From assembly GCA_023957245.1 (NCBI GenBank), contig JAMLHJ010000003.1, positions 1-64,000 of the forward strand: DNA of 64,000 nt, written 5' to 3'. The notes below the pieces were generated by a model, which saw nothing but the letters and a program-made list of their open reading frames with translations, had not been told where the DNA came from and searched no databases. The first letter of the stretch is position 1. Each line of letters begins with the position of its first letter. This DNA is from Chitinophagales bacterium (GTDB lineage: Bacteria > Bacteroidota > Bacteroidia > Chitinophagales > JADIYW01). Both the position numbers and the translations under genes were made by a program. This document shows positions 1 to 64,000 of the stretch, in pieces.

Positions 1-169
1 TGGAGCATTCGCAACGTGTAATTCTATCTATATAACTTCCCTGAATTCATTTCAGGGTCGTTTCTTTGGCTACATTGTTCTATATATGCTTCTTCGCAAG
101 CTCACCATGACAATATCGCTGTCATTCTGTAAGAATCTAAACCAAACCTTTCTTAACTAAATGACATTG
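1..169. mobile_element. Partial TIR-bounded intergenic element (end copy)
   Basis: The segment ends with CTTAACTAAATGACATTG (152-169), the inverted form of the left end of the element at 21592. Read on the minus strand it repeats, in order, landmarks of the elements at 21592 and 24299: the terminal repeat, TTAGATTCTT, an AATGACA-like stretch, and near 1-33 a sequence closely matching 24433-24465 (AGTTATATAGATAGAATTAC). The other end lies outside the window, so its length and target duplication cannot be seen. No coding sequence is visible in it. Confidence 0.6.
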
Positions 170-184
170 GTTTTTTCTGTCTAT

Positions 185-1039
185 TTAAAGTGCTTCGATT
201 TTCTCTAAACAATTATTCAACATCAATTGGATAGATGCTTCAGGATTTGAAGCAAATGTTCCATTAGCTCTATTGGCTAAGATAACGCTGATTGAAATGA
301 CCTCATGTCCTAAAATATGCCCTAAACCATAAAGTCCTGCAGTTTCCATTTCAATATTTGTAACTCTTCGGTTATCTGGAAACGTCATTTTTTGCAATTT
401 CTCGATGAGATTTGTTTGAGAAACTCCTGCTCTTAATTGTCTGCCTTGAGGTGCATAAAATCCAGAAGCAGTATAAGTGACACCTTTCATGTAATCTCCT
501 GCGATTTTTTCTAAAAGATATTCAGAACCTGGAACGATATAACCTTTTGTTTCTCCTAGCATTTCTGTATTAAAATGACTAAAACGATGCGGTTTCCCCT
601 CATAAAATCCCAATAAACCATCATATCCAATAGCAAATTCACTTGCTAATATGGTGTTGAGAGGAATGTCTTCATGTATTGTTCCAGAAGTGCCTAATCT
701 GATAATTTGTAGGGGTGTAATCTCTTTTTTGATAGTTTTTGTCTCAAAATCAATATTGAAAATAGCATCTAATTCATTGAATACTATATCAATATTATCT
801 GTTCCCATTCCAGTAGAAAGTACACTGATGTTTTTATTGCCAATTCTACCTGTATGAGTAACAAGTTCTCTCTTGTGAACTTTTAGATGGATTTCATCAA
901 AATATTTTGAAACCAAAGGCACTCTGTCAGGGTCGCCAACAGTAATAATTGTAGAAGCAACTTCTCCAGGTTTAACTCCTAGATGGTAAATACTTCCATC
1001 TTGATTGAGAATCAGTTCAGATGAGGCAATACTCTTCAT
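185..1039 (-). CDS. Nucleoside phosphorylase (uridine/purine phosphorylase superfamily)
   Basis: Predicted cytosolic enzyme of the PNP/UDP phosphorylase family, which cleaves nucleosides with phosphate to free base and ribose-1-phosphate for salvage. The 284-residue protein shows the family landmarks in order: GDPDRV near residue 35 (phosphate binding), STGMG near 75, RLGTSG near 114, and IEMETAG near 229, the Met-Glu-Thr segment that contacts ribose. Length is close to the usual 250-290. It is the last gene of the minus-strand operon running from 10224, 11 bp after the START-like gene. Base specificity (uridine or purine) cannot be read with certainty; the overall pattern is closer to uridine phosphorylases. 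Confidence 0.88.
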   Translation of the reverse strand: MKSIASSELILNQDGSIYHLGVKPGEVASTIITVGDPDRVPLVSKYFDEIHLKVHKRELVTHTGRIGNKNISVLSTGMGTDNIDIVFNELDAIFNIDFETKTIKKEITPLQIIRLGTSGTIHEDIPLNTILASEFAIGYDGLLGFYEGKPHRFSHFNTEMLGETKGYIVPGSEYLLEKIAGDYMKGVTYTASGFYAPQGRQLRAGVSQTNLIEKLQKMTFPDNRRVTNIEMETAGLYGLGHILGHEVISISVILANRANGTFASNPEASIQLMLNNCLEKIEAL

Positions 1040-1050
1040 AGTTAAATGGT

Positions 1051-1434
1051 TTATTCTTCTTCAAAAAAATCTATAAGTGCTGCTATGAAATCTTGTTCCC
1101 AGCCTTCAGTGATATCTTCATAGGCTTCATCAGGGATATTGGTATGTGTCAATTCTAAAGATGTTCCTTTTTTATGTTCATGAAGTTTGATAGTGACGAT
1201 AGATTCCTCTTCTTGTTCGCCAAAATACCATTCTTGAACAATTTTTTCACCTTCTATAAATTCAATATTTCTTCCACAAATTGACCCTCCAAAAATTTCA
1301 AATTCTGTATCTACTTCCTCAGACATGGTGGCATCTTCGCCTGTCCATAGTTGAATCGTATTTTCATTGGTCAAAGCTTTATATACAATGAGTGGCTCTT
1401 CTGGAATGATAAAGTATTTTTTAAAAGACTTCAT
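1051..1434 (-). CDS. START-like / SRPBCC (AHSA1-type) domain protein
   Basis: A 127-residue, strongly acidic protein with no signal peptide or membrane segment, so probably cytosolic. The pattern of an N-terminal strand-helix (KKYFIIPEEPLIVYKALT), a central LWTGEDA, and a C-terminal long helix after GWEQDFIAALIDFF is that of the Bacteroidota START-like (AHSA1/SRPBCC) small proteins. These fold as a helix-grip with a hydrophobic pocket, and ligands are generally unknown. It sits between a spermidine-synthase-like gene and a nucleoside phosphorylase with 11-bp gaps on both sides, consistent with co-transcription. No specific role can be assigned. Confidence 0.75.
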   Translation of the reverse strand: MKSFKKYFIIPEEPLIVYKALTNENTIQLWTGEDATMSEEVDTEFEIFGGSICGRNIEFIEGEKIVQEWYFGEQEEESIVTIKLHEHKKGTSLELTHTNIPDEAYEDITEGWEQDFIAALIDFFEEE

Positions 1435-1445
1435 GATGGATGATT

Positions 1446-2114
1446 TTATGATTGGTGAATATACATCTTATTATACTGTGCTAGAATAGAAAATCCTAAA
1501 GGGAAGATTTTAAGAAAGGTTTTTTCAAATTGGATATTGTCTTCTTTATTTTGTTCAGAATAATGAAGTTTGCTGTAAATCAATATTCCTTTTGTACTAA
1601 GCATCCTTTTTATTGCTTTCAAATATTTTGTTCCCAACATATTTTCAGGCGTCTTATCATCAATAAATACATCAGAGATAATTAAGTCATATTGATGTGC
1701 TTGTGTAGATTGTTCTAGCCAATCGAGTGCATCTTGAACAATGAAAGTTGTTTTGATTTTTTGAAATGTAACTGGCCAATATTTTTTAGCCAATTCAATA
1801 ATCGCTTCATCAATATCCACAGCGGTAATAGATTGAATAGTAGGATGTTTTTCTAAAAGTCGTACAACACTACCTATTCCAACACCAAGAATTAAAATAT
1901 TTTTTGCTGGAAATAATTGAATATCCAATTGCTTAAAAGCTTTTTCATAAGAGGTATAATGTTTTCCAAAAGAGTATATGGCATTGAAAGTAGAAAGTTT
2001 CCACTCGCCTCGATGCAATGAAACTTCCAAAGTCCCACTGTAATCACTATGCCTTTTTTCTATAGGAATATCATAGAAATAGCTTAAAATTCTTAAAAAC
2101 CAATTGGGTTTCAA
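1446..2114 (-). CDS. Spermidine synthase-like SAM-dependent methyltransferase-fold protein
   Basis: A 222-residue cytosolic protein with a Rossmann methyltransferase core. The nucleotide-binding glycine loop is ILGVGIGSVVRLLEKHP (about residues 75-91), followed by the acidic AVDIDEAIIELAKKYWP that matches the D(I/V)DP segment of spermidine synthases, then VQDALDWLE and DLIISDVF. It lacks the N-terminal beta domain typical of full-length SpeE (about 280-300 residues), so polyamine synthesis is uncertain. Such short homologues are often of unknown substrate. The stop lies 11 bp from the next gene and its start 1 bp after the M48 peptidase stop, so it is translated within the same operon. Confidence 0.75.
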   Translation of the reverse strand: MKPNWFLRILSYFYDIPIEKRHSDYSGTLEVSLHRGEWKLSTFNAIYSFGKHYTSYEKAFKQLDIQLFPAKNILILGVGIGSVVRLLEKHPTIQSITAVDIDEAIIELAKKYWPVTFQKIKTTFIVQDALDWLEQSTQAHQYDLIISDVFIDDKTPENMLGTKYLKAIKRMLSTKGILIYSKLHYSEQNKEDNIQFEKTFLKIFPLGFSILAQYNKMYIHQS

Positions 2115-2115
2115 T

Positions 2116-2916
2116 TTAATTTCCGTTATAGTATTTCAATGCAGTAGGTAAATATTCTTTTATCTGATTGATACGAGTATTGTCAGAAGGGTGGGTGCTT
2201 AAAAATTCTGGACCAGCGTTTTTACTTCCTTCGGACATTTTCTGCCAAAATGTAATTGCTGCTTCCGGATTATATCCAGCCATAGCCATAAATATTAATC
2301 CCAATTTATCAGCCTCAGATTCGTGAAGTCTTGAGTAAGGAAGCATTCCCAATAAATTGGAACCTGCGCCATAAGCTGTCATGAATAGATTTTGTGTAAG
2401 CTCAGATTTTTGTGATAATGCTTGACTGAGTACTGCTCCTCCAAACTCTTGAAGAAGTCCCTGACTCATTCTTTCGCTACCATGCTTGGCAACAGCATGA
2501 GCAATCTCATGACCCATCACAACCGCCAATTCTGCTTCAGTTTTAGCTACATTTAAAATACCTGTATAGACTACTACTTTTCCTCCAGGCATACACCATG
2601 CATTGACAGTATTGTCTTGAATAACATTAAATTCCCATTGGAAGTTTTTAATGGCAGCTTCCATTTTATTGTCTTTCATATATTGTTCTACTGCGGCAGC
2701 TATTCTATTCCCTACTTTTTTGACAACATCGACTTGAGGGCCTGAAGTCATCACTTTGCTTTTGTTTTCTGTTAAAAACTCTTTATAACTCGTCAGACTC
2801 ATTGAGTTCATTTCGTTGTCTGATACAAGATTAATTTGTTTGCGACCTGTTACAGGTACTTGAGAACAAGCATATACAGTGACGGTAATCAGTAAAGCGA
2901 CAATTATCTTTTTCAT
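2116..2916 (-). CDS. M48 family zinc metallopeptidase, lipoprotein
   Basis: Predicted envelope quality-control protease of the M48 (HtpX/BepA/LoiP-like) family. Residues 1-17 form a lipoprotein signal peptide with the lipobox ending at Cys17 (VYAC). The zinc site HEIAH is at 136-140 within VVMGHEIAHAVAKH, and the third ligand lies in HESEAD near 198-203. The 266-residue length and single domain fit the periplasmic lipoprotein subgroup without tetratricopeptide repeats. It follows the very large exported protein (gap 27 bp) in the operon, so a role in processing or folding of envelope proteins is a reasonable inference. Confidence 0.9.
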   Translation of the reverse strand: MKKIIVALLITVTVYACSQVPVTGRKQINLVSDNEMNSMSLTSYKEFLTENKSKVMTSGPQVDVVKKVGNRIAAAVEQYMKDNKMEAAIKNFQWEFNVIQDNTVNAWCMPGGKVVVYTGILNVAKTEAELAVVMGHEIAHAVAKHGSERMSQGLLQEFGGAVLSQALSQKSELTQNLFMTAYGAGSNLLGMLPYSRLHESEADKLGLIFMAMAGYNPEAAITFWQKMSEGSKNAGPEFLSTHPSDNTRINQIKEYLPTALKYYNGN

Positions 2917-2943
2917 ATTATTTAATATTTTAACTTTTAACTT

Positions 2944-5900
2944 TTAATTTTTTTGGTCTTTGAAATCATACATTCTAGCTACAAAATTATCTTTTAATGC
3001 AGGATTTATTGGTACAATTTTATAAACAATTTCTTTACCAGATTTTAGAGAGCGCTTATCTTCTTTAATTGCAGACAATTTACTATTGAGATTGGCATCA
3101 GAGCTGACGATACCCAATTCGCCATTGGTATATCTTAAAAAGATCCAATCTTCAGTTTGTGTTGTCAAATAAATATTGATGAAATCATTGGTGCTTCTTG
3201 GACCTACTTCTATGAATGCTTTAATTTTTTGAGTGTATGGTTTCCCTGCAAATACAAGCATTCCAATCGGTGAGACATTTTTAAAAGTCCCTTCAATCGG
3301 GTCAAATATCAAGTTGATATCTGTGAATATCATATTGTAAGGAAATCCTTGAGGTAAGTTGAGGATATTGGAGTTTTGCATGTCTTGCTCAACCAATTGG
3401 GCAGTATTATTATCTGTAATCAATCTAGTGACTGCTTGGCTAAGATTTTTATTTTTATTCAGATTGAGGAATACTCCATTGAAATGAAAGTCAGTCATGA
3501 ATTTTCTTAACAATGTTTCTACTTCTGTTGTGAGATACATATCTAAAGCGAGATTGCCTTGAATAGAGAAATCATTGGTGTCATTCGGTATATATTCTGT
3601 TTGCCCGAATAGATTGAATTGTACAGGTTCAGTATTATTGGTGATGTCAAATTTTCCTACTGCTTTTAAAGAGCCATTGTTATCATTATAGGTCAATAAT
3701 GGCGTAAATGGAGAAGGTTTTTTGATGGCATCTGCTTGCCCAAAATAAATAATAGAGTCATCACTTGCAGAAGTCATACTTCCTGAAGCGGAATAGATAA
3801 TTCTGTCGGTAGAGGTTTGATTGGCTTGAATAATACGAGGGTAAATGACAAATTCATTCAAGTCTAATGTCAATCCTGTATATAATTTTTGGTTCAGTTC
3901 ATTTTTTAATGAATCTATTTCCAAGCTTGATTTAGTGATGTCAGAATTTTGGCTGATTTTGAACCATTCTGTTTCGGAAATGCTTTTGAAAATAGGTTGA
4001 GAATAACCATTTAACTCAATATTTTTATTCAATGAACTAAATGCGAAATTGCCTTTATATTTCAGATTGTCAGATATTTTAAAATGGTCTTCTTCTAAAA
4101 TTGTTCCATTGGCAACGGTATAAAAGGTAGATTTAGCTTCAGCTTTCTTTTTGGTTTCTTCTAGTTGTTCTATTGTTTTAAAATTATCAATAGTAAAAAT
4201 TCCTTTATTATCTCCACTTCCTATTTCTACTTTTCCACTACCTTTCATTAGGTTTTTATTGAGGATTTCTACGCTCGCATCAAAAATAGTATGGAAATTA
4301 CTGTCTATGTTGAATACAACAATTGCACTATCCATGATATCAATTTGACCGCCATCACTTATTGACAATTCAGATTGATAAGGAATGACTTTTGAATCTG
4401 CCACTACTATCTGTGAAATGCCTTTTAATTTCAATTCTCTTGTACTAGTATTAAATGAAGATGATTGAGCACGTAATTGTATCTCATTAAATTTATTTCC
4501 ATCAAATTCATAATAATGATTATTGTTTGTATCTGATTGAATGGAAATAAATTTGTTTTTAAAGTCCCAGACAATATTGTTGTTATTGGTTTTGATATAA
4601 TTGAGGTTATACTTTGATAAAGTATCTGTCGGCGTAGTGATTTGAGCTATTTGTTTTTCAAAATCAAAATTCAAATCTGCTGTTGGTGTACTCCAGACTT
4701 TATAGGTATTGTCATTAATGGCGAATGGAGCATGAGGAATATATGCACTTTGATGCTTGAGATTGATGGAGTCAGATTTTACACTCACTTCTCCTAATGT
4801 TAAAGTTCCATTAGCAGAAAACTGTTTTTGGATGATTTGAAAATCTCCATTGACAGTTGCTTGTCCATTGTATATCGCAATATCTGTTTTTTCGCTGGGG
4901 ATAATATTTATACTATCATTTGTTGGAGCCCAAGTCAAGTTAGCGGTGGATGCATTGAGTATTGGGAATGGCGCATCTTCTTTAGCTATTCCTTCCCATT
5001 TTTCTAAAGTGCTAAATAATGAATCTGGAAAAATTTGAAAGTCCTCACTATAAAATTTGAAATTTTCTTTTGAGATACTTCCCTGAAGTCTTAGTCCATC
5101 TTGGTCTAATTTGATTTTGCCATAAGCTGTTCCTTTTCCAGCAAATAAATCCAAACCATTAGTGTCTGTATTAAAATCTAGTCCTAATGTTCTATCCTTA
5201 GTGACAGTCAATTCGGTTTCTAAATTTTCAAAGATATTAGCTGATTGCAATTGACCTTTTAGACGCATACTATCTGTCTGAATACTATTGAGGTTTTCTA
5301 ATTTGAAAGGATATATTTTAAAGAAGAAATTGTCTTGGCTATATTTTTTCCCAAATTTACTTTTATCAAATGCGACAATTGATGTATCACTACAATCGAA
5401 CATTGGATAAATCGTGTATTTGGTAGATGCGTTTCTATTGTTGGGGTCTGCGATATAGATTTTTCCACTAATTTTTTCGATAGGAGTATTGATTTCAGTG
5501 TAATATTGGTTTCCCTTTGTATCTGTCTGCTCTAAAGGCACCATGATCAACATGGAGTCGATATTGTCTAAATTAAATAAGTAGTCATCATAGTTAAATT
5601 CGATACTATCGGAATAGAAATTAAATTTTCCTGCTGATAATCTTCCTTTGAATACAATTCCTCTGTTCTTGCTGACATAAACAGTGTCAGAAGTTGGATT
5701 CATAGTGATATTGATGGCTGAGGTTATTTTAGTTGTTTCAGTACCAAATATTTGTAATTTTTTTCTATCTAATAATAGTCTAGCCACTTTACCTTGAGTG
5801 ACTGAAGACAACTTGATATTGTCGTAATTGACATCTTTTTCTTTGCGTATTCTAGCATGAAGAAATAGCTTATTATAGACATCTACCATGCCTGTTTCTC

Positions 5901-7410
5901 TATCATAATATAGATAGCCATCTTCCATCATTTTGTATGTCAATTGTTCTATAGATTTATAGCCACCTGCATTCCATACTCTTGCTATCTCGTCGATACT
6001 CAAACGATTATATCCAAGACTTTCACAATAAGCAGCAAGCGAACCAATCGGGTCGATACTCAATAATTGTTGATATTTTGAATCGCTTCCAGGAGAATAA
6101 TAGTCAAAAGATTCAAAATAGGTAGGTAATTTGGCATTGGCAGCTGTAGAGTTGATATCTGCATAATTGCTGTCAATATTCCAATCAAATTGATCTACAT
6201 AAAGATTCATTTTAAAAAATGGAGAAAGAAATGGTATTCTAGCTTCATTGTTATTGTCTCTAGTGATTTTGAGATTTTTCTTTTCAATATTAAAACTAAT
6301 GATTGAAGAAGGGTGGAAGATAGTCGTAGAGTCCATAAAGGCAAAATTGACTTTGGCTTTTGTGGCATCTATTTGTTTGAAATCTGTAATGAGATACCTA
6401 TTGGCTTCTGCTTCTAAAATTTTCACTTTCTTATCATTGAAAATTGTCAAAAGTGCAGGTTCTGCTCGACCAGTAGATGTTGCAAATATTTTAGTTCCTT
6501 CAATACTTACACCACTTTCTAGTTGAATATTATTTGATAGTTTTAAAGGTACTTTTTCAAATGAAGTGAACTTTGGAAAGTTGTTGGCAGTAGCTTTAGT
6601 TGCAAATAATTTATCTTCAAATTTTCCCTGAATAGTATTTTGAATATAGGGTTTAAAATTGAAATTGACAGTATCTATTGCCAATTCGGGCTTAGACAGA
6701 TCCATTTCATAACTGGTTTTAAATTCAGCATAAACATCACTTTCAGCAAATCCCACTCTTTTATACGTTAATTTACCAGCTTGACCTTTCCAAATATTGT
6801 CAAATGGATAAAATTTTCCTTTTGTACCTGAGATTTGCAAAGTATCAAAAGTAGTTGTTCCTAATAAATCTATTTTGTCGAAAGTATATACAGGAAGCTG
6901 ATTTTCCATTGAAATTTTATAAGCCTGATTGGTAAACCAAGATTTTAATTTATCGCTGTATAATGCTTTGGTTTTGTAATGAACAGTCAGATAATCAATA
7001 TATTGTAAAAATTGTTTAGGTGCATCTGCTGTATTAGCTTGTAATAATTGGAGTAGAAGTGAATTGTTTTGAGAGATAACTTCTGCTGAAACATCAGTAT
7101 TCAGTCCTATTGTTTGTATATAGATTGCATATTTATAAAATCCAGGCCAAAGAGGTATTTTCTTTTGAAGCATCAAATTAGCGATGGGTTGAAATTGAGC
7201 TATTTTATCTGCTGGAATTTTGGTTGGCATATTTGTTTTCAACCAAGTGGATATTTCTTTGGATTCCAATCGGTTATTAGAAGCTACATAAGTGCTGAAT
7301 GTATTAATAAATTCATTAGGTTCTTCTGGAAAAGATTTGATAGTTTGGCTATATGCATTCGTCGAATAAGAGAGTATTGCCAAAATAAATATGCTGAGGA
7401 TAGATTTCAT
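2944..7410 (-). CDS. Very large exported protein of unknown function (about 1488 aa)
   Basis: I do not recognise a named domain. The start at 7410 (MKSILSIFIL) is preferred over an in-frame codon at 7464, because it gives a clean signal peptide (hydrophobic core to about residue 17, then NAYSQT) and leaves only 1 bp after the prmA stop. After a helical N-terminal region of about 200 residues the protein is a long succession of predicted beta-strands rich in Asn, Thr, Ser and Asp, with motifs such as KGKFYPFDNIW, SGKIYIADPNNRNAS and KLKGISQIVV. The C-terminus has no T9SS sorting domain. Its size and beta-rich character recall AsmA/TamB- or OstA-like envelope proteins, but this is only a structural guess. 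It lies between prmA and the M48 peptidase. Confidence 0.8.
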   Translation of the reverse strand: MKSILSIFILAILSYSTNAYSQTIKSFPEEPNEFINTFSTYVASNNRLESKEISTWLKTNMPTKIPADKIAQFQPIANLMLQKKIPLWPGFYKYAIYIQTIGLNTDVSAEVISQNNSLLLQLLQANTADAPKQFLQYIDYLTVHYKTKALYSDKLKSWFTNQAYKISMENQLPVYTFDKIDLLGTTTFDTLQISGTKGKFYPFDNIWKGQAGKLTYKRVGFAESDVYAEFKTSYEMDLSKPELAIDTVNFNFKPYIQNTIQGKFEDKLFATKATANNFPKFTSFEKVPLKLSNNIQLESGVSIEGTKIFATSTGRAEPALLTIFNDKKVKILEAEANRYLITDFKQIDATKAKVNFAFMDSTTIFHPSSIISFNIEKKNLKITRDNNNEARIPFLSPFFKMNLYVDQFDWNIDSNYADINSTAANAKLPTYFESFDYYSPGSDSKYQQLLSIDPIGSLAAYCESLGYNRLSIDEIARVWNAGGYKSIEQLTYKMMEDGYLYYDRETGMVDVYNKLFLHARIRKEKDVNYDNIKLSSVTQGKVARLLLDRKKLQIFGTETTKITSAINITMNPTSDTVYVSKNRGIVFKGRLSAGKFNFYSDSIEFNYDDYLFNLDNIDSMLIMVPLEQTDTKGNQYYTEINTPIEKISGKIYIADPNNRNASTKYTIYPMFDCSDTSIVAFDKSKFGKKYSQDNFFFKIYPFKLENLNSIQTDSMRLKGQLQSANIFENLETELTVTKDRTLGLDFNTDTNGLDLFAGKGTAYGKIKLDQDGLRLQGSISKENFKFYSEDFQIFPDSLFSTLEKWEGIAKEDAPFPILNASTANLTWAPTNDSINIIPSEKTDIAIYNGQATVNGDFQIIQKQFSANGTLTLGEVSVKSDSINLKHQSAYIPHAPFAINDNTYKVWSTPTADLNFDFEKQIAQITTPTDTLSKYNLNYIKTNNNNIVWDFKNKFISIQSDTNNNHYYEFDGNKFNEIQLRAQSSSFNTSTRELKLKGISQIVVADSKVIPYQSELSISDGGQIDIMDSAIVVFNIDSNFHTIFDASVEILNKNLMKGSGKVEIGSGDNKGIFTIDNFKTIEQLEETKKKAEAKSTFYTVANGTILEEDHFKISDNLKYKGNFAFSSLNKNIELNGYSQPIFKSISETEWFKISQNSDITKSSLEIDSLKNELNQKLYTGLTLDLNEFVIYPRIIQANQTSTDRIIYSASGSMTSASDDSIIYFGQADAIKKPSPFTPLLTYNDNNGSLKAVGKFDITNNTEPVQFNLFGQTEYIPNDTNDFSIQGNLALDMYLTTEVETLLRKFMTDFHFNGVFLNLNKNKNLSQAVTRLITDNNTAQLVEQDMQNSNILNLPQGFPYNMIFTDINLIFDPIEGTFKNVSPIGMLVFAGKPYTQKIKAFIEVGPRSTNDFINIYLTTQTEDWIFLRYTNGELGIVSSDANLNSKLSAIKEDKRSLKSGKEIVYKIVPINPALKDNFVARMYDFKDQKN

Positions 7411-7411
7411 T

Positions 7412-8245
7412 CTAGTTAGCTTTTTTGTGTAATAAAATACAAGACCAATTTTCTGAATTGACATTATATGAAGCGATTAAATCATGTTTTGAAGCTTCAT
7501 TCAAAATATCTTTCTCATCAGAAGGGAAAAATCCACTGATAATAATCTGTCCTCCTGGTTTTAATTTTTTTGAAAGCTGAGCAAGAAATTCTAATAAATA
7601 ATTTCTTTGAATATTGGCTAAAACGACATCAAAATCTTCTTGTGGAATATCTTCGATTCCTCCCAAAATGACTGTAGTCTGAACTTGATTAAGTTCATTG
7701 TTTTCGATATGATTTTCATAACACCATGGGTCATTATCCACTGCTACTACTTCTTTGGCTCCCATTTTTGCAGCGACAATAGATAATATTCCTGTACCAC
7801 TACCACAGTCTAAAATTTTCTTGTCCTGAATAACAATTTTTTCCATTGTTTCTATGACTTGACGTGTTGTTGCATGATGACCAGTCCCAAATGACATTTT
7901 GGGATTGATAATGATATCGTATTTCACATTGTCAAATGCTAGATGAAAAGAAGCTCTAATACCTGCAAGTTGACCAATTAATACAGGTTGAAAATTTTTT
8001 TCCCAATCTTCATTCCAGTTTTTCTGTTCTAAAACTTCTTTAGTGAAAAGCAAATCATAAGGAGCTAATGTTTCTAACAAATATAGTTCAAACTCTGAAA
8101 CATAATCGTCTGAAACATAGATTTTTATAGAGCTTTCAAGTTCTTCTATGCCTTCTATTTCCATCCATGAAAATAGCCCTGCAAATTCTTCTACTTCCAT
8201 AGTCGCAGGTGTGTCAATTTGATAAATCCAAGTCTTTGATGTCAT
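7412..8245 (-). CDS. prmA: Ribosomal protein L11 methyltransferase
   Basis: PrmA trimethylates lysines and the N-terminus of ribosomal protein L11 using S-adenosylmethionine. The 277-residue protein has the small N-terminal L11-recognition domain (about 1-80), then FGTGHHATT near 119, a PrmA hallmark, the SAM motif LDCGSGTG near 145, and VLANIQRNYL, equivalent to the NPPY-like catalytic motif of the family. It overlaps the end of tpiA by 4 bp and is followed after 1 bp by the large exported protein gene, so it is embedded in a coupled operon. Confidence 0.93.
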   Translation of the reverse strand: MTSKTWIYQIDTPATMEVEEFAGLFSWMEIEGIEELESSIKIYVSDDYVSEFELYLLETLAPYDLLFTKEVLEQKNWNEDWEKNFQPVLIGQLAGIRASFHLAFDNVKYDIIINPKMSFGTGHHATTRQVIETMEKIVIQDKKILDCGSGTGILSIVAAKMGAKEVVAVDNDPWCYENHIENNELNQVQTTVILGGIEDIPQEDFDVVLANIQRNYLLEFLAQLSKKLKPGGQIIISGFFPSDEKDILNEASKHDLIASYNVNSENWSCILLHKKAN

Positions 8246-9015
8246 GGGTGTGTTGTAGATAATACTATAGTTTCAAAATCTTTTGCTATTAATGAGGCTC
8301 CTCCAATCAGTCCACCATCTATATCTTTTTGAGCAAATAAAGATGATGCGTTTTGTGCATTGCAACTTCCTCCATATAATATTGGAGTGTTTTCTGCTAT
8401 ATCTGTGCCAAATTGATTGGAAATTAATGTTCGAATATATTCATGAACTTCTTGTGCTTGTTCAACAGTAGCCGTCTTCCCAGTGCCTATTGCCCATATC
8501 GGTTCATAAGCAATGATGATTTTTTGAAAAGCCTCAGAAGCTAATTGAAATACTGTATTTTCAAGTTGTGCTTGTATGTATTCCAAATGATTATTTGCCT
8601 CTCTAATATTTAAAGGTTCGCCACAACAAAAAATAGGTATTAAATGATTTTGAAGAGCTATTTGTGTTTTTTGAAGTAATATTTCATCTGTTTCATTGAA
8701 ATACATTCTTCTTTCACTATGCCCAATGATAACGTGAGTAACTCCTAAAGAGGCGAGTTGCGATGCTGAAATCTCTCCAGTATAAGCACCTTTAGCTTCA
8801 TGGTGGCAATTTTGAGCGGCGATATAAAGATGTTGAAAATCTTGAGTCAAGAATACTGCTTCTCTCAAATATAAATATGGAGTTGCTAGAATAACTTGTT
8901 GATTAGTAGAAGTGTGAGCAGGAATTTTACTATTGATAATAGATTGAATAAGCTCTATCGCCTCGGGGTGATTTTTATTCATTTTCCAATTCGCTGCAAC
9001 AATATTTTTTCTCAT
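8242..9015 (-). CDS. tpiA: Triosephosphate isomerase
   Basis: Glycolytic enzyme interconverting dihydroxyacetone phosphate and glyceraldehyde-3-phosphate. The 257-residue TIM barrel retains the catalytic set: NWKMN with Lys11, IIGHSERR with His99, and AYEPIWAIGTGK with Glu171 and the mobile loop 6, followed by the phosphate-binding YGGSCNAQN segment and GGLIGGASL. Length is typical. It is 3 bp downstream of the GlmU-like gene and overlaps prmA by 4 bp, so the three are translationally linked. Confidence 0.97.
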   Translation of the reverse strand: MRKNIVAANWKMNKNHPEAIELIQSIINSKIPAHTSTNQQVILATPYLYLREAVFLTQDFQHLYIAAQNCHHEAKGAYTGEISASQLASLGVTHVIIGHSERRMYFNETDEILLQKTQIALQNHLIPIFCCGEPLNIREANNHLEYIQAQLENTVFQLASEAFQKIIIAYEPIWAIGTGKTATVEQAQEVHEYIRTLISNQFGTDIAENTPILYGGSCNAQNASSLFAQKDIDGGLIGGASLIAKDFETIVLSTTHP

Positions 9016-9018
9016 AGT

Positions 9019-10224
9019 TTATTTACCTTGTCTGAAAATAGCACTTTCTTTATATACTTCTGCTAAGATAGCTTTATCTATATCATTGAGTTGGATTTGT
9101 CTTCTTTCCATGACTTTCTGAGCTGTCTCAAGAGCTTTGTCCAAATCATAATCTACAAGTCCATCGCTACCTCCCCAAGAAAATGAGGGGATAAATTTTG
9201 GAGGAAAATTACCGCCATAAATATTGGCAGAGACACCTACTACTGTTCCCGTATTGAACATTGTATTGATACCGCACTTTGAATGGTCGCCCATCATCAA
9301 GCCACAAAATTGTAATCCTGTACTGATTTCTTTTTGTGAGTTGTAAGACCATGCTCTGACTGTACTGTAATTGTTTTTAAGATTGGAATTATTGGTGTCT
9401 GCTCCTAGATTGCACCATTCTCCAAGAACGGAATTTCCCAGATAGCCATCATGACCTTTGTTACTATAGCCGAATATGACTGAATTGCCAATTTCTCCAC
9501 CAACTTTACTATATGGCCCTATGCTTGTTTCTCCATATATTTTGGCTCCCATTTTGACTACAGAATGCTCACCTAACGCAAACGAACCTTTAATAATACT
9601 GCCTTCCATGACCTCACTATCTTTACCTAAATAGATAGGGCCAGATTTTGCATTGAGCATTGACCAATAAGCTTTTGCACCTTCTTCAACATAAATGTTT
9701 TCAGGATTTGAAATTTTATTATCACTTTCTAGAAGATGACCATTGGGTTCAAGTTGAAGCACCTTGATGTCTTTACGGATTTGGTCATCATTATAGGTGA
9801 AAATATCCCAAGGATGATGGAGAGCAAAATAGGAGTGTGGGTAAAACTGATAAATATTGGTACTAAAATAATTATTCAATTGTTCTAAGTCTTCTACTGG
9901 ATTTTCGAGGTGAGCAGCTATGATTTGTTCATCTTTTCCTTTTAATATTGTACCTAGTGGAAGATTTGAAATTTCATTAGAAATATCATTATCAGGCAAT
10001 ATGCTAGCATTGATATAAATACTAGAAGACTCTGATTTGAGAGTATATTTATTTTGCAAATAAGGTAAAGTCAATACTGAACAATCGCTTTGAAGATAAA
10101 TATTCCATTTTTCAATAATCTTCAAAATTCCTATTCTGATATCAGCTACTGAACGTGTATAAGTAAATGGAAGGAGAGAGTATCTTTCTTTACTATCAAA
10201 TAAAACTATATTGCTTGCTGTCAT
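9019..10224 (-). CDS. GlmU-family putative sugar nucleotidyltransferase
   Basis: A 401-residue cytosolic protein with a degenerate nucleotidyltransferase-like N-terminal half (starting VLFDSKERYSLLPFTYTRSVADIRIG) and a C-terminal left-handed beta-helix. The helix shows repeated hexapeptide turns (for example IKGSFALGEHSVVKMGAKI and NTMFNTGTVVGVSANI). This is the Bacteroidota GlmU-like family. The classical LAAGxGTRM pyrophosphorylase motif is absent, so whether it activates sugars or acts differently is unclear. It is the first gene of the operon leading to tpiA and prmA. A TAnnTTTG box ends 4 nt before the ATG, suggesting a leaderless transcript. Confidence 0.82.
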   Translation of the reverse strand: MTASNIVLFDSKERYSLLPFTYTRSVADIRIGILKIIEKWNIYLQSDCSVLTLPYLQNKYTLKSESSSIYINASILPDNDISNEISNLPLGTILKGKDEQIIAAHLENPVEDLEQLNNYFSTNIYQFYPHSYFALHHPWDIFTYNDDQIRKDIKVLQLEPNGHLLESDNKISNPENIYVEEGAKAYWSMLNAKSGPIYLGKDSEVMEGSIIKGSFALGEHSVVKMGAKIYGETSIGPYSKVGGEIGNSVIFGYSNKGHDGYLGNSVLGEWCNLGADTNNSNLKNNYSTVRAWSYNSQKEISTGLQFCGLMMGDHSKCGINTMFNTGTVVGVSANIYGGNFPPKFIPSFSWGGSDGLVDYDLDKALETAQKVMERRQIQLNDIDKAILAEVYKESAIFRQGK

Positions 10225-10228
10225 ATAA

Positions 10229-10236
10229 CAAAAATA
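10229..10236 (-). promoter_or_regulatory. Bacteroidota -7 box (TATTTTTG) of the GlmU-like/tpiA operon
   Basis: On the minus strand TATTTTTG matches TAnnTTTG. Its last base is 4 nt upstream of the ATG at 10224, which would place the transcription start at or next to the start codon. Confidence 0.5.
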
Positions 10237-10425
10237 AGAAAGTATCTAATAAATTGTGGTGTTTGTGGGTATATTCATAACAGTGTCACTTCTGAATAAA
10301 GATGGTCAATCTTCAATCGAAGTATGAATTGTGAATTTAGCGTATAACTTTTAATCGAAGTGATTTTTACACAATAATTGTTAAATCAACATCAGATAAC
10401 TCGATGCCTAAACAATGGTACTCGC

Positions 10426-11763
10426 TCATTCAATCTTACTTTTATCAATCTCCTTCATCAACCTTTCCGTTTCACTCAATGCCACAATAATTTTTTGATA
10501 ATGCAAAATATCTTCAAAGTCTAAAGCTCGGTCTTTGCGATCTTTGAGCCATTTTTGGGCAGGTTGATAACCACCGATGTAAAAGTTCCAGGCTACTTCT
10601 GGAACTTGGTCGAAATATTGAGTTTCGTTGATGTAAACTCGACCTTTTTCTGTGTCATGTTTTGGAGTATCTGTGTCATGTTGAGCTTTGTCGAAGCATG
10701 GTTTACCCACCACATTATCGCCATCTACAGGATATTGCGTAATGAAACGCTCTACCACTGGGCTTTCCAATAAATGAATTTGGCGTATTGCTCCACCCAA
10801 TTTTACCAACTTCCAAAAAGTGTCTGCATCTTTTGGATAGGGAACTCTGGGAAAATCTATCTTTAAAAACTCTTTGTATTTTTCCCGATAGGTGGGCGAG
10901 TGCAAAACAGCATAGATATAATCCAACAAATCTAAGGGTGTAAACACCGTTTTGTAATCATTTCTCAACTCGCTGTTGTTGGTGGCGTAGCATACCGAAC
11001 CGGTTTCTGCTTCGGGAATAAAGAGCAAGCCCAAGCCTTTGGCTATCTGCTCCACGATTTCCATGTTTAGGTTGGGCACTCTTTCTGCTTCGGTGTGTAA
11101 ACCTTGCTGTGCTGAGGTTTCTGGGTAGAGGTAGAGAGGGAATAATGGTGCACTACCAAATTTTTTTGCAGTTGATGTTAAATTACCGTCAGTTGGAAAT
11201 TTAGAAACGAAAACGTGTTTAAAATCTCCAAAAAATTGTCTTGGTACTAATAAACCTATATTATCATAAAACATATTTTTCATTGTGCTATATGCAGGTC
11301 TTCTCTGTAATTTTTCATCATAATAAGAATAAATTAAATCGAATGGACGATAATTTACTTTTCTTATTTTTTCGCCATTATATTTAGCAAATATTAATTT
11401 ATCCTTTAATGGAAAACCAGATGTATTCTCGATTGAGAATATACGTATTGCTTGTTCTTTATCTTCGAAAGACTTTTCAATCTTTGCTTTTAATTCTTTT
11501 AAAGAATAATCGTAAAAAAAACTATCTTTTCCTGTCTCAATTCCATTATTATAAGTAAGAAACAACTCATCCACCTTAAAGCCTTTTTCATAATCTTCTT
11601 GTCCAGCATTGTCTTTTTTCACTAGAAAGAAATTGGGTGCTTCGGGTTGCAGCTCGTTCCAATCAACTGAGCGCAAGGTGTTTTGGTTTAGAAAATCGTA
11701 TTTCGCTTCTCGCTTTCCGTAAAGGTCAAAATGGAATACTTGTGCTAATTTATTTTTGGTCAT
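10426..11763 (-). CDS. Type ISP/IIG restriction-modification specificity (C-terminal) half
   Basis: This 445-residue protein is the target-recognition/C-terminal region normally fused to the methylase of type ISP-like single-chain restriction-modification enzymes. It begins (KLAQVFHFDLYGKREAKYDFL) exactly where the methylase half at 14751-16619 stops. It has the conserved RKVNYRPFDLIYSYYD and YFDQVPEVAWNFYIGGYQPAQKWLKDRKDR blocks of that family. The two halves together (622+445) equal a normal full-length enzyme, so it probably associates with the methylase in trans. Residues about 354-371 are an in-frame insertion made of a palindromic repeat. It is the last gene of the island. The preceding DUF1016 gene appears to have overlapped its start before a frameshift. 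Confidence 0.82.
   Translation of the reverse strand: MTKNKLAQVFHFDLYGKREAKYDFLNQNTLRSVDWNELQPEAPNFFLVKKDNAGQEDYEKGFKVDELFLTYNNGIETGKDSFFYDYSLKELKAKIEKSFEDKEQAIRIFSIENTSGFPLKDKLIFAKYNGEKIRKVNYRPFDLIYSYYDEKLQRRPAYSTMKNMFYDNIGLLVPRQFFGDFKHVFVSKFPTDGNLTSTAKKFGSAPLFPLYLYPETSAQQGLHTEAERVPNLNMEIVEQIAKGLGLLFIPEAETGSVCYATNNSELRNDYKTVFTPLDLLDYIYAVLHSPTYREKYKEFLKIDFPRVPYPKDADTFWKLVKLGGAIRQIHLLESPVVERFITQYPVDGDNVVGKPCFDKAQHDTDTPKHDTEKGRVYINETQYFDQVPEVAWNFYIGGYQPAQKWLKDRKDRALDFEDILHYQKIIVALSETERLMKEIDKSKIE
10650..10702. repeat. Palindromic repeat inserted in frame in the specificity gene
   Basis: The plus strand holds two direct copies of CTGTGTCATGTT (10650-10661 and 10671-10682). The second runs into GTTGAGCTTTGTCGAAGCATG, a variant of the Bacteroidota dispersed palindrome also seen as CACTGAGCTTGTCGAAGTG at 24612. 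On the coding strand it reads as PCFDKAQHDT plus a second HDT copy, keeping the frame open. Confidence 0.65.
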
Positions 11764-11817
11764 GGTTGTTATTCAATTGTTGTAAAATGATGGATTTTTC
11801 TCGTTCTATTTCGGCTA

Positions 11818-12777
11818 CTAATTCTGCTTCTGTGGGCAGGTAAGGTAAAATTTTGTACTGAAAAGTTGTTTGTTTTCTGCCAGTACGGAGTATTTGGCTA
11901 TGGTTTTATCGGTTTCGGTACACAATAAAATGCCAATGGTAGGATTGTCAGATGCTTGTTTTTTCAAATCGTCATACATCCGCACATACATATCCAACTG
12001 CCCAATATCTTGGTGGTTGATTTTATTGGTTTTTAGTTCGAGTATCACAAAGCATTTTAAGATGTAATTGTAAAATACCAGGTCGATATAAAAATCGGAA
12101 GTTTCGGTACGCACCAATTGTTGTCTTTCAACAAAAGCAAAGCCTTTGCCCAATTCCAAAATAAATTTTTGCAGATTATCTATCAAAGCTTTTTCCAGTT
12201 CCACTTCGGTATAACTGTAAGATACAGGCAAGTTCAGAAACTCCAAAACAGCCGGATTTTTAATAAACTCAAAAGCATCATTTTGGAAATCTTTGGTCTT
12301 TTCCTGCATTTCATTTTCCACATCATCTTTCACCTGAGAAGATAAAAGTCGTTGGTAATACAAAGTTGAAATATTTCTATCTAACGTGCGAATAGACCAG
12401 TTGTTAGCTGCGGCTTCGTTTAGGTAATAGGTGCGTGCTTTTTCATCTGAAACCTTTAAAACACGCTGAAAGTGAGACCATTGTAATTTGGAAAACAGTG
12501 TTTTCCAAATTGAGACTTCTTGAAAAAGGATATAGAATTGCCTGAAATTTCTAATATTCCTTTCAGTAAATCCTTTCCCAAACTCCTTGGTCAATTCTGC
12601 TGAAACATTTTGAATAATTTGCTTTCCATACGTAGCACGGTCTTCGCCGCCTTGTTCTTCTTCCACTATGCGTTTGCCTATCATCCAATAGGCTTCTACC
12701 ATTGCCGAATTGATGGCGGTATAAGCTTTCTGACGAGCTTGTGCTAAAATGGTTTTTATTTCGAGGATATAATTCAT
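11818..12777 (-). CDS. DUF1016 (YhcG-type) PD-(D/E)XK nuclease, frameshifted at the C-terminus
   Basis: A 319-residue protein with the N-terminal DUF1016 helical domain (AYWMIGKRIVEEEQGG near residue 30; FTERNIRNFRQFY near 70) and the C-terminal nuclease-fold domain. Asp232 in FYIDLVFYN and the ELK triad at 247-249 form the D-ExK active site, followed by HQDIGQLDMYV. The last about ten residues (FYLTCPQKQN) are off frame. Adding one base in the A4/T4 run at 11847-11854 restores the family ending LPYLPTEAELVAEIEREK and extends the gene to 11750, where it would overlap the next gene by 14 bp. Such proteins accompany restriction systems. The catalytic domain is still complete. Confidence 0.85.
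   Translation of the reverse strand: MNYILEIKTILAQARQKAYTAINSAMVEAYWMIGKRIVEEEQGGEDRATYGKQIIQNVSAELTKEFGKGFTERNIRNFRQFYILFQEVSIWKTLFSKLQWSHFQRVLKVSDEKARTYYLNEAAANNWSIRTLDRNISTLYYQRLLSSQVKDDVENEMQEKTKDFQNDAFEFIKNPAVLEFLNLPVSYSYTEVELEKALIDNLQKFILELGKGFAFVERQQLVRTETSDFYIDLVFYNYILKCFVILELKTNKINHQDIGQLDMYVRMYDDLKKQASDNPTIGILLCTETDKTIAKYSVLAENKQLFSTKFYLTCPQKQN
12485..12511. repeat. Perfect 12-bp inverted repeat inside the DUF1016 gene
   Basis: AATTTGGAAAAC (12485-12496), AGT, then GTTTTCCAAATT (12500-12511). It lies in the variable linker between FRQFYILF and LQWSHF, and its centre AACAGTGTT is the same as that of the inverted repeat at 13690-13718. Confidence 0.85.
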
Positions 12778-12791
12778 GTTCTTAAATTATT

Positions 12792-13640
12792 TTATGAAAT
12801 GGATTGAAGTATATGTGCGACTGTGAGTTTGTCCATTTTTGAAAATGCAAACCATTTTTTCCCTAAATCTTTCAACGAAGCACCCAAATGATACACTTCA
12901 TTTTCATCAATTATTAAAAATCGGTCGTGACTTTTGTCGAATAGCTTCAACTCAAAACCACCGTACTGCTCATTTACTTTTTTGATGTCCAAAGCTAATT
13001 GCGGCGTTTCCTTTTTAGTCAACAATAGCACATTCACATTTTTGTTTTTCTTGGATAAATGGGTCAACGAATCTTCATTAATATAATTGTCAATCAAGAT
13101 GATATTTTTCTTTGCTGAACGAATAACCTTAGCCATAAATTGATAGGCATCAAAAACTTGCCCATCAAAGAAAATGCCTTGTGCAGGAAGTTCAGTAGAT
13201 TTTATTTGGAATGAAATTTCTTTTACTTGCTGGGCTATATTTTCAACTGTATTTTCAATGCGATTCATGCGTTGGTTAAGCGCATACCCTTTAAGTAAAA
13301 ACTCTCGAAGAACATTTGTAGCCCAAATTCTAAATTGAGTTCCCTGCTTGGATTTTACTCTGTAACCCACAGAAATAATTACATCTAAATTGTAATATTC
13401 AATCTTTCTTTCAACATTTCGACCTCCTTCAATTTGAACTATCGCAAAATTTGCGACAGTTGAACTTTTACTTAACTCTCCTTCAGAAAATGTGTTATTA
13501 ATATGCTTCCCTATTGTTTTCACATCTCTGCCAAACAATTCAGCCATTTGCTGTCGGTTGAGCCAAACAGTATTTTCATCTACTCTTACCTCAATTCTTT
13601 CGGGTAGCTCATTGGTTTGATATAAAATAATTTCATTCAT
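12792..13640 (-). CDS. RhuM-family protein fused to a PLD-like domain
   Basis: Residues 1-120 are the RhuM (virulence protein RhuM family) domain: VWLNRQQMAELFGRDVKTIGKHINN near 26-50, a winged-helix-like segment, and EYYNLDVIISVGYRVKS near 81. After a coiled region (121-147) comes a phospholipase-D-like C-terminal domain with NIILIDNYINEDSL near 179 and HDRFLIID at 238-245, where a PLD HxK would read HxR. RhuM proteins are of unknown biochemical role but recur in restriction and mobile loci. The gene lies between the two DUF1016 nucleases (gaps 76 and 14 bp), inside the split restriction gene, which suggests a joint function. A strong inverted repeat lies 49 bp upstream of its ATG. Confidence 0.8.
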   Translation of the reverse strand: MNEIILYQTNELPERIEVRVDENTVWLNRQQMAELFGRDVKTIGKHINNTFSEGELSKSSTVANFAIVQIEGGRNVERKIEYYNLDVIISVGYRVKSKQGTQFRIWATNVLREFLLKGYALNQRMNRIENTVENIAQQVKEISFQIKSTELPAQGIFFDGQVFDAYQFMAKVIRSAKKNIILIDNYINEDSLTHLSKKNKNVNVLLLTKKETPQLALDIKKVNEQYGGFELKLFDKSHDRFLIIDENEVYHLGASLKDLGKKWFAFSKMDKLTVAHILQSIS

Positions 13641-13689
13641 AAAGACTTATTTTTTTCTTTACAAAAATGTTTTCATCACATCCTGTTTT

Positions 13690-13718
13690 AAATTGTGCGA
13701 ACAGTGTTCGCACAATTT
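13690..13718. repeat. Perfect 13-bp inverted repeat upstream of the RhuM-PLD gene
   Basis: AAATTGTGCGAAC (13690-13702), AGT, GTTCGCACAATTT (13706-13718). It overlaps the DUF1016 stop codon (13717-13719) and sits in the largest gap of the island. No T-tract follows it on the coding strand, so an operator or processing hairpin is more likely than a terminator. Confidence 0.9.
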
Positions 13719-14748
13719 ATTCTATTAGTTTTTTCAATGTTGATTTATCCGGCAAAATAGTTTTGTACTTGGTGGCAAAAATTTGATCATTATCCTTAGG
13801 TAAAGTAATTTCTACTAAATTTTCATTTTTTTGTTTGCACAAAACAATGCCAATGGTGGGGTGTTCATCATCTTCTTTTACGAAGCGGTCGTAATAATTT
13901 ACATACATCTGCATTTGACCTAAATCCTGATGACTAAGCTTTCCTATTTTTAAATCTATCAACACAAAACAACGAAGTAGCCGATTGTAAAATACCAAAT
14001 CCACAAAATAATGCTCTTCATCAAAACTAAATCGCACCTGTCTTCCACCAAAGAAAAAACCTTTACCCAACTCCAGCATGAACTGCTCAATCCGGTCTAT
14101 AATGGATGTTTCCAACTCCGTTTCAGAATAAGTTGATTGCTCCTCTAATCCTAAGAATTCTAAAATATAAGGCTCTTTGAATAAGTCTTTGGGTTGCTGA
14201 ATGATTTGTCCTTTTTGAGCAAGTTTCATAAGCTCTTCTTTATTTCTGCTCAATGCCAATCGCTCATACAAACCCGAATTAAATTGTCGTTTTAGTTCTT
14301 CTAATTTCCAATTGCTGTTAAAACATTCTATTTCATAAAACTGGCGCTCATTTTCATCTTCTATTTGCATTAAGAAAAGATAATGAGACCATCCAATAGG
14401 AAGAAACTTAACATCATTTTCTCCAAAAATCCTCAAGCTGTTTGAGGATTTTTGAAACACATCAGATTTCCTCAATTCTTTTGAGGATTTTGAATACAAC
14501 AAGAAAAAATTTCTCATTCGTTCTAAGTTTTGAACAGAGAACCCTCTACCCAATTGCTTGGTTAGTTGTTGCGAAGTATTTTTTAAAAGCGAAACACCAT
14601 ATTCAGCCCGACTTTCTCCTTGCTGCAACTCTTCTACTATCAGTTTCCCAATTTGAAAGTAGGTAATTACCATAGCTGTGTTTGCAACCTTAGCCACACT
14701 GCTTCTGGCATGTTCAATCAAAGAAATTATTTTATCACTTAACTCCAT
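13717..14748 (-). CDS. DUF1016 (YhcG-type) PD-(D/E)XK nuclease
   Basis: A 343-residue paralogue of the protein at 11818-12777. The N-terminal domain has YFQIGKLIVEELQQGESRAEYG near residue 30 and FSVQNLERMRNFFLLYS near 70. The C-terminal nuclease fold has Asp250 in YFVDLVFYN, then IDLKIGKLSHQDLGQMQMYVNYYD, giving a D-DxK site in which Asp replaces the usual Glu, as is common in this family. The ending LPKDNDQIFATKYKTILPDKSTLKKL is intact. The start ATG is 2 bp after the methylase stop, so the two are surely coupled. Residues about 87-110 are a low-complexity insertion encoded by two inverted repeats. Confidence 0.86.
   Translation of the reverse strand: MELSDKIISLIEHARSSVAKVANTAMVITYFQIGKLIVEELQQGESRAEYGVSLLKNTSQQLTKQLGRGFSVQNLERMRNFFLLYSKSSKELRKSDVFQKSSNSLRIFGENDVKFLPIGWSHYLFLMQIEDENERQFYEIECFNSNWKLEELKRQFNSGLYERLALSRNKEELMKLAQKGQIIQQPKDLFKEPYILEFLGLEEQSTYSETELETSIIDRIEQFMLELGKGFFFGGRQVRFSFDEEHYFVDLVFYNRLLRCFVLIDLKIGKLSHQDLGQMQMYVNYYDRFVKEDDEHPTIGIVLCKQKNENLVEITLPKDNDQIFATKYKTILPDKSTLKKLIE
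14425..14486. repeat. Two adjacent inverted repeats inside the DUF1016 gene
   Basis: A perfect 12-bp inverted repeat (AAAAATCCTCAA at 14425-14436, loop GCTGT, TTGAGGATTTTT at 14442-14453) is followed by CCTCAA (14470-14475), TTCTT, TTGAGG (14481-14486). They share the TTGAGGATTTT arm and encode the variable linker after FFLLYS, the equivalent position to the repeat in the other DUF1016 gene. Confidence 0.8.
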
Positions 14749-14750
14749 AT

Positions 14751-16619
14751 TTATTTCTTTTTCTTCACAAAAATATTGATACTCACGCCTTGCATGATGT
14801 CAAATACATTTTGGTCGGCACTACCATTGGGAGCAGTTTCTTTTTTCTTGGCATTGCCGTGTAGATCGAGTACATAAATTTTATCAAAAGTCTTCATCAA
14901 TTCTTCCCTCATTTTTCGGTGAATGATGCCGTCGATAAAACTATTGTTGGAGATATAAGCCAAAATACCTTCGCCCGTTTTTTCGATGTAATGTTGTCCG
15001 TATCGAATGAATTTGATGTAATCATCAGACAAAGGTTGGATATTGCGTTCGTTCAAATCTTTTTTATAATCGGTAGTCAATTTTTCTATCCATTCTCCTT
15101 TATTGTTGGAACTTACAGAATAAGGCGGATTTCCAATGACCACCATTACTGGATTATCTCGTTTGATGTGATTTGCTTCGTTGGCTTCTGTGCTTAACCA
15201 ATTGGCAAATAAAGTTCCTGTATCTTGATGATATTCTTCAAGACTATTGGTTAAATATACTCTTATTCGCTGGTTTAAAGTTGGTTTAAAACCTGTTTCG
15301 GTCAGCAATAAATCCATTTTTAGATGAGCCATGGCATAACTCGCCATCAGTAATTCAAAGCCATTAAGTCGAGGTAACAAATGGTTTTCAACATAATTGC
15401 TCCAAATACCTTGTTGCCCTTCAAACTTTTTGTGTATGTGTTTTACCACTTCTGCCAAGAAAGTACCTGTTCCTGTTGCAGGGTCAAGTATTTGTACTTT
15501 GTGCACTTCTTGTTCCACTTTTTTGCCTTGAACATCCACTTTTATTTTGGTTTTGCTAGTATCAGCCAAACCTTGTGGTAAATCAAATTCTGTTTTTAAA
15601 ATGTCATCAACTGCACGAACAATGAAGTTTACTACTGGTTGCGGTGTGTACCAAACGCCACGAGCTTTACGGAGTTTTGGGTCGTATTCACTCAGGAAAG
15701 TTTCATAAAAATGGATAATTGGATCTTCCATTTTTGTAGATTTTCCGTAGTTTTTTAAGATTTCTTCTACATTACAAGCTAAAAATATTTCGACTAAGCC
15801 ATCTACAATCCATTTGATGCGGTCGTCAATATCGGGTCCAGCAATATAACCAAATAATTTTCTCAAAAAAGGATTGGATTTTGGAATGAGTTCTGCGGCT
15901 TCTTGTCGGCTAAAAGTAGGTAAAGTTGGGTCGTGTAGTCGAGCTGCAAACATACCGTAAGCAATAGTTTGAGCGTAAACGTCAGCAAATCCTTTGGGTG
16001 TAATATCGTGAATTAATATTTCTTTAAAAGCCAACATTTGCTCTTTCAAAGTACTATTCTCTTGATTATAAACATCACTATTTAAAGCATTTTCAATCAC
16101 ATCAGAAAGTAAACGAGCCTTACCTGCCATCATTTCTGCTAACTTTTTCGGACTTTTTATGGTTTGCCCGATATGTGTTGCAAAATCTTTGATTAGGTTT
16201 TCAAACTGCTTAAAATTTTCATACAGAGGTTTGATTCCCTTATCATTAATATCTCCGATTGAAATTTTTGTAATAAACTCTCCGTCACGGTATAGATGAT
16301 AACTCAAATAATCTGTGAAAATTAAGTTGTTTAATGACGCCTTGTAACGGTCAAACTGTTCTTTGTTTCCTGTTTTCTTTGTACCGTCAAGGTCTTTGTC
16401 GCCAATGTCTTTAGCTTCAATAAAGCCAACGGGAATATCATTTTTAGTCAAAATATAATCTGGTGCTCCACAACTTTGACGCTTGGGTTCGTTGGTAGCC
16501 CTGATGCTAGGTACTAAACTTTCAATGAGTTGTTGTAAGTCGCCACGAAAAGTATGTTCGGTTGAATTGCCTAATTTATAGCGTTGATTTATATTTTCGA
16601 TATATTGGTCTAAAGTCAT
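14751..16619 (-). CDS. Type ISP/IIG restriction-modification methylase (N-terminal) half
   Basis: A 622-residue N6-adenine DNA methylase with an N-terminal PD-(D/E)XK-like nuclease segment: PDY at 53-55, then FIEAK at 66-70 (D54...E68xK70). A helical region follows, then the methylase core: motif I LDPATGTGTFLAEV near 378, the NGFELLMASYAMAHLKM region near 419, and motif IV NPPY at 497-500. No helicase walker motifs are present, so it resembles compact type IIG enzymes. The protein stops after VSINIFVKKKK, precisely where full-length homologues continue into KLAQVFHFDLYGKR. That continuation is encoded separately at 10426-11763. First gene of the island, with its own promoter. Confidence 0.88.
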   Translation of the reverse strand: MTLDQYIENINQRYKLGNSTEHTFRGDLQQLIESLVPSIRATNEPKRQSCGAPDYILTKNDIPVGFIEAKDIGDKDLDGTKKTGNKEQFDRYKASLNNLIFTDYLSYHLYRDGEFITKISIGDINDKGIKPLYENFKQFENLIKDFATHIGQTIKSPKKLAEMMAGKARLLSDVIENALNSDVYNQENSTLKEQMLAFKEILIHDITPKGFADVYAQTIAYGMFAARLHDPTLPTFSRQEAAELIPKSNPFLRKLFGYIAGPDIDDRIKWIVDGLVEIFLACNVEEILKNYGKSTKMEDPIIHFYETFLSEYDPKLRKARGVWYTPQPVVNFIVRAVDDILKTEFDLPQGLADTSKTKIKVDVQGKKVEQEVHKVQILDPATGTGTFLAEVVKHIHKKFEGQQGIWSNYVENHLLPRLNGFELLMASYAMAHLKMDLLLTETGFKPTLNQRIRVYLTNSLEEYHQDTGTLFANWLSTEANEANHIKRDNPVMVVIGNPPYSVSSNNKGEWIEKLTTDYKKDLNERNIQPLSDDYIKFIRYGQHYIEKTGEGILAYISNNSFIDGIIHRKMREELMKTFDKIYVLDLHGNAKKKETAPNGSADQNVFDIMQGVSINIFVKKKK

Positions 16620-16642
16620 TTATTATTTTTTATACTTCCTTT

Positions 16643-16674
16643 CAAAGTTAATTTTCTTTTCATGAGTTAGCAAA
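16643..16674 (-). promoter_or_regulatory. Predicted promoter of the restriction island
   Basis: Minus strand: TTTG (16671-16674), 20-nt spacer, TAACTTTG (16643-16650), matching the Bacteroidota -33/-7 pattern. The -7 box ends 23 nt before the methylase ATG at 16619. Confidence 0.6.
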
Positions 16675-16973
16675 GGAATATATTTTTGTTTTTTTTCGTA
16701 GGGATGTATGTAGATAAATACTAAATGCATCTTATTTATACATATACTTTGTTGAATTTTAGACTGTTGCTTGCTTTGCTTAATAAAGCTTTAGTGATTT
16801 TTTCTTTATATTGGAAACCTTTATTTGTTATGTCTTTTTTTGAATTGCCATTTAATCTTTAGTAGGAGATATAAAGTTTTAGGTTGCGTTTCCTTGACAA
16901 AAGAATTAACTTTAAAAAGTAAGATTTTTTACTACTTCTGAAATTCAGTTTGTTAACTAATAATTCTTGAATT
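16675..16973. other. AT-rich divergent intergenic region
   Basis: About 300 bp between the restriction island and the lipoprotein gene at 16974. I see no convincing gene, RNA or repeat in it. It presumably carries the lipoprotein promoter. Confidence 0.5.
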
Positions 16974-18074
16974 ATGAAACCAATTATTCTTTTATTCTTT
17001 ACTATGTTCTTATTGAATTCATGCAATTCAAGTAGCGACAATGCTAATGATTTGAATGCTCAAAGTTCTGTCAAAAAGGATGCAAATACTAAGGCAAGTG
17101 CAGGAAATAACTATTGGCAAGAACTAGTGATGCATGATATTAAAGACAGTAAAGGAGTTGTCAATGCAAGTATTCCTTTGCCTGCATCTTGGCAACTTAA
17201 TGTCAATGGTGCATCTGTTTCTGGACCTGGAAATATCCGAGTGACTGATTTTGCACCTCAATCTTTTATGATGAATTATGATCCTAGTTTACAGTATGCT
17301 TATTCCCAAACACCGATGCGTGCCATGCCTGAAATTGCTCAGCTTATTCAGCAAGATATCGTTCCTTTTATGGCTAAAAAGGGCTACTCTTTTGTGAAAT
17401 ATGATGAACTTTCTGAAATCAGTAAGCTAGATAAATGGTATAGTGACCAACTTTTTAAAGCAATGCCTTCACAATCTTATATAAAGGCTTTTGGTATAGA
17501 TTTATTAGATAAAAACAATCATCCAGCATTCCTTATTCTGCATATTAATCAATCTGAATCACAGTTTATGCAGTCTTGGTATTATTGGAGTTCTTTGTTG
17601 GTGGCAGATGAAAATGTATTTGAAATGGCAAAAAAACAATTGATTTTTGGACTCTCTAATATGCGTTATAATCTGGAACCTATTATGGCTTACAATAGGG
17701 AAGAGGCGCAGCGTGTCGGTCAAAGTTGGGCAGTATTTAATCAACGAATGGCTAATAATCAAGCGGCATTTGAAGCACAACAAAGAAATCATATCAATAA
17801 AACCAATGCAATTAACGATGCAATAATGGGCTCATGGAATGAGAAGAATAAATCAATGGATAAGAATCAGGAGCAATTTATAGACAATATTTATGAACGT
17901 CAAAATGTTCAAAATACCGAAACTGGAGAAAATTATAAAGTTGAAAGTGGGTACAATAAATATTGGATGAATAGTGATGGAGAATATATTGCTACTCAAA
18001 AACAAGATTATAATCCCAATGCAGACGAGAATATGAATAGGCAAAATTGGCAAGAACTGAAAGTGAAGAAATAA
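16974..18074 (+). CDS. Hypothetical lipoprotein (366 aa)
   Basis: The N-terminus is a lipoprotein signal (MKPIILLFFTMFLLNSC, lipid-accepting Cys17) followed by a Ser/Asn/Asp-rich linker, so it is probably on the outer membrane. The body has no domain I can name. A central alpha/beta region contains IPLPASWQLNVNG and a Gln/Asn-rich helical stretch (QRMANNQAAFEAQQRNHINK). The C-terminal block includes YERQNVQNTETGENYKVESGY and YWMNSDGEYIATQKQDYNPN, a Tyr/Trp-rich motif seen in a widespread uncharacterised group. The gene stands alone between the restriction island and the esterase gene. Confidence 0.8.
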   Translation: MKPIILLFFTMFLLNSCNSSSDNANDLNAQSSVKKDANTKASAGNNYWQELVMHDIKDSKGVVNASIPLPASWQLNVNGASVSGPGNIRVTDFAPQSFMMNYDPSLQYAYSQTPMRAMPEIAQLIQQDIVPFMAKKGYSFVKYDELSEISKLDKWYSDQLFKAMPSQSYIKAFGIDLLDKNNHPAFLILHINQSESQFMQSWYYWSSLLVADENVFEMAKKQLIFGLSNMRYNLEPIMAYNREEAQRVGQSWAVFNQRMANNQAAFEAQQRNHINKTNAINDAIMGSWNEKNKSMDKNQEQFIDNIYERQNVQNTETGENYKVESGYNKYWMNSDGEYIATQKQDYNPNADENMNRQNWQELKVKK

Positions 18075-18113
18075 CCTTTTCTAATCAATTGTTGAATTTG
18101 TTACATTAAATAT

Positions 18114-18143
18114 TTTGATATTAAATTAAAAATTGTATTTTTG
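18114..18143 (+). promoter_or_regulatory. Predicted Bacteroidota promoter of the esterase gene
   Basis: TTTG at 18114-18117, an 18-nt spacer and TATTTTTG at 18136-18143, followed 17 nt later by the ATG at 18161. Confidence 0.6.
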
Positions 18144-18160
18144 CTTACAAGCATAAATTT

Positions 18161-20411
18161 ATGAATACTACATCTCAAAGTATTTTCAATATTTTTTTAA
18201 CTTTTTCGAGTATTTTATTATTCTCAAATCTGATTCATGCAGAAGTAGGAATAAAAGATTTTGAGAGGGAATATAAAGTAACAATAGACTCTGTGCCAAT
18301 CAAAGCAACGCCTTACAAGAAGATAGAAAGAGATGGGGTGATTTACGATAAAGAGAAAAAGATTGATTTTTATAATGACATTGTTATTTATGAGATCAAA
18401 TCCTATGAAGCAGGAAATGCTATTTCTATGAACGGCAAATCTTCCGTTGCTAATCCTGCAATTTTTATGTTGCCAGGTGGAGGTTTTTTTTGGATTAAGT
18501 GATTCAGATATCGATGGGATGGACTTACTTGGAAATCTTAGCTTGGGAAGCAAATTGGCAAATAATCTTAATGCGAATGTTTATGTCATTAAGTATTTGA
18601 CCAACAATAATACATTCATCTCCAATATGGTATTTCCGCCGCATCCATTACTTTTTAACTGTCAAACGTCAGTAGGAAATGAGGCAGGGAAAGCATTGGC
18701 TTTGGAAGCATCATATAAAGCCTTTCACGATTTGAGAAAAATATTAAAAGAAAGATATTTAGATTCTGCATCTATCAAGAACATTGATCCAAATAATTTT
18801 TTCATGATAGGCAGTAGTGCCGGAGCAGTATTGGCATTGAATACTTTATTCCTACAAAAAAATGAGATTCCATCGAGTATATCATATAAAACTAATTGTA
18901 GTAATAATGATACAAATACAATTGTAATAGATACAACCATCATCAAAAATCAATATTGGCCAATGCCAGTGATGAAAGGAATAGTATCTATGGCAGGAGC
19001 ATGGATTTATGATAACACAACTCATTTGACAGCAAATACCCCAACATCATCTCTGAATACGCCTCTATTATTAATGCATGGAATGTGTGATGAATTAATA
19101 AGCAGAAAAGAGGGACGGATTGGATTTAAAGTACCTTTCAATAGTTTTGCGCAAAACGGCTATTTGGCAAATTTATTTATCAGTGGTAAAGGATCTGAAT
19201 ATATTTTTAATGTCTTTAAAGAGACACATCGAAAAATGATTTACGGACAAGTTAAAAATGGTTCACATGGAGTTTTCTCGAATAATGCAACTATCCCCGC
19301 ATGGGATTTGATTTTAAATAGTGCCAATATTTTGGATCCGGTAACGACCGAAATTCAACCATTTATTCAAAATTTAATCAATGGAACTTCAAATATTTTG
19401 ACTTATACAAAAACACCAACAATTGTTCCCGAAAAAGCATCTAATGCATGTAAAACTTTCGATAGTCAAAATGATACTATTTGCTTTTATTATATCCCGA
19501 CCCCTACTATTGATTACAATAATAATATTTGTCACTCCACTACATATACTGCTTCAATCAACAATTTGCCACCAGCTCCATATACAATAAGTTGGACGGC
19601 GACAGGCAATATCAAAACTATTGGAACAACAACTGGTATATCTGTCCAATATAGTTCTGTCAATACTGGTTATGCATCTGGGGTATTAAAAGCTACTATT
19701 ACAAGGGGCTGCAGTAGTAAAGTTTTTGAATATACTATAGATGTGAATAAGGTTAAATTTCCTTATATCAATATGGCCTCATATTGTTATAGTGGTCACA
19801 TGGGAACAGTAGAAAGAGAATTGCCAGCAGGCTCGCAGTTAGCTATATTTAATAATCAATATACCAATGCACAGGCAGAAGGCATTACTGGATATGAGTG
19901 GGAACTTTTTTGTGGAACAAGCGTAATCACTAATTATATAACAAATAATTTTTTTACAGGATACATGATTTCAAGTTTATTGTTTGGACCGGTTCCTGCA
20001 AATTGTACGCAAGTTCGGTTTCGATACTATAATACCTGCGGGCAATTAACCCAGTGGTTTAGTGGTTATCTAAAAGGCTGCCCTGAGTGGGTGCCAGACT
20101 ATTTAATCGTATATCCAAATCCTACAAATAGTGATTTTAAAATTGCAATTGTGCAAAATAAATTATTAGAACTGGACGATGAAGCAAAAGAACTAATAAG
20201 GGATAATATAGCATTTAATGAACAGAAAATATTGGAGCCTGCGGAAGGAATCGAAGTGCTTGTTGTTGATATCACAGGAAATATTGTCCATAAAACAACT
20301 ATAAAATCTACAGATGAACAGATAAATATTTCTCATCTAAAACCAGATTTGTACAAAATAGTCGTTACCTGCTTAGGGCAAACATATTATTCAACACTCA
20401 TCAAAAACTAA
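18161..20411 (+). pseudogene. T9SS-exported alpha/beta-hydrolase (esterase-like), frameshifted
   Basis: Two overlapping reading frames form one gene. The first (18161-18502) has a signal peptide and runs to LPGGGFF, the oxyanion-hole motif. At the T8 run 18484-18491 the frame is lost; one T fewer gives GGGFFGLSDSD and joins the second frame (to 20411). That frame holds the nucleophile elbow GSSAGA, an LMHGMCDELI segment for the acid, and a histidine near KNGSHGVFS. After the hydrolase come beta-rich domains and a type A T9SS sorting tail beginning YPNPTNSDFKI. Restored length is 749 residues. It could be a recent mutation, a phase-variable homopolymer or a sequencing error. The rest of the frame is open, which argues for a recent event. 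Confidence 0.8.
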
Positions 20412-20414
20412 ACT

Positions 20415-21458
20415 ATGAGAAAGTATAAATTAGTATTTGCATTACTACTGGTGTTTACCATTGGTTGCAAAAAGGATAATCTTCAAACAATTAAAGAGGA
20501 AGAGGAAATTGTCACTCCAGAAAATTGGTTGGCTACACAAAATGTGCGAATCAATAAAGTAGAATTTGTAAGTACAGATCCTTATTACAACGATTCTTTA
20601 ATAACGATTCATTATGTGTACGGGACAAACGGAATACTAAAAAGTATCCAGTCTAATATCAATATAGAAACCAACGGTATTACTGAAACATTTAAAATTT
20701 CAGAATCTACAGAAAGTATATTTATCGAGAACTTTTCAGAATCTTGTCGTAGATATAATTTATTCGGGCTTGTCCTAGCAGAAAATAACATTAAAATATT
20801 GAATAATAAAGTTGATGAGATAAGAGGTAAAGTCAATACTTGCACATTTGGCTTCATTGGACCAACCAAAGGAGAAAGAACTTCAAAATTCTCCTATGAT
20901 AAAAATGGATTGCTGAACTCCATAAAATCTTATTTTGGCTTGGATAGTCAGGGTCCAGTGTTAATTAAAGAAACAAATTCTATCGTGTATGATTCCTCAG
21001 GCAATGTAAAATCGCTAAAAATGCTTGCTCCTTCTTTGAATGAAACTACTACTCTAGACGAGGATTACAGTATGTCCTTCGATTATTACAAAACGACAGA
21101 AGTTCCCAATGGGCTGATTAGAATTGTAAATCAGTCTATTCTGGAGATGAATTCATTGGGACACGAAGATTTAAGCTCTTTGATTTTCTATTCAATGAAA
21201 GGCGATGGTTTAGAAAGAAGATATACGGATTGGGTATGTTCTTTTGGTTTATCCAAAATACAAATGATTCCGGCTCAAAATATAGACTTGATATCATCGA
21301 AACGAATAACTGGTAGCAGATTAGTATATAATGATACTACAGAAGTTCCAATCTCAGTCAATGTGGACACCACTTACAACTTTCCATACATCCACGATTC
21401 CGCTGCCAAAACACTAGAAATAGCAGGGTTGAAAATTTGGTACGAATTGATAAAATAA
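20415..21458 (+). CDS. Hypothetical lipoprotein (347 aa)
   Basis: The signal peptide MRKYKLVFALLLVFTIGC has its lipidation Cys at residue 18, followed by KKDN and a Glu-rich linker. The body contains YD-type turns (TIHYVYGTNGILKSI, FSYDKNGLLNSIKSYFG, IVYDSSGNVKSLKM) like those of many Bacteroidota outer-surface lipoproteins. The C-terminus DWVCSFGLSKIQ...LEIAGLKIWYELIK is homologous to the truncated gene at 22266-22697, so the two were tandem paralogues. It starts 3 bp after the esterase stop, so the two are probably co-transcribed. Function unknown. Confidence 0.82.
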   Translation: MRKYKLVFALLLVFTIGCKKDNLQTIKEEEEIVTPENWLATQNVRINKVEFVSTDPYYNDSLITIHYVYGTNGILKSIQSNINIETNGITETFKISESTESIFIENFSESCRRYNLFGLVLAENNIKILNNKVDEIRGKVNTCTFGFIGPTKGERTSKFSYDKNGLLNSIKSYFGLDSQGPVLIKETNSIVYDSSGNVKSLKMLAPSLNETTTLDEDYSMSFDYYKTTEVPNGLIRIVNQSILEMNSLGHEDLSSLIFYSMKGDGLERRYTDWVCSFGLSKIQMIPAQNIDLISSKRITGSRLVYNDTTEVPISVNVDTTYNFPYIHDSAAKTLEIAGLKIWYELIK

Positions 21459-21591
21459 TATTTATTTAAATTTATAAATAAACTATATCAATATATATAT
21501 AAACGTTATGATAGTTTAAGCTAGTAGAATAGATGTAGAATTTTTTATAATACATTTTTTATACTAAATTTCTTATTTATATTTTAGCAAT

Positions 21592-22264
21592 CAATGTCAT
21601 TTAGTTAAGAGAATATATTATATTAGATTCTTTCTGAATGACACGAATCAATCTATTTTTAAAGGAGAATGTCATGCTGTTAAGCATCTATTTATAAAAC
21701 AGTCTAACCATGAGATTCTTTCAGAACAATATATTATAGTTTTGTTCGTATGTTAAGCACACAATGAGCGTCTATCGAAATGCACATCTTAATATCAAAT
21801 AATTACATCTTTAATATCGTATTGTTTATGATTGTATTTAATATATTTATATAATTGAAAGATATTTTGTGTACATAACTACTAATAAAAAATAAAACAG
21901 TGCTATATACTGGAGTAACAAACAATTTAAAAAGAAGAATGGAAGAGCATCGTAATGATTCTACTTTTAATAAATCTACATTTGCAGGAAAATATAATTG
22001 TTACCACCTAATTTATTTTGAAGAATACGCACTTGTTAATGATGCTATAAATAGAGAAAAAGAGATTAAACTTCTTAATAGGGAGAAGAAGGAAAGTTTA
22101 ATAAACATTCTAAACCCTAAATGGGAATTCTATACTTTGTAAAGTATTATGCTGAATGCATCTATAGACCCTTACAGGGTGACAACAGTGTTGTTGATGT
22201 CATTCGTACTCTGATGCTGTTAAGCATCTTGAAATTCATTAAAATTCTTAACTAAACGACATTG
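21592..22264. mobile_element. TIR-bounded element A carrying a GIY-YIG remnant
   Basis: The ends are inverted: CAATGTCATTTAGTTAAG (21592-21609) and CTTAACTAAACGACATTG (22247-22264). They are flanked by TTTTAGCAAT (21582-21591) and CTTTAGCAAT (22265-22274), a 10-bp direct repeat with one mismatch that looks like a target duplication. Inside are the hairpins ATGCTGTTAAGCAT (21674-21687 and 22214-22227) and ACAACAGTGTTGT (22182-22194), plus a decayed GIY-YIG nuclease gene. It shares its ends and several internal landmarks with the elements at 1-169 and 24299-24835. No transposase is present. Confidence 0.72.
21854..22142 (+). pseudogene. GIY-YIG endonuclease, decayed at the 5' end
   Basis: The intact part (GTG at 21900 to 22142) encodes LYTGVTNNLKRRMEEHRND, the YIG-side motif with its Arg, and the conserved REKEIKLLNREKKESLI and NILNPKWEF of the single-domain GIY-YIG family. 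The GIY-side motif lies upstream in another frame (ERYFVYITTNK, 21857-21889). One A too many in the A6 run 21887-21892 breaks the frame, and the expected start codon reads ATT at 21854. With both lesions the catalytic VYI strand is lost, so the product is probably inactive. It lies wholly within element A. Confidence 0.75.
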
Positions 22265-22265
22265 C

Positions 22266-22697
22266 TTTAGCAATGAGAAAGATACCTTATTTTATTATAA
22301 AGACATCATATATGATGATGAAAAATTAGTAGCTTATTCTAGAGTTTCAAAGCATGAGAATATCTTTCCTCAATCTTTTACAAAATATACATATACTAAG
22401 CAGCCTCTCATCCCGAAAAGCATTATCCAGCTTATCAATAATGACCTCTTAAATTTTCTACCTGTTGGAGAAAAATCTGGAATTGATTGGGTGAGTTTGG
22501 TTTATGGATTAGTGGGATATGAACTACCTCTTCAAGAAAAAGATGAACTGATATCGCAAATTCAATACAAAACATATTCCAAAGAGGAGGGAAGCGAGCC
22601 TCAAGACAGTATTGTTACATTCAATTATCAGGTAGATACGCTCAATAGAAAGATTATTTTTGGCAATCAGAGGATTACTTATGAGTTTGTAAAATAG
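22266..22697 (+). pseudogene. 3' remnant of a lipoprotein paralogue cut off by element A
   Basis: An open frame runs out of the right end of element A: FSNEKDTLFYYKDIIYDDEK, later IPKSIIQLINNDLLNF, DWVSLVYGLVGYELP and the final NRKIIFGNQRITYEFVK. It aligns with the C-terminal half of the lipoprotein at 20415-21458 (shared DWV..GL, EL/DLIS and a similar end). There is no 5' half, signal peptide or start on the other side of the element, so the gene is a fragment. An internal GTG at 22491 could start a 68-residue product, but nothing supports its expression. Confidence 0.7.
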
Positions 22698-22706
22698 CTT
22701 TTAGTA

Positions 22707-24191
22707 TTACTGCACAATAAGTTTTTGAATAGTTGATTTCTTGCCATTATTAATATGAATAAGATATAATCCTTTTGCCCATTGGTCAGTATTAAGTTGT
22801 GTTTGGCTTTGAAAATAACTTGTCAAAACATGTTGTCCATTGATTGAAAATACTTCCATTTTTGAATCTGGGATGGCATAATCTGTACGAATAGAAATAT
22901 TGACTATGTTTTTAGTAGGATTGGGATAGATGCTGACTTCTAGTTCAAAAATATTTTGAGTCACAGAAGTGCTGATGCATGGTTGAGCGAAATGAGTATC
23001 TAAATAATCTATTCTCAAGTCTATCCAATCTTTCATCAATTGCAAATATTCTGGTTTGAAGATATATTTTTCCCATTTTCCTACTTCTAAGGAATAGATA
23101 TTATTCTGATAAAGGAGCTGATAGTTTTGTTCCAAAATAGAATGGATATTATTGGAAGTGATAATTCGCTCTCTCAGTTCAAAATATCTTTTTTTCACTA
23201 ATGTGCCAAATTTGTTATTTCCGCAATCGTGAATCAATCTATCAAATAAACCATTGCTCAATATACCTTCATATCCTGTAATGAATGCTCCCGACCAATC
23301 AAAGCCAAAACTACCATCCAAGTCCCAAGGAGTATAAGTAAAAGGTGACGCTCCATCTTGCTTGGCGATATAAATATTTTTGCCAGTGTTGTCCCACAAT
23401 GCAAGTAAGTTGATGAAAATGTAATAGTCAACAAAGTTGTCTATATCTATATAGTCAGATATGTACGTATAAAACTGTTTGTCTTTACTTGTTGTGACAA
23501 AATACACTAAGTCATACAAATCTTCCCAGTTAATCTTGTTTTCAGGATGTTTCCATTCTATGCCATCCCAAATGTTAGATTGGTTGTTGTAAGCTTTTGC
23601 TTTTGCAAATTTTGCAGCTTCTGAATGGTCTAAAGTTTTTACAAGCTGACCAAATTCTTCATTGAGATTTAGTTGCTTTTTATCTATTCTTTCTGTCAAA
23701 ATGTATATTCCGATATATTCATTGTCAATATATAGTTGTACATATTCAATAGCTATACTTTGGTTGCCATACGATAGCGGTAGGTTTCTAGTATTGAATA
23801 TCTGACTCCAAATTGAAAACGCAGATTTGGAATTGATTCTCATAGGCTCATTATACATGGCATTGAGATTCCAATCGTCATCTGAGCGCATATTAAGTAG
23901 CGAAATATTTTGTGTGACTAGACTGACAGTATCTTTAATAAATTCAATACGATAAGATTTTTTGGGCTGCATTCTTGAGCTAGCACCACGCAATCTGATT
24001 TGGATGGGAAGCGAGTCGATATTTTGATGTGTGGATACTAAATTTAATTTTCCAAAGATGTATTCATCATTAATGACTTGATTATTGGTAAAAATTTCAA
24101 TTTTAGGAATATCTAAAGTATCGGCAATAATATTTTTGGTTGTGACAGTGACTAAAATAAATAGAATTAAAAATATTTTATTAGGTTTCAT
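22707..24191 (-). CDS. CotH kinase family protein, T9SS-exported
   Basis: The start at 24191 (MKPNKIFLILFILV) gives a standard signal peptide; an in-frame codon at 24218 would add nine residues and spoil it. The mature protein is a CotH-type atypical kinase-fold domain: IQIRLRGASSRMQPKKSYRIEF, then DDDWNLNAMYNEPMRINSKSAF, YIGIYILTERID, DNFVDYYIFINLLALWDNTGKNIY, and YTPWDLDGSFGFDW, whose Asp residues correspond to the metal-binding DxD of the family. The C-terminal 80 residues are a T9SS type A sorting domain (YPNPTKNIVNISI to the end). It is convergent with the lipoprotein remnant and probably cell-surface exposed. Substrate unknown. Confidence 0.88.
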   Translation of the reverse strand: MKPNKIFLILFILVTVTTKNIIADTLDIPKIEIFTNNQVINDEYIFGKLNLVSTHQNIDSLPIQIRLRGASSRMQPKKSYRIEFIKDTVSLVTQNISLLNMRSDDDWNLNAMYNEPMRINSKSAFSIWSQIFNTRNLPLSYGNQSIAIEYVQLYIDNEYIGIYILTERIDKKQLNLNEEFGQLVKTLDHSEAAKFAKAKAYNNQSNIWDGIEWKHPENKINWEDLYDLVYFVTTSKDKQFYTYISDYIDIDNFVDYYIFINLLALWDNTGKNIYIAKQDGASPFTYTPWDLDGSFGFDWSGAFITGYEGILSNGLFDRLIHDCGNNKFGTLVKKRYFELRERIITSNNIHSILEQNYQLLYQNNIYSLEVGKWEKYIFKPEYLQLMKDWIDLRIDYLDTHFAQPCISTSVTQNIFELEVSIYPNPTKNIVNISIRTDYAIPDSKMEVFSINGQHVLTSYFQSQTQLNTDQWAKGLYLIHINNGKKSTIQKLIVQ

Positions 24192-24298
24192 TTTGAAAAA
24201 GATAGAGATTTTCGTCACGAAACGAATATATGAAATTCCTTAATAATAGAAAATAAAATAGTTATTCAGCCAATAAGCGAATAGAAGAAATCTCTTTT

Positions 24299-24835
24299 CA
24301 ATGTCGTTTGGTTAAGTAATTACTTGACTTAGATTCTTACAAAAATCGGAGATTCGGCGGAGTTAATGACGCGAAATAAATCATGCTGTAAGCATCTATA
24401 GTTAATGCTGTATAGTAATGAACCCTTTACAAGGTGACGAAGTTATATAGATAGAATTACACATTGCGAATGTGTCCTGCACCATAGATTTTGATGCTGG
24501 GCGCCCACTATACGAAGAAAGCGTAATTTCTTCAACTGTTTGAGACGAAGTCGAGTTTTGAAGAAATAGCTTTCAAGTATTAAGTGGGTCAGCGAAAAAT
24601 CCGGTGCTGGTCACTGAGCTTGTCGAAGTGCTTTTGCATACTTTTTCTTCTAAAGAAAAGTATGAAGAGGAAACTTAATAACCACTAGCGGTTGAGGTTC
24701 TTGAAACTAACCGCATAATAAGTAAGGGTTTACGCAAAGGACACGAAGTTGAATGAAGTAATGAAATAATGTGCCAGAAGTACTATGCTGTTAAGCATCT
24801 CTAAATTCATTAAAATACATAACTAAACGATATTA
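24299..24835. mobile_element. TIR-bounded, hairpin-rich element B
   Basis: The left end is CAATGTCGTTTGGTTAAG (24299-24316); the right end is AACTAAACGATATTA (24821-24835), a mutated inverted copy. A perfect 10-bp direct repeat AATCTCTTTT flanks it (24289-24298, 24836-24845). It has no gene. Internal hairpins include ATGCTGTAAGCAT (24383-24395), CACTGAGCTTGTCGAAGTG (24612-24630), CATACTTTT...AAAAGTATG (about 24638-24666), GCGGTT/AACCGC (24688-24714) and ATGCTGTTAAGCAT (24785-24798). A long nested stem at about 24504-24596 contains the GTTTGAGACGAAGTCGAG palindrome. Confidence 0.72.
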
Positions 24836-24901
24836 AATCTCTTTTTGTAAATTAAAGTTGAATTAATCAAATGAGGTATTCTAAAATTAGGTTTTAATCC
24901 G

Positions 24902-24909
24902 TATCTTTG
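24902..24909 (+). promoter_or_regulatory. -7 box (TATCTTTG) of prs-rplY
   Basis: TATCTTTG matches TAnnTTTG and lies 25 nt upstream of the prs ATG. No clear TTTG -33 element is seen at the expected distance. Confidence 0.5.
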
Positions 24910-24934
24910 CACCACTAAAAATTAAGTTGCTTCT

Positions 24935-25882
24935 ATGGTACTGCCTGATGTGAAAATAATTTCTGGTCGCTCTACGCATTTTCTTGCTGAGAAAATACTA
25001 GATAGTTATGGAGATGTATTGACTGATGTTGAAGTATTGCAATTTAGCGATGGTGAGTTTGAGCCTATCATTCAAGAGTCTGTGAGAGGTTCATTTGTAT
25101 TTATTATCCAATCTACATTTGCTCCTTCAGATAACTTGATGGAACTTTTGATGTTGATAGATGCAGCAAAAAGAGCTTCTGCTGGTTATATTATTGCGGT
25201 GATGCCTTATTTTGGATTGGCACGTCAAGACAGAAAGGACAAGCCGAGAGTAGCAATAGGAGCCAAATTGGTAGCAGATTTATTAACTGCAGCTGGTGCT
25301 AATAGAGTAATGACTATGGATCTTCATGCGCCTCAAATACAAGGATTTTTCAATATCCCAGTTGACCATTTAGATGCTTCTGCCATTTTTGTACCTTATA
25401 TAGAAAGCTTGAATATTCAAGATTTGTGTTTTGCTTCTCCAGATGTAGGAAGTACTAAACGTGCAAGAGCTTATGCCAATGCGTTGGGAGGAGATTTAGT
25501 GATTTGTGATAAACATAGAACTAAAGCCAATGAAGTAGAATCTATGAGATTGATAGGTGATGTTACGGGCAAGAATGTTGTGCTTGTAGATGACTTGATT
25601 GATACAGGAGGAACTTTAGTAACTGCAGCAAATCTTATCATGGAAAAAGGAGCTAAAAGTGTAAGAGCTCTAATTACCCATCCTGTCTTGTCAGGGAAAG
25701 CGTATGAAAGAATAGAATCTTCTCAACTATTAGAATTGGTCGTTTGCGATACTATTCCATTGAGACAAACATCTTCTAAAATAAAAGTTATTTCTGCGGC
25801 ATCTCTTTTTGCGAAAGCAATCAGAAATGCTCATGAATATAAATCCATTAATTCATTATTTATTCAAAAAAACAAAAGCTAA
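24935..25882 (+). CDS. prs: Ribose-phosphate pyrophosphokinase (PRPP synthetase)
   Basis: Makes 5-phosphoribosyl-1-pyrophosphate from ribose-5-phosphate and ATP, feeding purine, pyrimidine, His, Trp and NAD synthesis. The 315-residue protein has the class I pattern: FSDGEFEPIIQESVRG near residue 38, PYFGLARQDRKDKPR near 89 (ATP binding, flexible loop), DLHAPQIQGFFNIPVDHL near 130 (metal site), SPDVGSTKRARAYA near 169, and the PRPP loop VVLVDDLIDTGGTL near 214. It lies directly after element B and is followed after 5 bp by rplY, the common pairing that couples nucleotide supply to ribosome synthesis. Confidence 0.97.
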   Translation: MVLPDVKIISGRSTHFLAEKILDSYGDVLTDVEVLQFSDGEFEPIIQESVRGSFVFIIQSTFAPSDNLMELLMLIDAAKRASAGYIIAVMPYFGLARQDRKDKPRVAIGAKLVADLLTAAGANRVMTMDLHAPQIQGFFNIPVDHLDASAIFVPYIESLNIQDLCFASPDVGSTKRARAYANALGGDLVICDKHRTKANEVESMRLIGDVTGKNVVLVDDLIDTGGTLVTAANLIMEKGAKSVRALITHPVLSGKAYERIESSQLLELVVCDTIPLRQTSSKIKVISAASLFAKAIRNAHEYKSINSLFIQKNKS

Positions 25883-25887
25883 AAGCC

Positions 25888-26469
25888 ATGAAAACGTTTG
25901 CCATTGACGGAAAACTAAGAACGGAGGTTGGTAAAAAGGCCAGTAAAGCTGACAGAGTAGAAGGACGCATTCCATGTGTACTATACGGAGGAGGCAAAGA
26001 AACGGTTCATTTTACAACGACTATTTCTGACATCAGAAATCTTGTTTACTCTCCAAATTTCTACAAAGTAATTATCAATATTGACGGTAAATCTACTGAA
26101 TCGTTGATGAAAGATATTACTTTCCATCCAACTACTGAAGAAATCTTACACATTGATTTTCACCAGTTAATCCCTGGACAAATTGTTAATGCTGAAATTC
26201 CTATCAATATTGTTGGACAATCTGAAGGTGTGAAAATAGGGGGTAAACTACTTGTTAAAGTACGTAAGTTGAAAGTAAAATCTACTCCTGAAGCATTGAA
26301 AGATGTGATTGATGTAGATATCTCTCCTTTGAAATTAGGTCAATCTATTAAAATTAAAGATTTACCAGAACAAGGATTCCAAATCGTTAATTCAAAGAGT
26401 ATTCCAATTGCTTCTATTGAAATTCCTAGAGCGCTTAAAAGTGCTGGAGCGAAAGCAGAGAAAAAATAA
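25888..26469 (+). CDS. rplY: 50S ribosomal protein L25 (CTC form)
   Basis: Binds 5S rRNA in the large subunit. The 193-residue length is the long Ctc-type: an N-terminal L25 domain (about 1-90, with GRIPCVLYGGGKETVHF and HIDFHQL) and a C-terminal beta domain from about 95, ending in an Ala/Lys tail. It follows prs by 5 bp and is closed by a hairpin terminator at 26493. Confidence 0.95.
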   Translation: MKTFAIDGKLRTEVGKKASKADRVEGRIPCVLYGGGKETVHFTTTISDIRNLVYSPNFYKVIINIDGKSTESLMKDITFHPTTEEILHIDFHQLIPGQIVNAEIPINIVGQSEGVKIGGKLLVKVRKLKVKSTPEALKDVIDVDISPLKLGQSIKIKDLPEQGFQIVNSKSIPIASIEIPRALKSAGAKAEKK

Positions 26470-26492
26470 GAATTTTCTTAAAATCTTACAAG

Positions 26493-26525
26493 AGCCATTT
26501 CATTGCGAAGTGGCTTTTGCTTTTT
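26493..26525 (+). terminator. Intrinsic terminator after rplY
   Basis: AGCCATTTC/GAAGTGGCT stem (one G-U pair) with a short loop, followed by a TTTT-GC-TTTTT tail. Confidence 0.75.
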
Positions 26526-26670
26526 AATAAACTATATCTTGCTTTCTTATAAAATACCGAAAAAAGTTTTATTTTTTCTTATAAGAAGCATGTCTATAAA
26601 GTATTGTTAAAGTGCTTTTATTAACATAAAAGATACTCCAATACATGTAAAAATCTTAAAATCATTTAAT

Positions 26671-26678
26671 TATCTTTG
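26671..26678 (+). promoter_or_regulatory. -7 box (TATCTTTG) of the M43 protease gene
   Basis: TATCTTTG ends 18 nt before the ATG at 26697. Confidence 0.5.
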
Positions 26679-26696
26679 ACCCCATAATTTTATTTG

Positions 26697-28844
26697 ATGA
26701 AATATTTTTTACTTCTATTCATGGCTATTAGTAGCATAAATGTTTATGCTCAAAGGTCTTGTGGCTCTCATACACTTTATGAGCATCTATTGCAAAATAA
26801 TCCAGATGTTCAAGTGAAAGAAAGACAAATTGAAGATTTTACTCAAGAGTATATTAAGAGTCATCCATATTCTAGAATGGCTGCCGATGAAATTATTATA
26901 CCAGTTGTATTTCATGTTGTTTATCATACAAATGCTCCTAAACAGAATGTGGGTGATGTTACCATTTTTGAACAGATGGAAATATTGAATAATGACTTTA
27001 ATGGTTTGAATGCTGATATTTCAAAAGTGCCTGATCCTTTCAAACCATATATTGGAAATTTCAAAATAAGATTTGTATTGGCAAATAGAGATCCACAAGG
27101 AAATCCAACTAACGGAATCATACGTTTAGCTACAACGAGAACAGATTTTAATATTTTGAATAACAATATTAAAAAAGCGGACAAAGGCGGAAGTGCAGCT
27201 TGGGATACTAAGAGCTATTTGAATATTTGGGTAGGAGATGTGAAAGATGAAGCCAATAAACCTGGGCTATTGGGTTATGCAACTTTCCCTTCAAGTGCTG
27301 GAACTGCTTTAGATGGAGTGGTTATTAGTTATAGTGCATTGGGAAAGACAGGAGCTATTAGCCCCTATAATTTAGGAAGAACAGCTACTCATGAAGTAGG
27401 TCATTATTTCAATTTAAGGCATATTTGGGGAGATGCAGATAATTGTACAGCTGATGATGGCATAGGAGATACGCCTCAACAATATAAAGCTTCTTCTGGA
27501 AACCCTACTTTCCCTAAAACTGACCAATGTACCAAAGGTGACGGTATCATGTTTATGAACTATATGGATTATTCCTTTGATAAGTCTTTGATAATGTTTA
27601 CTTTAGAGCAAGCCAATCGTATGAGTGCTGCCTTGAATGGTCCAAGAAAAGGTTTGAAAACTTCTAAAGGATATGTCGATGAAACTCCAAAAAGCGCAAT
27701 TGATTTGCAATTGCAAAAAATTGTTTATCCTGATAAGAATTTCTGTTCAGGTGAAGCCAATCCGATAGTTTTAGTAAAATCTTTGGGAAGTAATACTGTG
27801 AATAATTTTACAGTAAGCATGAGCGTCAATAATGTTCCTACTCAAGAGAAAAGCTGGAGTGGTGTATTAAATTTTTCTGATTCTACATTTATTATTTTTA
27901 ATCCTATCAACTTCCAAGAAGGTACCTATAATATCACATATACAGTATCTATAAACGGCGACGAAAAACCTGAGAATAATTCATTGTCTCAAATCGTTAC
28001 AGTGAAAGGAGCTACTGCACTTCCTTATAGTGAAAATTTTGAAAGCCTTATCTTTAATAATGGTACGACTATCAACAATCCTGATGCAAAGATAACATGG
28101 GCAAGATCAAGTCAAGGTATTAGCACATTGGGTAATTATTCCTATTTTATGAATAATTATGAATACAATCCAGTAGAATTAGGTGTTGGTTATGGCGAAA
28201 AAGATGATATTATTCTACCTAATTTAAATTTTGCAAACCATACAAATGTCAGTTTGACATTTGATTTGGCTGCTGCACAATATACCAATGTGATGACATC
28301 TGATAATAATTGGGATTCATTGCAAGTGCTGATTTCTACTGATTGCGGTAAGTCTTTTAATATTTTGTACAATAAATATGCTGGTTCATTAGTGACGGTG
28401 GCTAGCCCTAAGACAACATTCTTTACACCTACACCTGCTCAATGGAGAACCGAAACGATTAATTTGGGTGCGTATGATGGTCAAGATGCTGTAAGGTTGA
28501 TGATTAGAAATATTTCTAATTTTGAAAACAATATCTATATAGATAATTTAAAAATTTCAGGTGATGTTGTTACTGGAATTAAAGATTTTTCATCATCTGC
28601 TCAAATGAGTATTTATCCCAATCCTAGTACAGGAAAAGTAACAGTACGTATGGAAAATTTATCTTCAAAATTGAAAGCTATAGAATGGGTCAATATGATG
28701 GGGCAAACTATATCTATGGATATGCAAAATAACGTAGGTAATACCTTGTCTTTTGATTTTTCAAAACAAACAAAAGGATTGTATATTGCTAAATTTTTGT
28801 TTGAAGATGGATCAGTAAAAACAGAAAAACTACTTCTACAATAA
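26697..28844 (+). CDS. Secreted M43 (pappalysin-type) zinc metalloprotease, T9SS substrate
   Basis: The start at 26697 is preferred to the TTG three bases earlier. A signal peptide (MKYFLLLFMAISSINVYAQ) precedes a propeptide and the protease domain. Its zinc site HEVGHYFNLRH (232-242) is the extended HExxHxxxxxH of metzincins, followed by CTADDGIGDTP and the Met-turn MFMNYMDYS. A CARDB-like beta domain (about 350-450) and a MAM-like beta-sandwich (about 455-635) follow. The last 80 residues are a T9SS type A sorting domain (SIYPNPSTGKVTV). The 715 residues are usual for this group. It is probably a surface or extracellular protease used on protein substrates. It has its own promoter. Confidence 0.93.
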   Translation: MKYFLLLFMAISSINVYAQRSCGSHTLYEHLLQNNPDVQVKERQIEDFTQEYIKSHPYSRMAADEIIIPVVFHVVYHTNAPKQNVGDVTIFEQMEILNNDFNGLNADISKVPDPFKPYIGNFKIRFVLANRDPQGNPTNGIIRLATTRTDFNILNNNIKKADKGGSAAWDTKSYLNIWVGDVKDEANKPGLLGYATFPSSAGTALDGVVISYSALGKTGAISPYNLGRTATHEVGHYFNLRHIWGDADNCTADDGIGDTPQQYKASSGNPTFPKTDQCTKGDGIMFMNYMDYSFDKSLIMFTLEQANRMSAALNGPRKGLKTSKGYVDETPKSAIDLQLQKIVYPDKNFCSGEANPIVLVKSLGSNTVNNFTVSMSVNNVPTQEKSWSGVLNFSDSTFIIFNPINFQEGTYNITYTVSINGDEKPENNSLSQIVTVKGATALPYSENFESLIFNNGTTINNPDAKITWARSSQGISTLGNYSYFMNNYEYNPVELGVGYGEKDDIILPNLNFANHTNVSLTFDLAAAQYTNVMTSDNNWDSLQVLISTDCGKSFNILYNKYAGSLVTVASPKTTFFTPTPAQWRTETINLGAYDGQDAVRLMIRNISNFENNIYIDNLKISGDVVTGIKDFSSSAQMSIYPNPSTGKVTVRMENLSSKLKAIEWVNMMGQTISMDMQNNVGNTLSFDFSKQTKGLYIAKFLFEDGSVKTEKLLLQ

Positions 28845-28915
28845 TATTTTTTTAAGGTTCCTTATCTATAAGATTTGTATTTATTGAGATAAGAACAGAG
28901 TTGAGGTATTGAAAT

Positions 28916-29539
28916 ATGTCTATAGAAATTATTGAAAAATATTTCCCTGATTTATTGGATGAACAGAAAGAAAAGTTTATCCAAATGATTCATCTATATA
29001 GAGATTGGAATGAAAAGATTAATGTTATTTCAAGAAAGGATATGGATGATTTTGTCGAAAGACACATCTTACATTCACTAGCTATCGCTAAATATCTTCC
29101 AATGAAAGATGGATGGTATGTTGTTGATTTGGGTACGGGTGGTGGATTTCCAGGTATTCCGTTGGCGATTATGTTTCCGAATGTACAATTTATTTTAGTG
29201 GACTCTATTGGTAAAAAGATCAAAGTAGTTGAGGCAGTTAAAAATGAATTGCAATTAAATAATGTCAGAGCTATTTGGGGTAGAGTAGAAGATATTGATG
29301 TGAAAGCAAATTTGGTAGTAACAAGAGCTGTTGCTCCTCTTTCTCAATTGGTGACTTGGACAAAGAAGATATTAAAACTTCAATCTAAAGGAATTATTGC
29401 ACTCAAAGGAGGAGATCTTTCTGAGGAATTGCATGGATTTAAAAAACATAGTAAGGTGATTCCATTGTCAGAAATATATACTGAAGAACCATTTTTTGAA
29501 ACAAAAATGATTGTGCATTACAAACCAGCTACTTCGTAG
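28916..29539 (+). CDS. rsmG: 16S rRNA (guanine-N7) methyltransferase G
   Basis: RsmG (GidB) methylates N7 of G527 in 16S rRNA using S-adenosylmethionine. The 207-residue protein contains WNEKINVISRKD near residue 31, HILHSLAIAKYLP near 51, the SAM motif VVDLGTGGGFPGIPLA near 69 and VTRAVAPLSQL near 133, all characteristic of the family. Length is normal. Confidence 0.95.
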   Translation: MSIEIIEKYFPDLLDEQKEKFIQMIHLYRDWNEKINVISRKDMDDFVERHILHSLAIAKYLPMKDGWYVVDLGTGGGFPGIPLAIMFPNVQFILVDSIGKKIKVVEAVKNELQLNNVRAIWGRVEDIDVKANLVVTRAVAPLSQLVTWTKKILKLQSKGIIALKGGDLSEELHGFKKHSKVIPLSEIYTEEPFFETKMIVHYKPATS

Positions 29540-29669
29540 TGTCCTTTTATATCATTTGTCTCTTGAAGCCTATAATTAATCATATTTGATATCTTGTTAA
29601 TTTAGTTGTTTTAAGGAAATGAATGTGCTGAAATTACTTTATTCAATGTATCTTGCATATTGAAATATT

Positions 29670-30296
29670 ATGGAAAAAGTTCGATTAAATTTATTGTCAC
29701 TTTCTGAAAGTCCTGCTAAAAATACAACTTATGTTGTAGTGTTAGGTGATTTGGATAGACAGAGAACATTGCCTGTCGTGATTGGTTATTCAGAAGCACA
29801 ATCCATTCTTTTAGTTGTGGAGCAAATGACATCACCAAGACCTCTTACTCATGATTTGATGAAAAGAATGATGGATACTTATGATATCGAGTTGAAAGAA
29901 GTGATTATCAACAAAGTGTTAGAAGGTGTCTTTTTCTCTCAACTAATATGTGAGAAAAATGGCCAGAAAGAAATTTTGGATTCAAGAACTTCAGATGCTA
30001 TTGCATTAGCTGTTCGTTTTAATTGCCCAATTTATACTTATGATTTGATTATGGATGCATTGGGTATTGATAAAGAAATTTTACTTAGTAGTGATAATGA
30101 AGATGAAGAAGACGAAGATGAGGATATTGTTGAGAATTTTATTTCGTCTAGTTCAGTAAGCAATAATTTAGGATTAGAGAATGTAACAAGCAGTGAATTG
30201 AAGAATATGCTAGAGAATGCATTGGAGCATGAGGACTACGAAAAAGCAGCAATTCTCAGAGATGCTTTAGATAAAAGATTGAAAGATAATTTATAA
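29670..30296 (+). CDS. Bifunctional nuclease (BFN/DUF151) family protein with UVR motif
   Basis: The N-terminal domain (about 1-130) is the BFN/DUF151 fold, with VVLGDLDRQRTLPVVIGYSEAQSI and SRTSDAIALAVRFNCPIY, members of which have reported DNase/RNase activity. An acidic linker (EDEEDEDED near 147) leads to a UVR motif near the end (LEHEDYEKAAILRDALD), a helical hairpin for protein contacts. The 208 residues match the Bacteroidota version. It stands alone between rsmG and feoA; its role in the cell is not established. Confidence 0.87.
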   Translation: MEKVRLNLLSLSESPAKNTTYVVVLGDLDRQRTLPVVIGYSEAQSILLVVEQMTSPRPLTHDLMKRMMDTYDIELKEVIINKVLEGVFFSQLICEKNGQKEILDSRTSDAIALAVRFNCPIYTYDLIMDALGIDKEILLSSDNEDEEDEDEDIVENFISSSSVSNNLGLENVTSSELKNMLENALEHEDYEKAAILRDALDKRLKDNL

Positions 30297-30479
30297 TCTC
30301 GCAACGATAATTTTTTGGATTGGTAATCATGGAATTGATTTGTAAAGTTTTTAAAGATTAAAATCATGCTTTTTAACGTTTATTTGTCCGTAAAAGGGGA
30401 AAGATTCATGACATTTCAATAATTTAATAATTATTATAAATAGGAACTCTTATTTTTACTCATTCTTAATAAGCAATTT

Positions 30480-30707
30480 GTGCAGACATTAGATCAGATG
30501 AAGATTGGGTATAGTGCAAGAATAGTTTCTTTTAAAGAACCATTGCTAGCAAGTCGATTAATGGCAATGGGAATTATCCCAGGAACAGAGTTGGTTGTTC
30601 TACGAAAATCACTGATGAATTCTACTTATTTTATACAGTTTCCTAGATTGGCATTGGCTCTTAGAAAAGATGAAGCTGCTCAAATATTAATAGAAAGTGA
30701 GATTTAA
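30480..30707 (+). CDS. feoA: Ferrous iron transport protein A
   Basis: A 75-residue SH3-like FeoA domain: KIGYSARIVSF, RLMAMGIIPGTELVVLRKS and a C-terminal ALRKDEAAQILI are typical. FeoA supports the FeoB iron channel at the cytoplasmic face. The GTG at 30480 gives the usual LDQMKIG opening; ATG at 30498 is the alternative. It ends 5 bp before feoB, so the pair is an operon. Confidence 0.9.
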   Translation: MQTLDQMKIGYSARIVSFKEPLLASRLMAMGIIPGTELVVLRKSLMNSTYFIQFPRLALALRKDEAAQILIESEI

Positions 30708-30712
30708 TTGTA

Positions 30713-32815
30713 ATGAGCTTTTCTAAATATCAAGTCGCATTATCAGGCAATCCTAATGTTGGGAAATCTTCGGTTTTTAATTTATTAACTGGACTTCATC
30801 AGACTGTTGGGAATTTTCCTGGAGTAACTGTTGATAGAAAGTCAGGAGTGTTTCAATTGGGTAATCTTGGCAAAGTGAGCATTGTCGATTTGCCGGGATT
30901 GTATAGTCTTTTTCCTTCTTCAGAGGATGAGAGGGTAGTTGTTGATACATTATTAGGAAGTCCATCTAGTGCGCCCATAGATATAATAGGTTATATTGTT
31001 GATGCAAATGATATTGATAGAAATCTTTTACTTTTCACTCAGATAAGAGATTTAGGATATAAAATCGTTGTGGGTGTCAATATGCTTGATACAGCTTTGT
31101 CCAATGGTCTTCAAATAGATTTAAATGGTTTGAGTGATTCTTTTGGAGTTCCTTTTATAGGTATCAATGGTAGAACAGGAGAAGGAATTACAGAGTTTAA
31201 AACAGCATTGGAAAATGAGATTTTAACTCAAATATCTCAACCTAATTATACTTTTAGTCCATCAGAGGAACAGATAGCTAAAGACGTTCAATCTTTAGTG
31301 AAAATTGACGCTCAATATGCTGCTTTAATATTAGCTCATCATTATAAGAGAGTTCCTTTTATATCAAAATCACAAAAAGATTTTATTGCAACTCTTACTG
31401 AAAAATATAATTTCAATTCAATTGATATTCAATTGGATGAGATGATGAAACGCTACCAATTTATTACTCCATTGGTTCAGAAATCTTCTAAGCAGATTCC
31501 TTTGAGTATGGATCCTTTGACAAGGAAAATTGATAAAGTATTGACACACAAAGTATTTGGTTTGTTAATATTTGTTGTTTTAATGCTTTTGGTATTTCAA
31601 GCTATTTTTTCTTGGGCAGAAAAGCCTATGGAATGGATAGAAAGTGGCTTTGTGGGAATTAATCATTTGATTACTACTGTTGTGCCAGATAGCTGGTTTC
31701 AAAGATTGCTGACAGATGGTATTGTAAGTGGATTGTCTGGTGTATTGGTGTTTATTCCTCAGATAGCTATACTTTTCTTTTTAATTTCTATTTTAGAAGA
31801 GTCTGGTTATATGGCAAGAGTAGTGTATATGACAGATAGTTTTATGAGAAGATTTGGTCTCAATGGACGAAGTGTTGTATCTCTTATTTCTGGAGGTGCG
31901 TGTGCTATCCCTGCAATAATGTCCACTAGAACTATCAGTAATTGGAAAGAGCGGCTAACGACAATCATGGTAACGCCTTTGATAAGTTGTTCAGCTCGTA
32001 TTCCTATTTTTGCTATATTAATTGCTATTGCTATTCCAGCTAAGAAAGTAGGAGGTTGGGTCAGTTTACAAGCCTTGGTTTTTATGGGATTGTATGTTTT
32101 GGGAACAGGAACAGCATTGGTGGTTGCTTGGATTTTCCATAAGATTTTAAAGACTGAGGAAAAGAGTTTTTTAGTGATGGAATTGCCCAGATATCAAATG
32201 CCACAATGGAGAGGAATTTTCTTGAATGTATGGGAAAAAGTAAAAGTCTTTATAGTTGAAGCTGGTAAAGTGATATTTTTTATCTCTATTTTATTGTGGT
32301 TTTTGGCTTCTTATGGTCCTAAGGAAAAAATGGAAGCTGCGAGAACTAAAGCAAAGCAGGAATATGCTATTTCTCAAGATATTCCATTGAGTCAATTGAC
32401 CAAATCTTATGAACTAGAGGCTTCTTATGCAGGCATTGCAGGTCATGCGATTGAACCATTGATTCGCCCATTGGGATATGATTGGAAGATAGGCATTGCA
32501 TTATTGACTTCATTTGCTGCTAGAGAGATTTTTGTTGGTACTATGGCAACTATTTATGCAGTAGGAGATGATGATAATACATCATTATTGAAAGATCGTC
32601 TTCAAAATGCTAGATTTAGTGATAGTGGTAAAAAGGTTTTTACGGTTGGAACATCCATTTCTTTAATGATATTTTATCTTTTTGCGATGCAATGTATGAG
32701 TACTGTTGCTGTTGTAAGAAGGGAAACCAAATCTTGGAAATGGCCTATGATTCAGATGTTATATATGGGAGTTTTGGCTTATGTTGGTGGCTGGCTTGCT
32801 GCTTTGATTTTTTAA
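30713..32815 (+). CDS. feoB: Ferrous iron transport protein B
   Basis: Inner-membrane Fe(II) transporter with an N-terminal G domain: G1 GNPNVGKS (12-19), the switch region with NFPGVTVD, G3 DLPG (59-62), G4 NMLD (123-126). A helical GDI-like spacer and the membrane part from about residue 280 follow, with the Gate motif GGACAIPAIMSTRTI and the second Gate region near ISCSARIPIF, both conserved in FeoB. The 700 residues are usual and not fused to FeoA. A fused C-terminal FeoC is absent. Confidence 0.96.
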   Translation: MSFSKYQVALSGNPNVGKSSVFNLLTGLHQTVGNFPGVTVDRKSGVFQLGNLGKVSIVDLPGLYSLFPSSEDERVVVDTLLGSPSSAPIDIIGYIVDANDIDRNLLLFTQIRDLGYKIVVGVNMLDTALSNGLQIDLNGLSDSFGVPFIGINGRTGEGITEFKTALENEILTQISQPNYTFSPSEEQIAKDVQSLVKIDAQYAALILAHHYKRVPFISKSQKDFIATLTEKYNFNSIDIQLDEMMKRYQFITPLVQKSSKQIPLSMDPLTRKIDKVLTHKVFGLLIFVVLMLLVFQAIFSWAEKPMEWIESGFVGINHLITTVVPDSWFQRLLTDGIVSGLSGVLVFIPQIAILFFLISILEESGYMARVVYMTDSFMRRFGLNGRSVVSLISGGACAIPAIMSTRTISNWKERLTTIMVTPLISCSARIPIFAILIAIAIPAKKVGGWVSLQALVFMGLYVLGTGTALVVAWIFHKILKTEEKSFLVMELPRYQMPQWRGIFLNVWEKVKVFIVEAGKVIFFISILLWFLASYGPKEKMEAARTKAKQEYAISQDIPLSQLTKSYELEASYAGIAGHAIEPLIRPLGYDWKIGIALLTSFAAREIFVGTMATIYAVGDDDNTSLLKDRLQNARFSDSGKKVFTVGTSISLMIFYLFAMQCMSTVAVVRRETKSWKWPMIQMLYMGVLAYVGGWLAALIF

Positions 32816-32951
32816 TTATGACGAATTAAAATCGGCTTATAGTATTCATTTTTTGAGTTTGTTTACAATTTTATTTTATAATTTTTCTCTTTCAGTCAAT
32901 TTATCAGGTGAATTTATTTGCCTAAGTATAGAATTTACATAAGATTACTTC

Positions 32952-32959
32952 TACCTTTG
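32952..32959 (+). promoter_or_regulatory. -7 box (TACCTTTG) of the T9SS type B protein gene
   Basis: TACCTTTG ends 17 nt before the ATG at 32977. Confidence 0.5.
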
Positions 32960-32976
32960 CTAAGATTTTTAATACG

Positions 32977-35760
32977 ATGAAGAAATTTATATATTTTATT
33001 ACAGTATCAATGATTGCATTGATAGGTTATGATGTACAAGCTCAATGCCCTACTTTGTATGATTTGAAAGTGAATGGAACTGAAAGCACATCTGTCTGTG
33101 TTCCTGGAAAAGTAGAGTTGAGTGTTCATGGCATACAGATGCCTTCAGGCGGAACTATTGATTGGTACTATAGTGAAGATGAGAATTTTGACCCTAAAAC
33201 TCAAGGTAATAAAATTGGCACAACAAATTTACCTACATACAATCAGCAAAGTTGCCCTCAAGTTTGTCCTGATTTATTGATGATGATGATTAATAGTTGT
33301 GATCAAGATGGATTAGGTGTGGGAATGGAACACGATAATGAATTTTTTATATTTAGTTCTGGTAGTGGATTTTTTGCAAGTGATTTACAATTTAAGATTA
33401 ATGAGGGAACAAATGATAATGGAAATGATAACCATTCTATCAATATAGGCTCAAATCCATGTTCGATTAAAAACCCTTCTGATGCATTAATGACAAGATT
33501 GAGAACAGGAGCTTGTAGCAATCTTAATCTATTCCCTGCTGGACCTGGTGATTTTATTCCTTCTGATGCATTGGTTATTTTCTATATGAGTGCTAATGTA
33601 GCTATGGATTATGATTTGACTACACTTTGCGGCTCTGGTCATAATGTGTATGTAATGCAAAATGCTTGTCAAAGAACAATGGGTGCTTTTACCAACTCAA
33701 AAACAAGCAATGATAGTTATAGATACAATGCTTTAAGTTTGAAAAATTGTACAAAATGTGTTGACTCTCTTAATTATAATAGAAATGGAATGAAAGATTT
33801 AGAGGGTGAATATGCTATTGATAATGAATTTAATTTTGCAAGTGTGGCGAATGGTTCTATTATATTAAATGACCCATTGAAACCTTGTCAAACCCCAGAT
33901 CTTTCTAATTACATTAAGCCTAATGAACCTTATAAAATAGATTTTGAAGTGAAATCTGGTTCTCCTTTATGTGGAAAGACTGTATATTTTAAAGCTTATG
34001 TTACTCCTTCAGATGAAGCTATCTGTAAAGAAGTTATCGCAAAAGGTGCATCATTGAATATTTTATGTGGTGGTGGCACAGTGCAAGTTGAGAGCTATCC
34101 AGCTACAGTTTGTTCTGGTAATGCGATAGATATTGTTTTGGGCAACTCTGGAGATTACTCTTGGGTGGTTGAAGCACCAAATAGTGTTACTGGACTTTCT
34201 AATGGTAGCGGTACTAGTATTAAATCAATCAATCAAACTCCAGTTTATAATGGTAATTCTGCAGTTAAAGTAAAATATACTATTTCATCTCTTAGTCAAG
34301 AATGTCCGGTAGATCCAGTGACAATTGAAATTTTAGTGGGAGCCAATGTAGATGCAACTATTACAGGCGAAACTCAATTGTGTTCAGGAGGTTCTACTAC
34401 TCTTTCTGTTCAGGCACAAAATGGTACTACAGTTCTATGGAGCAATGGAGCTACTTCAAATTCGATTAATGTATCTCAATCTGGCAATTATTCAGTTGTT
34501 GTAAGCAATGGTGCTTGTTCTGATACTGCTCAAGTAGAAGTGGTAATAGGCAATGAATTGAAACCTTCTATCGTTGGTAAATCTTCAATCTGTGACGGAG
34601 AAAGCACTACTTTGAGTGTGGCTGAGACTTTTGATTCCTATTCTTGGTCTAATGGTGAACAGACACAATCTATTACTGTAAATAAAGCTGGCGTTTATAC
34701 CGTGACTGTTACTAATGGTGCTTGTCAAGGTACAGCTTCTTTAGAAGTAACAATAGGTGCTAATTATGAAGTTATAGAAAATTCTACTCCAGTTTCTTGC
34801 GCTGGTAATGATGGAACAGCTTCAATTGAAGTGAAAGATGTTCAAAATTATACTGTGCTTTGGTCATCTGGTGATACTTCGAGAACGATTACTAATAAAA
34901 GTGCAGGAGATTATTCATATACAATCACTGTTGGTACTTGTACTCAATCTGGTTCTGTTTCTATTTCAGTAGATGAAAATGTACTTCAAGCAGAATTTGT
35001 TGTAGAGCCAGTTCCATGCGGAGAAGGTGCTGATGGAGGAAGTATCTCAATTTCAAATATTAAAAATGAAGCTCAACCTATAGTTGTTTTGTTTAACGGA
35101 AATATATCTACTGAAACTTCTTGGTCTGGTTTGTCTGTTGGAGATTATGAAATTTCAATTACTGATGCCAAAGGTTGTGTTTTTACAACAACTCTATCTA
35201 TCACTGATGCACCTCAAGTTTCAGTGGTACTTCCTCAAGATGTTGTGATTACTCAAGGACAGCAAGTGAATATTCAAGCGACAATTACAGGTGTAGATTT
35301 AAAGCCTGAACATACTATTTATCATTGGACTCCAACTGATGGTTTGTCATGCTCTGATTGTCCTAATCCTACTGCAAAACCTCAAGAAACTACTTTATAT
35401 GTTCTATCTGTTGAAAATGCTTTTGGTTGTGTGGGAGAAGATTCAATACTGATTGAAGTTCAACCTGTTGTTAAAACATTCCTTCCTAGTGCATTTTCTC
35501 CAAATGGAGATGGTAAAAATGACATTTTGTATATTTTATCTAATGTAGATGCTCAAGTGAAAATATTTGAAATTTTTAATCGTTGGGGACAATCTGTATA
35601 TCGTGTAGAAAATGTACCGACTAATTTGCCTTCTGTGGGTTGGGATGGTACTTTTAAAGGTAAAAAAGCTCCTTTGGATAATTATTCTTATTATTATGAA
35701 GTTACTCTTCCAGATAATAGTTCTATCAAAAATAAAGGTGCAATATTAATAATTAGATAG
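32977..35760 (+). CDS. Large surface protein with gliding motility-associated C-terminal domain (T9SS type B)
   Basis: A 927-residue exported protein. The signal peptide ends near AQCPTLYD. The N-terminal half (to about 370) is a Cys-rich unclassified region. From about 375 to 800 come repeated Ig-like/SprB-type modules of about 80 residues, each with the pattern C-xx-x-STTLSV...YSWSNGxxTxSIxVxxxGxYxVxVTxGxC (for example 465-530 and 535-600). The C-terminal 90 residues, from FLPSAFSPNGDGKND through FNRWGQSVYRV to the end, form the CHU_C/type B sorting domain. Such proteins are secreted by T9SS and held at the surface. An adhesin-like role is an inference from the repeats. Confidence 0.9.
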   Translation: MKKFIYFITVSMIALIGYDVQAQCPTLYDLKVNGTESTSVCVPGKVELSVHGIQMPSGGTIDWYYSEDENFDPKTQGNKIGTTNLPTYNQQSCPQVCPDLLMMMINSCDQDGLGVGMEHDNEFFIFSSGSGFFASDLQFKINEGTNDNGNDNHSINIGSNPCSIKNPSDALMTRLRTGACSNLNLFPAGPGDFIPSDALVIFYMSANVAMDYDLTTLCGSGHNVYVMQNACQRTMGAFTNSKTSNDSYRYNALSLKNCTKCVDSLNYNRNGMKDLEGEYAIDNEFNFASVANGSIILNDPLKPCQTPDLSNYIKPNEPYKIDFEVKSGSPLCGKTVYFKAYVTPSDEAICKEVIAKGASLNILCGGGTVQVESYPATVCSGNAIDIVLGNSGDYSWVVEAPNSVTGLSNGSGTSIKSINQTPVYNGNSAVKVKYTISSLSQECPVDPVTIEILVGANVDATITGETQLCSGGSTTLSVQAQNGTTVLWSNGATSNSINVSQSGNYSVVVSNGACSDTAQVEVVIGNELKPSIVGKSSICDGESTTLSVAETFDSYSWSNGEQTQSITVNKAGVYTVTVTNGACQGTASLEVTIGANYEVIENSTPVSCAGNDGTASIEVKDVQNYTVLWSSGDTSRTITNKSAGDYSYTITVGTCTQSGSVSISVDENVLQAEFVVEPVPCGEGADGGSISISNIKNEAQPIVVLFNGNISTETSWSGLSVGDYEISITDAKGCVFTTTLSITDAPQVSVVLPQDVVITQGQQVNIQATITGVDLKPEHTIYHWTPTDGLSCSDCPNPTAKPQETTLYVLSVENAFGCVGEDSILIEVQPVVKTFLPSAFSPNGDGKNDILYILSNVDAQVKIFEIFNRWGQSVYRVENVPTNLPSVGWDGTFKGKKAPLDNYSYYYEVTLPDNSSIKNKGAILIIR

Positions 35761-35813
35761 TGATGGATTGAACATTGATTTGTTTTTTGAGTTATTAAGG
35801 TATTAAGTGTGTC

Positions 35814-36794
35814 ATGCGATTAATATCTTCAAGAAACAGCCAATGGATGAAAGCAATATTATTTATTGCTGGTATTTATAGTATATTTTGGGGAGCGTCG
35901 GTGGTGATAGCTCCCCAATTTTGGTTTAATCTGGCTGGCTTATCCACTCCTGACTATATTCAGCTTTGGCAATTGATAGGAGTGTATTCTATTGCAATGG
36001 GCGTAGGATATTTGATTGCTTATACCAATCCAATGCGCCAATGGCCGATAGTGTTAATAGGTTTGATAGTCAAAGTATTGACTCCTATTGGATTTTTATT
36101 TTTTTATTTGAAAGGGCAATTGCCTTGGATTGTCTTTCAAATGAATATTACCAATGATTTGATTTGGTGGGTTCCTTTTGGACTAATATTATACAATGCA
36201 TATCTGCATGATTATTTGTTAGACAAAGAGATTATTAATTGTACAGAACATAATATTAAAGATTTGCTTTCATGGCACCACACTCAACATGATGAATCAA
36301 TTTTAGAAATATCGCAGAAACAACCTGTAATGCTGATATTTTTAAGACATTTTGGTTGTACATTTTGTAGAGAGACCCTCCATGAAGTGGGAGCAAATAA
36401 AGAGGTGATAGAATCTCAAGGAGTAAGAATTGTCTTAGTACACCAACTTCCAGTTGAAGAAGCTAATCAGTATTTTCAAAAATTTGATTTGGCAAATATT
36501 GACTCTGTGAGCGACCCTGAATTAATTTTATACAAAGGTTTTCATCTGAAACGAGGAAAAATTACTCAAATTTTCGGCCCTAAAGATTTGATTACACTAA
36601 TTCTTAAAGGCAAGTTTTTCAAATGGGGAATCTCTAGCTTTAAAGATGAAGATCCTTTTCAAATGCCAGGTGTCTTTATGGTCAAAGATGGAAAGATTGT
36701 AGCACAATTTGTCCACTCTTCAGTTTCAGATAGTATTCCTTATCAAGAATTAACTAAGTGTATCTGTTCTGCTAAGACTTTGTCTGAAAACTAG
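35814..36794 (+). CDS. Membrane protein fused to a peroxiredoxin-like (AhpC/TSA) domain
   Basis: The N-terminal about 135 residues contain four predicted membrane helices (around 12-32, 47-67, 77-97, 108-128). The C-terminal about 190 residues form a thioredoxin-fold domain of the AhpC/TSA-2 (SelL/PRXL2-like) type, with FLRHFGCTFCRET near residue 180, whose CxxC is the probable redox site, and a terminal MPGVFMVKDGKIV. The catalytic group is Cys-Thr-Phe-Cys with no in-frame TGA, so it is not a selenoprotein. Its 3' end overlaps the convergent cydB by 23 bp. It may reduce peroxides at the membrane; the electron donor is unknown. Confidence 0.75.
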   Translation: MRLISSRNSQWMKAILFIAGIYSIFWGASVVIAPQFWFNLAGLSTPDYIQLWQLIGVYSIAMGVGYLIAYTNPMRQWPIVLIGLIVKVLTPIGFLFFYLKGQLPWIVFQMNITNDLIWWVPFGLILYNAYLHDYLLDKEIINCTEHNIKDLLSWHHTQHDESILEISQKQPVMLIFLRHFGCTFCRETLHEVGANKEVIESQGVRIVLVHQLPVEEANQYFQKFDLANIDSVSDPELILYKGFHLKRGKITQIFGPKDLITLILKGKFFKWGISSFKDEDPFQMPGVFMVKDGKIVAQFVHSSVSDSIPYQELTKCICSAKTLSEN

Positions 36795-37776
36795 CAATTA
36801 AATGAACAACTCCAGGGATAATAAATATACTTCCCAATACTAAAGCCCAACCTAAATAGTAGATAGTCAATGGATGAGCAGCACTATTGATAAAGTTAAG
36901 TCCGATTTGATCTTTGAATGTAACTACTTCAGGATGTACAAATAGTGCAGTAGTGACAAGCATCCACATTATCACCGAACTAGCGGCAATTCTAGCTCTC
37001 CATTTTTTGCTGGAATATATAAATTTCCAATAAACGAGTAAACTGATACTTGAACAAATAAAACTCAAGGTACTCCATGAAATGAATATCTTTTCTTGTA
37101 TAAATGGTACACCTGTCACTTTAGCGATAAGTAAAGCTATTCCTCCCCAAACAAATACAGAAATAGAAAATATAAAAGATTTCTTTCTGAAATATGCCTT
37201 ATCTTCTTCAGTTGTACTTTCTCCAATTAAAAATGTAGAAGCTAAAAATGCAAATACGATAACACACAATATCCCTGTAGCAATAGAAAATGGTGTAAGC
37301 CAAGAGAAAATATAAGTATCTAAGAAGCTATTGGAAGTAGCTTGCATTTGATGTCCTACAATTGAACCAGCGATTACTCCCATGAAAAAAGAAGTAACTA
37401 AACTGGAAATCATAAAGATAAAATTGTAAAATCTCTGACTTTTCTCATCTTGATAAGCATCATAATGGCGAAAAATAAATGCCATCCCTCTAGCAAGATT
37501 TCCTAACAGCAATATCATTATTGGAATATGCAAATAGGTAGTAATAGAAGTGTAAATACTTGGAAATGCTACAAATAAAATAACAACCGAAATAATGAGC
37601 CACATGTGATTAGCCTCCCATACTGGCCCGATAGTATTGTAGGTGATGGTTCTGACTTTTGTTTTGTTTTTATCACCAACAAAAATTTCCAAAATTCCAG
37701 CTCCGAAATCTGCACCTCCAAGAAGGATATATAATAATACAGAAACCCAAAAGAATAAAATAACTATGCTTAACAT
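36772..37776 (-). CDS. cydB: Cytochrome bd ubiquinol oxidase subunit II
   Basis: The 334-residue membrane protein (about eight helices) forms with CydA the bd-type oxidase that oxidises quinol and reduces oxygen at high affinity. The start MLSIVILFFWVSVLLYILLGGADFGAGIL is the hallmark GGxDFGxG of CydB, followed by GPVWEANHMWLI near residue 50 and a final pair of helices. It lies 5 bp after cydA. Confidence 0.94.
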   Translation of the reverse strand: MLSIVILFFWVSVLLYILLGGADFGAGILEIFVGDKNKTKVRTITYNTIGPVWEANHMWLIISVVILFVAFPSIYTSITTYLHIPIMILLLGNLARGMAFIFRHYDAYQDEKSQRFYNFIFMISSLVTSFFMGVIAGSIVGHQMQATSNSFLDTYIFSWLTPFSIATGILCVIVFAFLASTFLIGESTTEEDKAYFRKKSFIFSISVFVWGGIALLIAKVTGVPFIQEKIFISWSTLSFICSSISLLVYWKFIYSSKKWRARIAASSVIMWMLVTTALFVHPEVVTFKDQIGLNFINSAAHPLTIYYLGWALVLGSIFIIPGVVHLIASFQTKS

Positions 37777-37781
37777 GGATA

Positions 37782-39098
37782 TTAGTTTTTTGATGAAAGA
37801 TATTGTTCGTTAATAAATTTGATTTGTCTTCTCATTATCCAAGTGACGATAATGGTTAAAAAGATATAAACGAAGATGAAAAAATAGAAGGAGTACTGAA
37901 TACCAGGCATTTGTGTAACGGCATCTTTTGTTTTCATAATTCCATAGATAACCCATGGCTGTCTGCCCACTTCTGTAACTGTCCATCCTGCTTCAACTGC
38001 GATAAATCCTAATGGTGTACAAAGTATAATGCAATATAAAAACCATTTTTTATTGAGAATATTCTTGAATTTCCAATTGCTGATTAAAAATATAAATCCT
38101 AATATCATCATTATTACTCCACAGGCAACCATGATTTGAAAAGCATAATGAGTGATAACAATAGGAGGGTGTTCGTCTTTTGGAAATTGATCTAGACCTT
38201 TGACTGCTGTTTCAAAATTTCCATGGGCAAGAAAGCTTAGAGCTCCGGGGATTTTTATTGCATAATCTACTCTTTCTTGTTCAATATTTACAATTCCTCC
38301 AATGATGAGCGGAGCATTGTTTTGCGTATGGAAATGTGCCTCCATAGCTGCCAATTTTAATGGTTGTCTTTTTGCTAAATCTTTTGCAGAAATATCTCCA
38401 CTGATAGGTTGTAAAAATGCTGCAATAGAGCCTATTGTTAGAGCAATTTTGAAAGCACTTTTGTGAAACTCTGGATAATGACCTTTGTAGTAATGATAAG
38501 CATGTATCCCTGCTACTCCAAATCCTGTTGCAGAAAATGCAGCGATTATCATGTGTAATGCTTGAGAAAACCAAGCATCATTCATCATAGCTTTTAACGG
38601 ATCAATATTTGAGAATACGCCATCGTGATAATCAAAACCTGTGGGGCTATTCATCCATCCATTGGCAGCAACTACTAGAATTCCTGAACTTACTCCTGAA
38701 ATCCCTACTAAAATGCCCATAAACCAGTGGAACCATTTGTTGAATCTTTCCCAGCCGTACATATAAAACCCCAATGCTATCGCTTCAATGAAAAAAGCTG
38801 TTCCTTCCAAAGAAAATGGCATTCCAAATATTGGACCTGCATGTTGCATAAATCTTGGCCATAACAATCCAAGTTCAAAAGATAGCATTGTGCCACTGAC
38901 TGCACCTGTTACAAATAAAATAGCAACCCCTCTGCTCCATGTTTTGGTAAGAATATAATATTTTTTATCTCCAGTTGTGTTCCATTTGTAATGAGCTACT
39001 GCCATAATAAATGGCATGACCATCCCAATACATGAGAAAATAATATGAAATGCCATACTGAGTGCCATGAGACTCCTTGCTGCTAATAAATTATCCAT
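37782..39098 (-). CDS. cydA: Cytochrome bd ubiquinol oxidase subunit I
   Basis: Heme-bearing subunit of the bd oxidase. The ATG at 39098 gives the classical start MDNLLAARSLMALSMAFHIIF, with the heme b595 His near residue 18. An upstream TTG at 39131 would add eleven residues and is less likely. Further marks are GRQPWVIYG and the GWTVTEVGRQPW segment near the heme region, and SGVSSGILVVAANGWMNSPTGF. The Q-loop is the short type, fitting the protein's moderate length (438 residues). First gene of cydAB. Confidence 0.94.
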   Translation of the reverse strand: MDNLLAARSLMALSMAFHIIFSCIGMVMPFIMAVAHYKWNTTGDKKYYILTKTWSRGVAILFVTGAVSGTMLSFELGLLWPRFMQHAGPIFGMPFSLEGTAFFIEAIALGFYMYGWERFNKWFHWFMGILVGISGVSSGILVVAANGWMNSPTGFDYHDGVFSNIDPLKAMMNDAWFSQALHMIIAAFSATGFGVAGIHAYHYYKGHYPEFHKSAFKIALTIGSIAAFLQPISGDISAKDLAKRQPLKLAAMEAHFHTQNNAPLIIGGIVNIEQERVDYAIKIPGALSFLAHGNFETAVKGLDQFPKDEHPPIVITHYAFQIMVACGVIMMILGFIFLISNWKFKNILNKKWFLYCIILCTPLGFIAVEAGWTVTEVGRQPWVIYGIMKTKDAVTQMPGIQYSFYFFIFVYIFLTIIVTWIMRRQIKFINEQYLSSKN

Positions 39099-39338
39099 TC
39101 CAGATTTTAGTGATTTTTTATAAAACTCCAAATATCTAAATCCATTTTATTACACAAAACCTGATAGTGTTGCTAATTTGTTGTGTTTTTTAATAAAAGT
39201 TATTGATAATTTAATTTTTACCTTCAAATAATATACATATCGCATTTTATAATGTGAATTAACTATTCTTATGTGATTTGGGCTGTGTTAAGCAGTTTGT
39301 TGTATAAGATTTTTTGTACTTTTAAATCCGAAGAATTT

Positions 39339-40571
39339 ATGAAGTTTTCTGAAATCATCTTACAATCCTTTCGTACAATCCAACAAAACAGAGTTAGAAC
39401 GATAATAACTTGCTGTATTATTGGTTTTGGTATCATGTCATTAGTCGGTATCCTGACAGCAATTGATGGGTTGAAAACGTATATCAATAAAGATTTTAGT
39501 AGTATGGGAGCAAATACCTTTAAAATTAGAAATAGGGGTATGGCAATAAATATTGGAGTGGTCAAAATGGCTCCTAAAATATTTAGACCGATTACATACC
39601 TTGAAGCACAAAAATTTAAAAAATTGTTCGAAAATCAGCATCCTGTTGATATTCAAGTAGTGTCAAATTATACTGGTTTATTGAAATATCAAGAAAAAAA
39701 ATCCAATCCCAATGTCTTAGTATTTGGAGTTGATGAAGATTATCTTGAAGTTGAAAGCTATCATATATTGAAGGGAAGAAATTTTTCTTTTGGAGAAATG
39801 AATCTAGGGAAACAGGTTTGTGTGATTGGAAATGATATTGCATTAAAACTTTTTGGAGAACAATTAGATGGAGTAGGGAAGAATATTACGATTGATGGAA
39901 GGAGATTTCAAGTGATTGGAATATTGGAGTCGAAAGGAAGTAGTATGATTACCTCAGATAATTTTGCGCTGATACCGATTACTAACTATAAATTTTTTAA
40001 TAACTCTAATAATGCAAGTTTTATTTTAGGTGTCAAAGTAGAGCAATCTAGTGAATTAGAAACTGCTATTGGAGCTGCTAAAAGTAAGATGCGGCTGGCT
40101 CGTAAACTCAATCCAAGAGATGAGAATAATTTTGAAATTATAAAAAGTGATAGCTTTTCTGAACTATTAGTAGAAAATCTTTCTTATGCTACTATTGGAG
40201 GTTTTGTTATCGGATTGGTGACTTTATTGGGTGCAGCAGTGGGGTTGATGAATATCATGTTAGTGTCTGTTACTGAAAGGACGACAGAAATTGGAACATT
40301 GAAAGCGATAGGTGCAAGAAGTTCTGATATTTTGAAGCAGTTTTTAATAGAAGCAATTGTAGTTTGTCAGCTAGGAGGAGTGTTGGGTATTGTATTGGGG
40401 ATTATTATTGGAAATTTAGTTTCATTGATGATAGGAGGGGTGTTTATTATTCCTTGGCTTTGGATGTTTTTGGGGATATTATTTTGTCTCATTGTGGGTT
40501 TGCTGTCAGGAATATATCCAGCTATTAAAGCTTCAAAACAAGACCCGATTGAAGCATTGAGATTTGAATAA
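39339..40571 (+). CDS. ABC transporter permease (MacB/FtsX type)
   Basis: The ATG at 39339 (MKFSEIILQSFRTIQQNRVRTIIT) is preferred over the GTG at 39273, because it begins with the standard amphipathic helix of this family. One membrane helix (about 25-45) is followed by a large periplasmic MacB-type domain (about 50-285) and three C-terminal helices with MLVSVTERTTEIGTLKAIGARSSDIL, the FtsX coupling-helix signature. No ATP-binding partner is encoded next to it, so it must pair with an ATPase elsewhere. Substrate unknown; such transporters often export lipoproteins, peptides or drugs. Confidence 0.88.
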   Translation: MKFSEIILQSFRTIQQNRVRTIITCCIIGFGIMSLVGILTAIDGLKTYINKDFSSMGANTFKIRNRGMAINIGVVKMAPKIFRPITYLEAQKFKKLFENQHPVDIQVVSNYTGLLKYQEKKSNPNVLVFGVDEDYLEVESYHILKGRNFSFGEMNLGKQVCVIGNDIALKLFGEQLDGVGKNITIDGRRFQVIGILESKGSSMITSDNFALIPITNYKFFNNSNNASFILGVKVEQSSELETAIGAAKSKMRLARKLNPRDENNFEIIKSDSFSELLVENLSYATIGGFVIGLVTLLGAAVGLMNIMLVSVTERTTEIGTLKAIGARSSDILKQFLIEAIVVCQLGGVLGIVLGIIIGNLVSLMIGGVFIIPWLWMFLGILFCLIVGLLSGIYPAIKASKQDPIEALRFE

Positions 40572-40773
40572 ATTTTTAGAAATTACAAATAACTATTCCA
40601 ATATTGTTTTTTGGGGCTTTTAAACAGCAAAATTGATTATCACCTTACCGAAATATTTTATTTATAGAAATGTCTGTTTATTTTCGATATTTGATTGAAT
40701 AGTTGAATTTACTTGAGAGTTTTCTTGTATTTTATGTGCTTACATCGGATATTTGTTTAAATAAATTTTAAGC

Positions 40774-41556
40774 ATGGTTTTCCAAAATCTATTATGGTCA
40801 TTAGACTCGGGTGTCTTAAAGATTACTATCAATAGACCCGATAAATTGAACGCTTTGAATAGCGCTACTATATTAGAAATTAAAGGTGCTTTTGAAGCCG
40901 CTAGCAAATTAGAAGGGTTGAAAGGTGTCATATTGACTGGTTCAGGAGATAAAGCTTTTGTTGCAGGAGCAGATATTTCTGAGTTTAAAGGACTTGATGC
41001 TGATCAAGCTAAATCATTGGCACAAAGAGGTCATGATATTTTTAATCTGATTGAAAATATGACAGTCCCAGTTATTGCTTTAGTCAATGGCTTTGCATTG
41101 GGAGGCGGATGTGAATTGGCTATGGCTTGTCACATGAGAATAGCTACTTCTAATGCTAAATTTGGGCAACCAGAAGTAAATCTAGGTATCATAGCTGGTT
41201 ATGGAGGCACTCAAAGGATGATTCAATATGTAGGGAAGGCTCGTTCCCTTGAATTGCATTTGACTGCTGATATTATTGATGCTGAAAAAGCTTTGCAATG
41301 GGGATTGGTTAATTATATTGAAACAGATAAAGAGTCTGCTTATGAAAAAGCATTGTACTTTATCAATAAAATAGGTTCTAAGGGCCCTGTAGCTGTGGCT
41401 AAAGTTATTCAAGTGACCAATGATTATTTTAAAGATGGTGTTGATGGTTTTGCTTCAGAAGTAGATGCATTTGGAGATATCTTTAATTCTCAAGATGTTA
41501 CAGAAGGTGTCAATGCTTTCTTAGAAAAAAGAAAGGCCAACTTTACTGGTAAGTAA
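40774..41556 (+). CDS. Enoyl-CoA hydratase/isomerase (crotonase family)
   Basis: The 260-residue protein has the crotonase sequence order: ITINRPDKLNALN, the oxyanion-hole segment AFVAGADISEF, then NGFALGGGCELAMACHMRIA, whose Glu is one catalytic acid, and FGQPEVNLGIIAGYGGTQRM, with the second catalytic Glu. Both catalytic glutamates are present, so it is a hydratase candidate, for example in fatty-acid or butyrate metabolism. It is a single gene before fumC. Confidence 0.9.
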   Translation: MVFQNLLWSLDSGVLKITINRPDKLNALNSATILEIKGAFEAASKLEGLKGVILTGSGDKAFVAGADISEFKGLDADQAKSLAQRGHDIFNLIENMTVPVIALVNGFALGGGCELAMACHMRIATSNAKFGQPEVNLGIIAGYGGTQRMIQYVGKARSLELHLTADIIDAEKALQWGLVNYIETDKESAYEKALYFINKIGSKGPVAVAKVIQVTNDYFKDGVDGFASEVDAFGDIFNSQDVTEGVNAFLEKRKANFTGK

Positions 41557-41744
41557 TTTTTATTTTTTAGACAAATACCTCAATGTGTAAAGGAAAGTAC
41601 TATTGTATGAATACAAAGCATAGGCGTATTATTGTCATTACTTTTTTTGCAAACATTTCTTATACTAAATTGTCTTTATAGCAGTGTTATGGCTGTTATA
41701 AAGATATAATTGCCATTATTTATTCAAATAAAATTTTTTATTAT

Positions 41745-43166
41745 ATGGAGTTCAGAATTGAAAAGGATACGTTAGGAGAAGTCAAAGTGCCAATAGATGT
41801 ATATTGGGGAGCACAGACTCAGCGTTCTATTGAAAATTTCAATATTGCTAGAGATATTAACAAAATGCCAAAAGAGATTATTAACGCATTTGGATATCTT
41901 AAAAAAGCGGCAGCTATTACCAATTTTGAAGCAGGGATATTGCCTTTAGAAAAGAAAGATTGGATTGTAAGAGTATGTGATGAAATTTTAGCTGGGGAAT
42001 TGGCAGACCAGTTTCCATTGGTAGTATGGCAGACGGGTTCAGGTACACAATCTAATATGAATGTAAATGAGGTGGTTTCCAATCGTGCCCATGTTTTGAG
42101 CGGTGGAAAATTAACTGATGACAATAGGTTGGTAAAGGCTAATGATGATGTGAATAAATCTCAATCTTCCAATGATACATTTCCTACAGCAATGCATATT
42201 GCAGCATATAAAATTATAGTAGAAAAAACTATTCCTGCTATTGAAAGACTGCGTACTACATTGTATAATAAATCGGTGGAGTTCAAGCATATTGTTAAGA
42301 TTGGTCGTACACACATGATGGATGCTACACCGTTGACATTAGGACAAGAGTTCTCTGGTTATGTATCACAGTTGGATCATGGTTTAAGAGCGATTAAGAA
42401 TACTTTAGCACATTTATCTGAATTGGCTTTAGGGGGTACAGCTGTTGGGACGGGTATTAATACACCTCCTAATTATTCAGTGAATGTTGCTAAAAACATT
42501 GCTGATTTGACAGGATTGCCTTTTGTTACTGCTGAAAATAAATTTGAAGCTTTAGCTGCTCACGATGCTATTGTATATGCACATGGAGCTTTAAAAACTG
42601 TTGCTGTCTCAATGATGAAAATTGCCAATGATATTCGTATGCTGGCTTCAGGTCCACGTGCAGGTATTGGTGAAATTTTTATTCCTGATAATGAACCAGG
42701 TTCTTCTATCATGCCGGGAAAAGTGAATCCTACTCAATGTGAGGCAATGACAATGGTTGCTGCTCAAATTTTGGGTAATGATGTTGCAATTAATATCGGA
42801 GGCTCTAATGGTCAGTACGAACTGAATGTGTTTAAGCCAGTTATTATTTATAATTTTTTACATTCTGCAAGGTTGATAGCTGATGTGATGGTCAGCTTTA
42901 ATGATAGATGTGCAGTAGGAATTAAAGCTATGGATGCTAATATTAAAAAGCATGTGGAAAATTCTCTCATGTTAGTCACTGCATTAAATCCTTATATTGG
43001 ATATTACAATGCTGCAGGTATAGCTCAGAGTGCTCATCATCAAGGTTCTACATTGAAAGAAGCGGCTTTGGCATACAAACTTAAAGGTCTAGATTTTGAA
43101 TATATTACTTCTGAACAATTTGATGAATGGGTAGATCCATTAAAAATGGTTGGAGAAATTGATTAG
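41745..43166 (+). CDS. fumC: Class II fumarate hydratase
   Basis: TCA-cycle enzyme interconverting fumarate and malate. The 473-residue protein carries the family signature [16 protein letters not shown] near residue 326, [18 protein letters not shown] near 97, [11 protein letters not shown] near 139 and [20 protein letters not shown] near 187. No Fe-S cysteines are needed in this class. It ends with an intrinsic terminator. Confidence 0.97.
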
Positions 43167-43190
43167 TCAATTTATAGTATGTAAAATAGA

Positions 43191-43216
43191 AGCCTCGATT
43201 TTTTCGGGGCTTTTTG
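43191..43216 (+). terminator. Intrinsic terminator after fumC
   Basis: AGCCTCG / CGGGGCT stem with a T6-type loop, followed by TTTTTG. Confidence 0.8.
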
Positions 43217-43357
43217 TTATTAGATTGTGAGTGAAGATGTTGGTCAAATGATTATTGTTGGCATATTTACTTTACAATCTTCTAGCATATTTAATAATGT
43301 GTGAATAAATAGCATTTTTATGTAAAAGCTACTACTTACTGGCAAACAAGATGGTTT

Positions 43358-43723
43358 TTAATAGGCTTGAATGAGAATTTTAGAAGGGATATTTAGTTTT
43401 TCAGATAAATTGCGAATCATTTCAAGCGTTAATTTTCGTTTTCTATTTAGAATTTCACTAGCTCTACTTTTCAATCCAATAACTTCGGCTAAATCATTTT
43501 GTGAATAATTCAGTTGTTCCATCCTAAATTTAATAGCTTCTATTGGATCAGGAAGGTCAATTGGAAAAAAATCATTTTCATAATTCTCAATTAAAATCCC
43601 TAAAATTTCCAATTCGTCACCTTCTTTTGTTCCAGGTTTTGAGTCGAAGATTTGCTCAAGTCTTTCTAAAGCTTGATGATAATCGTGTTCTGTTTTTATT
43701 GGTTTTAATTTCATCTTTGTCAA
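43358..43723 (-). CDS. higA: HigA-type antitoxin (XRE helix-turn-helix)
   Basis: A 121-residue protein with an acidic helical N-terminus and a C-terminal HTH domain (MEQLNYSQNDLAEVIGLKSRASEILNRKRKLTLEMIRNLSEKL), the arrangement of HigA antitoxins. It binds HigB and the promoter DNA. It overlaps the toxin gene by 4 bp and is the second gene, the higBA order usual for this family. Autoregulation at the palindrome at 44043 is expected. Confidence 0.87.
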   Translation of the reverse strand: MTKMKLKPIKTEHDYHQALERLEQIFDSKPGTKEGDELEILGILIENYENDFFPIDLPDPIEAIKFRMEQLNYSQNDLAEVIGLKSRASEILNRKRKLTLEMIRNLSEKLNIPSKILIQAY

Positions 43724-44013
43724 ATTTTATTTGCGTCTATTTTATCATATTCAGCGTGAGTTCCAATAAATCGAATCCATATCATTTGATAATTAAAATT
43801 TATTTTAACGATTAAACGATAATTATTTCCCTTTATGTTAAAACAAACTCTATTATCTTCTAAAATACTTGCACTTGGATATTCAGACTTTAATTCATTC
43901 AGACTTTTCCAAGTTCCTTTATCAGCTTCTTGATACCACGATTTTAATTGTTGTTCACAATCAGAATGTTTTTCCCAAAACTCACGTAATATTTTTTTAG
44001 CTATAACTCTCAA
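43720..44013 (-). CDS. higB: HigB-type mRNA interferase toxin
   Basis: A 97-residue RelE-superfamily protein of the HigB type: MRVIAKKILREFWEKH, SWYQEADKGTWKSLNEL, then NRVCFNIKGNNYRLIVKINF and the C-terminal IRFIGTHAEYDKIDA with His and Tyr near the active site. HigB toxins cleave mRNA on ribosomes. The start is TTG at 44013, chosen because the product then begins exactly at the family N-terminus; no ATG precedes it. It shares a 4-bp overlap with higA. Confidence 0.87.
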   Translation of the reverse strand: MRVIAKKILREFWEKHSDCEQQLKSWYQEADKGTWKSLNELKSEYPSASILEDNRVCFNIKGNNYRLIVKINFNYQMIWIRFIGTHAEYDKIDANKI

Positions 44014-44028
44014 TAGTTTTTCTTTCTA

Positions 44029-44061
44029 CAAAGGTATATATTATTTCCCAAAATGGGAAAT
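44029..44061 (-). promoter_or_regulatory. higBA promoter and operator palindrome
   Basis: On the minus strand a -7 box TACCTTTG (44029-44036) lies 15 nt before the higB start. Directly upstream is the palindrome ATTTCCCA-AAA-TGGGAAAT (44043-44061), over the region where the -33 element is expected; it is likely the HigA binding site. Confidence 0.65.
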
Positions 44062-44197
44062 TGTTTTAGTTTTTTTTCTGCAGTGTTTTAGTTAAATCTA
44101 TTCAGTAAGTTTTTTCCAAATCCTTTTAATAAAATTACAAAGTAAATCGGACTGTATGGGATTTTATTTAATAATTGAACTAAGGACTTGCATACGA

Positions 44198-45466
44198 CTA
44201 TCCAACCCTCAAAAATTCAGCTTGATAATAAGTCTCCAAAAATGACTTTAATAAGACAAGTGCTTGAACCGAGCTTAATTCAATATTGATATCTCTATTA
44301 TTAGTGAATTGCATTCTTTTTATCATTTGATTTTGCTTGTCTGCAACTCCAATATAAACACAACCTACTGGTTTTTCAGCACTGCCACCTCCTGGTCCTG
44401 CTACTCCAGAAACTGCAATCGCAATATCTGTATTAAGATATTTTATTGCACCAGCAAGCATTTCTTGCACTGTGTTTTCACTGACAGCCCCATATTGACT
44501 CAAAGTTTCTGATTTTACTTTTAAAATTGACATCTTTACTTCATTGGAATAGGATACAACACATCCTTTAAAGTAGTCTGAAGCTCCTGGTATTTGAGTT
44601 ATTAGGTGGCTAATATTTCCTCCTGTACAACTTTCAGCAGTACCCAATTGAAGATTTTTTTCTCGTAAAATTTGTCCTATTACTGTTTCTATGGATGGCT
44701 CTGTAAGACTGTAAACATGATTTTGGATACATTTTACAGCATTATTGGTTAGTGTATTTAATTCATTTTTGAGTTGCAATGCATCTTTTCCTTGTCCTGT
44801 GATACGCAATCTGACTTTCCCTACACTAGGAAGATATGCCAATGAAAAATGAGCAGGTAATTCTTTTTCAAATTCTTTTAATGCATCTGAGAGGATAGTT
44901 TCACCTACTCCAGCTGTATAGATATAGGAGTGTTGAATACTCGGCAATTCAAATTTTTCTTTTATTGTAGGAATTACTGTTTTTTGCATCATGGCCTTCA
45001 TTTCGTAAGGAACTCCAGGCATTGATACAATAATATTTTTTTCTGATAAATATATAGAACCAGGAGCTGTGCCCATGCTATTGGGAATGACGATAGCACT
45101 TTGTGGAAGGTAAGCCATTTTTTTAGAACCTTCATGGGCGGGTCGGTTTCGAATAGCATACATTTGTTGAATATTGTTCCATACGCTTTCATGAAAAACT
45201 AGTGGCTCATTATAATACTCAGCTATTGCCTCTACTGTCAAATCATCATTTGTAGGCCCTAATCCTCCTGTTATTAAAATGATTTGAGCTATTTCTTGAG
45301 CCGATTTTATATTACTTTTAATTGCTTCTTTTGTGTCAGGAATAGTCCAATGAGCATGGATATTTATTCCGAGTTGAGTGAGTTCATTGCCCAGCCAAAA
45401 TGAATTTGTATTGAGCGTATTGCCTATGAGCAATTCATCGCCAATAGATATAATGATAGCATTCAT
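44198..45466 (-). CDS. cinA: CinA family competence/damage-inducible protein, NMN deamidase domain
   Basis: The 422-residue protein joins the N-terminal molybdopterin-binding-like COG1058 domain (SIGDELLIGNTLNTNS at 7-22; TGGLGPTNDDLTVEA) and the C-terminal CinA/PncC domain (GTAESCTGGNISHLITQIPGASDYFKGCVVSYSNEVK; AVSGVAGPGGG), which deamidates nicotinamide mononucleotide in pyridine nucleotide recycling. Both domains look intact. It diverges from the DUF4197 lipoprotein gene at 45544. Confidence 0.93.
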   Translation of the reverse strand: MNAIIISIGDELLIGNTLNTNSFWLGNELTQLGINIHAHWTIPDTKEAIKSNIKSAQEIAQIILITGGLGPTNDDLTVEAIAEYYNEPLVFHESVWNNIQQMYAIRNRPAHEGSKKMAYLPQSAIVIPNSMGTAPGSIYLSEKNIIVSMPGVPYEMKAMMQKTVIPTIKEKFELPSIQHSYIYTAGVGETILSDALKEFEKELPAHFSLAYLPSVGKVRLRITGQGKDALQLKNELNTLTNNAVKCIQNHVYSLTEPSIETVIGQILREKNLQLGTAESCTGGNISHLITQIPGASDYFKGCVVSYSNEVKMSILKVKSETLSQYGAVSENTVQEMLAGAIKYLNTDIAIAVSGVAGPGGGSAEKPVGCVYIGVADKQNQMIKRMQFTNNRDINIELSSVQALVLLKSFLETYYQAEFLRVG

Positions 45467-45511
45467 AGTAAGAACTATTAAATTTTGGCATTAAAAATGA
45501 GTGAATTTTAT

Positions 45512-45519
45512 TACTTTTG
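45512..45519 (+). promoter_or_regulatory. -7 box (TACTTTTG) of the DUF4197 gene
   Basis: TACTTTTG matches TAnnTTTG and ends 24 nt before the ATG at 45544. Its presence upstream supports that start over the TTG at 45517, which lies inside the box. Confidence 0.5.
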
Positions 45520-45543
45520 AAGGTAAAAGAAATAATTTATTAT

Positions 45544-46281
45544 ATGAAAAGTGTTTTTAGTATTTTTTTAGCAGCAGTTTTATTTTTGACTAGTTGCACA
45601 ACAGCCCAGATTCAAGATACTTTAGGTGCAGTTTTGGGAAGCACTACTGGAGTTACTAATAATGAAGCTGCCAGTGGTTTGAAGGAGGCTTTGGCAAAAG
45701 GATTTGTTAATGCAATAGGTTTATTGTCAAAACAAGATGGTTTTTATGGCAATTCATTGGTGAAAATTCCTTGGCCAGAAGAAGCTCAATTTGTGATGAA
45801 TGCAATGCAGAAGATAGGAATGGGCAATCAGGTTGATAAAGTAACTTTATCGCTTAACAGAGCTGCTGAGAAGGCTTCAGGAGAAGCTTTAGATGTGTTT
45901 GTTCAAGCAGTAAAACAAATGACTTTTCAAGATGCGATGGGTATTTTATTAGGTGGTGATGGTGCAGCTACAGATTATTTGAAAAGAACAACTACTGTAA
46001 TTTTAGCTGATAAGTTTAGACCTATCATTGAATCTTCTTTAGGACAGGTCAATGCTACTAAATATTGGACTGATGCTATTACTGTTTACAATAAAATTCC
46101 TTTGGTCAATAAAAAAGTAGATACAGATTTGACAACTTTTGTTACTCAAAAAGCTTTACAAGGTGTATTTGTAAAAGTTGAAGAACAAGAAAATCAAATT
46201 AGAAACAATCTAAGCTTTAGAAATACTCCATTATTGCAAAAGGTATTTGGATATGCTGATAGCAAAAAAGCTCAGAATTAA
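45544..46281 (+). CDS. DUF4197 family lipoprotein
   Basis: The ATG at 45544 gives MKSVFSIFLAAVLFLTSC, a lipoprotein signal with the Cys at residue 18. The mature part is the DUF4197 domain: GLKEALAKGFVNAIGLLSKQDGFYGN, VKIPWPEEAQFVMNAMQKIGMG, a helical middle and GVFVKVEEQENQIRNN near the end. Members are periplasmic or outer-membrane helical proteins without assigned function. It is followed by a strong terminator, so it is monocistronic. Confidence 0.9.
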   Translation: MKSVFSIFLAAVLFLTSCTTAQIQDTLGAVLGSTTGVTNNEAASGLKEALAKGFVNAIGLLSKQDGFYGNSLVKIPWPEEAQFVMNAMQKIGMGNQVDKVTLSLNRAAEKASGEALDVFVQAVKQMTFQDAMGILLGGDGAATDYLKRTTTVILADKFRPIIESSLGQVNATKYWTDAITVYNKIPLVNKKVDTDLTTFVTQKALQGVFVKVEEQENQIRNNLSFRNTPLLQKVFGYADSKKAQN

Positions 46282-46302
46282 TCAATAAAAATATAGAATT
46301 GA

Positions 46303-46331
46303 AAGCCTCTTAATTTTTAAGGGGCTTTTTT
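46303..46331 (+). terminator. Intrinsic terminator after the DUF4197 gene
   Basis: AAGCCTCTTAA / TTAAGGGGCTT stem (one G-U) with a short loop and a TTTT tail, directly before the convergent phosphoribosyltransferase stop. Confidence 0.8.
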
Positions 46332-46333
46332 AA

Positions 46334-46858
46334 TTAAAAAATATAAGCTCCTTCTGGAGCACCATTGTCATCAAATACAACTCGAATATGTTCTGTAAGT
46401 GTAGTGGCCAAATCCATACCGACAATATCTGCTTTGATAGGGAATCTTTTATGTGTTCTATCAATCAGTACAGCTACATGAATCGATATGGGATGTAATG
46501 GGTAAATAGTTTGTAAAGCATGAAATAATGTAGAACCAGAATTACCGACGTCGTCAATCAATATAATTGCTTTGTTGTTTAAATTTTGTTGCTCTTCATT
46601 GATTCTAGATGCTTCCGAATAAGGAGTTTCTTTATTGACATATATTGAAGCAATTTCAATATGAATATTTTGGATGCTTTTTATTCTTTTTAATAATAAA
46701 CTAGCCAACTGATAACCACCATTTTCTATCCCCAATAGTACAATTTCTGTTCTATTATAGTGAAGCTCCAGTATCTCCAAAGCCATTCTATTAATTTTTT
46801 GTTCGATTTGTTGACTACTTAAAATTTTTTGAGCGTCTTTAGGGATCAGATTTACCAT
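46334..46858 (-). CDS. PyrR-like phosphoribosyltransferase
   Basis: The 174-residue protein (ATG at 46858; a TTG at 46876 would add six residues) has the PRPP-binding loop AIILIDDVGNSGSTLFHAL near residue 97. Also present is the PyrR-type segment LIDRTHKRFPIKADIVGMDL. PyrR proteins act as uracil phosphoribosyltransferases and, in some bacteria, as mRNA-binding attenuators of pyr genes. Nothing here shows pyrimidine genes nearby, so the regulatory role is uncertain. It is convergent with the DUF4197 gene. Confidence 0.8.
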   Translation of the reverse strand: MVNLIPKDAQKILSSQQIEQKINRMALEILELHYNRTEIVLLGIENGGYQLASLLLKRIKSIQNIHIEIASIYVNKETPYSEASRINEEQQNLNNKAIILIDDVGNSGSTLFHALQTIYPLHPISIHVAVLIDRTHKRFPIKADIVGMDLATTLTEHIRVVFDDNGAPEGAYIF

Positions 46859-46989
46859 TTTTAGCTGTTTTTTCAATAAAAATATTTAGAATTAATCTAA
46901 ATAGGTTGTGTTTAACTATTAGTTCATTCAAATTTTTCTAAATAACCTTATATCTGATTATTTTCGTGCAGTCAAATATACTTTTTAAT

Positions 46990-48336
46990 ATGCAATTTGT
47001 TCAAATCGCACTGTTCATTTTACTCTCTGGAGCCTCTTTTTTCTTGTTTTTTAAACAAGCAAAAGTGATTTATGACAATATCATGTTGGGCCGCAAGGAG
47101 AAGATTCATGATGATCCAGCTTGGGGTCTCCAACAAATGTTAATCATCGCTTTCGGTCAGAAGAAGATGTTTAAAATCACTTCAGCAGCATTATTGCACT
47201 TGGTGATTTATGTTTCTTTTGTGATTACTCAGATTGAGTTATTGGAAGTGTTTATTGATGGGGTTTTTGGTCAACATAGAGCTGTTTATCATTTCTTTGA
47301 ATCTCACCGACTTTTGTTTTTCCAACAGTTATATTATTTGTCAATTAATATGATTGAAATATTGTCACTATTGACCTTTGCAGTAACAATAGCATTCTTG
47401 TGGAGAAGAAATATTATTAGACTTCCACGTCTGAATAAACCTGAGATGGATGGATGGCCTAGAAAAGATGCCAATCTTATCTTATTGTTTGAGTTGACTT
47501 TGATATTTTGTATTTTCTCAATGAATATTGGTGATAGAGCATTGCAGCTAAAAGGTGGTAATCCTCATTATCCTGCATTGAATGGTGGAGGTTTCTTATT
47601 GTCAGGCTCAATTGCGCCATTATTGACTTCTTTACCTGAAGGATTGTTGATAGCATTTGAGAGATTTGGCTGGTGGGGACACATTATTATGGTATTTGTG
47701 TTTTTAAATTATTTACCAAAATCCAAACACCTTCACATCATGTTGGCGTTTCCTAATACTTATTTTAGTAGAAAACAACCTAAAGGTGAGATTATCAATA
47801 TGCCTCAAATTATGAATGAAGTGAAATCAATGTTTGATGATTCATTTGTTGCGCCTGAGGTAGAAGGTGAGATGAAGTTTGGAGCAAAAGATGCCAATGA
47901 TTTATCTTGGAAAAATTTATTAGATGCATATTCTTGTACTGAATGTGGTAGATGTACAGAGCAATGTCCTGCTAATCAAACAGGTAAATTGCTTTCTCCA
48001 CGTAAAATCATGATGGCAACTAGAGATAGGATTGAAGAATTAGGTAAAGGTATTCGTGAACATGGACCTGATTTTTCTGATAATAAATCTTTATTAGGCG
48101 ACTATATCTCTAAAGAAGAACTTCTTGCTTGTACAACATGTAATGCATGTGTTGAAGCTTGTCCTGTTACAATTAGTCCATTGGAAATTATAGTTGAGTT
48201 GAGAAGAAACTTGATTATGGAAGCTGCAGACTCGCCAGCAGAATGGAACAATATGTTTACAAATCTTGAAAATAATCAAGCACCATGGCAATTCTCTCGT
48301 GAAGATGGAATGAATTGGGCAGATGATATGAATTAA
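46990..48336 (+). CDS. Membrane (Fe-S)-binding protein, heterodisulfide reductase-like
   Basis: A 448-residue protein with about five membrane helices in the first 240 residues and a cytoplasmic tail carrying two ferredoxin-type motifs: CTECGRCTEQCP near residue 317 and CTTCNACVEACP near 382. The ATG at 46990 is preferred to the GTG at 46966. This is the HdrE/GlpC-like electron-transfer family always paired in Bacteroidota with a CCG-domain protein, here the next gene (gap 38 bp). It probably passes electrons between a cytoplasmic donor and the quinone pool. Confidence 0.87.
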   Translation: MQFVQIALFILLSGASFFLFFKQAKVIYDNIMLGRKEKIHDDPAWGLQQMLIIAFGQKKMFKITSAALLHLVIYVSFVITQIELLEVFIDGVFGQHRAVYHFFESHRLLFFQQLYYLSINMIEILSLLTFAVTIAFLWRRNIIRLPRLNKPEMDGWPRKDANLILLFELTLIFCIFSMNIGDRALQLKGGNPHYPALNGGGFLLSGSIAPLLTSLPEGLLIAFERFGWWGHIIMVFVFLNYLPKSKHLHIMLAFPNTYFSRKQPKGEIINMPQIMNEVKSMFDDSFVAPEVEGEMKFGAKDANDLSWKNLLDAYSCTECGRCTEQCPANQTGKLLSPRKIMMATRDRIEELGKGIREHGPDFSDNKSLLGDYISKEELLACTTCNACVEACPVTISPLEIIVELRRNLIMEAADSPAEWNNMFTNLENNQAPWQFSREDGMNWADDMN

Positions 48337-48374
48337 TTTAATTTTTAAAAATTATTAGACTAAATAAATCAGAA

Positions 48375-49163
48375 ATGAGTGAAAATAAAGTTCCTGTAAT
48401 GGCTGACTTGGCAGCAGAAGGAAGAGAACCTGAAATTTTATTTTGGGTAGGATGTGCTGGAAGTTTTGACCAGAGAGCGCAAAGAGTAACTATTGCATTT
48501 GCAAAAATTTTGAATGCTTTAGGAACAGACTATGCAGTTTTGGGTAAAGAGGAATGTTGTACTGGTGACCCTGCACGTAGAGCTGGTAATGAGTTTGTAT
48601 TCCAAATGTTAGCTCAACAAAACGTTGCTACATTGAATGCTTATAACGTAAAGAAAATAGTAACAACTTGCCCTCACTGTTTTAATACTTTGAAAAATGA
48701 ATATCCATCATTAGGTGGAGATTATCAAGTAATTCATCACTCTCAGTTTATGCAGCAATTAATAGATGAAGGAAAATTAGTTGTTGAAGGTGGTGCTTTT
48801 AAAGGAAAGAGAATTACTTACCATGACCCATGTTATTTGGGTAGAGCAAATGATGTTTATGAAGCACCTAGAGCTGTCATCGAATCTTTGGATAGTGATT
48901 TTGTTGAGATGAGAAACTGTAAGTCCAAAGCTTTATGTTGTGGTGCTGGCGGTGCTCAAATGTGGAAAGAAGATGAACCAGGCAATTCTCGTATCAATAC
49001 CAAACGTGCTCAACAAGCATTGGATGTCAATCCTGATTATATCGCAGTAGCTTGTCCTTATTGTAATACAATGTTGACTGATGGTGTGAAAGAAGCAGGT
49101 AAACAAGATGGTGTCAAAGTAATAGATATCGCTGAATTGATTGCTATGGCTAATGGCCTATAA
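48375..49163 (+). CDS. (Fe-S)-binding CCG-domain protein (heterodisulfide reductase B-like)
   Basis: The 262-residue soluble protein has two cysteine-rich CCG-type domains: FWVGCAGSFDQRAQ, KEECCTGDPARRAG and TTCPHCFNTLKNEY in the first; HDPCYLGRAND, NCKSKALCCGAGGAQMW and ACPYCNTML in the second. Such domains bind a noncubane [4Fe-4S] cluster. It is encoded directly after its membrane partner and ends at a strong terminator. Confidence 0.9.
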   Translation: MSENKVPVMADLAAEGREPEILFWVGCAGSFDQRAQRVTIAFAKILNALGTDYAVLGKEECCTGDPARRAGNEFVFQMLAQQNVATLNAYNVKKIVTTCPHCFNTLKNEYPSLGGDYQVIHHSQFMQQLIDEGKLVVEGGAFKGKRITYHDPCYLGRANDVYEAPRAVIESLDSDFVEMRNCKSKALCCGAGGAQMWKEDEPGNSRINTKRAQQALDVNPDYIAVACPYCNTMLTDGVKEAGKQDGVKVIDIAELIAMANGL

Positions 49164-49179
49164 GATTTAATTGTCAATA

Positions 49180-49225
49180 AGAGGGAAGTTGTTTGCTGTA
49201 TTTGTAAACAATTTCTCTCTTTTTT
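49180..49225 (+). terminator. Intrinsic terminator after the Fe-S pair
   Basis: A 17-bp imperfect stem, AGAGGGAAGTTGTTTGC / GTAAACAATTTCTCTCT, loop TGTATTT, followed by TTTTT. Confidence 0.85.
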
Positions 49226-49257
49226 GTTTAATGTTTTTAGACTTAAAATAGAAAATT

Positions 49258-49755
49258 ATGTTTGTTTCATTGAATGAAATGCCAGCAAATTCTAAAGTAT
49301 GGTTATTCCCATGCTCAAGAGATTTGACTCAAGAAGAGTTATCTGAAATAGAAAATACAGTTAAAGGATTTGTAGAGGGATGGTTGTCTCATGGTCAGAA
49401 AGTTACTGGCAGTGTAACTATCTGTGAGAACCGCATTATTTGTCTGGTTGCAGATGATATTTCAGTAGGAATAGGAGGGTGCTCTTTAGATAGTTCTACT
49501 AGAATCATTAAAGCAATAGAAGAAAAATACAATATAAGTTGCTTTGAAAGAAGTTTGCTATTAGTGAAGGTTCAAGATGGTGTATTGGCGACAGATTTTA
49601 AAAAGATTGCCAATCTGGTGGAAAAGGGAACTATAGATGAAAATTCTGAAATTTTCAATCTTCAGATGGATTCGTTATCTGAATTAAGTAATCCTTGGGT
49701 GAAAATTAAGGATAGTGCTTATGCTCGTTTCTTACCTAAAACAGAAATTTTGTAA
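49258..49755 (+). CDS. Hypothetical protein often mis-named ABC transporter ATPase
   Basis: A 165-residue soluble protein of a Bacteroidota-restricted family usually labelled ABC transporter ATPase in databases. It has no Walker A, Walker B or ABC signature. Recognisable family blocks are VWLFPCSRDLTQEELSEIE, FVEGWLSHGQKVTGS, IGGCSLDSSTRIIK and YNISCFERSLLL, the last two with conserved cysteines. Function unknown. It lies between the Fe-S pair and tRNA-Leu. Confidence 0.78.
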   Translation: MFVSLNEMPANSKVWLFPCSRDLTQEELSEIENTVKGFVEGWLSHGQKVTGSVTICENRIICLVADDISVGIGGCSLDSSTRIIKAIEEKYNISCFERSLLLVKVQDGVLATDFKKIANLVEKGTIDENSEIFNLQMDSLSELSNPWVKIKDSAYARFLPKTEIL

Positions 49756-49900
49756 ACAGAAATTTGAAATATTTTATCTCGTTGGGTGAAATGATGATAT
49801 AATACGATTCAAAGGAAATTACCATTCAACAAAATGAACTTTTTTGAGAAAAATCTTATTTCAAATTTATTTTTTTGTTGGTGAAATGGTTTTGATTACT

Positions 49901-49908
49901 TACCTTTG
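49901..49908 (+). promoter_or_regulatory. -7 box (TACCTTTG) of tRNA-Leu
   Basis: TACCTTTG ends 16 nt before the tRNA. A TTTG at 49874-49877 could be the -33 element. Confidence 0.5.
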
Positions 49909-49924
49909 CAATCGCTTTGAAAAT

Positions 49925-50004
49925 GCGGATGTGGCGAAATTGGTAGACGCACTAGACTTAGGATCTAGCGGGCAACCATGGGGGTTCGAGTCCCTTCATC
50001 CGCA
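49925..50004 (+). tRNA. tRNA-Leu (anticodon TAG)
   Basis: Acceptor arm GCGGATG pairs with CATCCGC. The D-arm contains AAATTGGTAGACGC; the anticodon stem CTAGA/TCTAG encloses the loop CTTAGGA with anticodon TAG; a variable arm follows; the T-arm GGGTTCGAGTCCC is canonical. 80 nt with discriminator A; no CCA is encoded. Confidence 0.95.
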
Positions 50005-50066
50005 CGCTACGGACTTCTCCTTTCGCCAGGAGAAGTCTTATTATTTATAGAAAAAACTATTGAATC

Positions 50067-51425
50067 GTGAATATTACAAGAAAAGATTCTGACGCATTAA
50101 ATGCTATCCTTAGTGTCAATTTGACAAAAGAAGATTATTTGCCAAAAGTAGAACAGGCTTTAAACAAATTGAAGAAAAACGTATCAATGAAAGGTTTTAG
50201 ACCTGGAATGGTTCCTGCTGCTTTAGTGAAAAAAATGTATGGTACTGGTGTACTTGTTGATGAATTGAATAAGATAGTTAATGATACTGTCAATAATTAT
50301 ATTCAGGATAATCAAGTGGAAATTCTTGGAAGACCTTTGCCTGTGCCAACAGATATTCAATTTGATATTCATCATCCAGAAGATTATACTTTAGAATTTG
50401 AATTGGGATTATCTCCTGCTTTTGAAATAGCTGCTTTAGATAAATCAACTATCATTAAAGCTCCTAAAGTAGATATTACTGACGAGTTGTTAAATCAAGA
50501 ATTAGATGGTCTAAGAGGAAGATATGGCAAAATGTCTTTCCCTGAAGAAGGAATTCAAGAAAAAGATATTCTTCAAGTGAAGTTTGTTGAATTAGGTGAT
50601 AATCAAGAAGCTAAAGAAGGTGGAGTCGTGACTTCTGGACCTATCAATTTGGATATAGTGAAAGAAGAAGCTTTGAAAGTAACACTTCTAGAAGGTAAAG
50701 TTGGTACTGCAGTTGCAACAAAAGATTTATTTGCTGCTATTGATAGAGAAAGAGCACAAATAATTAAGCATGTTTTGGGTCTTGAACAAGAACCAGAAGG
50801 TTTGGGCAGTGCCTTTGAATTGACTATTGAGCGTATTTCTAGAATGGAAAAAGCTGAATTGGATCAAGAATTTTTTGACAAAGTATTTGGCCCAGAACAA
50901 GTAAAATCTGAACAAGAAGCTAAAGATAAATTACGCACTGAATTGTCAGCTTATGTGAGCCAAAGTGAAAATGGCAAACTTAATGAGAAGATTTTTACTT
51001 ATTTAATTGATAATACTGAAATTGCTCTTCCAGATGCATTTTTGAAAAAATGGATCATGGCTTCTAATGAAAAACCTATTACAGAAAGTGATTTGGAAGC
51101 TGAATATCCTGCATTTGTTCGTAACTTAAAATGGTCATTAATTGTCAATAAGATATCTAAAGACAATGACCTTAAAGGTGATTTCGAAGAAGTGAAAGAG
51201 CACTCTAAAGAGGCACTTCGTCAGCAATTGAGACAATATTCTCCAACTGGTGAAGGATTTTCTGATGATGACTTAGAAATGTTAAATAATAGCATGTTGG
51301 CAAAAGAAGACCATGTCAAAAAGTCATTTGATGCTGTTATGGAACAAAAATTGTTTGTAGCCATTAAGAATCATATCACTATCGAAGATGAAAAAGTCAG
51401 CTTCGAAGATTTTTTTAAATCATAA
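50067..51425 (+). CDS. tig: Trigger factor chaperone
   Basis: Ribosome-associated chaperone. The N-terminal domain shows the ribosome-docking GFRPGMVP, a variant of the GFRxGKxP signature, near residue 49. The central peptidyl-prolyl isomerase domain is strongly diverged as in other Bacteroidota, and the C-terminal part is helical. The start is GTG at 50067, giving MNITRKDSD. The 452 residues are typical. It is 12 bp upstream of clpP, the conserved tig-clpP-clpX order. Confidence 0.92.
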   Translation: MNITRKDSDALNAILSVNLTKEDYLPKVEQALNKLKKNVSMKGFRPGMVPAALVKKMYGTGVLVDELNKIVNDTVNNYIQDNQVEILGRPLPVPTDIQFDIHHPEDYTLEFELGLSPAFEIAALDKSTIIKAPKVDITDELLNQELDGLRGRYGKMSFPEEGIQEKDILQVKFVELGDNQEAKEGGVVTSGPINLDIVKEEALKVTLLEGKVGTAVATKDLFAAIDRERAQIIKHVLGLEQEPEGLGSAFELTIERISRMEKAELDQEFFDKVFGPEQVKSEQEAKDKLRTELSAYVSQSENGKLNEKIFTYLIDNTEIALPDAFLKKWIMASNEKPITESDLEAEYPAFVRNLKWSLIVNKISKDNDLKGDFEEVKEHSKEALRQQLRQYSPTGEGFSDDDLEMLNNSMLAKEDHVKKSFDAVMEQKLFVAIKNHITIEDEKVSFEDFFKS

Positions 51426-51437
51426 AAAACCGCTATC

Positions 51438-52112
51438 ATGGATTTTGGAAAAGAATTTAGAAAGTTTGCAGTAAAGGAAAAAGGCCTTTCAGGATTAGGT
51501 GTAGATCAATATCTACAACATACAATAACAAGTATGACTCCTAATATCATTGAAGAACGCCCGATGAATATTGCAGCATTAGATGTGTTTTCAAGATTAA
51601 TGATGGATCGTATCATATTTTTGGGAACAGGTATTGATGATTATGTAGCAAATATTATTACGGCTCAATTATTGTTTTTAGACTCAGTTGATTCCAAAAG
51701 AGATATTCAGATTTATGTCAATAGCCCTGGTGGTGGTGTTTATGCTGGATTGGGAATTTATGACACTATGCAATATGTCAATCCTGATGTTGCTACAATT
51801 TGTACAGGCATGGCTGCTTCCATGGGAGCAGTGTTGTTATGTGCAGGTGCAAAAGGCAAAAGATCTGCGCTTAAACATAGTAGAGTAATGATACATCAAC
51901 CATTGGGTGGTGCTCAAGGTCAAGCTTCTGATATGGAAATTACATTGAAAGAAATGCTTAAACTTAAAAAGGAGTTGTATGATATTATTGCAAATCACTC
52001 AGGTCAACCTTTTGAGAAAGTTGAAGCCGATTCAGATAGAGATTACTGGATGACATCTACTGAAGCAAAAGAGTATGGAATGATTGACGAAGTTTTAGTC
52101 AGACAGAAATAA
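51438..52112 (+). CDS. clpP: ATP-dependent Clp protease proteolytic subunit
   Basis: Serine protease of the ClpXP machine. The catalytic triad is visible: Ser128 in GMAASMGAVL, His153 in MIHQPLGG and Asp202 in DSDRDYW. The head region with IYVNSPGGGVYAGL is conserved. The 224 residues include a propeptide-like N-terminal extension. A hairpin, GTAGTAAGA/TCTTACTAC, lies just after the stop but lacks a long T-tract, so clpX may be partly read through. Confidence 0.95.
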   Translation: MDFGKEFRKFAVKEKGLSGLGVDQYLQHTITSMTPNIIEERPMNIAALDVFSRLMMDRIIFLGTGIDDYVANIITAQLLFLDSVDSKRDIQIYVNSPGGGVYAGLGIYDTMQYVNPDVATICTGMAASMGAVLLCAGAKGKRSALKHSRVMIHQPLGGAQGQASDMEITLKEMLKLKKELYDIIANHSGQPFEKVEADSDRDYWMTSTEAKEYGMIDEVLVRQK

Positions 52113-52256
52113 ATTTATTATAGTGTAGTAAGAGAGTGGAAATTTTCTTACTACATTCTTCATTGAAATACAAGGGCATTCTGCTCTTCAATAATAATGC
52201 AAATAGAGATTAGAGGTAAATTCTAAATTATTCTCTATTTTTATAAATTAATCAAT

Positions 52257-53495
52257 ATGGTTAAGAAAAGTATGCAATTTTGTTCGTTCTGCGGAAAATC
52301 AAAAAATGAAGTCATGATATTGATTTCAGGAATGGATGCACATATTTGCGAAAGTTGCGTCAATCAAGCCCAACAAATTATACAAGAAGAACTAAATCAC
52401 AATAATAAGAAAGGTGGATTTGTTTTAAATTCCAATTTAAAGCCAAAGAATATCAAAGACTTTTTAGATGATTATATCATCGGTCAAGATGAAGCTAAGA
52501 AAGTTATTGCTGTTGCCGTTTATAATCATTATAAAAGATTAAATCTTCCAGTGAAAGAAGATGATATTGAGATTGAAAAATCTAATATTATCTTGGTTGG
52601 AAGGACAGGTACAGGTAAGACATTGATAGCTAAAACAATTGCCAAACTTTTGAATGTTCCTTTTGCGATTGTTGATGCTACCGTATTTACTGAGGCTGGA
52701 TATGTTGGAGAAGATGTTGAAAGTATCTTAACTCGATTGCTTCAAGTTTGTGATTATAATATCGATGCTGCGCAGAAAGGTATCGTTTATATCGATGAAA
52801 TTGATAAGATTGCACGCAAAAGTGATAATCCTTCAATTACTCGTGATGTATCTGGTGAAGGAGTTCAACAATCATTATTAAAAATGCTTGAAGGTACTGA
52901 AGTATTAGTACCACCTCAAGGAGGACGTAAACATCCCGATCAAAAATTGGTCAAAGTGGACACTAAAAATATTTTATTTATTTGTGGTGGTGCTTTTGAT
53001 GGTATAGAAAGAAAGATAGGCAATAGAGTCCAACGTCAAGAGATTGGTTTTAAAAATGCCAATAATACTGAGGTAGAAGTTGATAAAGAAAATTTATTAA
53101 AGTATATCAATCACGCTGATTTAAAAGCATTTGGACTGATACCTGAGTTGTTAGGTCGTCTGCCTATTCTGTCTTATCTAGAACCATTGGATAAAAATGC
53201 ATTGAGAAATATTCTGACCCAACCCAAAAATGCATTAATGAAACAATATTCCAAACTGTTTGAAATGGAAGGAGTCCATCTTGAAATTGAAGATGATGCA
53301 TTGGATTATATTGTGGATCAAGCTATGGAAAATAAGCTTGGAGCAAGAGGATTGAGATCTATATTGGAAGCTATTATGAATGACGCTATGTTTGAGTTGC
53401 CATCACAAGATGATGTGAAAACCTTTGTGGTAACAAAAACTTATGCTGAAGAAAAGTTAAAAAAGACCAACATTAGTAAACTAAAAGTTGCTTAA
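52257..53495 (+). CDS. clpX: ATP-dependent Clp protease ATP-binding subunit ClpX
   Basis: Unfoldase that feeds substrates to ClpP. It has the N-terminal C4 zinc finger (Cys9, Cys12, Cys31, Cys34), Walker A GRTGTGKT (115-122), Walker B VYIDEID, the pore loop with GYVGEDVE, and sensor-2 GARGLRSI. The 412 residues are normal. It is the third gene of tig-clpP-clpX, 144 bp after clpP. Confidence 0.97.
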
Positions 53496-53537
53496 TGTGT
53501 TCTAAATAATGAATTTTATCACTTAAATCAAATAATC

Positions 53538-54134
53538 ATGGCATTTGAATTACCAAAATTACCGTATGCGTATGACGCTTTAGAACCTCATATTGATGCT
53601 AGAACAATGGAAATCCATTATAGTAAACATCATCAGGGATATACTAATAACCTGAATGCAGCTATCAAAGGTACTGCACTTGAAGGCAAAACTATTGAAG
53701 AGATATTAGTAGAAGGAAAAGACATCCCTGCTGTTAGAAATAATGGTGGTGGATTTTATAATCACAATTTATTTTGGACTGTAATGGGTCCTAATGGTGG
53801 AGGACAACCTACTGGAGAACTAGCTGCTGCTATTGATAGCTCTTTTGGTTCTTTTGATGCATTTAAAGAAGAATTTGCTAAAGCTGCTGCCACTAGATTT
53901 GGTTCTGGTTGGGCTTGGTTGAGTGCACACAATGGCAAATTAGAAATTTGTTCTACTCCCAATCAAGATAATCCATTAATGGATGGCAAATGTGGTCAAC
54001 CAATTTTGGCCCTTGACGTTTGGGAACATGCATATTACCTTCATTATCAAAATAGAAGACCTGACTATATCGGTGCTTTCTGGAATGTTGTGAATTGGGA
54101 TGAAGTAGCAAGAAGATTTGCTGCAGCGAAATAA
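53538..54134 (+). CDS. sod: Superoxide dismutase (Fe/Mn family)
   Basis: Converts superoxide to hydrogen peroxide and oxygen. The metal ligands His27 ([12 protein letters not shown]), His near 75 (YNHNLFW), and Asp and His in [22 protein letters not shown] are all present. The 198 residues lack a signal peptide, so it is cytosolic. Fe or Mn preference cannot be decided by eye. It ends at a terminator. Confidence 0.96.
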
Positions 54135-54158
54135 GTTGAATTTCATAATTTTTATCAT

Positions 54159-54192
54159 AGAGGTTGCTTTGTTTTAAAGTAGCCTCTTTTTT
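54159..54192 (+). terminator. Intrinsic terminator after sod
   Basis: AGAGGTTGCT / AGTAGCCTCT stem with two G-U pairs, followed by TTTTTT. Confidence 0.75.
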
Positions 54193-54245
54193 ATTTTATT
54201 ACTCCGTTAAAAGGTTTATTTTTATAATTATCAAACCAATTAACG

Positions 54246-54755
54246 ATGAAAAGAAATATCTTTTTTTATGCTTTCACTTTTAGTGTATTATTTTTTATTA
54301 CATCTTGCTCTAAAGATGATGCTAAGAAGAATGAGCCACAAAAAAACACGTATTTATCTGAAATTGATGGAGATAAGATGTTGGAAATAATCAATCGTTA
54401 TAGAACTTCAGGTTGTATGTGTGGAAGTGATTCATTGCCTCCAGTCAGTCCTTTGGTTTGGAATGTATTGCTTGAAAAAGCAGCTTTGAAGCACACCAAA
54501 GATATGAATGATAATAATTTTTTCAGCCATACAGGATCTGATAGCAGTAAGGCTAATGAAAGAATTAAAGCACAAGGATATATCTATAAGAATTGGGGAG
54601 AAAATATCCTTATGGGTACACATTCTACCGATGTTGCAATGGATACTTGGATGAAAAGTGAAGGTCATTGTAAGAATTTGATGAATAAAAGTTTTAAAGA
54701 AATTGGAGCTGCCAAAGTGGGTGTTTATTGGACGCAGGACTTTGGTGTTCAATAA
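54246..54755 (+). CDS. CAP (SCP/PR-1) domain lipoprotein
   Basis: A lipoprotein signal (LFFITSC, lipidated Cys near residue 21) is followed by a CAP domain: MLEIINRYRTSG, PLVWNVLLEKAALKHTKDM, NFFSHTGSDSSKANERIKAQGY, NWGENILMG and a C-terminal GHCKNLMNKSFKEIGAAKVGVYWTQDFG. The His and Glu of the CAP cavity (HT, GHC, GEN) are present. Length 169. Such proteins are surface-associated; the biochemical role is unclear. Confidence 0.9.
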   Translation: MKRNIFFYAFTFSVLFFITSCSKDDAKKNEPQKNTYLSEIDGDKMLEIINRYRTSGCMCGSDSLPPVSPLVWNVLLEKAALKHTKDMNDNNFFSHTGSDSSKANERIKAQGYIYKNWGENILMGTHSTDVAMDTWMKSEGHCKNLMNKSFKEIGAAKVGVYWTQDFGVQ

Positions 54756-54823
54756 ATTGGGTTAAGAGTTCCTTTTGTTTGAATTATTAAAAATTATTAT
54801 AAAAATTATTCTAAAATATACTT

Positions 54824-57508
54824 ATGTGTTTTAGACTTATTATATTTTTTGTACTTATTTCATTGAAATTCAATTTAGTCGATGCCTCGAATTCAATAAA
54901 TGACTTATCCAATATTGATAATCGATTTATTGCCTATCAACAAGCAAATTATGCGAGAGATGGCTCCAATAACGATGGTACTGTGATGGGTAGCTTTTTG
55001 GACACGATAAAGAGTGGCTTAGTGAATCAACCTAATGGAACGCCAAATGGGAAAATTGAGTATTTCTTAGCCAATATTGAAGGTCCTGCACGATTTGAGA
55101 GATTTTGGTGTGCAGATGTAAGAAATACAGATGCTCTGATTAATTTTTACTTTGATGGAGAATCACAACCTAGATTTTCTGCTAAATTGTCCGAACTTTT
55201 CTTTAAAAAAACTACTGTTTTTGATGGGAATTTGGCAAAAAATATCAGTGAAAGCTCTGGTGGAAACACTTTGTATGCATCTTTGAATATTCAGAAAAAT
55301 TTAATTATCACTACTGAATCAAACATGTTTTATCAGGTGAGTTATGTGATGTTGCCCAAAGATACTATCATCGATTCATGGTCAAATACCAATGATAATA
55401 CTCAATCAAATTTGTTTGCTTTGAGTGGATTATATCCCAAATCGAATATTGGAGATTTACAAAATAATAGGGGTCTGAAATCTTTAGCTACTCAAGAAAC
55501 AAAATTACTCTTTCAAAATAATGGTGCAGGAACGATTGATGGGATAGAATTGGAAATGCCTGAATTGAATTTTGAGTATGCAAACAGAACATTTGATAAA
55601 GGAATTGTAAGGAAAGGTGTTGCTCAATTTTCAATGAAAGTCAATCAACAAGCTGATTCATTGTATTTAGTCAATAAAATGAATAAAAATAGCATTCTAG
55701 GCATGTTGAGTCAATCAATTGCTGTTGTCTATGTTGATAATCAAATGGTTGGAACTTGGTCAGTTGAAAATTTTAGAGATTTTCATTTTTGGGAAGAGGA
55801 GCGATTTTTTATTCCCAAATCATTTTATCAAGGCAAAAATAAGATTAGCATTATCGTACAATATCAATCTGGTGATATTTGGAATGAGTTCAGATATCAG
55901 ACAATCTGTGACGGAGTTGTTGTTGACGAATTAGATATTGACGATGTGAATAGTCGTAATCAGCATAACTATATTGCAACGGCTATTCAAACTGGTGTTT
56001 TTAGTGATTATGTAGGGCAGGCAACTTCAAGATATCTTACTCCAGAAGATATTCAGCAGAGAAATAAACAGATTTTGGATAGTTTATATATTGCTGTTTA
56101 TTATGATAATGAGCCTATGCCTTCAATTCATGCACCAATTGGGTTGTTTTTTGGTGCTGGCACTGATGATGCAGCTTATATGGATGCTCTTTTGATGGGT
56201 AATCATCAGAAGATGTACTACAATTATTTGACTATGCCTTATTGGAAAAATATTAGGATAGAACTACAGAATAAATCTTCGATAGCTATTAATGATTTGA
56301 AATACAATATCTTGTCAACTAGTCATTCTTTAGATAATACCACTCATGGGTATTTGAAAGCTAATTTTAAGCAAGAGAATAAATTGGCAAAAGATAGTAC
56401 AGATTTTACCTTTTTGGCAGCCAATGGGAAAGGGAAATTGATAGCATTTATTCTTCAAGGAATTACAGATTCGGTTGTTATTGGTCCTTATTCTTATTTA
56501 GAAGGAGATGAAAGGATTTATATTGATGATGCTCAGACTCCGTATATCTATGGTACAGGGACAGAAGATATTTTTAACGGTGGTTTTTATTTTATTTTGG
56601 ACGAATTTTGTCATCCACTTGGAGGACTTTCCAATTCAGGGAAAAATCAAAATAGGAATATGTATCGCTTTTATCTGAATGATGCTATTTATTTTAGAAA
56701 AAATATTTTAGCCAATGTTGAACATGGACCTACAAATAATAGTCAAGCGATGTATAAAAGTCTTTGTTTCTATTATTGGCAGAATGATACCTTGTACCAA
56801 TGTACAGATAGTGTAGATATAGGTGTGTTGAGTAGTGAAAATAGCCACGATTATAAAGTATTTGGATTCAATGAAAAAGTGAACAAATCATCTTATTTTG
56901 AAGGTTCTAATGATAAAATTTTAATTTATCACGATGGAAGAAATATTGATAATAGTGAAGAATTTATTGTAAGTATCACACCCCAAAATGATGGAGTACG
57001 ACTTTTGAGAACATTTGATTACAGTGTAAAAAATCAAAAAGCAGATGTTTTTGTCAATCAAAACTATGTTGGAACTTGGCTCAATGCAGGGAGTAATTCG
57101 TATCAAAATTTTAGAGAAGATATTTTTGATATTCCTGCGAAATTCACTAGAAATGAATCTCAGCTCCATATCAAAATTGTGAATAAAAATGAGAAATGGA
57201 CTTCATTGAAGTATAAAATTTTTACTCTTCTTAATAATGAAGTGATAACCGATGTTGAAGAATCTATAAGCTCCCAATTGTCTTTTGATTTATTTCCCAA
57301 TCCTAGCTCAACATATCTTTCATTCTCTTCAAATGAAAATATAAATACTATAAATATTTATCAAATAGATGGCCGTATATTACAATCTATCCATGTAAAT
57401 GCTAGGACACATACAATAGATGTAAGTCAATATGCAAAGGGTATTTATATTGCAGAGATTGAAGGTGGGAAGGATTTTAAAATAGCCAAGAAATTTGTAG
57501 TTGAATAG
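54824..57508 (+). CDS. GH172 (DUF2961) protein with T9SS C-terminal sorting domain
   Basis: An 894-residue exported protein with a signal peptide. The GH172 fold shows the DUF2961 pattern: RFERFWCADVRNTDALINFYFDGE, and the active-site region IYGTGTEDIFNGGFYF with its conserved Glu and Asp. Two related jelly-roll segments repeat the sequence VGTW...NFR: VYVDNQMVGTW near residue 301 and VFVNQNYVGTW near 743. A T9SS type A tail (FPNPSSTYLSFSSNENI) ends the protein. GH172 members known from other bacteria act on fructo- or arabinofuranosides; the substrate here is unknown. Confidence 0.88.
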   Translation: MCFRLIIFFVLISLKFNLVDASNSINDLSNIDNRFIAYQQANYARDGSNNDGTVMGSFLDTIKSGLVNQPNGTPNGKIEYFLANIEGPARFERFWCADVRNTDALINFYFDGESQPRFSAKLSELFFKKTTVFDGNLAKNISESSGGNTLYASLNIQKNLIITTESNMFYQVSYVMLPKDTIIDSWSNTNDNTQSNLFALSGLYPKSNIGDLQNNRGLKSLATQETKLLFQNNGAGTIDGIELEMPELNFEYANRTFDKGIVRKGVAQFSMKVNQQADSLYLVNKMNKNSILGMLSQSIAVVYVDNQMVGTWSVENFRDFHFWEEERFFIPKSFYQGKNKISIIVQYQSGDIWNEFRYQTICDGVVVDELDIDDVNSRNQHNYIATAIQTGVFSDYVGQATSRYLTPEDIQQRNKQILDSLYIAVYYDNEPMPSIHAPIGLFFGAGTDDAAYMDALLMGNHQKMYYNYLTMPYWKNIRIELQNKSSIAINDLKYNILSTSHSLDNTTHGYLKANFKQENKLAKDSTDFTFLAANGKGKLIAFILQGITDSVVIGPYSYLEGDERIYIDDAQTPYIYGTGTEDIFNGGFYFILDEFCHPLGGLSNSGKNQNRNMYRFYLNDAIYFRKNILANVEHGPTNNSQAMYKSLCFYYWQNDTLYQCTDSVDIGVLSSENSHDYKVFGFNEKVNKSSYFEGSNDKILIYHDGRNIDNSEEFIVSITPQNDGVRLLRTFDYSVKNQKADVFVNQNYVGTWLNAGSNSYQNFREDIFDIPAKFTRNESQLHIKIVNKNEKWTSLKYKIFTLLNNEVITDVEESISSQLSFDLFPNPSSTYLSFSSNENINTINIYQIDGRILQSIHVNARTHTIDVSQYAKGIYIAEIEGGKDFKIAKKFVVE

Positions 57509-57624
57509 ATTAAATTTAATATTTAGTTTCTAGCATTTTATATAACTTAAGTTGTTGTTTTAAATAACCCAATAAGCATTTGTCAATATTTTTATTTTGA
57601 GTAGGGTGAGTGTTTGAAATTCTT

Positions 57625-57632
57625 TACATTTG
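57625..57632 (+). promoter_or_regulatory. -7 box (TACATTTG) of the acyl-CoA carboxylase gene
   Basis: TACATTTG ends 5 nt before the ATG at 57638, indicating a leaderless mRNA. Confidence 0.55.
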
Positions 57633-57637
57633 CAAAT

Positions 57638-59188
57638 ATGACAAACGAACAGAAATTGGAGCTTCTTCAATCCAAAAAAGCAGAAGCACTGCTTGGTGGT
57701 GGTGAAAAAAGAATTCAATCGCAACATAAGAAGGGAAAGTTGACAGCGCGTGAACGTGTCGAGTTATTAATGGACCCTGGAACATTTGAAGAGATAGGGA
57801 TGTTGGTGACTCATCGTAGCTCAGATTTTGGATTGGAGAATGAAGTTTACTTAGGCGATGGAGTAGTTACAGGATATGGTAAAGTAGATGGTCGTTTGGT
57901 ATATGTATTCTCACAAGATTTTACAGTATTTGGAGGGTCTTTGTCTGAAACACATGCGGAAAAAATCTGTAAAATTATGGATTTGGCTATGAAGACTGGT
58001 GCACCTGTTATAGGATTGAATGACTCTGGTGGTGCTCGTATTCAAGAAGGTGTAGTTTCTTTAGGAGGATATGCAGATATATTTTTGAGAAATGTCCAGT
58101 CCTCAGGAGTAATACCTCAAATATCTGCTATCATGGGTCCATGTGCAGGGGGCGCAGTTTATTCTCCAGCAATGACTGATTTTACAATGATGGTCGATCA
58201 GACTTCTTATATGTTTGTAACAGGGCCAAACGTTGTAAAAACTGTAACACATGAGGAAGTGACTTCCGAAGAATTAGGTGGTTCCAAGACACATGCATCT
58301 AAATCTGGTGTTACCCATTTTACGGCTACTAATGAAGTGGCTTGTATTCAGATGATTCGCAATCTGTTGAGCTATATGCCTCAAAATTGTGAAGATGATG
58401 CTCCAGTATATCCTTATGAAAGTAAGGAGTCAGAAATAAGAGAGAAACTAGCAAGTCTTATCCCCGCCAATCCCAATCAGCCTTATGATATGAGGGATGT
58501 GATTGAGAATATTGTTGATGATACTTCTTTTATGGAAGTGCATAAAGATTTTGCAGAAAATATAGTGGTGGGATTTGCTCGATTGGCAGGTCGTTCAATA
58601 GGTATTGTTGCCAATCAACCAGCTTATCTAGCTGGAGTCTTGGATATAAATAGTTCGAGAAAAGCAGCGAGATTTACTAGATTTTGTGATGCTTTCAATA
58701 TTCCATTATTAGTTTTAGTAGATGTTCCAGGGTTTTTGCCAGGTACTGACCAAGAATGGAATGGTATCATAGTCAATGGAGCAAAATTATTGTTTGCATT
58801 AAGTGAAGCTACTGTTCCTAAAGTAACAGTAATTACGAGAAAAGCTTATGGTGGAGCTTATGATGTGATGAACTCCAAGCATATTGGTGCTGATTTGAAT
58901 TTTGCATGGCCAACTGCTGAAATTGCAGTAATGGGGCCAAAAGGAGCAGCTGAAATTATTTTTAAGAATGAAATAGCCAAAGCAGAAGACAGAGAAGCTA
59001 AGCTCCAAGAAAAGGTAGATGAATATACTGTGACATTTGCCAATCCTTATAGAGCAGCAGCACGTGGCTTTGTAGATGAGGTGATAGATCCAAAAGATAC
59101 TCGATTGAAATTAATACGTGGATTTAAAATGCTAGAAAATAAAGTAGCTTCAATGCCTAAGAAAAAACATGGCAATATTCCTTTGTAG
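57638..59188 (+). CDS. Acyl-CoA (propionyl-CoA type) carboxylase beta subunit
   Basis: Carboxyltransferase subunit that transfers CO2 from biotin to acyl-CoA. The 516-residue protein has the two crotonase-like halves: [44 protein letters not shown], and later [19 protein letters not shown] and [16 protein letters not shown]. The ATG at 57638 is chosen over the TTG at 57614, because the promoter box overlaps the longer form. No biotin carboxylase or carrier is encoded nearby, so it pairs with a subunit elsewhere. The gene is followed by a convergent pseudouridine synthase. Confidence 0.92.
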
Positions 59189-59210
59189 TGAAGGAATAAA
59201 TTGATTTCCT

Positions 59211-59909
59211 TTATTTAATATCTTCATAAAGAGTTTCGATATCTTTCCATAGCTTATCATGCTGTGGAACTGGTGCTATTATCTGAATGTGCTCTTTACT
59301 AATAGGATGAATAAAATCTATCTTTCTAGCATGTAAATAAATAAAACCGCCATTATTTGTTCTAGCATAGCCATATTTGATATCTCCTTTAATAGGGCTT
59401 CCGATAAAAGATAATTGACTTCTGATTTGATGATATCTTCCAGTATGAGGTTGCACTTCTAAAAGGAAATATCTTTCAGATTTGAGTAAGATTTGATAGT
59501 CCAAAACACATTGCTTACTACCATTTACTTCTTTTGAAAATACTTTTGCTTTTAATTTTTCAGCATCTTTAATTGTGTATGTTGTAATAGTTCCTTGCTC
59601 TTCTTTTGGTGGATTTTGAACAACAGCCCAATATGTTTTTTGAATCTTTTTTTCTTTGAAAAGCGCATTCATTCTTTCAAGAGCTTTACTTGTTCTTGCA
59701 AATATTACTATCCCTGATACAGGTCTATCTAAACGATGAATTACTCCAAGAAATACATCTCCAGGTTTTTGGTATTTCTCTTTTATGTATTTTTTTACAT
59801 CATCAGAAATAGGAGCGTCTCCAGTCTTATCACCCTGTACCAATGCTCCTGCTGGTTTATTGATAATGATTAAATGGTTGTCCTCATATAAGATGGATAA
59901 AGGAGTCAT
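59211..59909 (-). CDS. RluA-family pseudouridine synthase
   Basis: The 232-residue protein isomerises uridines in rRNA or tRNA. The signature GVIHRLDRPVSGIVIFARTSKA (near residue 55) contains the catalytic Asp of the HRLDxxxSG motif; HTGRYHQIRSQL and GDIKYGY follow. There is no S4 domain, so the target is unknown; the short RluA subfamily is likely. A TATCTTTG box (59915-59922 on the minus strand) ends 5 nt before the ATG, suggesting leaderless transcription. Confidence 0.92.
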   Translation of the reverse strand: MTPLSILYEDNHLIIINKPAGALVQGDKTGDAPISDDVKKYIKEKYQKPGDVFLGVIHRLDRPVSGIVIFARTSKALERMNALFKEKKIQKTYWAVVQNPPKEEQGTITTYTIKDAEKLKAKVFSKEVNGSKQCVLDYQILLKSERYFLLEVQPHTGRYHQIRSQLSFIGSPIKGDIKYGYARTNNGGFIYLHARKIDFIHPISKEHIQIIAPVPQHDKLWKDIETLYEDIK

Positions 59910-59914
59910 AGGGT

Positions 59915-59922
59915 CAAAGATA
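59915..59922 (-). promoter_or_regulatory. -7 box (TATCTTTG) of the pseudouridine synthase gene
   Basis: Minus-strand TATCTTTG ends 5 nt before the start codon at 59909. Confidence 0.55.
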
Positions 59923-59991
59923 CATATTTTAACCCTCAGAAAAATAACAAGCTGTTTTCAATTCAGCAGAATATTTATACTGTTTTAAAGA

Positions 59992-60852
59992 TTATTTTTT
60001 CTTTTCTAACCAAAACTGCTGCCCTTTTTTCATTTCTGGTTGCTGCTCATTGATAGGGGAGTCCCAAGCAAAACTATATTCATATTCAAGTGTATTGGTA
60101 TAGCCTGAGTCTGTCTCTTTGGTTACTTCAGTATGTAAAAATCCATGAGAATCATAAGTGTAGATGACAGTGTATTCGGGAATTTTAGAATCTTCTTTAA
60201 AATAACTTTTAGAAATAGGAGAGCCAAATCCATTTGTAGGATATTGATAAGTGATAGTGTGAACATCTCTCCCCAAATAGTAATAAGTTTCTTTGACTAC
60301 TTTATAAAATCTATTGTATCTATATTCGTATTCGTCCATAGCTCCATAAATTTCTTTACCTGTAAATTCTCCAGTTAGCGAATCTCTTTCAGGTACCATC
60401 GCCTTGCCTATTATTCCAAGTATTAAGCCTTGGTCGTTGGCTTGAACCTCAAAATCTTTAGGATATGGATAAACCATCGACATTCTCAACCACTTGTTAC
60501 CTGCATTGTAATACGTGTATTCAATAGGTTCTCTGTCAGGGCGTAGGACTTGTTTTCTAGTAATCAACCCATAGCTATTGTATTCATATTTGATAACGGT
60601 ATGTCCGTCATATTCATTTGCACCAAATTCTACTTCTTGAGCTATATTGCCTTGGTTATTAAAAAGATATAATTTTCTTAAGTATTGGGTTGTTTGTGTT
60701 CCGTTACTGACATTTTCATATACACGACATGTGTCGAGCTTGTAATATTTGACAAGTTTAAAGTCAAATTTGGGAATAATATTGACAGACTGTGCTTTTG
60801 AATTAGCAAAAAGTAATAGCACAAAGATTGTCAGTAAATATCTTCTAATCAT
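59992..60852 (-). CDS. Hypothetical secreted protein with YD-like repeats
   Basis: A signal peptide (MIRRYLLTIFVLLLFANSKAQ) precedes about 265 residues of short beta-hairpin repeats centred on aromatic-Gly turns: KLYLFNNQGNIAQEV, VIKYEYNSYGLITRKQ, VIYTYDSHGFLHTEV, LEYEYSFAWDS. These resemble RHS/YD repeats of Bacteroidota surface proteins. There is no T9SS tail or lipobox. It is 5 bp downstream of the esterase gene and probably co-transcribed. Function unknown. Confidence 0.78.
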   Translation of the reverse strand: MIRRYLLTIFVLLLFANSKAQSVNIIPKFDFKLVKYYKLDTCRVYENVSNGTQTTQYLRKLYLFNNQGNIAQEVEFGANEYDGHTVIKYEYNSYGLITRKQVLRPDREPIEYTYYNAGNKWLRMSMVYPYPKDFEVQANDQGLILGIIGKAMVPERDSLTGEFTGKEIYGAMDEYEYRYNRFYKVVKETYYYLGRDVHTITYQYPTNGFGSPISKSYFKEDSKIPEYTVIYTYDSHGFLHTEVTKETDSGYTNTLEYEYSFAWDSPINEQQPEMKKGQQFWLEKKK

Positions 60853-60857
60853 TACAA

Positions 60858-61796
60858 TTAGTAAATTTCTTTATGAATTTGGCTTTTAATAACGGGTTCT
60901 GCAGCATCATATTGTCTATTGATATAAGCACCAATTTTTTTGACTGCTTCATTTGCCTCTGGGCTCAATCCTGCCATGTATTGAAATACGTGCATCATGC
61001 CTTCCCATATTTCCATTTCAACTAAAACGCCTGAAGCTTTCATTTTTTTAGCTAGTCGGGTGGAATCATCTAAAAGAACTTCTTCCGTGCCAACTTGTAT
61101 CAACACTGGAGGGAAGTTGTTGAAATTTCCAAACAATGGTGAAATAAATGGATGGTCTAAAGGCTCGTTACCTGCATATTTTTTTGCAAAAACTTCTAAT
61201 AGCTCTGGTCCAATTAATGGATCTCTATCTTTTTTCCTTTTCACACTATCGCCTGAACTTGTCAAATCTGTCCATGGTGAAATTAATACTAAGGCTGCAG
61301 GAAGTTTATAGCCTTCATCTCTTAATATCATTGTGGTAGCTAATGCTAAACCTCCACCGGCTGAATCTCCAGCTATTATGATATTTTTTCTACCTTCTTT
61401 GACCAATCCTTTATATACATTGATAGCGTCTTCTATAGCAGCAGGAAATGGATCTTCTGGTGCCTTTCTATAAGTAATCCCCAAAACTGGATGACCAGCT
61501 GCTCTAGCAAGTCGCCCAATCAATCCACTATGCGTGTTATAAGAACCTACACAGTAACCACCTCCTGGAAGATATAAAATCACTTTATCGTCACTGGATT
61601 TCGTAGGTGTAAACCATGCAGCAGGAACGCCTTCATAGGTCAATTCTTGCTTCTTAACATGACTTGGAAACTTCACCATTTTAGAGATTCTTTCAAATCC
61701 ATTTCTATGAGTTATTGTCTCTGTTCGATTGACAAATAGACTTCTTCTAAATGCTTTTACAATGAATTGAATGGTTCCAGCTTGAAAACTATTCAT
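60858..61796 (-). CDS. Alpha/beta-hydrolase esterase (hormone-sensitive lipase family)
   Basis: The 312-residue protein has the oxyanion-hole motif LPGGGY (76-81), equivalent to HGGG; the nucleophile elbow GDSAGG with Ser145; an acid in the VGTEEVLLDDS region; and the catalytic His in WEGMMHVFQYM. This is the HSL (family IV) lipase/esterase pattern, acting on short acyl esters. No signal peptide is seen, so it is cytoplasmic. First gene of a two-gene unit with the YD-repeat protein. Confidence 0.9.
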   Translation of the reverse strand: MNSFQAGTIQFIVKAFRRSLFVNRTETITHRNGFERISKMVKFPSHVKKQELTYEGVPAAWFTPTKSSDDKVILYLPGGGYCVGSYNTHSGLIGRLARAAGHPVLGITYRKAPEDPFPAAIEDAINVYKGLVKEGRKNIIIAGDSAGGGLALATTMILRDEGYKLPAALVLISPWTDLTSSGDSVKRKKDRDPLIGPELLEVFAKKYAGNEPLDHPFISPLFGNFNNFPPVLIQVGTEEVLLDDSTRLAKKMKASGVLVEMEIWEGMMHVFQYMAGLSPEANEAVKKIGAYINRQYDAAEPVIKSQIHKEIY

Positions 61797-62088
61797 AATT
61801 TCTATTTAGTTTATAATTACAAGTTAGTAAAAACTTATCAATAATAATACTGTTTGCAACGTTGTTTGATATATATCTAATAGCGTAATTTATTAATTAT
61901 TTGAATGTTAGATGGATTTACATTATTTAGGTTCTTTCAATTTGATGGAATTGAAAATATATGTGTTGGCTGATGTTTAGAATAAAAATGAGATAAGTAT
62001 CAATACGCATGTAAGTTGAATATTGATTATTGTATAATTTGTTGCAAATAAAATTAGAATAGAGTAAATTTATGTAAATCATTTTAAT
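61797..62088. other. AT-rich divergent intergenic region
   Basis: About 290 bp between the esterase and the duplicated lipoprotein gene. I see no clear promoter box, gene or repeat. Confidence 0.5.
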
Positions 62089-62727
62089 ATGTACCGTAAG
62101 CATTTCCTTTTATATATGGTATTTATTTTGACATTGTCTTGTAATAAAGAGTTTATTAATGAATGTCAAGTGACAAATTTGAAAGTAGAACCTATTTCTT
62201 GCAATTCTGATTCTACATATTCTTTGAAGCTAAATTTTGATTATTTCAATGTCAATAACAAATATTTTGATGTCTATGTGAGAAATAAACAACATATAGG
62301 CTATTTTCTTTTAGACTCTCTACCTATAACTATTCCAGATTTTAAAAATAGTGGAAAAGAATATGATTTGATAGAAGTCTGTATCAATGATGAACCAGGC
62401 TGTTGTGAGGTGATTGAATATTTATCACCCAAATGTAAAGATGAAAAATGTGCAATTTCTAATCTTATAGTGGATGCAGGTGAGTGTACTTCTGATAGTA
62501 CGTATAGTATTACTTTGAATTTTGACACCAAACATCCAACTCAAAGCTCTTTTGATGTTTTTGTCAGAAACAATCAACATATTGGATATTATAAATTGAG
62601 TGACTTGCCGATTACTATTCCTAATTTTGAAGTAAGTGGTAAAGATTATGACTTTATTAAAGTCTGTATCAATGATAATGCTGATTGTTGTGAAGCTGTC
62701 GAATTTCTCACAAAAGACTGTAAATAA
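62089..62727 (+). CDS. Small lipoprotein with two Cys-rich repeats
   Basis: A lipoprotein-like signal (MYRKHFLLYMVFILTLSC) is followed by two homologous repeats of about 90 residues (about 25-115 and 120-212). Each has the pattern C-x-(V/I)SNL...SDSTYS(L/I)xLNFD...FDV(Y/F)VRN(K/N)QHIGY...LPITIP(D/N)F...SGK(E/D)YD...VCIND...CCE...C. Six cysteines per repeat are conserved, suggesting disulfides outside the cytoplasm. I do not recognise the repeat as a named domain. Confidence 0.8.
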   Translation: MYRKHFLLYMVFILTLSCNKEFINECQVTNLKVEPISCNSDSTYSLKLNFDYFNVNNKYFDVYVRNKQHIGYFLLDSLPITIPDFKNSGKEYDLIEVCINDEPGCCEVIEYLSPKCKDEKCAISNLIVDAGECTSDSTYSITLNFDTKHPTQSSFDVFVRNNQHIGYYKLSDLPITIPNFEVSGKDYDFIKVCINDNADCCEAVEFLTKDCK

Positions 62728-62949
62728 TAATTTATGTTCATGATGTTAAATGTTTGTTTACTAATAGGTAGTGATATCTATTTAAAGTAATAAATGAAAT
62801 TAAAAATGAAAGCTATTCTAATAAAACTATTTAGGATATTTTATTTGAAAGTATAATTAATAGATGAAATATTGGAGTGTTATTAAAAAGAGAGGTAAAG
62901 AATAAATAGAATTCTTATCTTAGCAATCTTATCGTAAATATTTATAATC

Positions 62950-63336
62950 ATGGAAATAGTAGGAATATTAACTAAAAAGTTGGCTTTAGAAAGTGGAACA
63001 AGTGCTAATGGTGCATGGCAAAAACAATCTTTTATTTTGGAAACTGAAGAGCAATATCCTAAAAAGATATGTTTTACTGCTTGGAAGCAAAGAGTTGATG
63101 AATTGAATAATTTTTCTGAAGGTTCAAAATTAAAAGTATCTTTTGATATTTCTTCTCGTGAGTATAATGAGCGTTGGTACACAGATATAAGCGCATGGAG
63201 AATTGAAGCTGCTACTGGTGCAAGTGCTAGTACTCATCAATCATACGTTGCTCCTGCAAGTGCACCTTCTTCGGCTCCTGTAGCTAATCCAGCTCCAGTC
63301 AGTCAAGATAATGTGGAAGATGATTTGCCTTTCTAA
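62950..63336 (+). CDS. DUF3127 protein with SSB-like C-terminal tip
   Basis: The 128-residue protein has an N-terminal DUF3127 domain (about 1-90): WQKQSFILETEEQYPKKICFTAWKQRVDEL and LKVSFDISSREYNERWYTDISAWRIE, an OB-fold-like pattern. A low-complexity Ala/Pro/Ser linker (about 92-118) follows, then the acidic end VEDDLPF. The last residues DDLPF match the conserved C-terminal tip of bacterial single-stranded-DNA-binding proteins, used to recruit partners. A DNA-binding role is inferred from this, not shown. Confidence 0.87.
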   Translation: MEIVGILTKKLALESGTSANGAWQKQSFILETEEQYPKKICFTAWKQRVDELNNFSEGSKLKVSFDISSREYNERWYTDISAWRIEAATGASASTHQSYVAPASAPSSAPVANPAPVSQDNVEDDLPF

Positions 63337-63363
63337 ATATAGTTTGAGAATATAATTAAGTAT

Positions 63364-63393
63364 AGGATTGCCAATGGCAGTCCTGTTTTTTTT
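63364..63393 (+). terminator. Intrinsic terminator after the DUF3127 gene
   Basis: AGGATTGCC / GGCAGTCCT stem (one G-U pair), loop AAT, then T8. Confidence 0.85.
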
Positions 63394-63416
63394 AGTGAAA
63401 TTGGGTGAATCTTAAA

Positions 63417-64000
63417 ATGAGAGTTATTTTTTTGCATCATGCTGGAGGTGATAAATATTCATGGCGAAGATATAATGATGCTTTACCTGCTAGTATTGAA
63501 AAAATCTATTTAGAGCTACCTGGGCGTGGAGATAGGTTTTCAGAGTCTTTGTTGGACAGTACGCAATATATGATTGAAGATTTATTGAAGCAAGTTCTTC
63601 CTTATTTGAACGAACCCTATATACTTGTAGGAAAAAGTATGGGCGCACTTCACTCTTATTTATTGTTGCATAAAATTGTACAAGCAAATTTGCCTTTACC
63701 TATTCATGTCTTTTTGGGCTCGCGAAAAGCACCAGATGCTTATCGAAGTCATATAAAAATAGCTAAGCTGTCTAGCCTTGAGTTTTGGAAAGGGGTAGAA
63801 GCTTATGGAGGTGTTCCTACTGCTTTGTTACAACATAAAGAATTGATGGAATTATATGAGCCTATCTTAAGAGCAGATTTTCATTCTCTAGAAAGTTATG
63901 AATATAAACCTGCTGCTCAATTGCCTATTTCTGCGACTGTCATGGTAGGTAGAGAGGATAGTATCCAATTAAAAGAAGTGTTGACATGGCAGAATTGTTT
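63417..64000 (+). CDS. Type II (GrsT-like) thioesterase, 3' end outside the window
   Basis: The open frame from ATG at 63417 runs to the window end (about 194 residues), reading MRVIFLHHAGGDKYSWRRY, LPGRGDRF, the nucleophile elbow GKSMGA and FLGSRKAPDAYRSH. This is the thioesterase family that edits acyl carrier proteins in polyketide and nonribosomal peptide synthesis. No synthase gene is in the window; one could lie just beyond. The catalytic His would fall after the window end. Confidence 0.85.
   Translation, partial: MRVIFLHHAGGDKYSWRRYNDALPASIEKIYLELPGRGDRFSESLLDSTQYMIEDLLKQVLPYLNEPYILVGKSMGALHSYLLLHKIVQANLPLPIHVFLGSRKAPDAYRSHIKIAKLSSLEFWKGVEAYGGVPTALLQHKELMELYEPILRADFHSLESYEYKPAAQLPISATVMVGREDSIQLKEVLTWQNC

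Follow-up and report, generated by a model that had tools for sequence, protein, structure and literature searches.

ERIC, NEMIS and bcr1 are long structured MITEs of ~100–200 bp that can fold into robust hairpins. They are named as MITEs in the same work that treats the REP/REPIN and RPE repeats (GTAG and CGTC superfamilies), which have stems of 5–13 bp, are multi-copy, intergenic and hairpin-forming, occur in several phyla and are found as singles, inverted pairs and clusters (PMC3733652). Another repeat with a U/A-rich hairpin is the Flavo-1 RNA (RF01705) of Bacteroidota, whose copies in F. psychrophilum lie in sense and antisense without preference (PMC9723704). IS-derived bacterial MITEs, e.g. 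BrickBuilt of Porphyromonas gingivalis, are short and gene-free, share their ends with an insertion sequence (IS) of the same genome, are flanked by target duplications, lie between genes and are able to trap other repeats (PMC4596501). Here, we describe a block upstream of prs that is like BrickBuilt in all these respects and whose interior carries a repeat, hereafter the core, with the listed general traits of REP and RPE repeats and, as in Flavo-1, a U/A-rich hairpin. With a probability of roughly 0.85, the block is an IS4-type MITE moved by an IS4 transposase and carrying an independent structured, REP-like repeat.

The block (24289–24845) lies in a window of 64,000 nucleotides from a Chitinophagales bacterium, on contig C17 of a genome of 3.09 Mb in 23 contigs (G000); features are on the forward strand unless stated otherwise. 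An earlier note had described it as the second copy of a gene-free, hairpin-rich element family with a perfect 10-bp flanking repeat. Indeed, the same 10 bp, AATCTCTTTT, stand at 24289–24298 and 24836–24845 and enclose a 537-bp MITE (24299–24835), in which we found no open reading frame of at least 60 codons. Its left terminal inverted repeat CAATGTCGTTTGGTTAAG (24299–24316) is identical at 16/18 positions to the left end of an IS4 element elsewhere in the genome, while the right one, TAATATCGTTTAGTTATG (24818–24835, reverse strand, read inwards), agrees at 14/18 positions both with this IS4 end and with the left end of the MITE itself. Since the two ends of the MITE differ at 4/18 positions, this copy may no longer be movable. 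A search for an empty site corresponding to this copy found none.

The IS4 element in question is an intact insertion sequence of 1404 bp, whose ends match those of the MITE and which is flanked by an exact 10-bp duplication, GGGTAGATTG, of the same length. It codes for a transposase of 440 amino acids, which scores 184.4 bits with the IS4 model NCBIfam NF033592 (cut-off 115) and matches Pfam DDE_Tnp_1. Ends common with an IS, the length of the duplication, the IS4 transposase and the occurrence in several copies without an own transposase are thus all found, and on the strength of the ends and the 10-bp duplication common to both elements the block is very probably a non-autonomous IS4-type MITE. 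In the proposed mechanism, the IS4 transposase would bind the 18-bp ends, excise the unit and insert it at a target cut with a 10-bp stagger. The genome also contains a second IS4 subfamily with other ends, represented by a near-identical pair (C17:84548–85891 and C19:154694–156037) with DUF4372 and DDE_Tnp_1 domains.

Counting of the terminal pattern at up to three mismatches revealed 27 sites in the genome as compared to six for a reversed-pattern control. Nine end pairs and one near-pair bound elements of 134–673 bp in addition to the 1404-bp element, giving a MITE family of about ten members whose interiors are unlike one another. Five elements have the same 10-mer on either side (the MITE at 24299–24835, the elements on contigs C8, C19 and C21, and the 1404-bp element), and agreement at 9/10 positions is seen in three more, that is the sibling in the window and the elements on C20 and C5, the latter compared by eye; the C2 element has a 9-bp match offset by one base, and in one 134-bp element the flanks agree at 6/10 positions. 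It could be argued that inverted ends next to a 10-bp repeat arose by chance, as intergenic regions of this AT-rich kind are mosaics of several repeat modules in G000. However, the same ends with duplications of 9–10 bp recur elsewhere in the genome at several sites, one of which encloses an IS4 transposase gene; this recurrence refutes the explanation, which we regard as highly improbable. When counted in two sister species, the terminal pattern stayed within the background given by the control; the MITE family is lineage-specific.

The other copy in the window is a sibling of 673 bp (21592–22264), which has the ends and a duplication agreeing at 9/10 positions; the block is, as the earlier note had it, a copy of a mobile family. 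The sibling contains a GIY-YIG reading frame (21900–22142; Pfam GIY-YIG, E 8.5e-11), the N-terminal part of which apparently lies in another frame. The MITE at 24299–24835 ends 99 bp before the start codon of prs. In G012, a genome of the same genus, the MITE is absent, whereas a promoter-like −7 box of prs, TATCTTTG, which was found by pattern and lies outside the MITE (24902–24909), is conserved together with the leader behind it, and the BLAST match to G012 starts just upstream of this box. The earlier note had placed the block just upstream of the prs promoter and suggested that transcription through it could matter; the former holds, whereas read-through into prs would not be needed, because a conserved promoter-like box is present downstream of the MITE.

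As a MITE, the block is of a common kind. More unusual is what it carries: a hairpin of ~180 nt that has kept its pairing through large sequence turnover and is absent from Rfam 15. Most BLAST matches to the block reach only its middle, and aligned copies have sharp borders and variable flanks, delimiting a core at 24477–24668 (covariance model R1, 164.2 bits, E 1e-35) that consists of a long imperfect hairpin and a 3' hairpin. The genome holds 40 matches to the core, about 26 of them near-complete; 20 of these 26 lie outside MITEs and six inside, while the 134-bp and 153-bp family members as well as the 673-bp sibling lack it. Therefore, the hairpins noted earlier are real but belong mostly to a separate repeat and not to the MITE family, and the MITE interior carries one copy of this older repeat as cargo. 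The GAGCTTGTCGAAG palindrome singled out in the earlier note is located in an insert, TGGTCACTGAGCTTGTCGAAGTGC (24608–24631), present in 11 of the 26 near-complete copies, the remainder having GATTC instead. The core next to prs is of this long version and closest to free copies (97.9%), whereas the other five MITE-borne cores are of the short version, which indicates either that the core entered MITEs on two or more occasions or that gene conversion exchanged it between them. As several contig ends fall within core or MITE sequence (C4:5–42, C11:69–121, C17:6–33, C21:214327–214382), copies in this genome are probably undercounted. Adjoining the core at ~24688–24751 is a further repeat module (AACCGC...ACGCAAAGGACACGAAGT), and like modules stand beside most core copies of this genome.

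The long nested stem that had been proposed at about 24504–24596 folds as RNA with a z-score of −5.4, and none of 200 shuffled sequences folded as well. In the consensus, a single long imperfect hairpin, conserved at its CUGUUUGA/GAGUUU apex, is followed by the U/A-rich 3' hairpin CATACTTTTTCTTCTAAAGAAAAGTATG (24637–24664; helix 7), which has conserved U-A pairs. The two apex strands, CTGTTTGA (24536–24543) and GAGTTT (24553–24558), are near-invariant over copies and species, and the apex, in which a tandem GA adjoins a small stem, is reminiscent of a kink-turn whose loop is enlarged. Relatives of the core in sister species (73% identity in G012; 77–87% over parts in G011) fold alike, with z-scores of −6.5 and −9.8, respectively. 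When the three species were aligned with plain MAFFT, 20/52 pairs already showed changes on both sides; this alignment is free of the bias of model-made alignments, which lean towards the structure of the model. R1 found matches in 13/295 genomes of the class, and in the 38 sequences from this search two-sided changes affect 46/52 pairs; pairing is kept in 92.7% of cells, with a covariation score of 0.633 as compared to 0.158 for shuffled and at most 0.146 for slid sequences. Finally, in 39 copies from ten genomes outside the set from which the refined model R2 was built, two-sided changes were seen at 50/52 pairs (score 0.718 versus 0.187). Sequences diverge strongly between species while the pairing is retained, and across phyla, too, it is the pairing rather than the sequence that is conserved. 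The structure is almost certainly real, and its shape is probably recognised by something. Two of the checks proposed in the earlier note, covariation over copies and a genome-wide copy count, thus turned up what could have been missing, namely a conserved secondary structure and further copies.

The core has a far wider range than its carrier. R2 matched 75/395 genomes of the phylum, about a fifth, and 45/171 genera. Among the matches listed, many phyla have the apex pattern, a genome often containing several instances of it; examples are Lachnospiraceae, Peptoniphilus, Alkaliphilus, Nitrospirota, Deltaproteobacteria, Campylobacterales, Elusimicrobia and Patescibacteria. In the loci with this pattern, R2 gave 69 matches at E ≤0.01; as these loci were picked by the apex motif, conservation of the apex there is not independent evidence, whereas that of the outer stems is. 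When copies from different loci were compared in Nitrospirota and Deltaproteobacteria, most pairs had only a unit of ~155–190 bp in common (L163 and L211 represent one locus present in two related genomes), and such a shared unit with unrelated flanks would fit a dispersed repeat. At four loci of Deltaproteobacteria and Thermodesulfovibrionales (L214, L172, L197, L174), the hairpin is closed by TGTTGCC/GGCAACA and complementarity continues into the flanks, as if an older palindrome or terminator held the units in its loop. No Rfam 15 family exceeded its gathering cut-off over the core in G000 or at 15 loci from related genomes, and at 17 loci from other phyla hits were confined to Clostridiales-1 and NiCo, away from the core positions. 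A search by motif letters retrieved no relevant earlier description from the open-access literature, and a description elsewhere is possible. A phage or plasmid origin was dismissed, as the apex pattern had one match in viral contigs and the element none in plasmids.

What, then, is the core? The earlier note had suggested a structured RNA, and indeed the core might be a small RNA gene or cis-acting RNA that turned multi-copy and is merely spread by the MITE. The strong covariation speaks for this possibility, and G-U cells outnumber A-C cells in the stems (60 versus 32 in A2, with the first pair left out; 50 versus 32 in A4), suggesting that one strand matters; a one-strand signal, however, is also expected from recognition of single-stranded DNA. 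In many genomes, moreover, the loop of the 3' hairpin is complementary to sequence before the U-run and the two vary in step (CUUGAU/AUCAAG, CUUGAC/GUCAAG, GUGCG/CGCAC), which points to a pseudoknot. The mean helix is 5.22 versus 4.22 in shuffled sequences and above all 500 shuffles, the effect size being rough since the set (n=67) is mixed with some hairpins other than cores and contains hits on either strand; in the genus of G000 this complementarity is lacking.

The genomic setting argues against the RNA. Core copies are mostly intergenic and occur in both orientations relative to genes; between tandem genes, those with and against the direction of transcription are about equal over all loci (in G000 three with versus five against). 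By raw count, 13/26 cores of G000 lie between convergent genes. In the array at L291, each copy follows a co-oriented gene, as would suit an RNA; the role in 3'-UTRs that this array prompted us to consider was not upheld at other loci. There is neither an Rfam family nor a constant gene neighbour. Thus, the structure of the proposed RNA is borne out while its nature as a transcribed regulator is rather doubtful, and we favour, at about even odds, a REP-like DNA repeat, because the cores are intergenic and have no consistent orientation to genes. Clusters occur as well: at L290 (2277–4370, genome G482), six cores stand in tandem at ~300–490-bp spacing between two ordinary genes, and inverted pairs 25–125 bp apart, reminiscent of REP dimers, are found at L296 (2446–2896), L300 (2002–2468), L176 (7248–7628), L153 (13–411) and L165 (2633–3076). 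An integron-like cassette array was discarded for the clustered cores, as the reading frames at L290 and L291 look like ordinary chromosome.

A REP-like DNA repeat would be a selfish hairpin: some enzyme would recognise it in the form of single-stranded DNA (or RNA) and copy it in trans. This reading is the weakest step of the overall proposal. By analogy with REP elements, a Y1 (IS200/RAYT-like) transposase comes to mind, as the size class, intergenic place, inverted pairs and multi-phylum range of the core resemble those of REP families (PMC3733652), and at L329 (1013–2343, genome G284) an IS200-like Y1 gene lies beside a core apex between two cores. The same IS, however, also occurs without cores (L301). 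REP membership would also have the core flank its own Y1 gene, whereas a clear core was near only one of 30 Y1 loci examined, an ambiguous case, and near none of the four in G000. Y1 transposases were present in 17/20 core-positive versus 11/20 core-negative genomes examined, but some core-bearing, even core-rich, genomes have no Y1 match, and we consider this mover improbable. A GIY-YIG nuclease was rejected, as G000 has one small GIY-YIG frame only, the one within the sibling. Neither enzyme class, Y1 or GIY-YIG, could be linked to the core. Knowing what copies or binds it would account for some of the repetitive DNA between genes in these genomes, a question that the covariance model and the pair counts make testable.

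Taken together, the REP-like repeat carried by the MITE could tentatively, at somewhat less than even odds, be assigned to an undescribed structured mobile family that crosses phyla, with a kink-turn-like CUGUUUGA/GAGUUU apex and, for many lineages, also a 3' pseudoknot whose U-rich strand would lend itself to a U.A-U triple helix, a family that would be spread by a candidate enzyme and sometimes carried by other transposons, here an IS4 MITE. As compared to MITEs of the BrickBuilt type, the block has IS4-type ends, 10-bp duplications and a structured cargo of far wider range than the MITE. Flavo-1, speF and RAGATH-7 gave sub-threshold matches only and were rejected as identities of the core; the Flavo-1 match (16.7 bits, E 0.55, cut-off 42) extends over no more than the 3' hairpin plus a few bases beside it. 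REPs are palindromes of 20–40 bp with an unpaired GTAG or CGTC tag, a size from which the full core departs at ~170–190 nt, and in contrast to REP and RPE repeats the core of 110–190 nt contains internal loops, is conserved at its apex and includes a second hairpin. In length and in folding into robust hairpins it resembles ERIC, NEMIS and bcr1. None of these, however, is known beyond single genera or families, whereas the pattern of the core crosses phyla.
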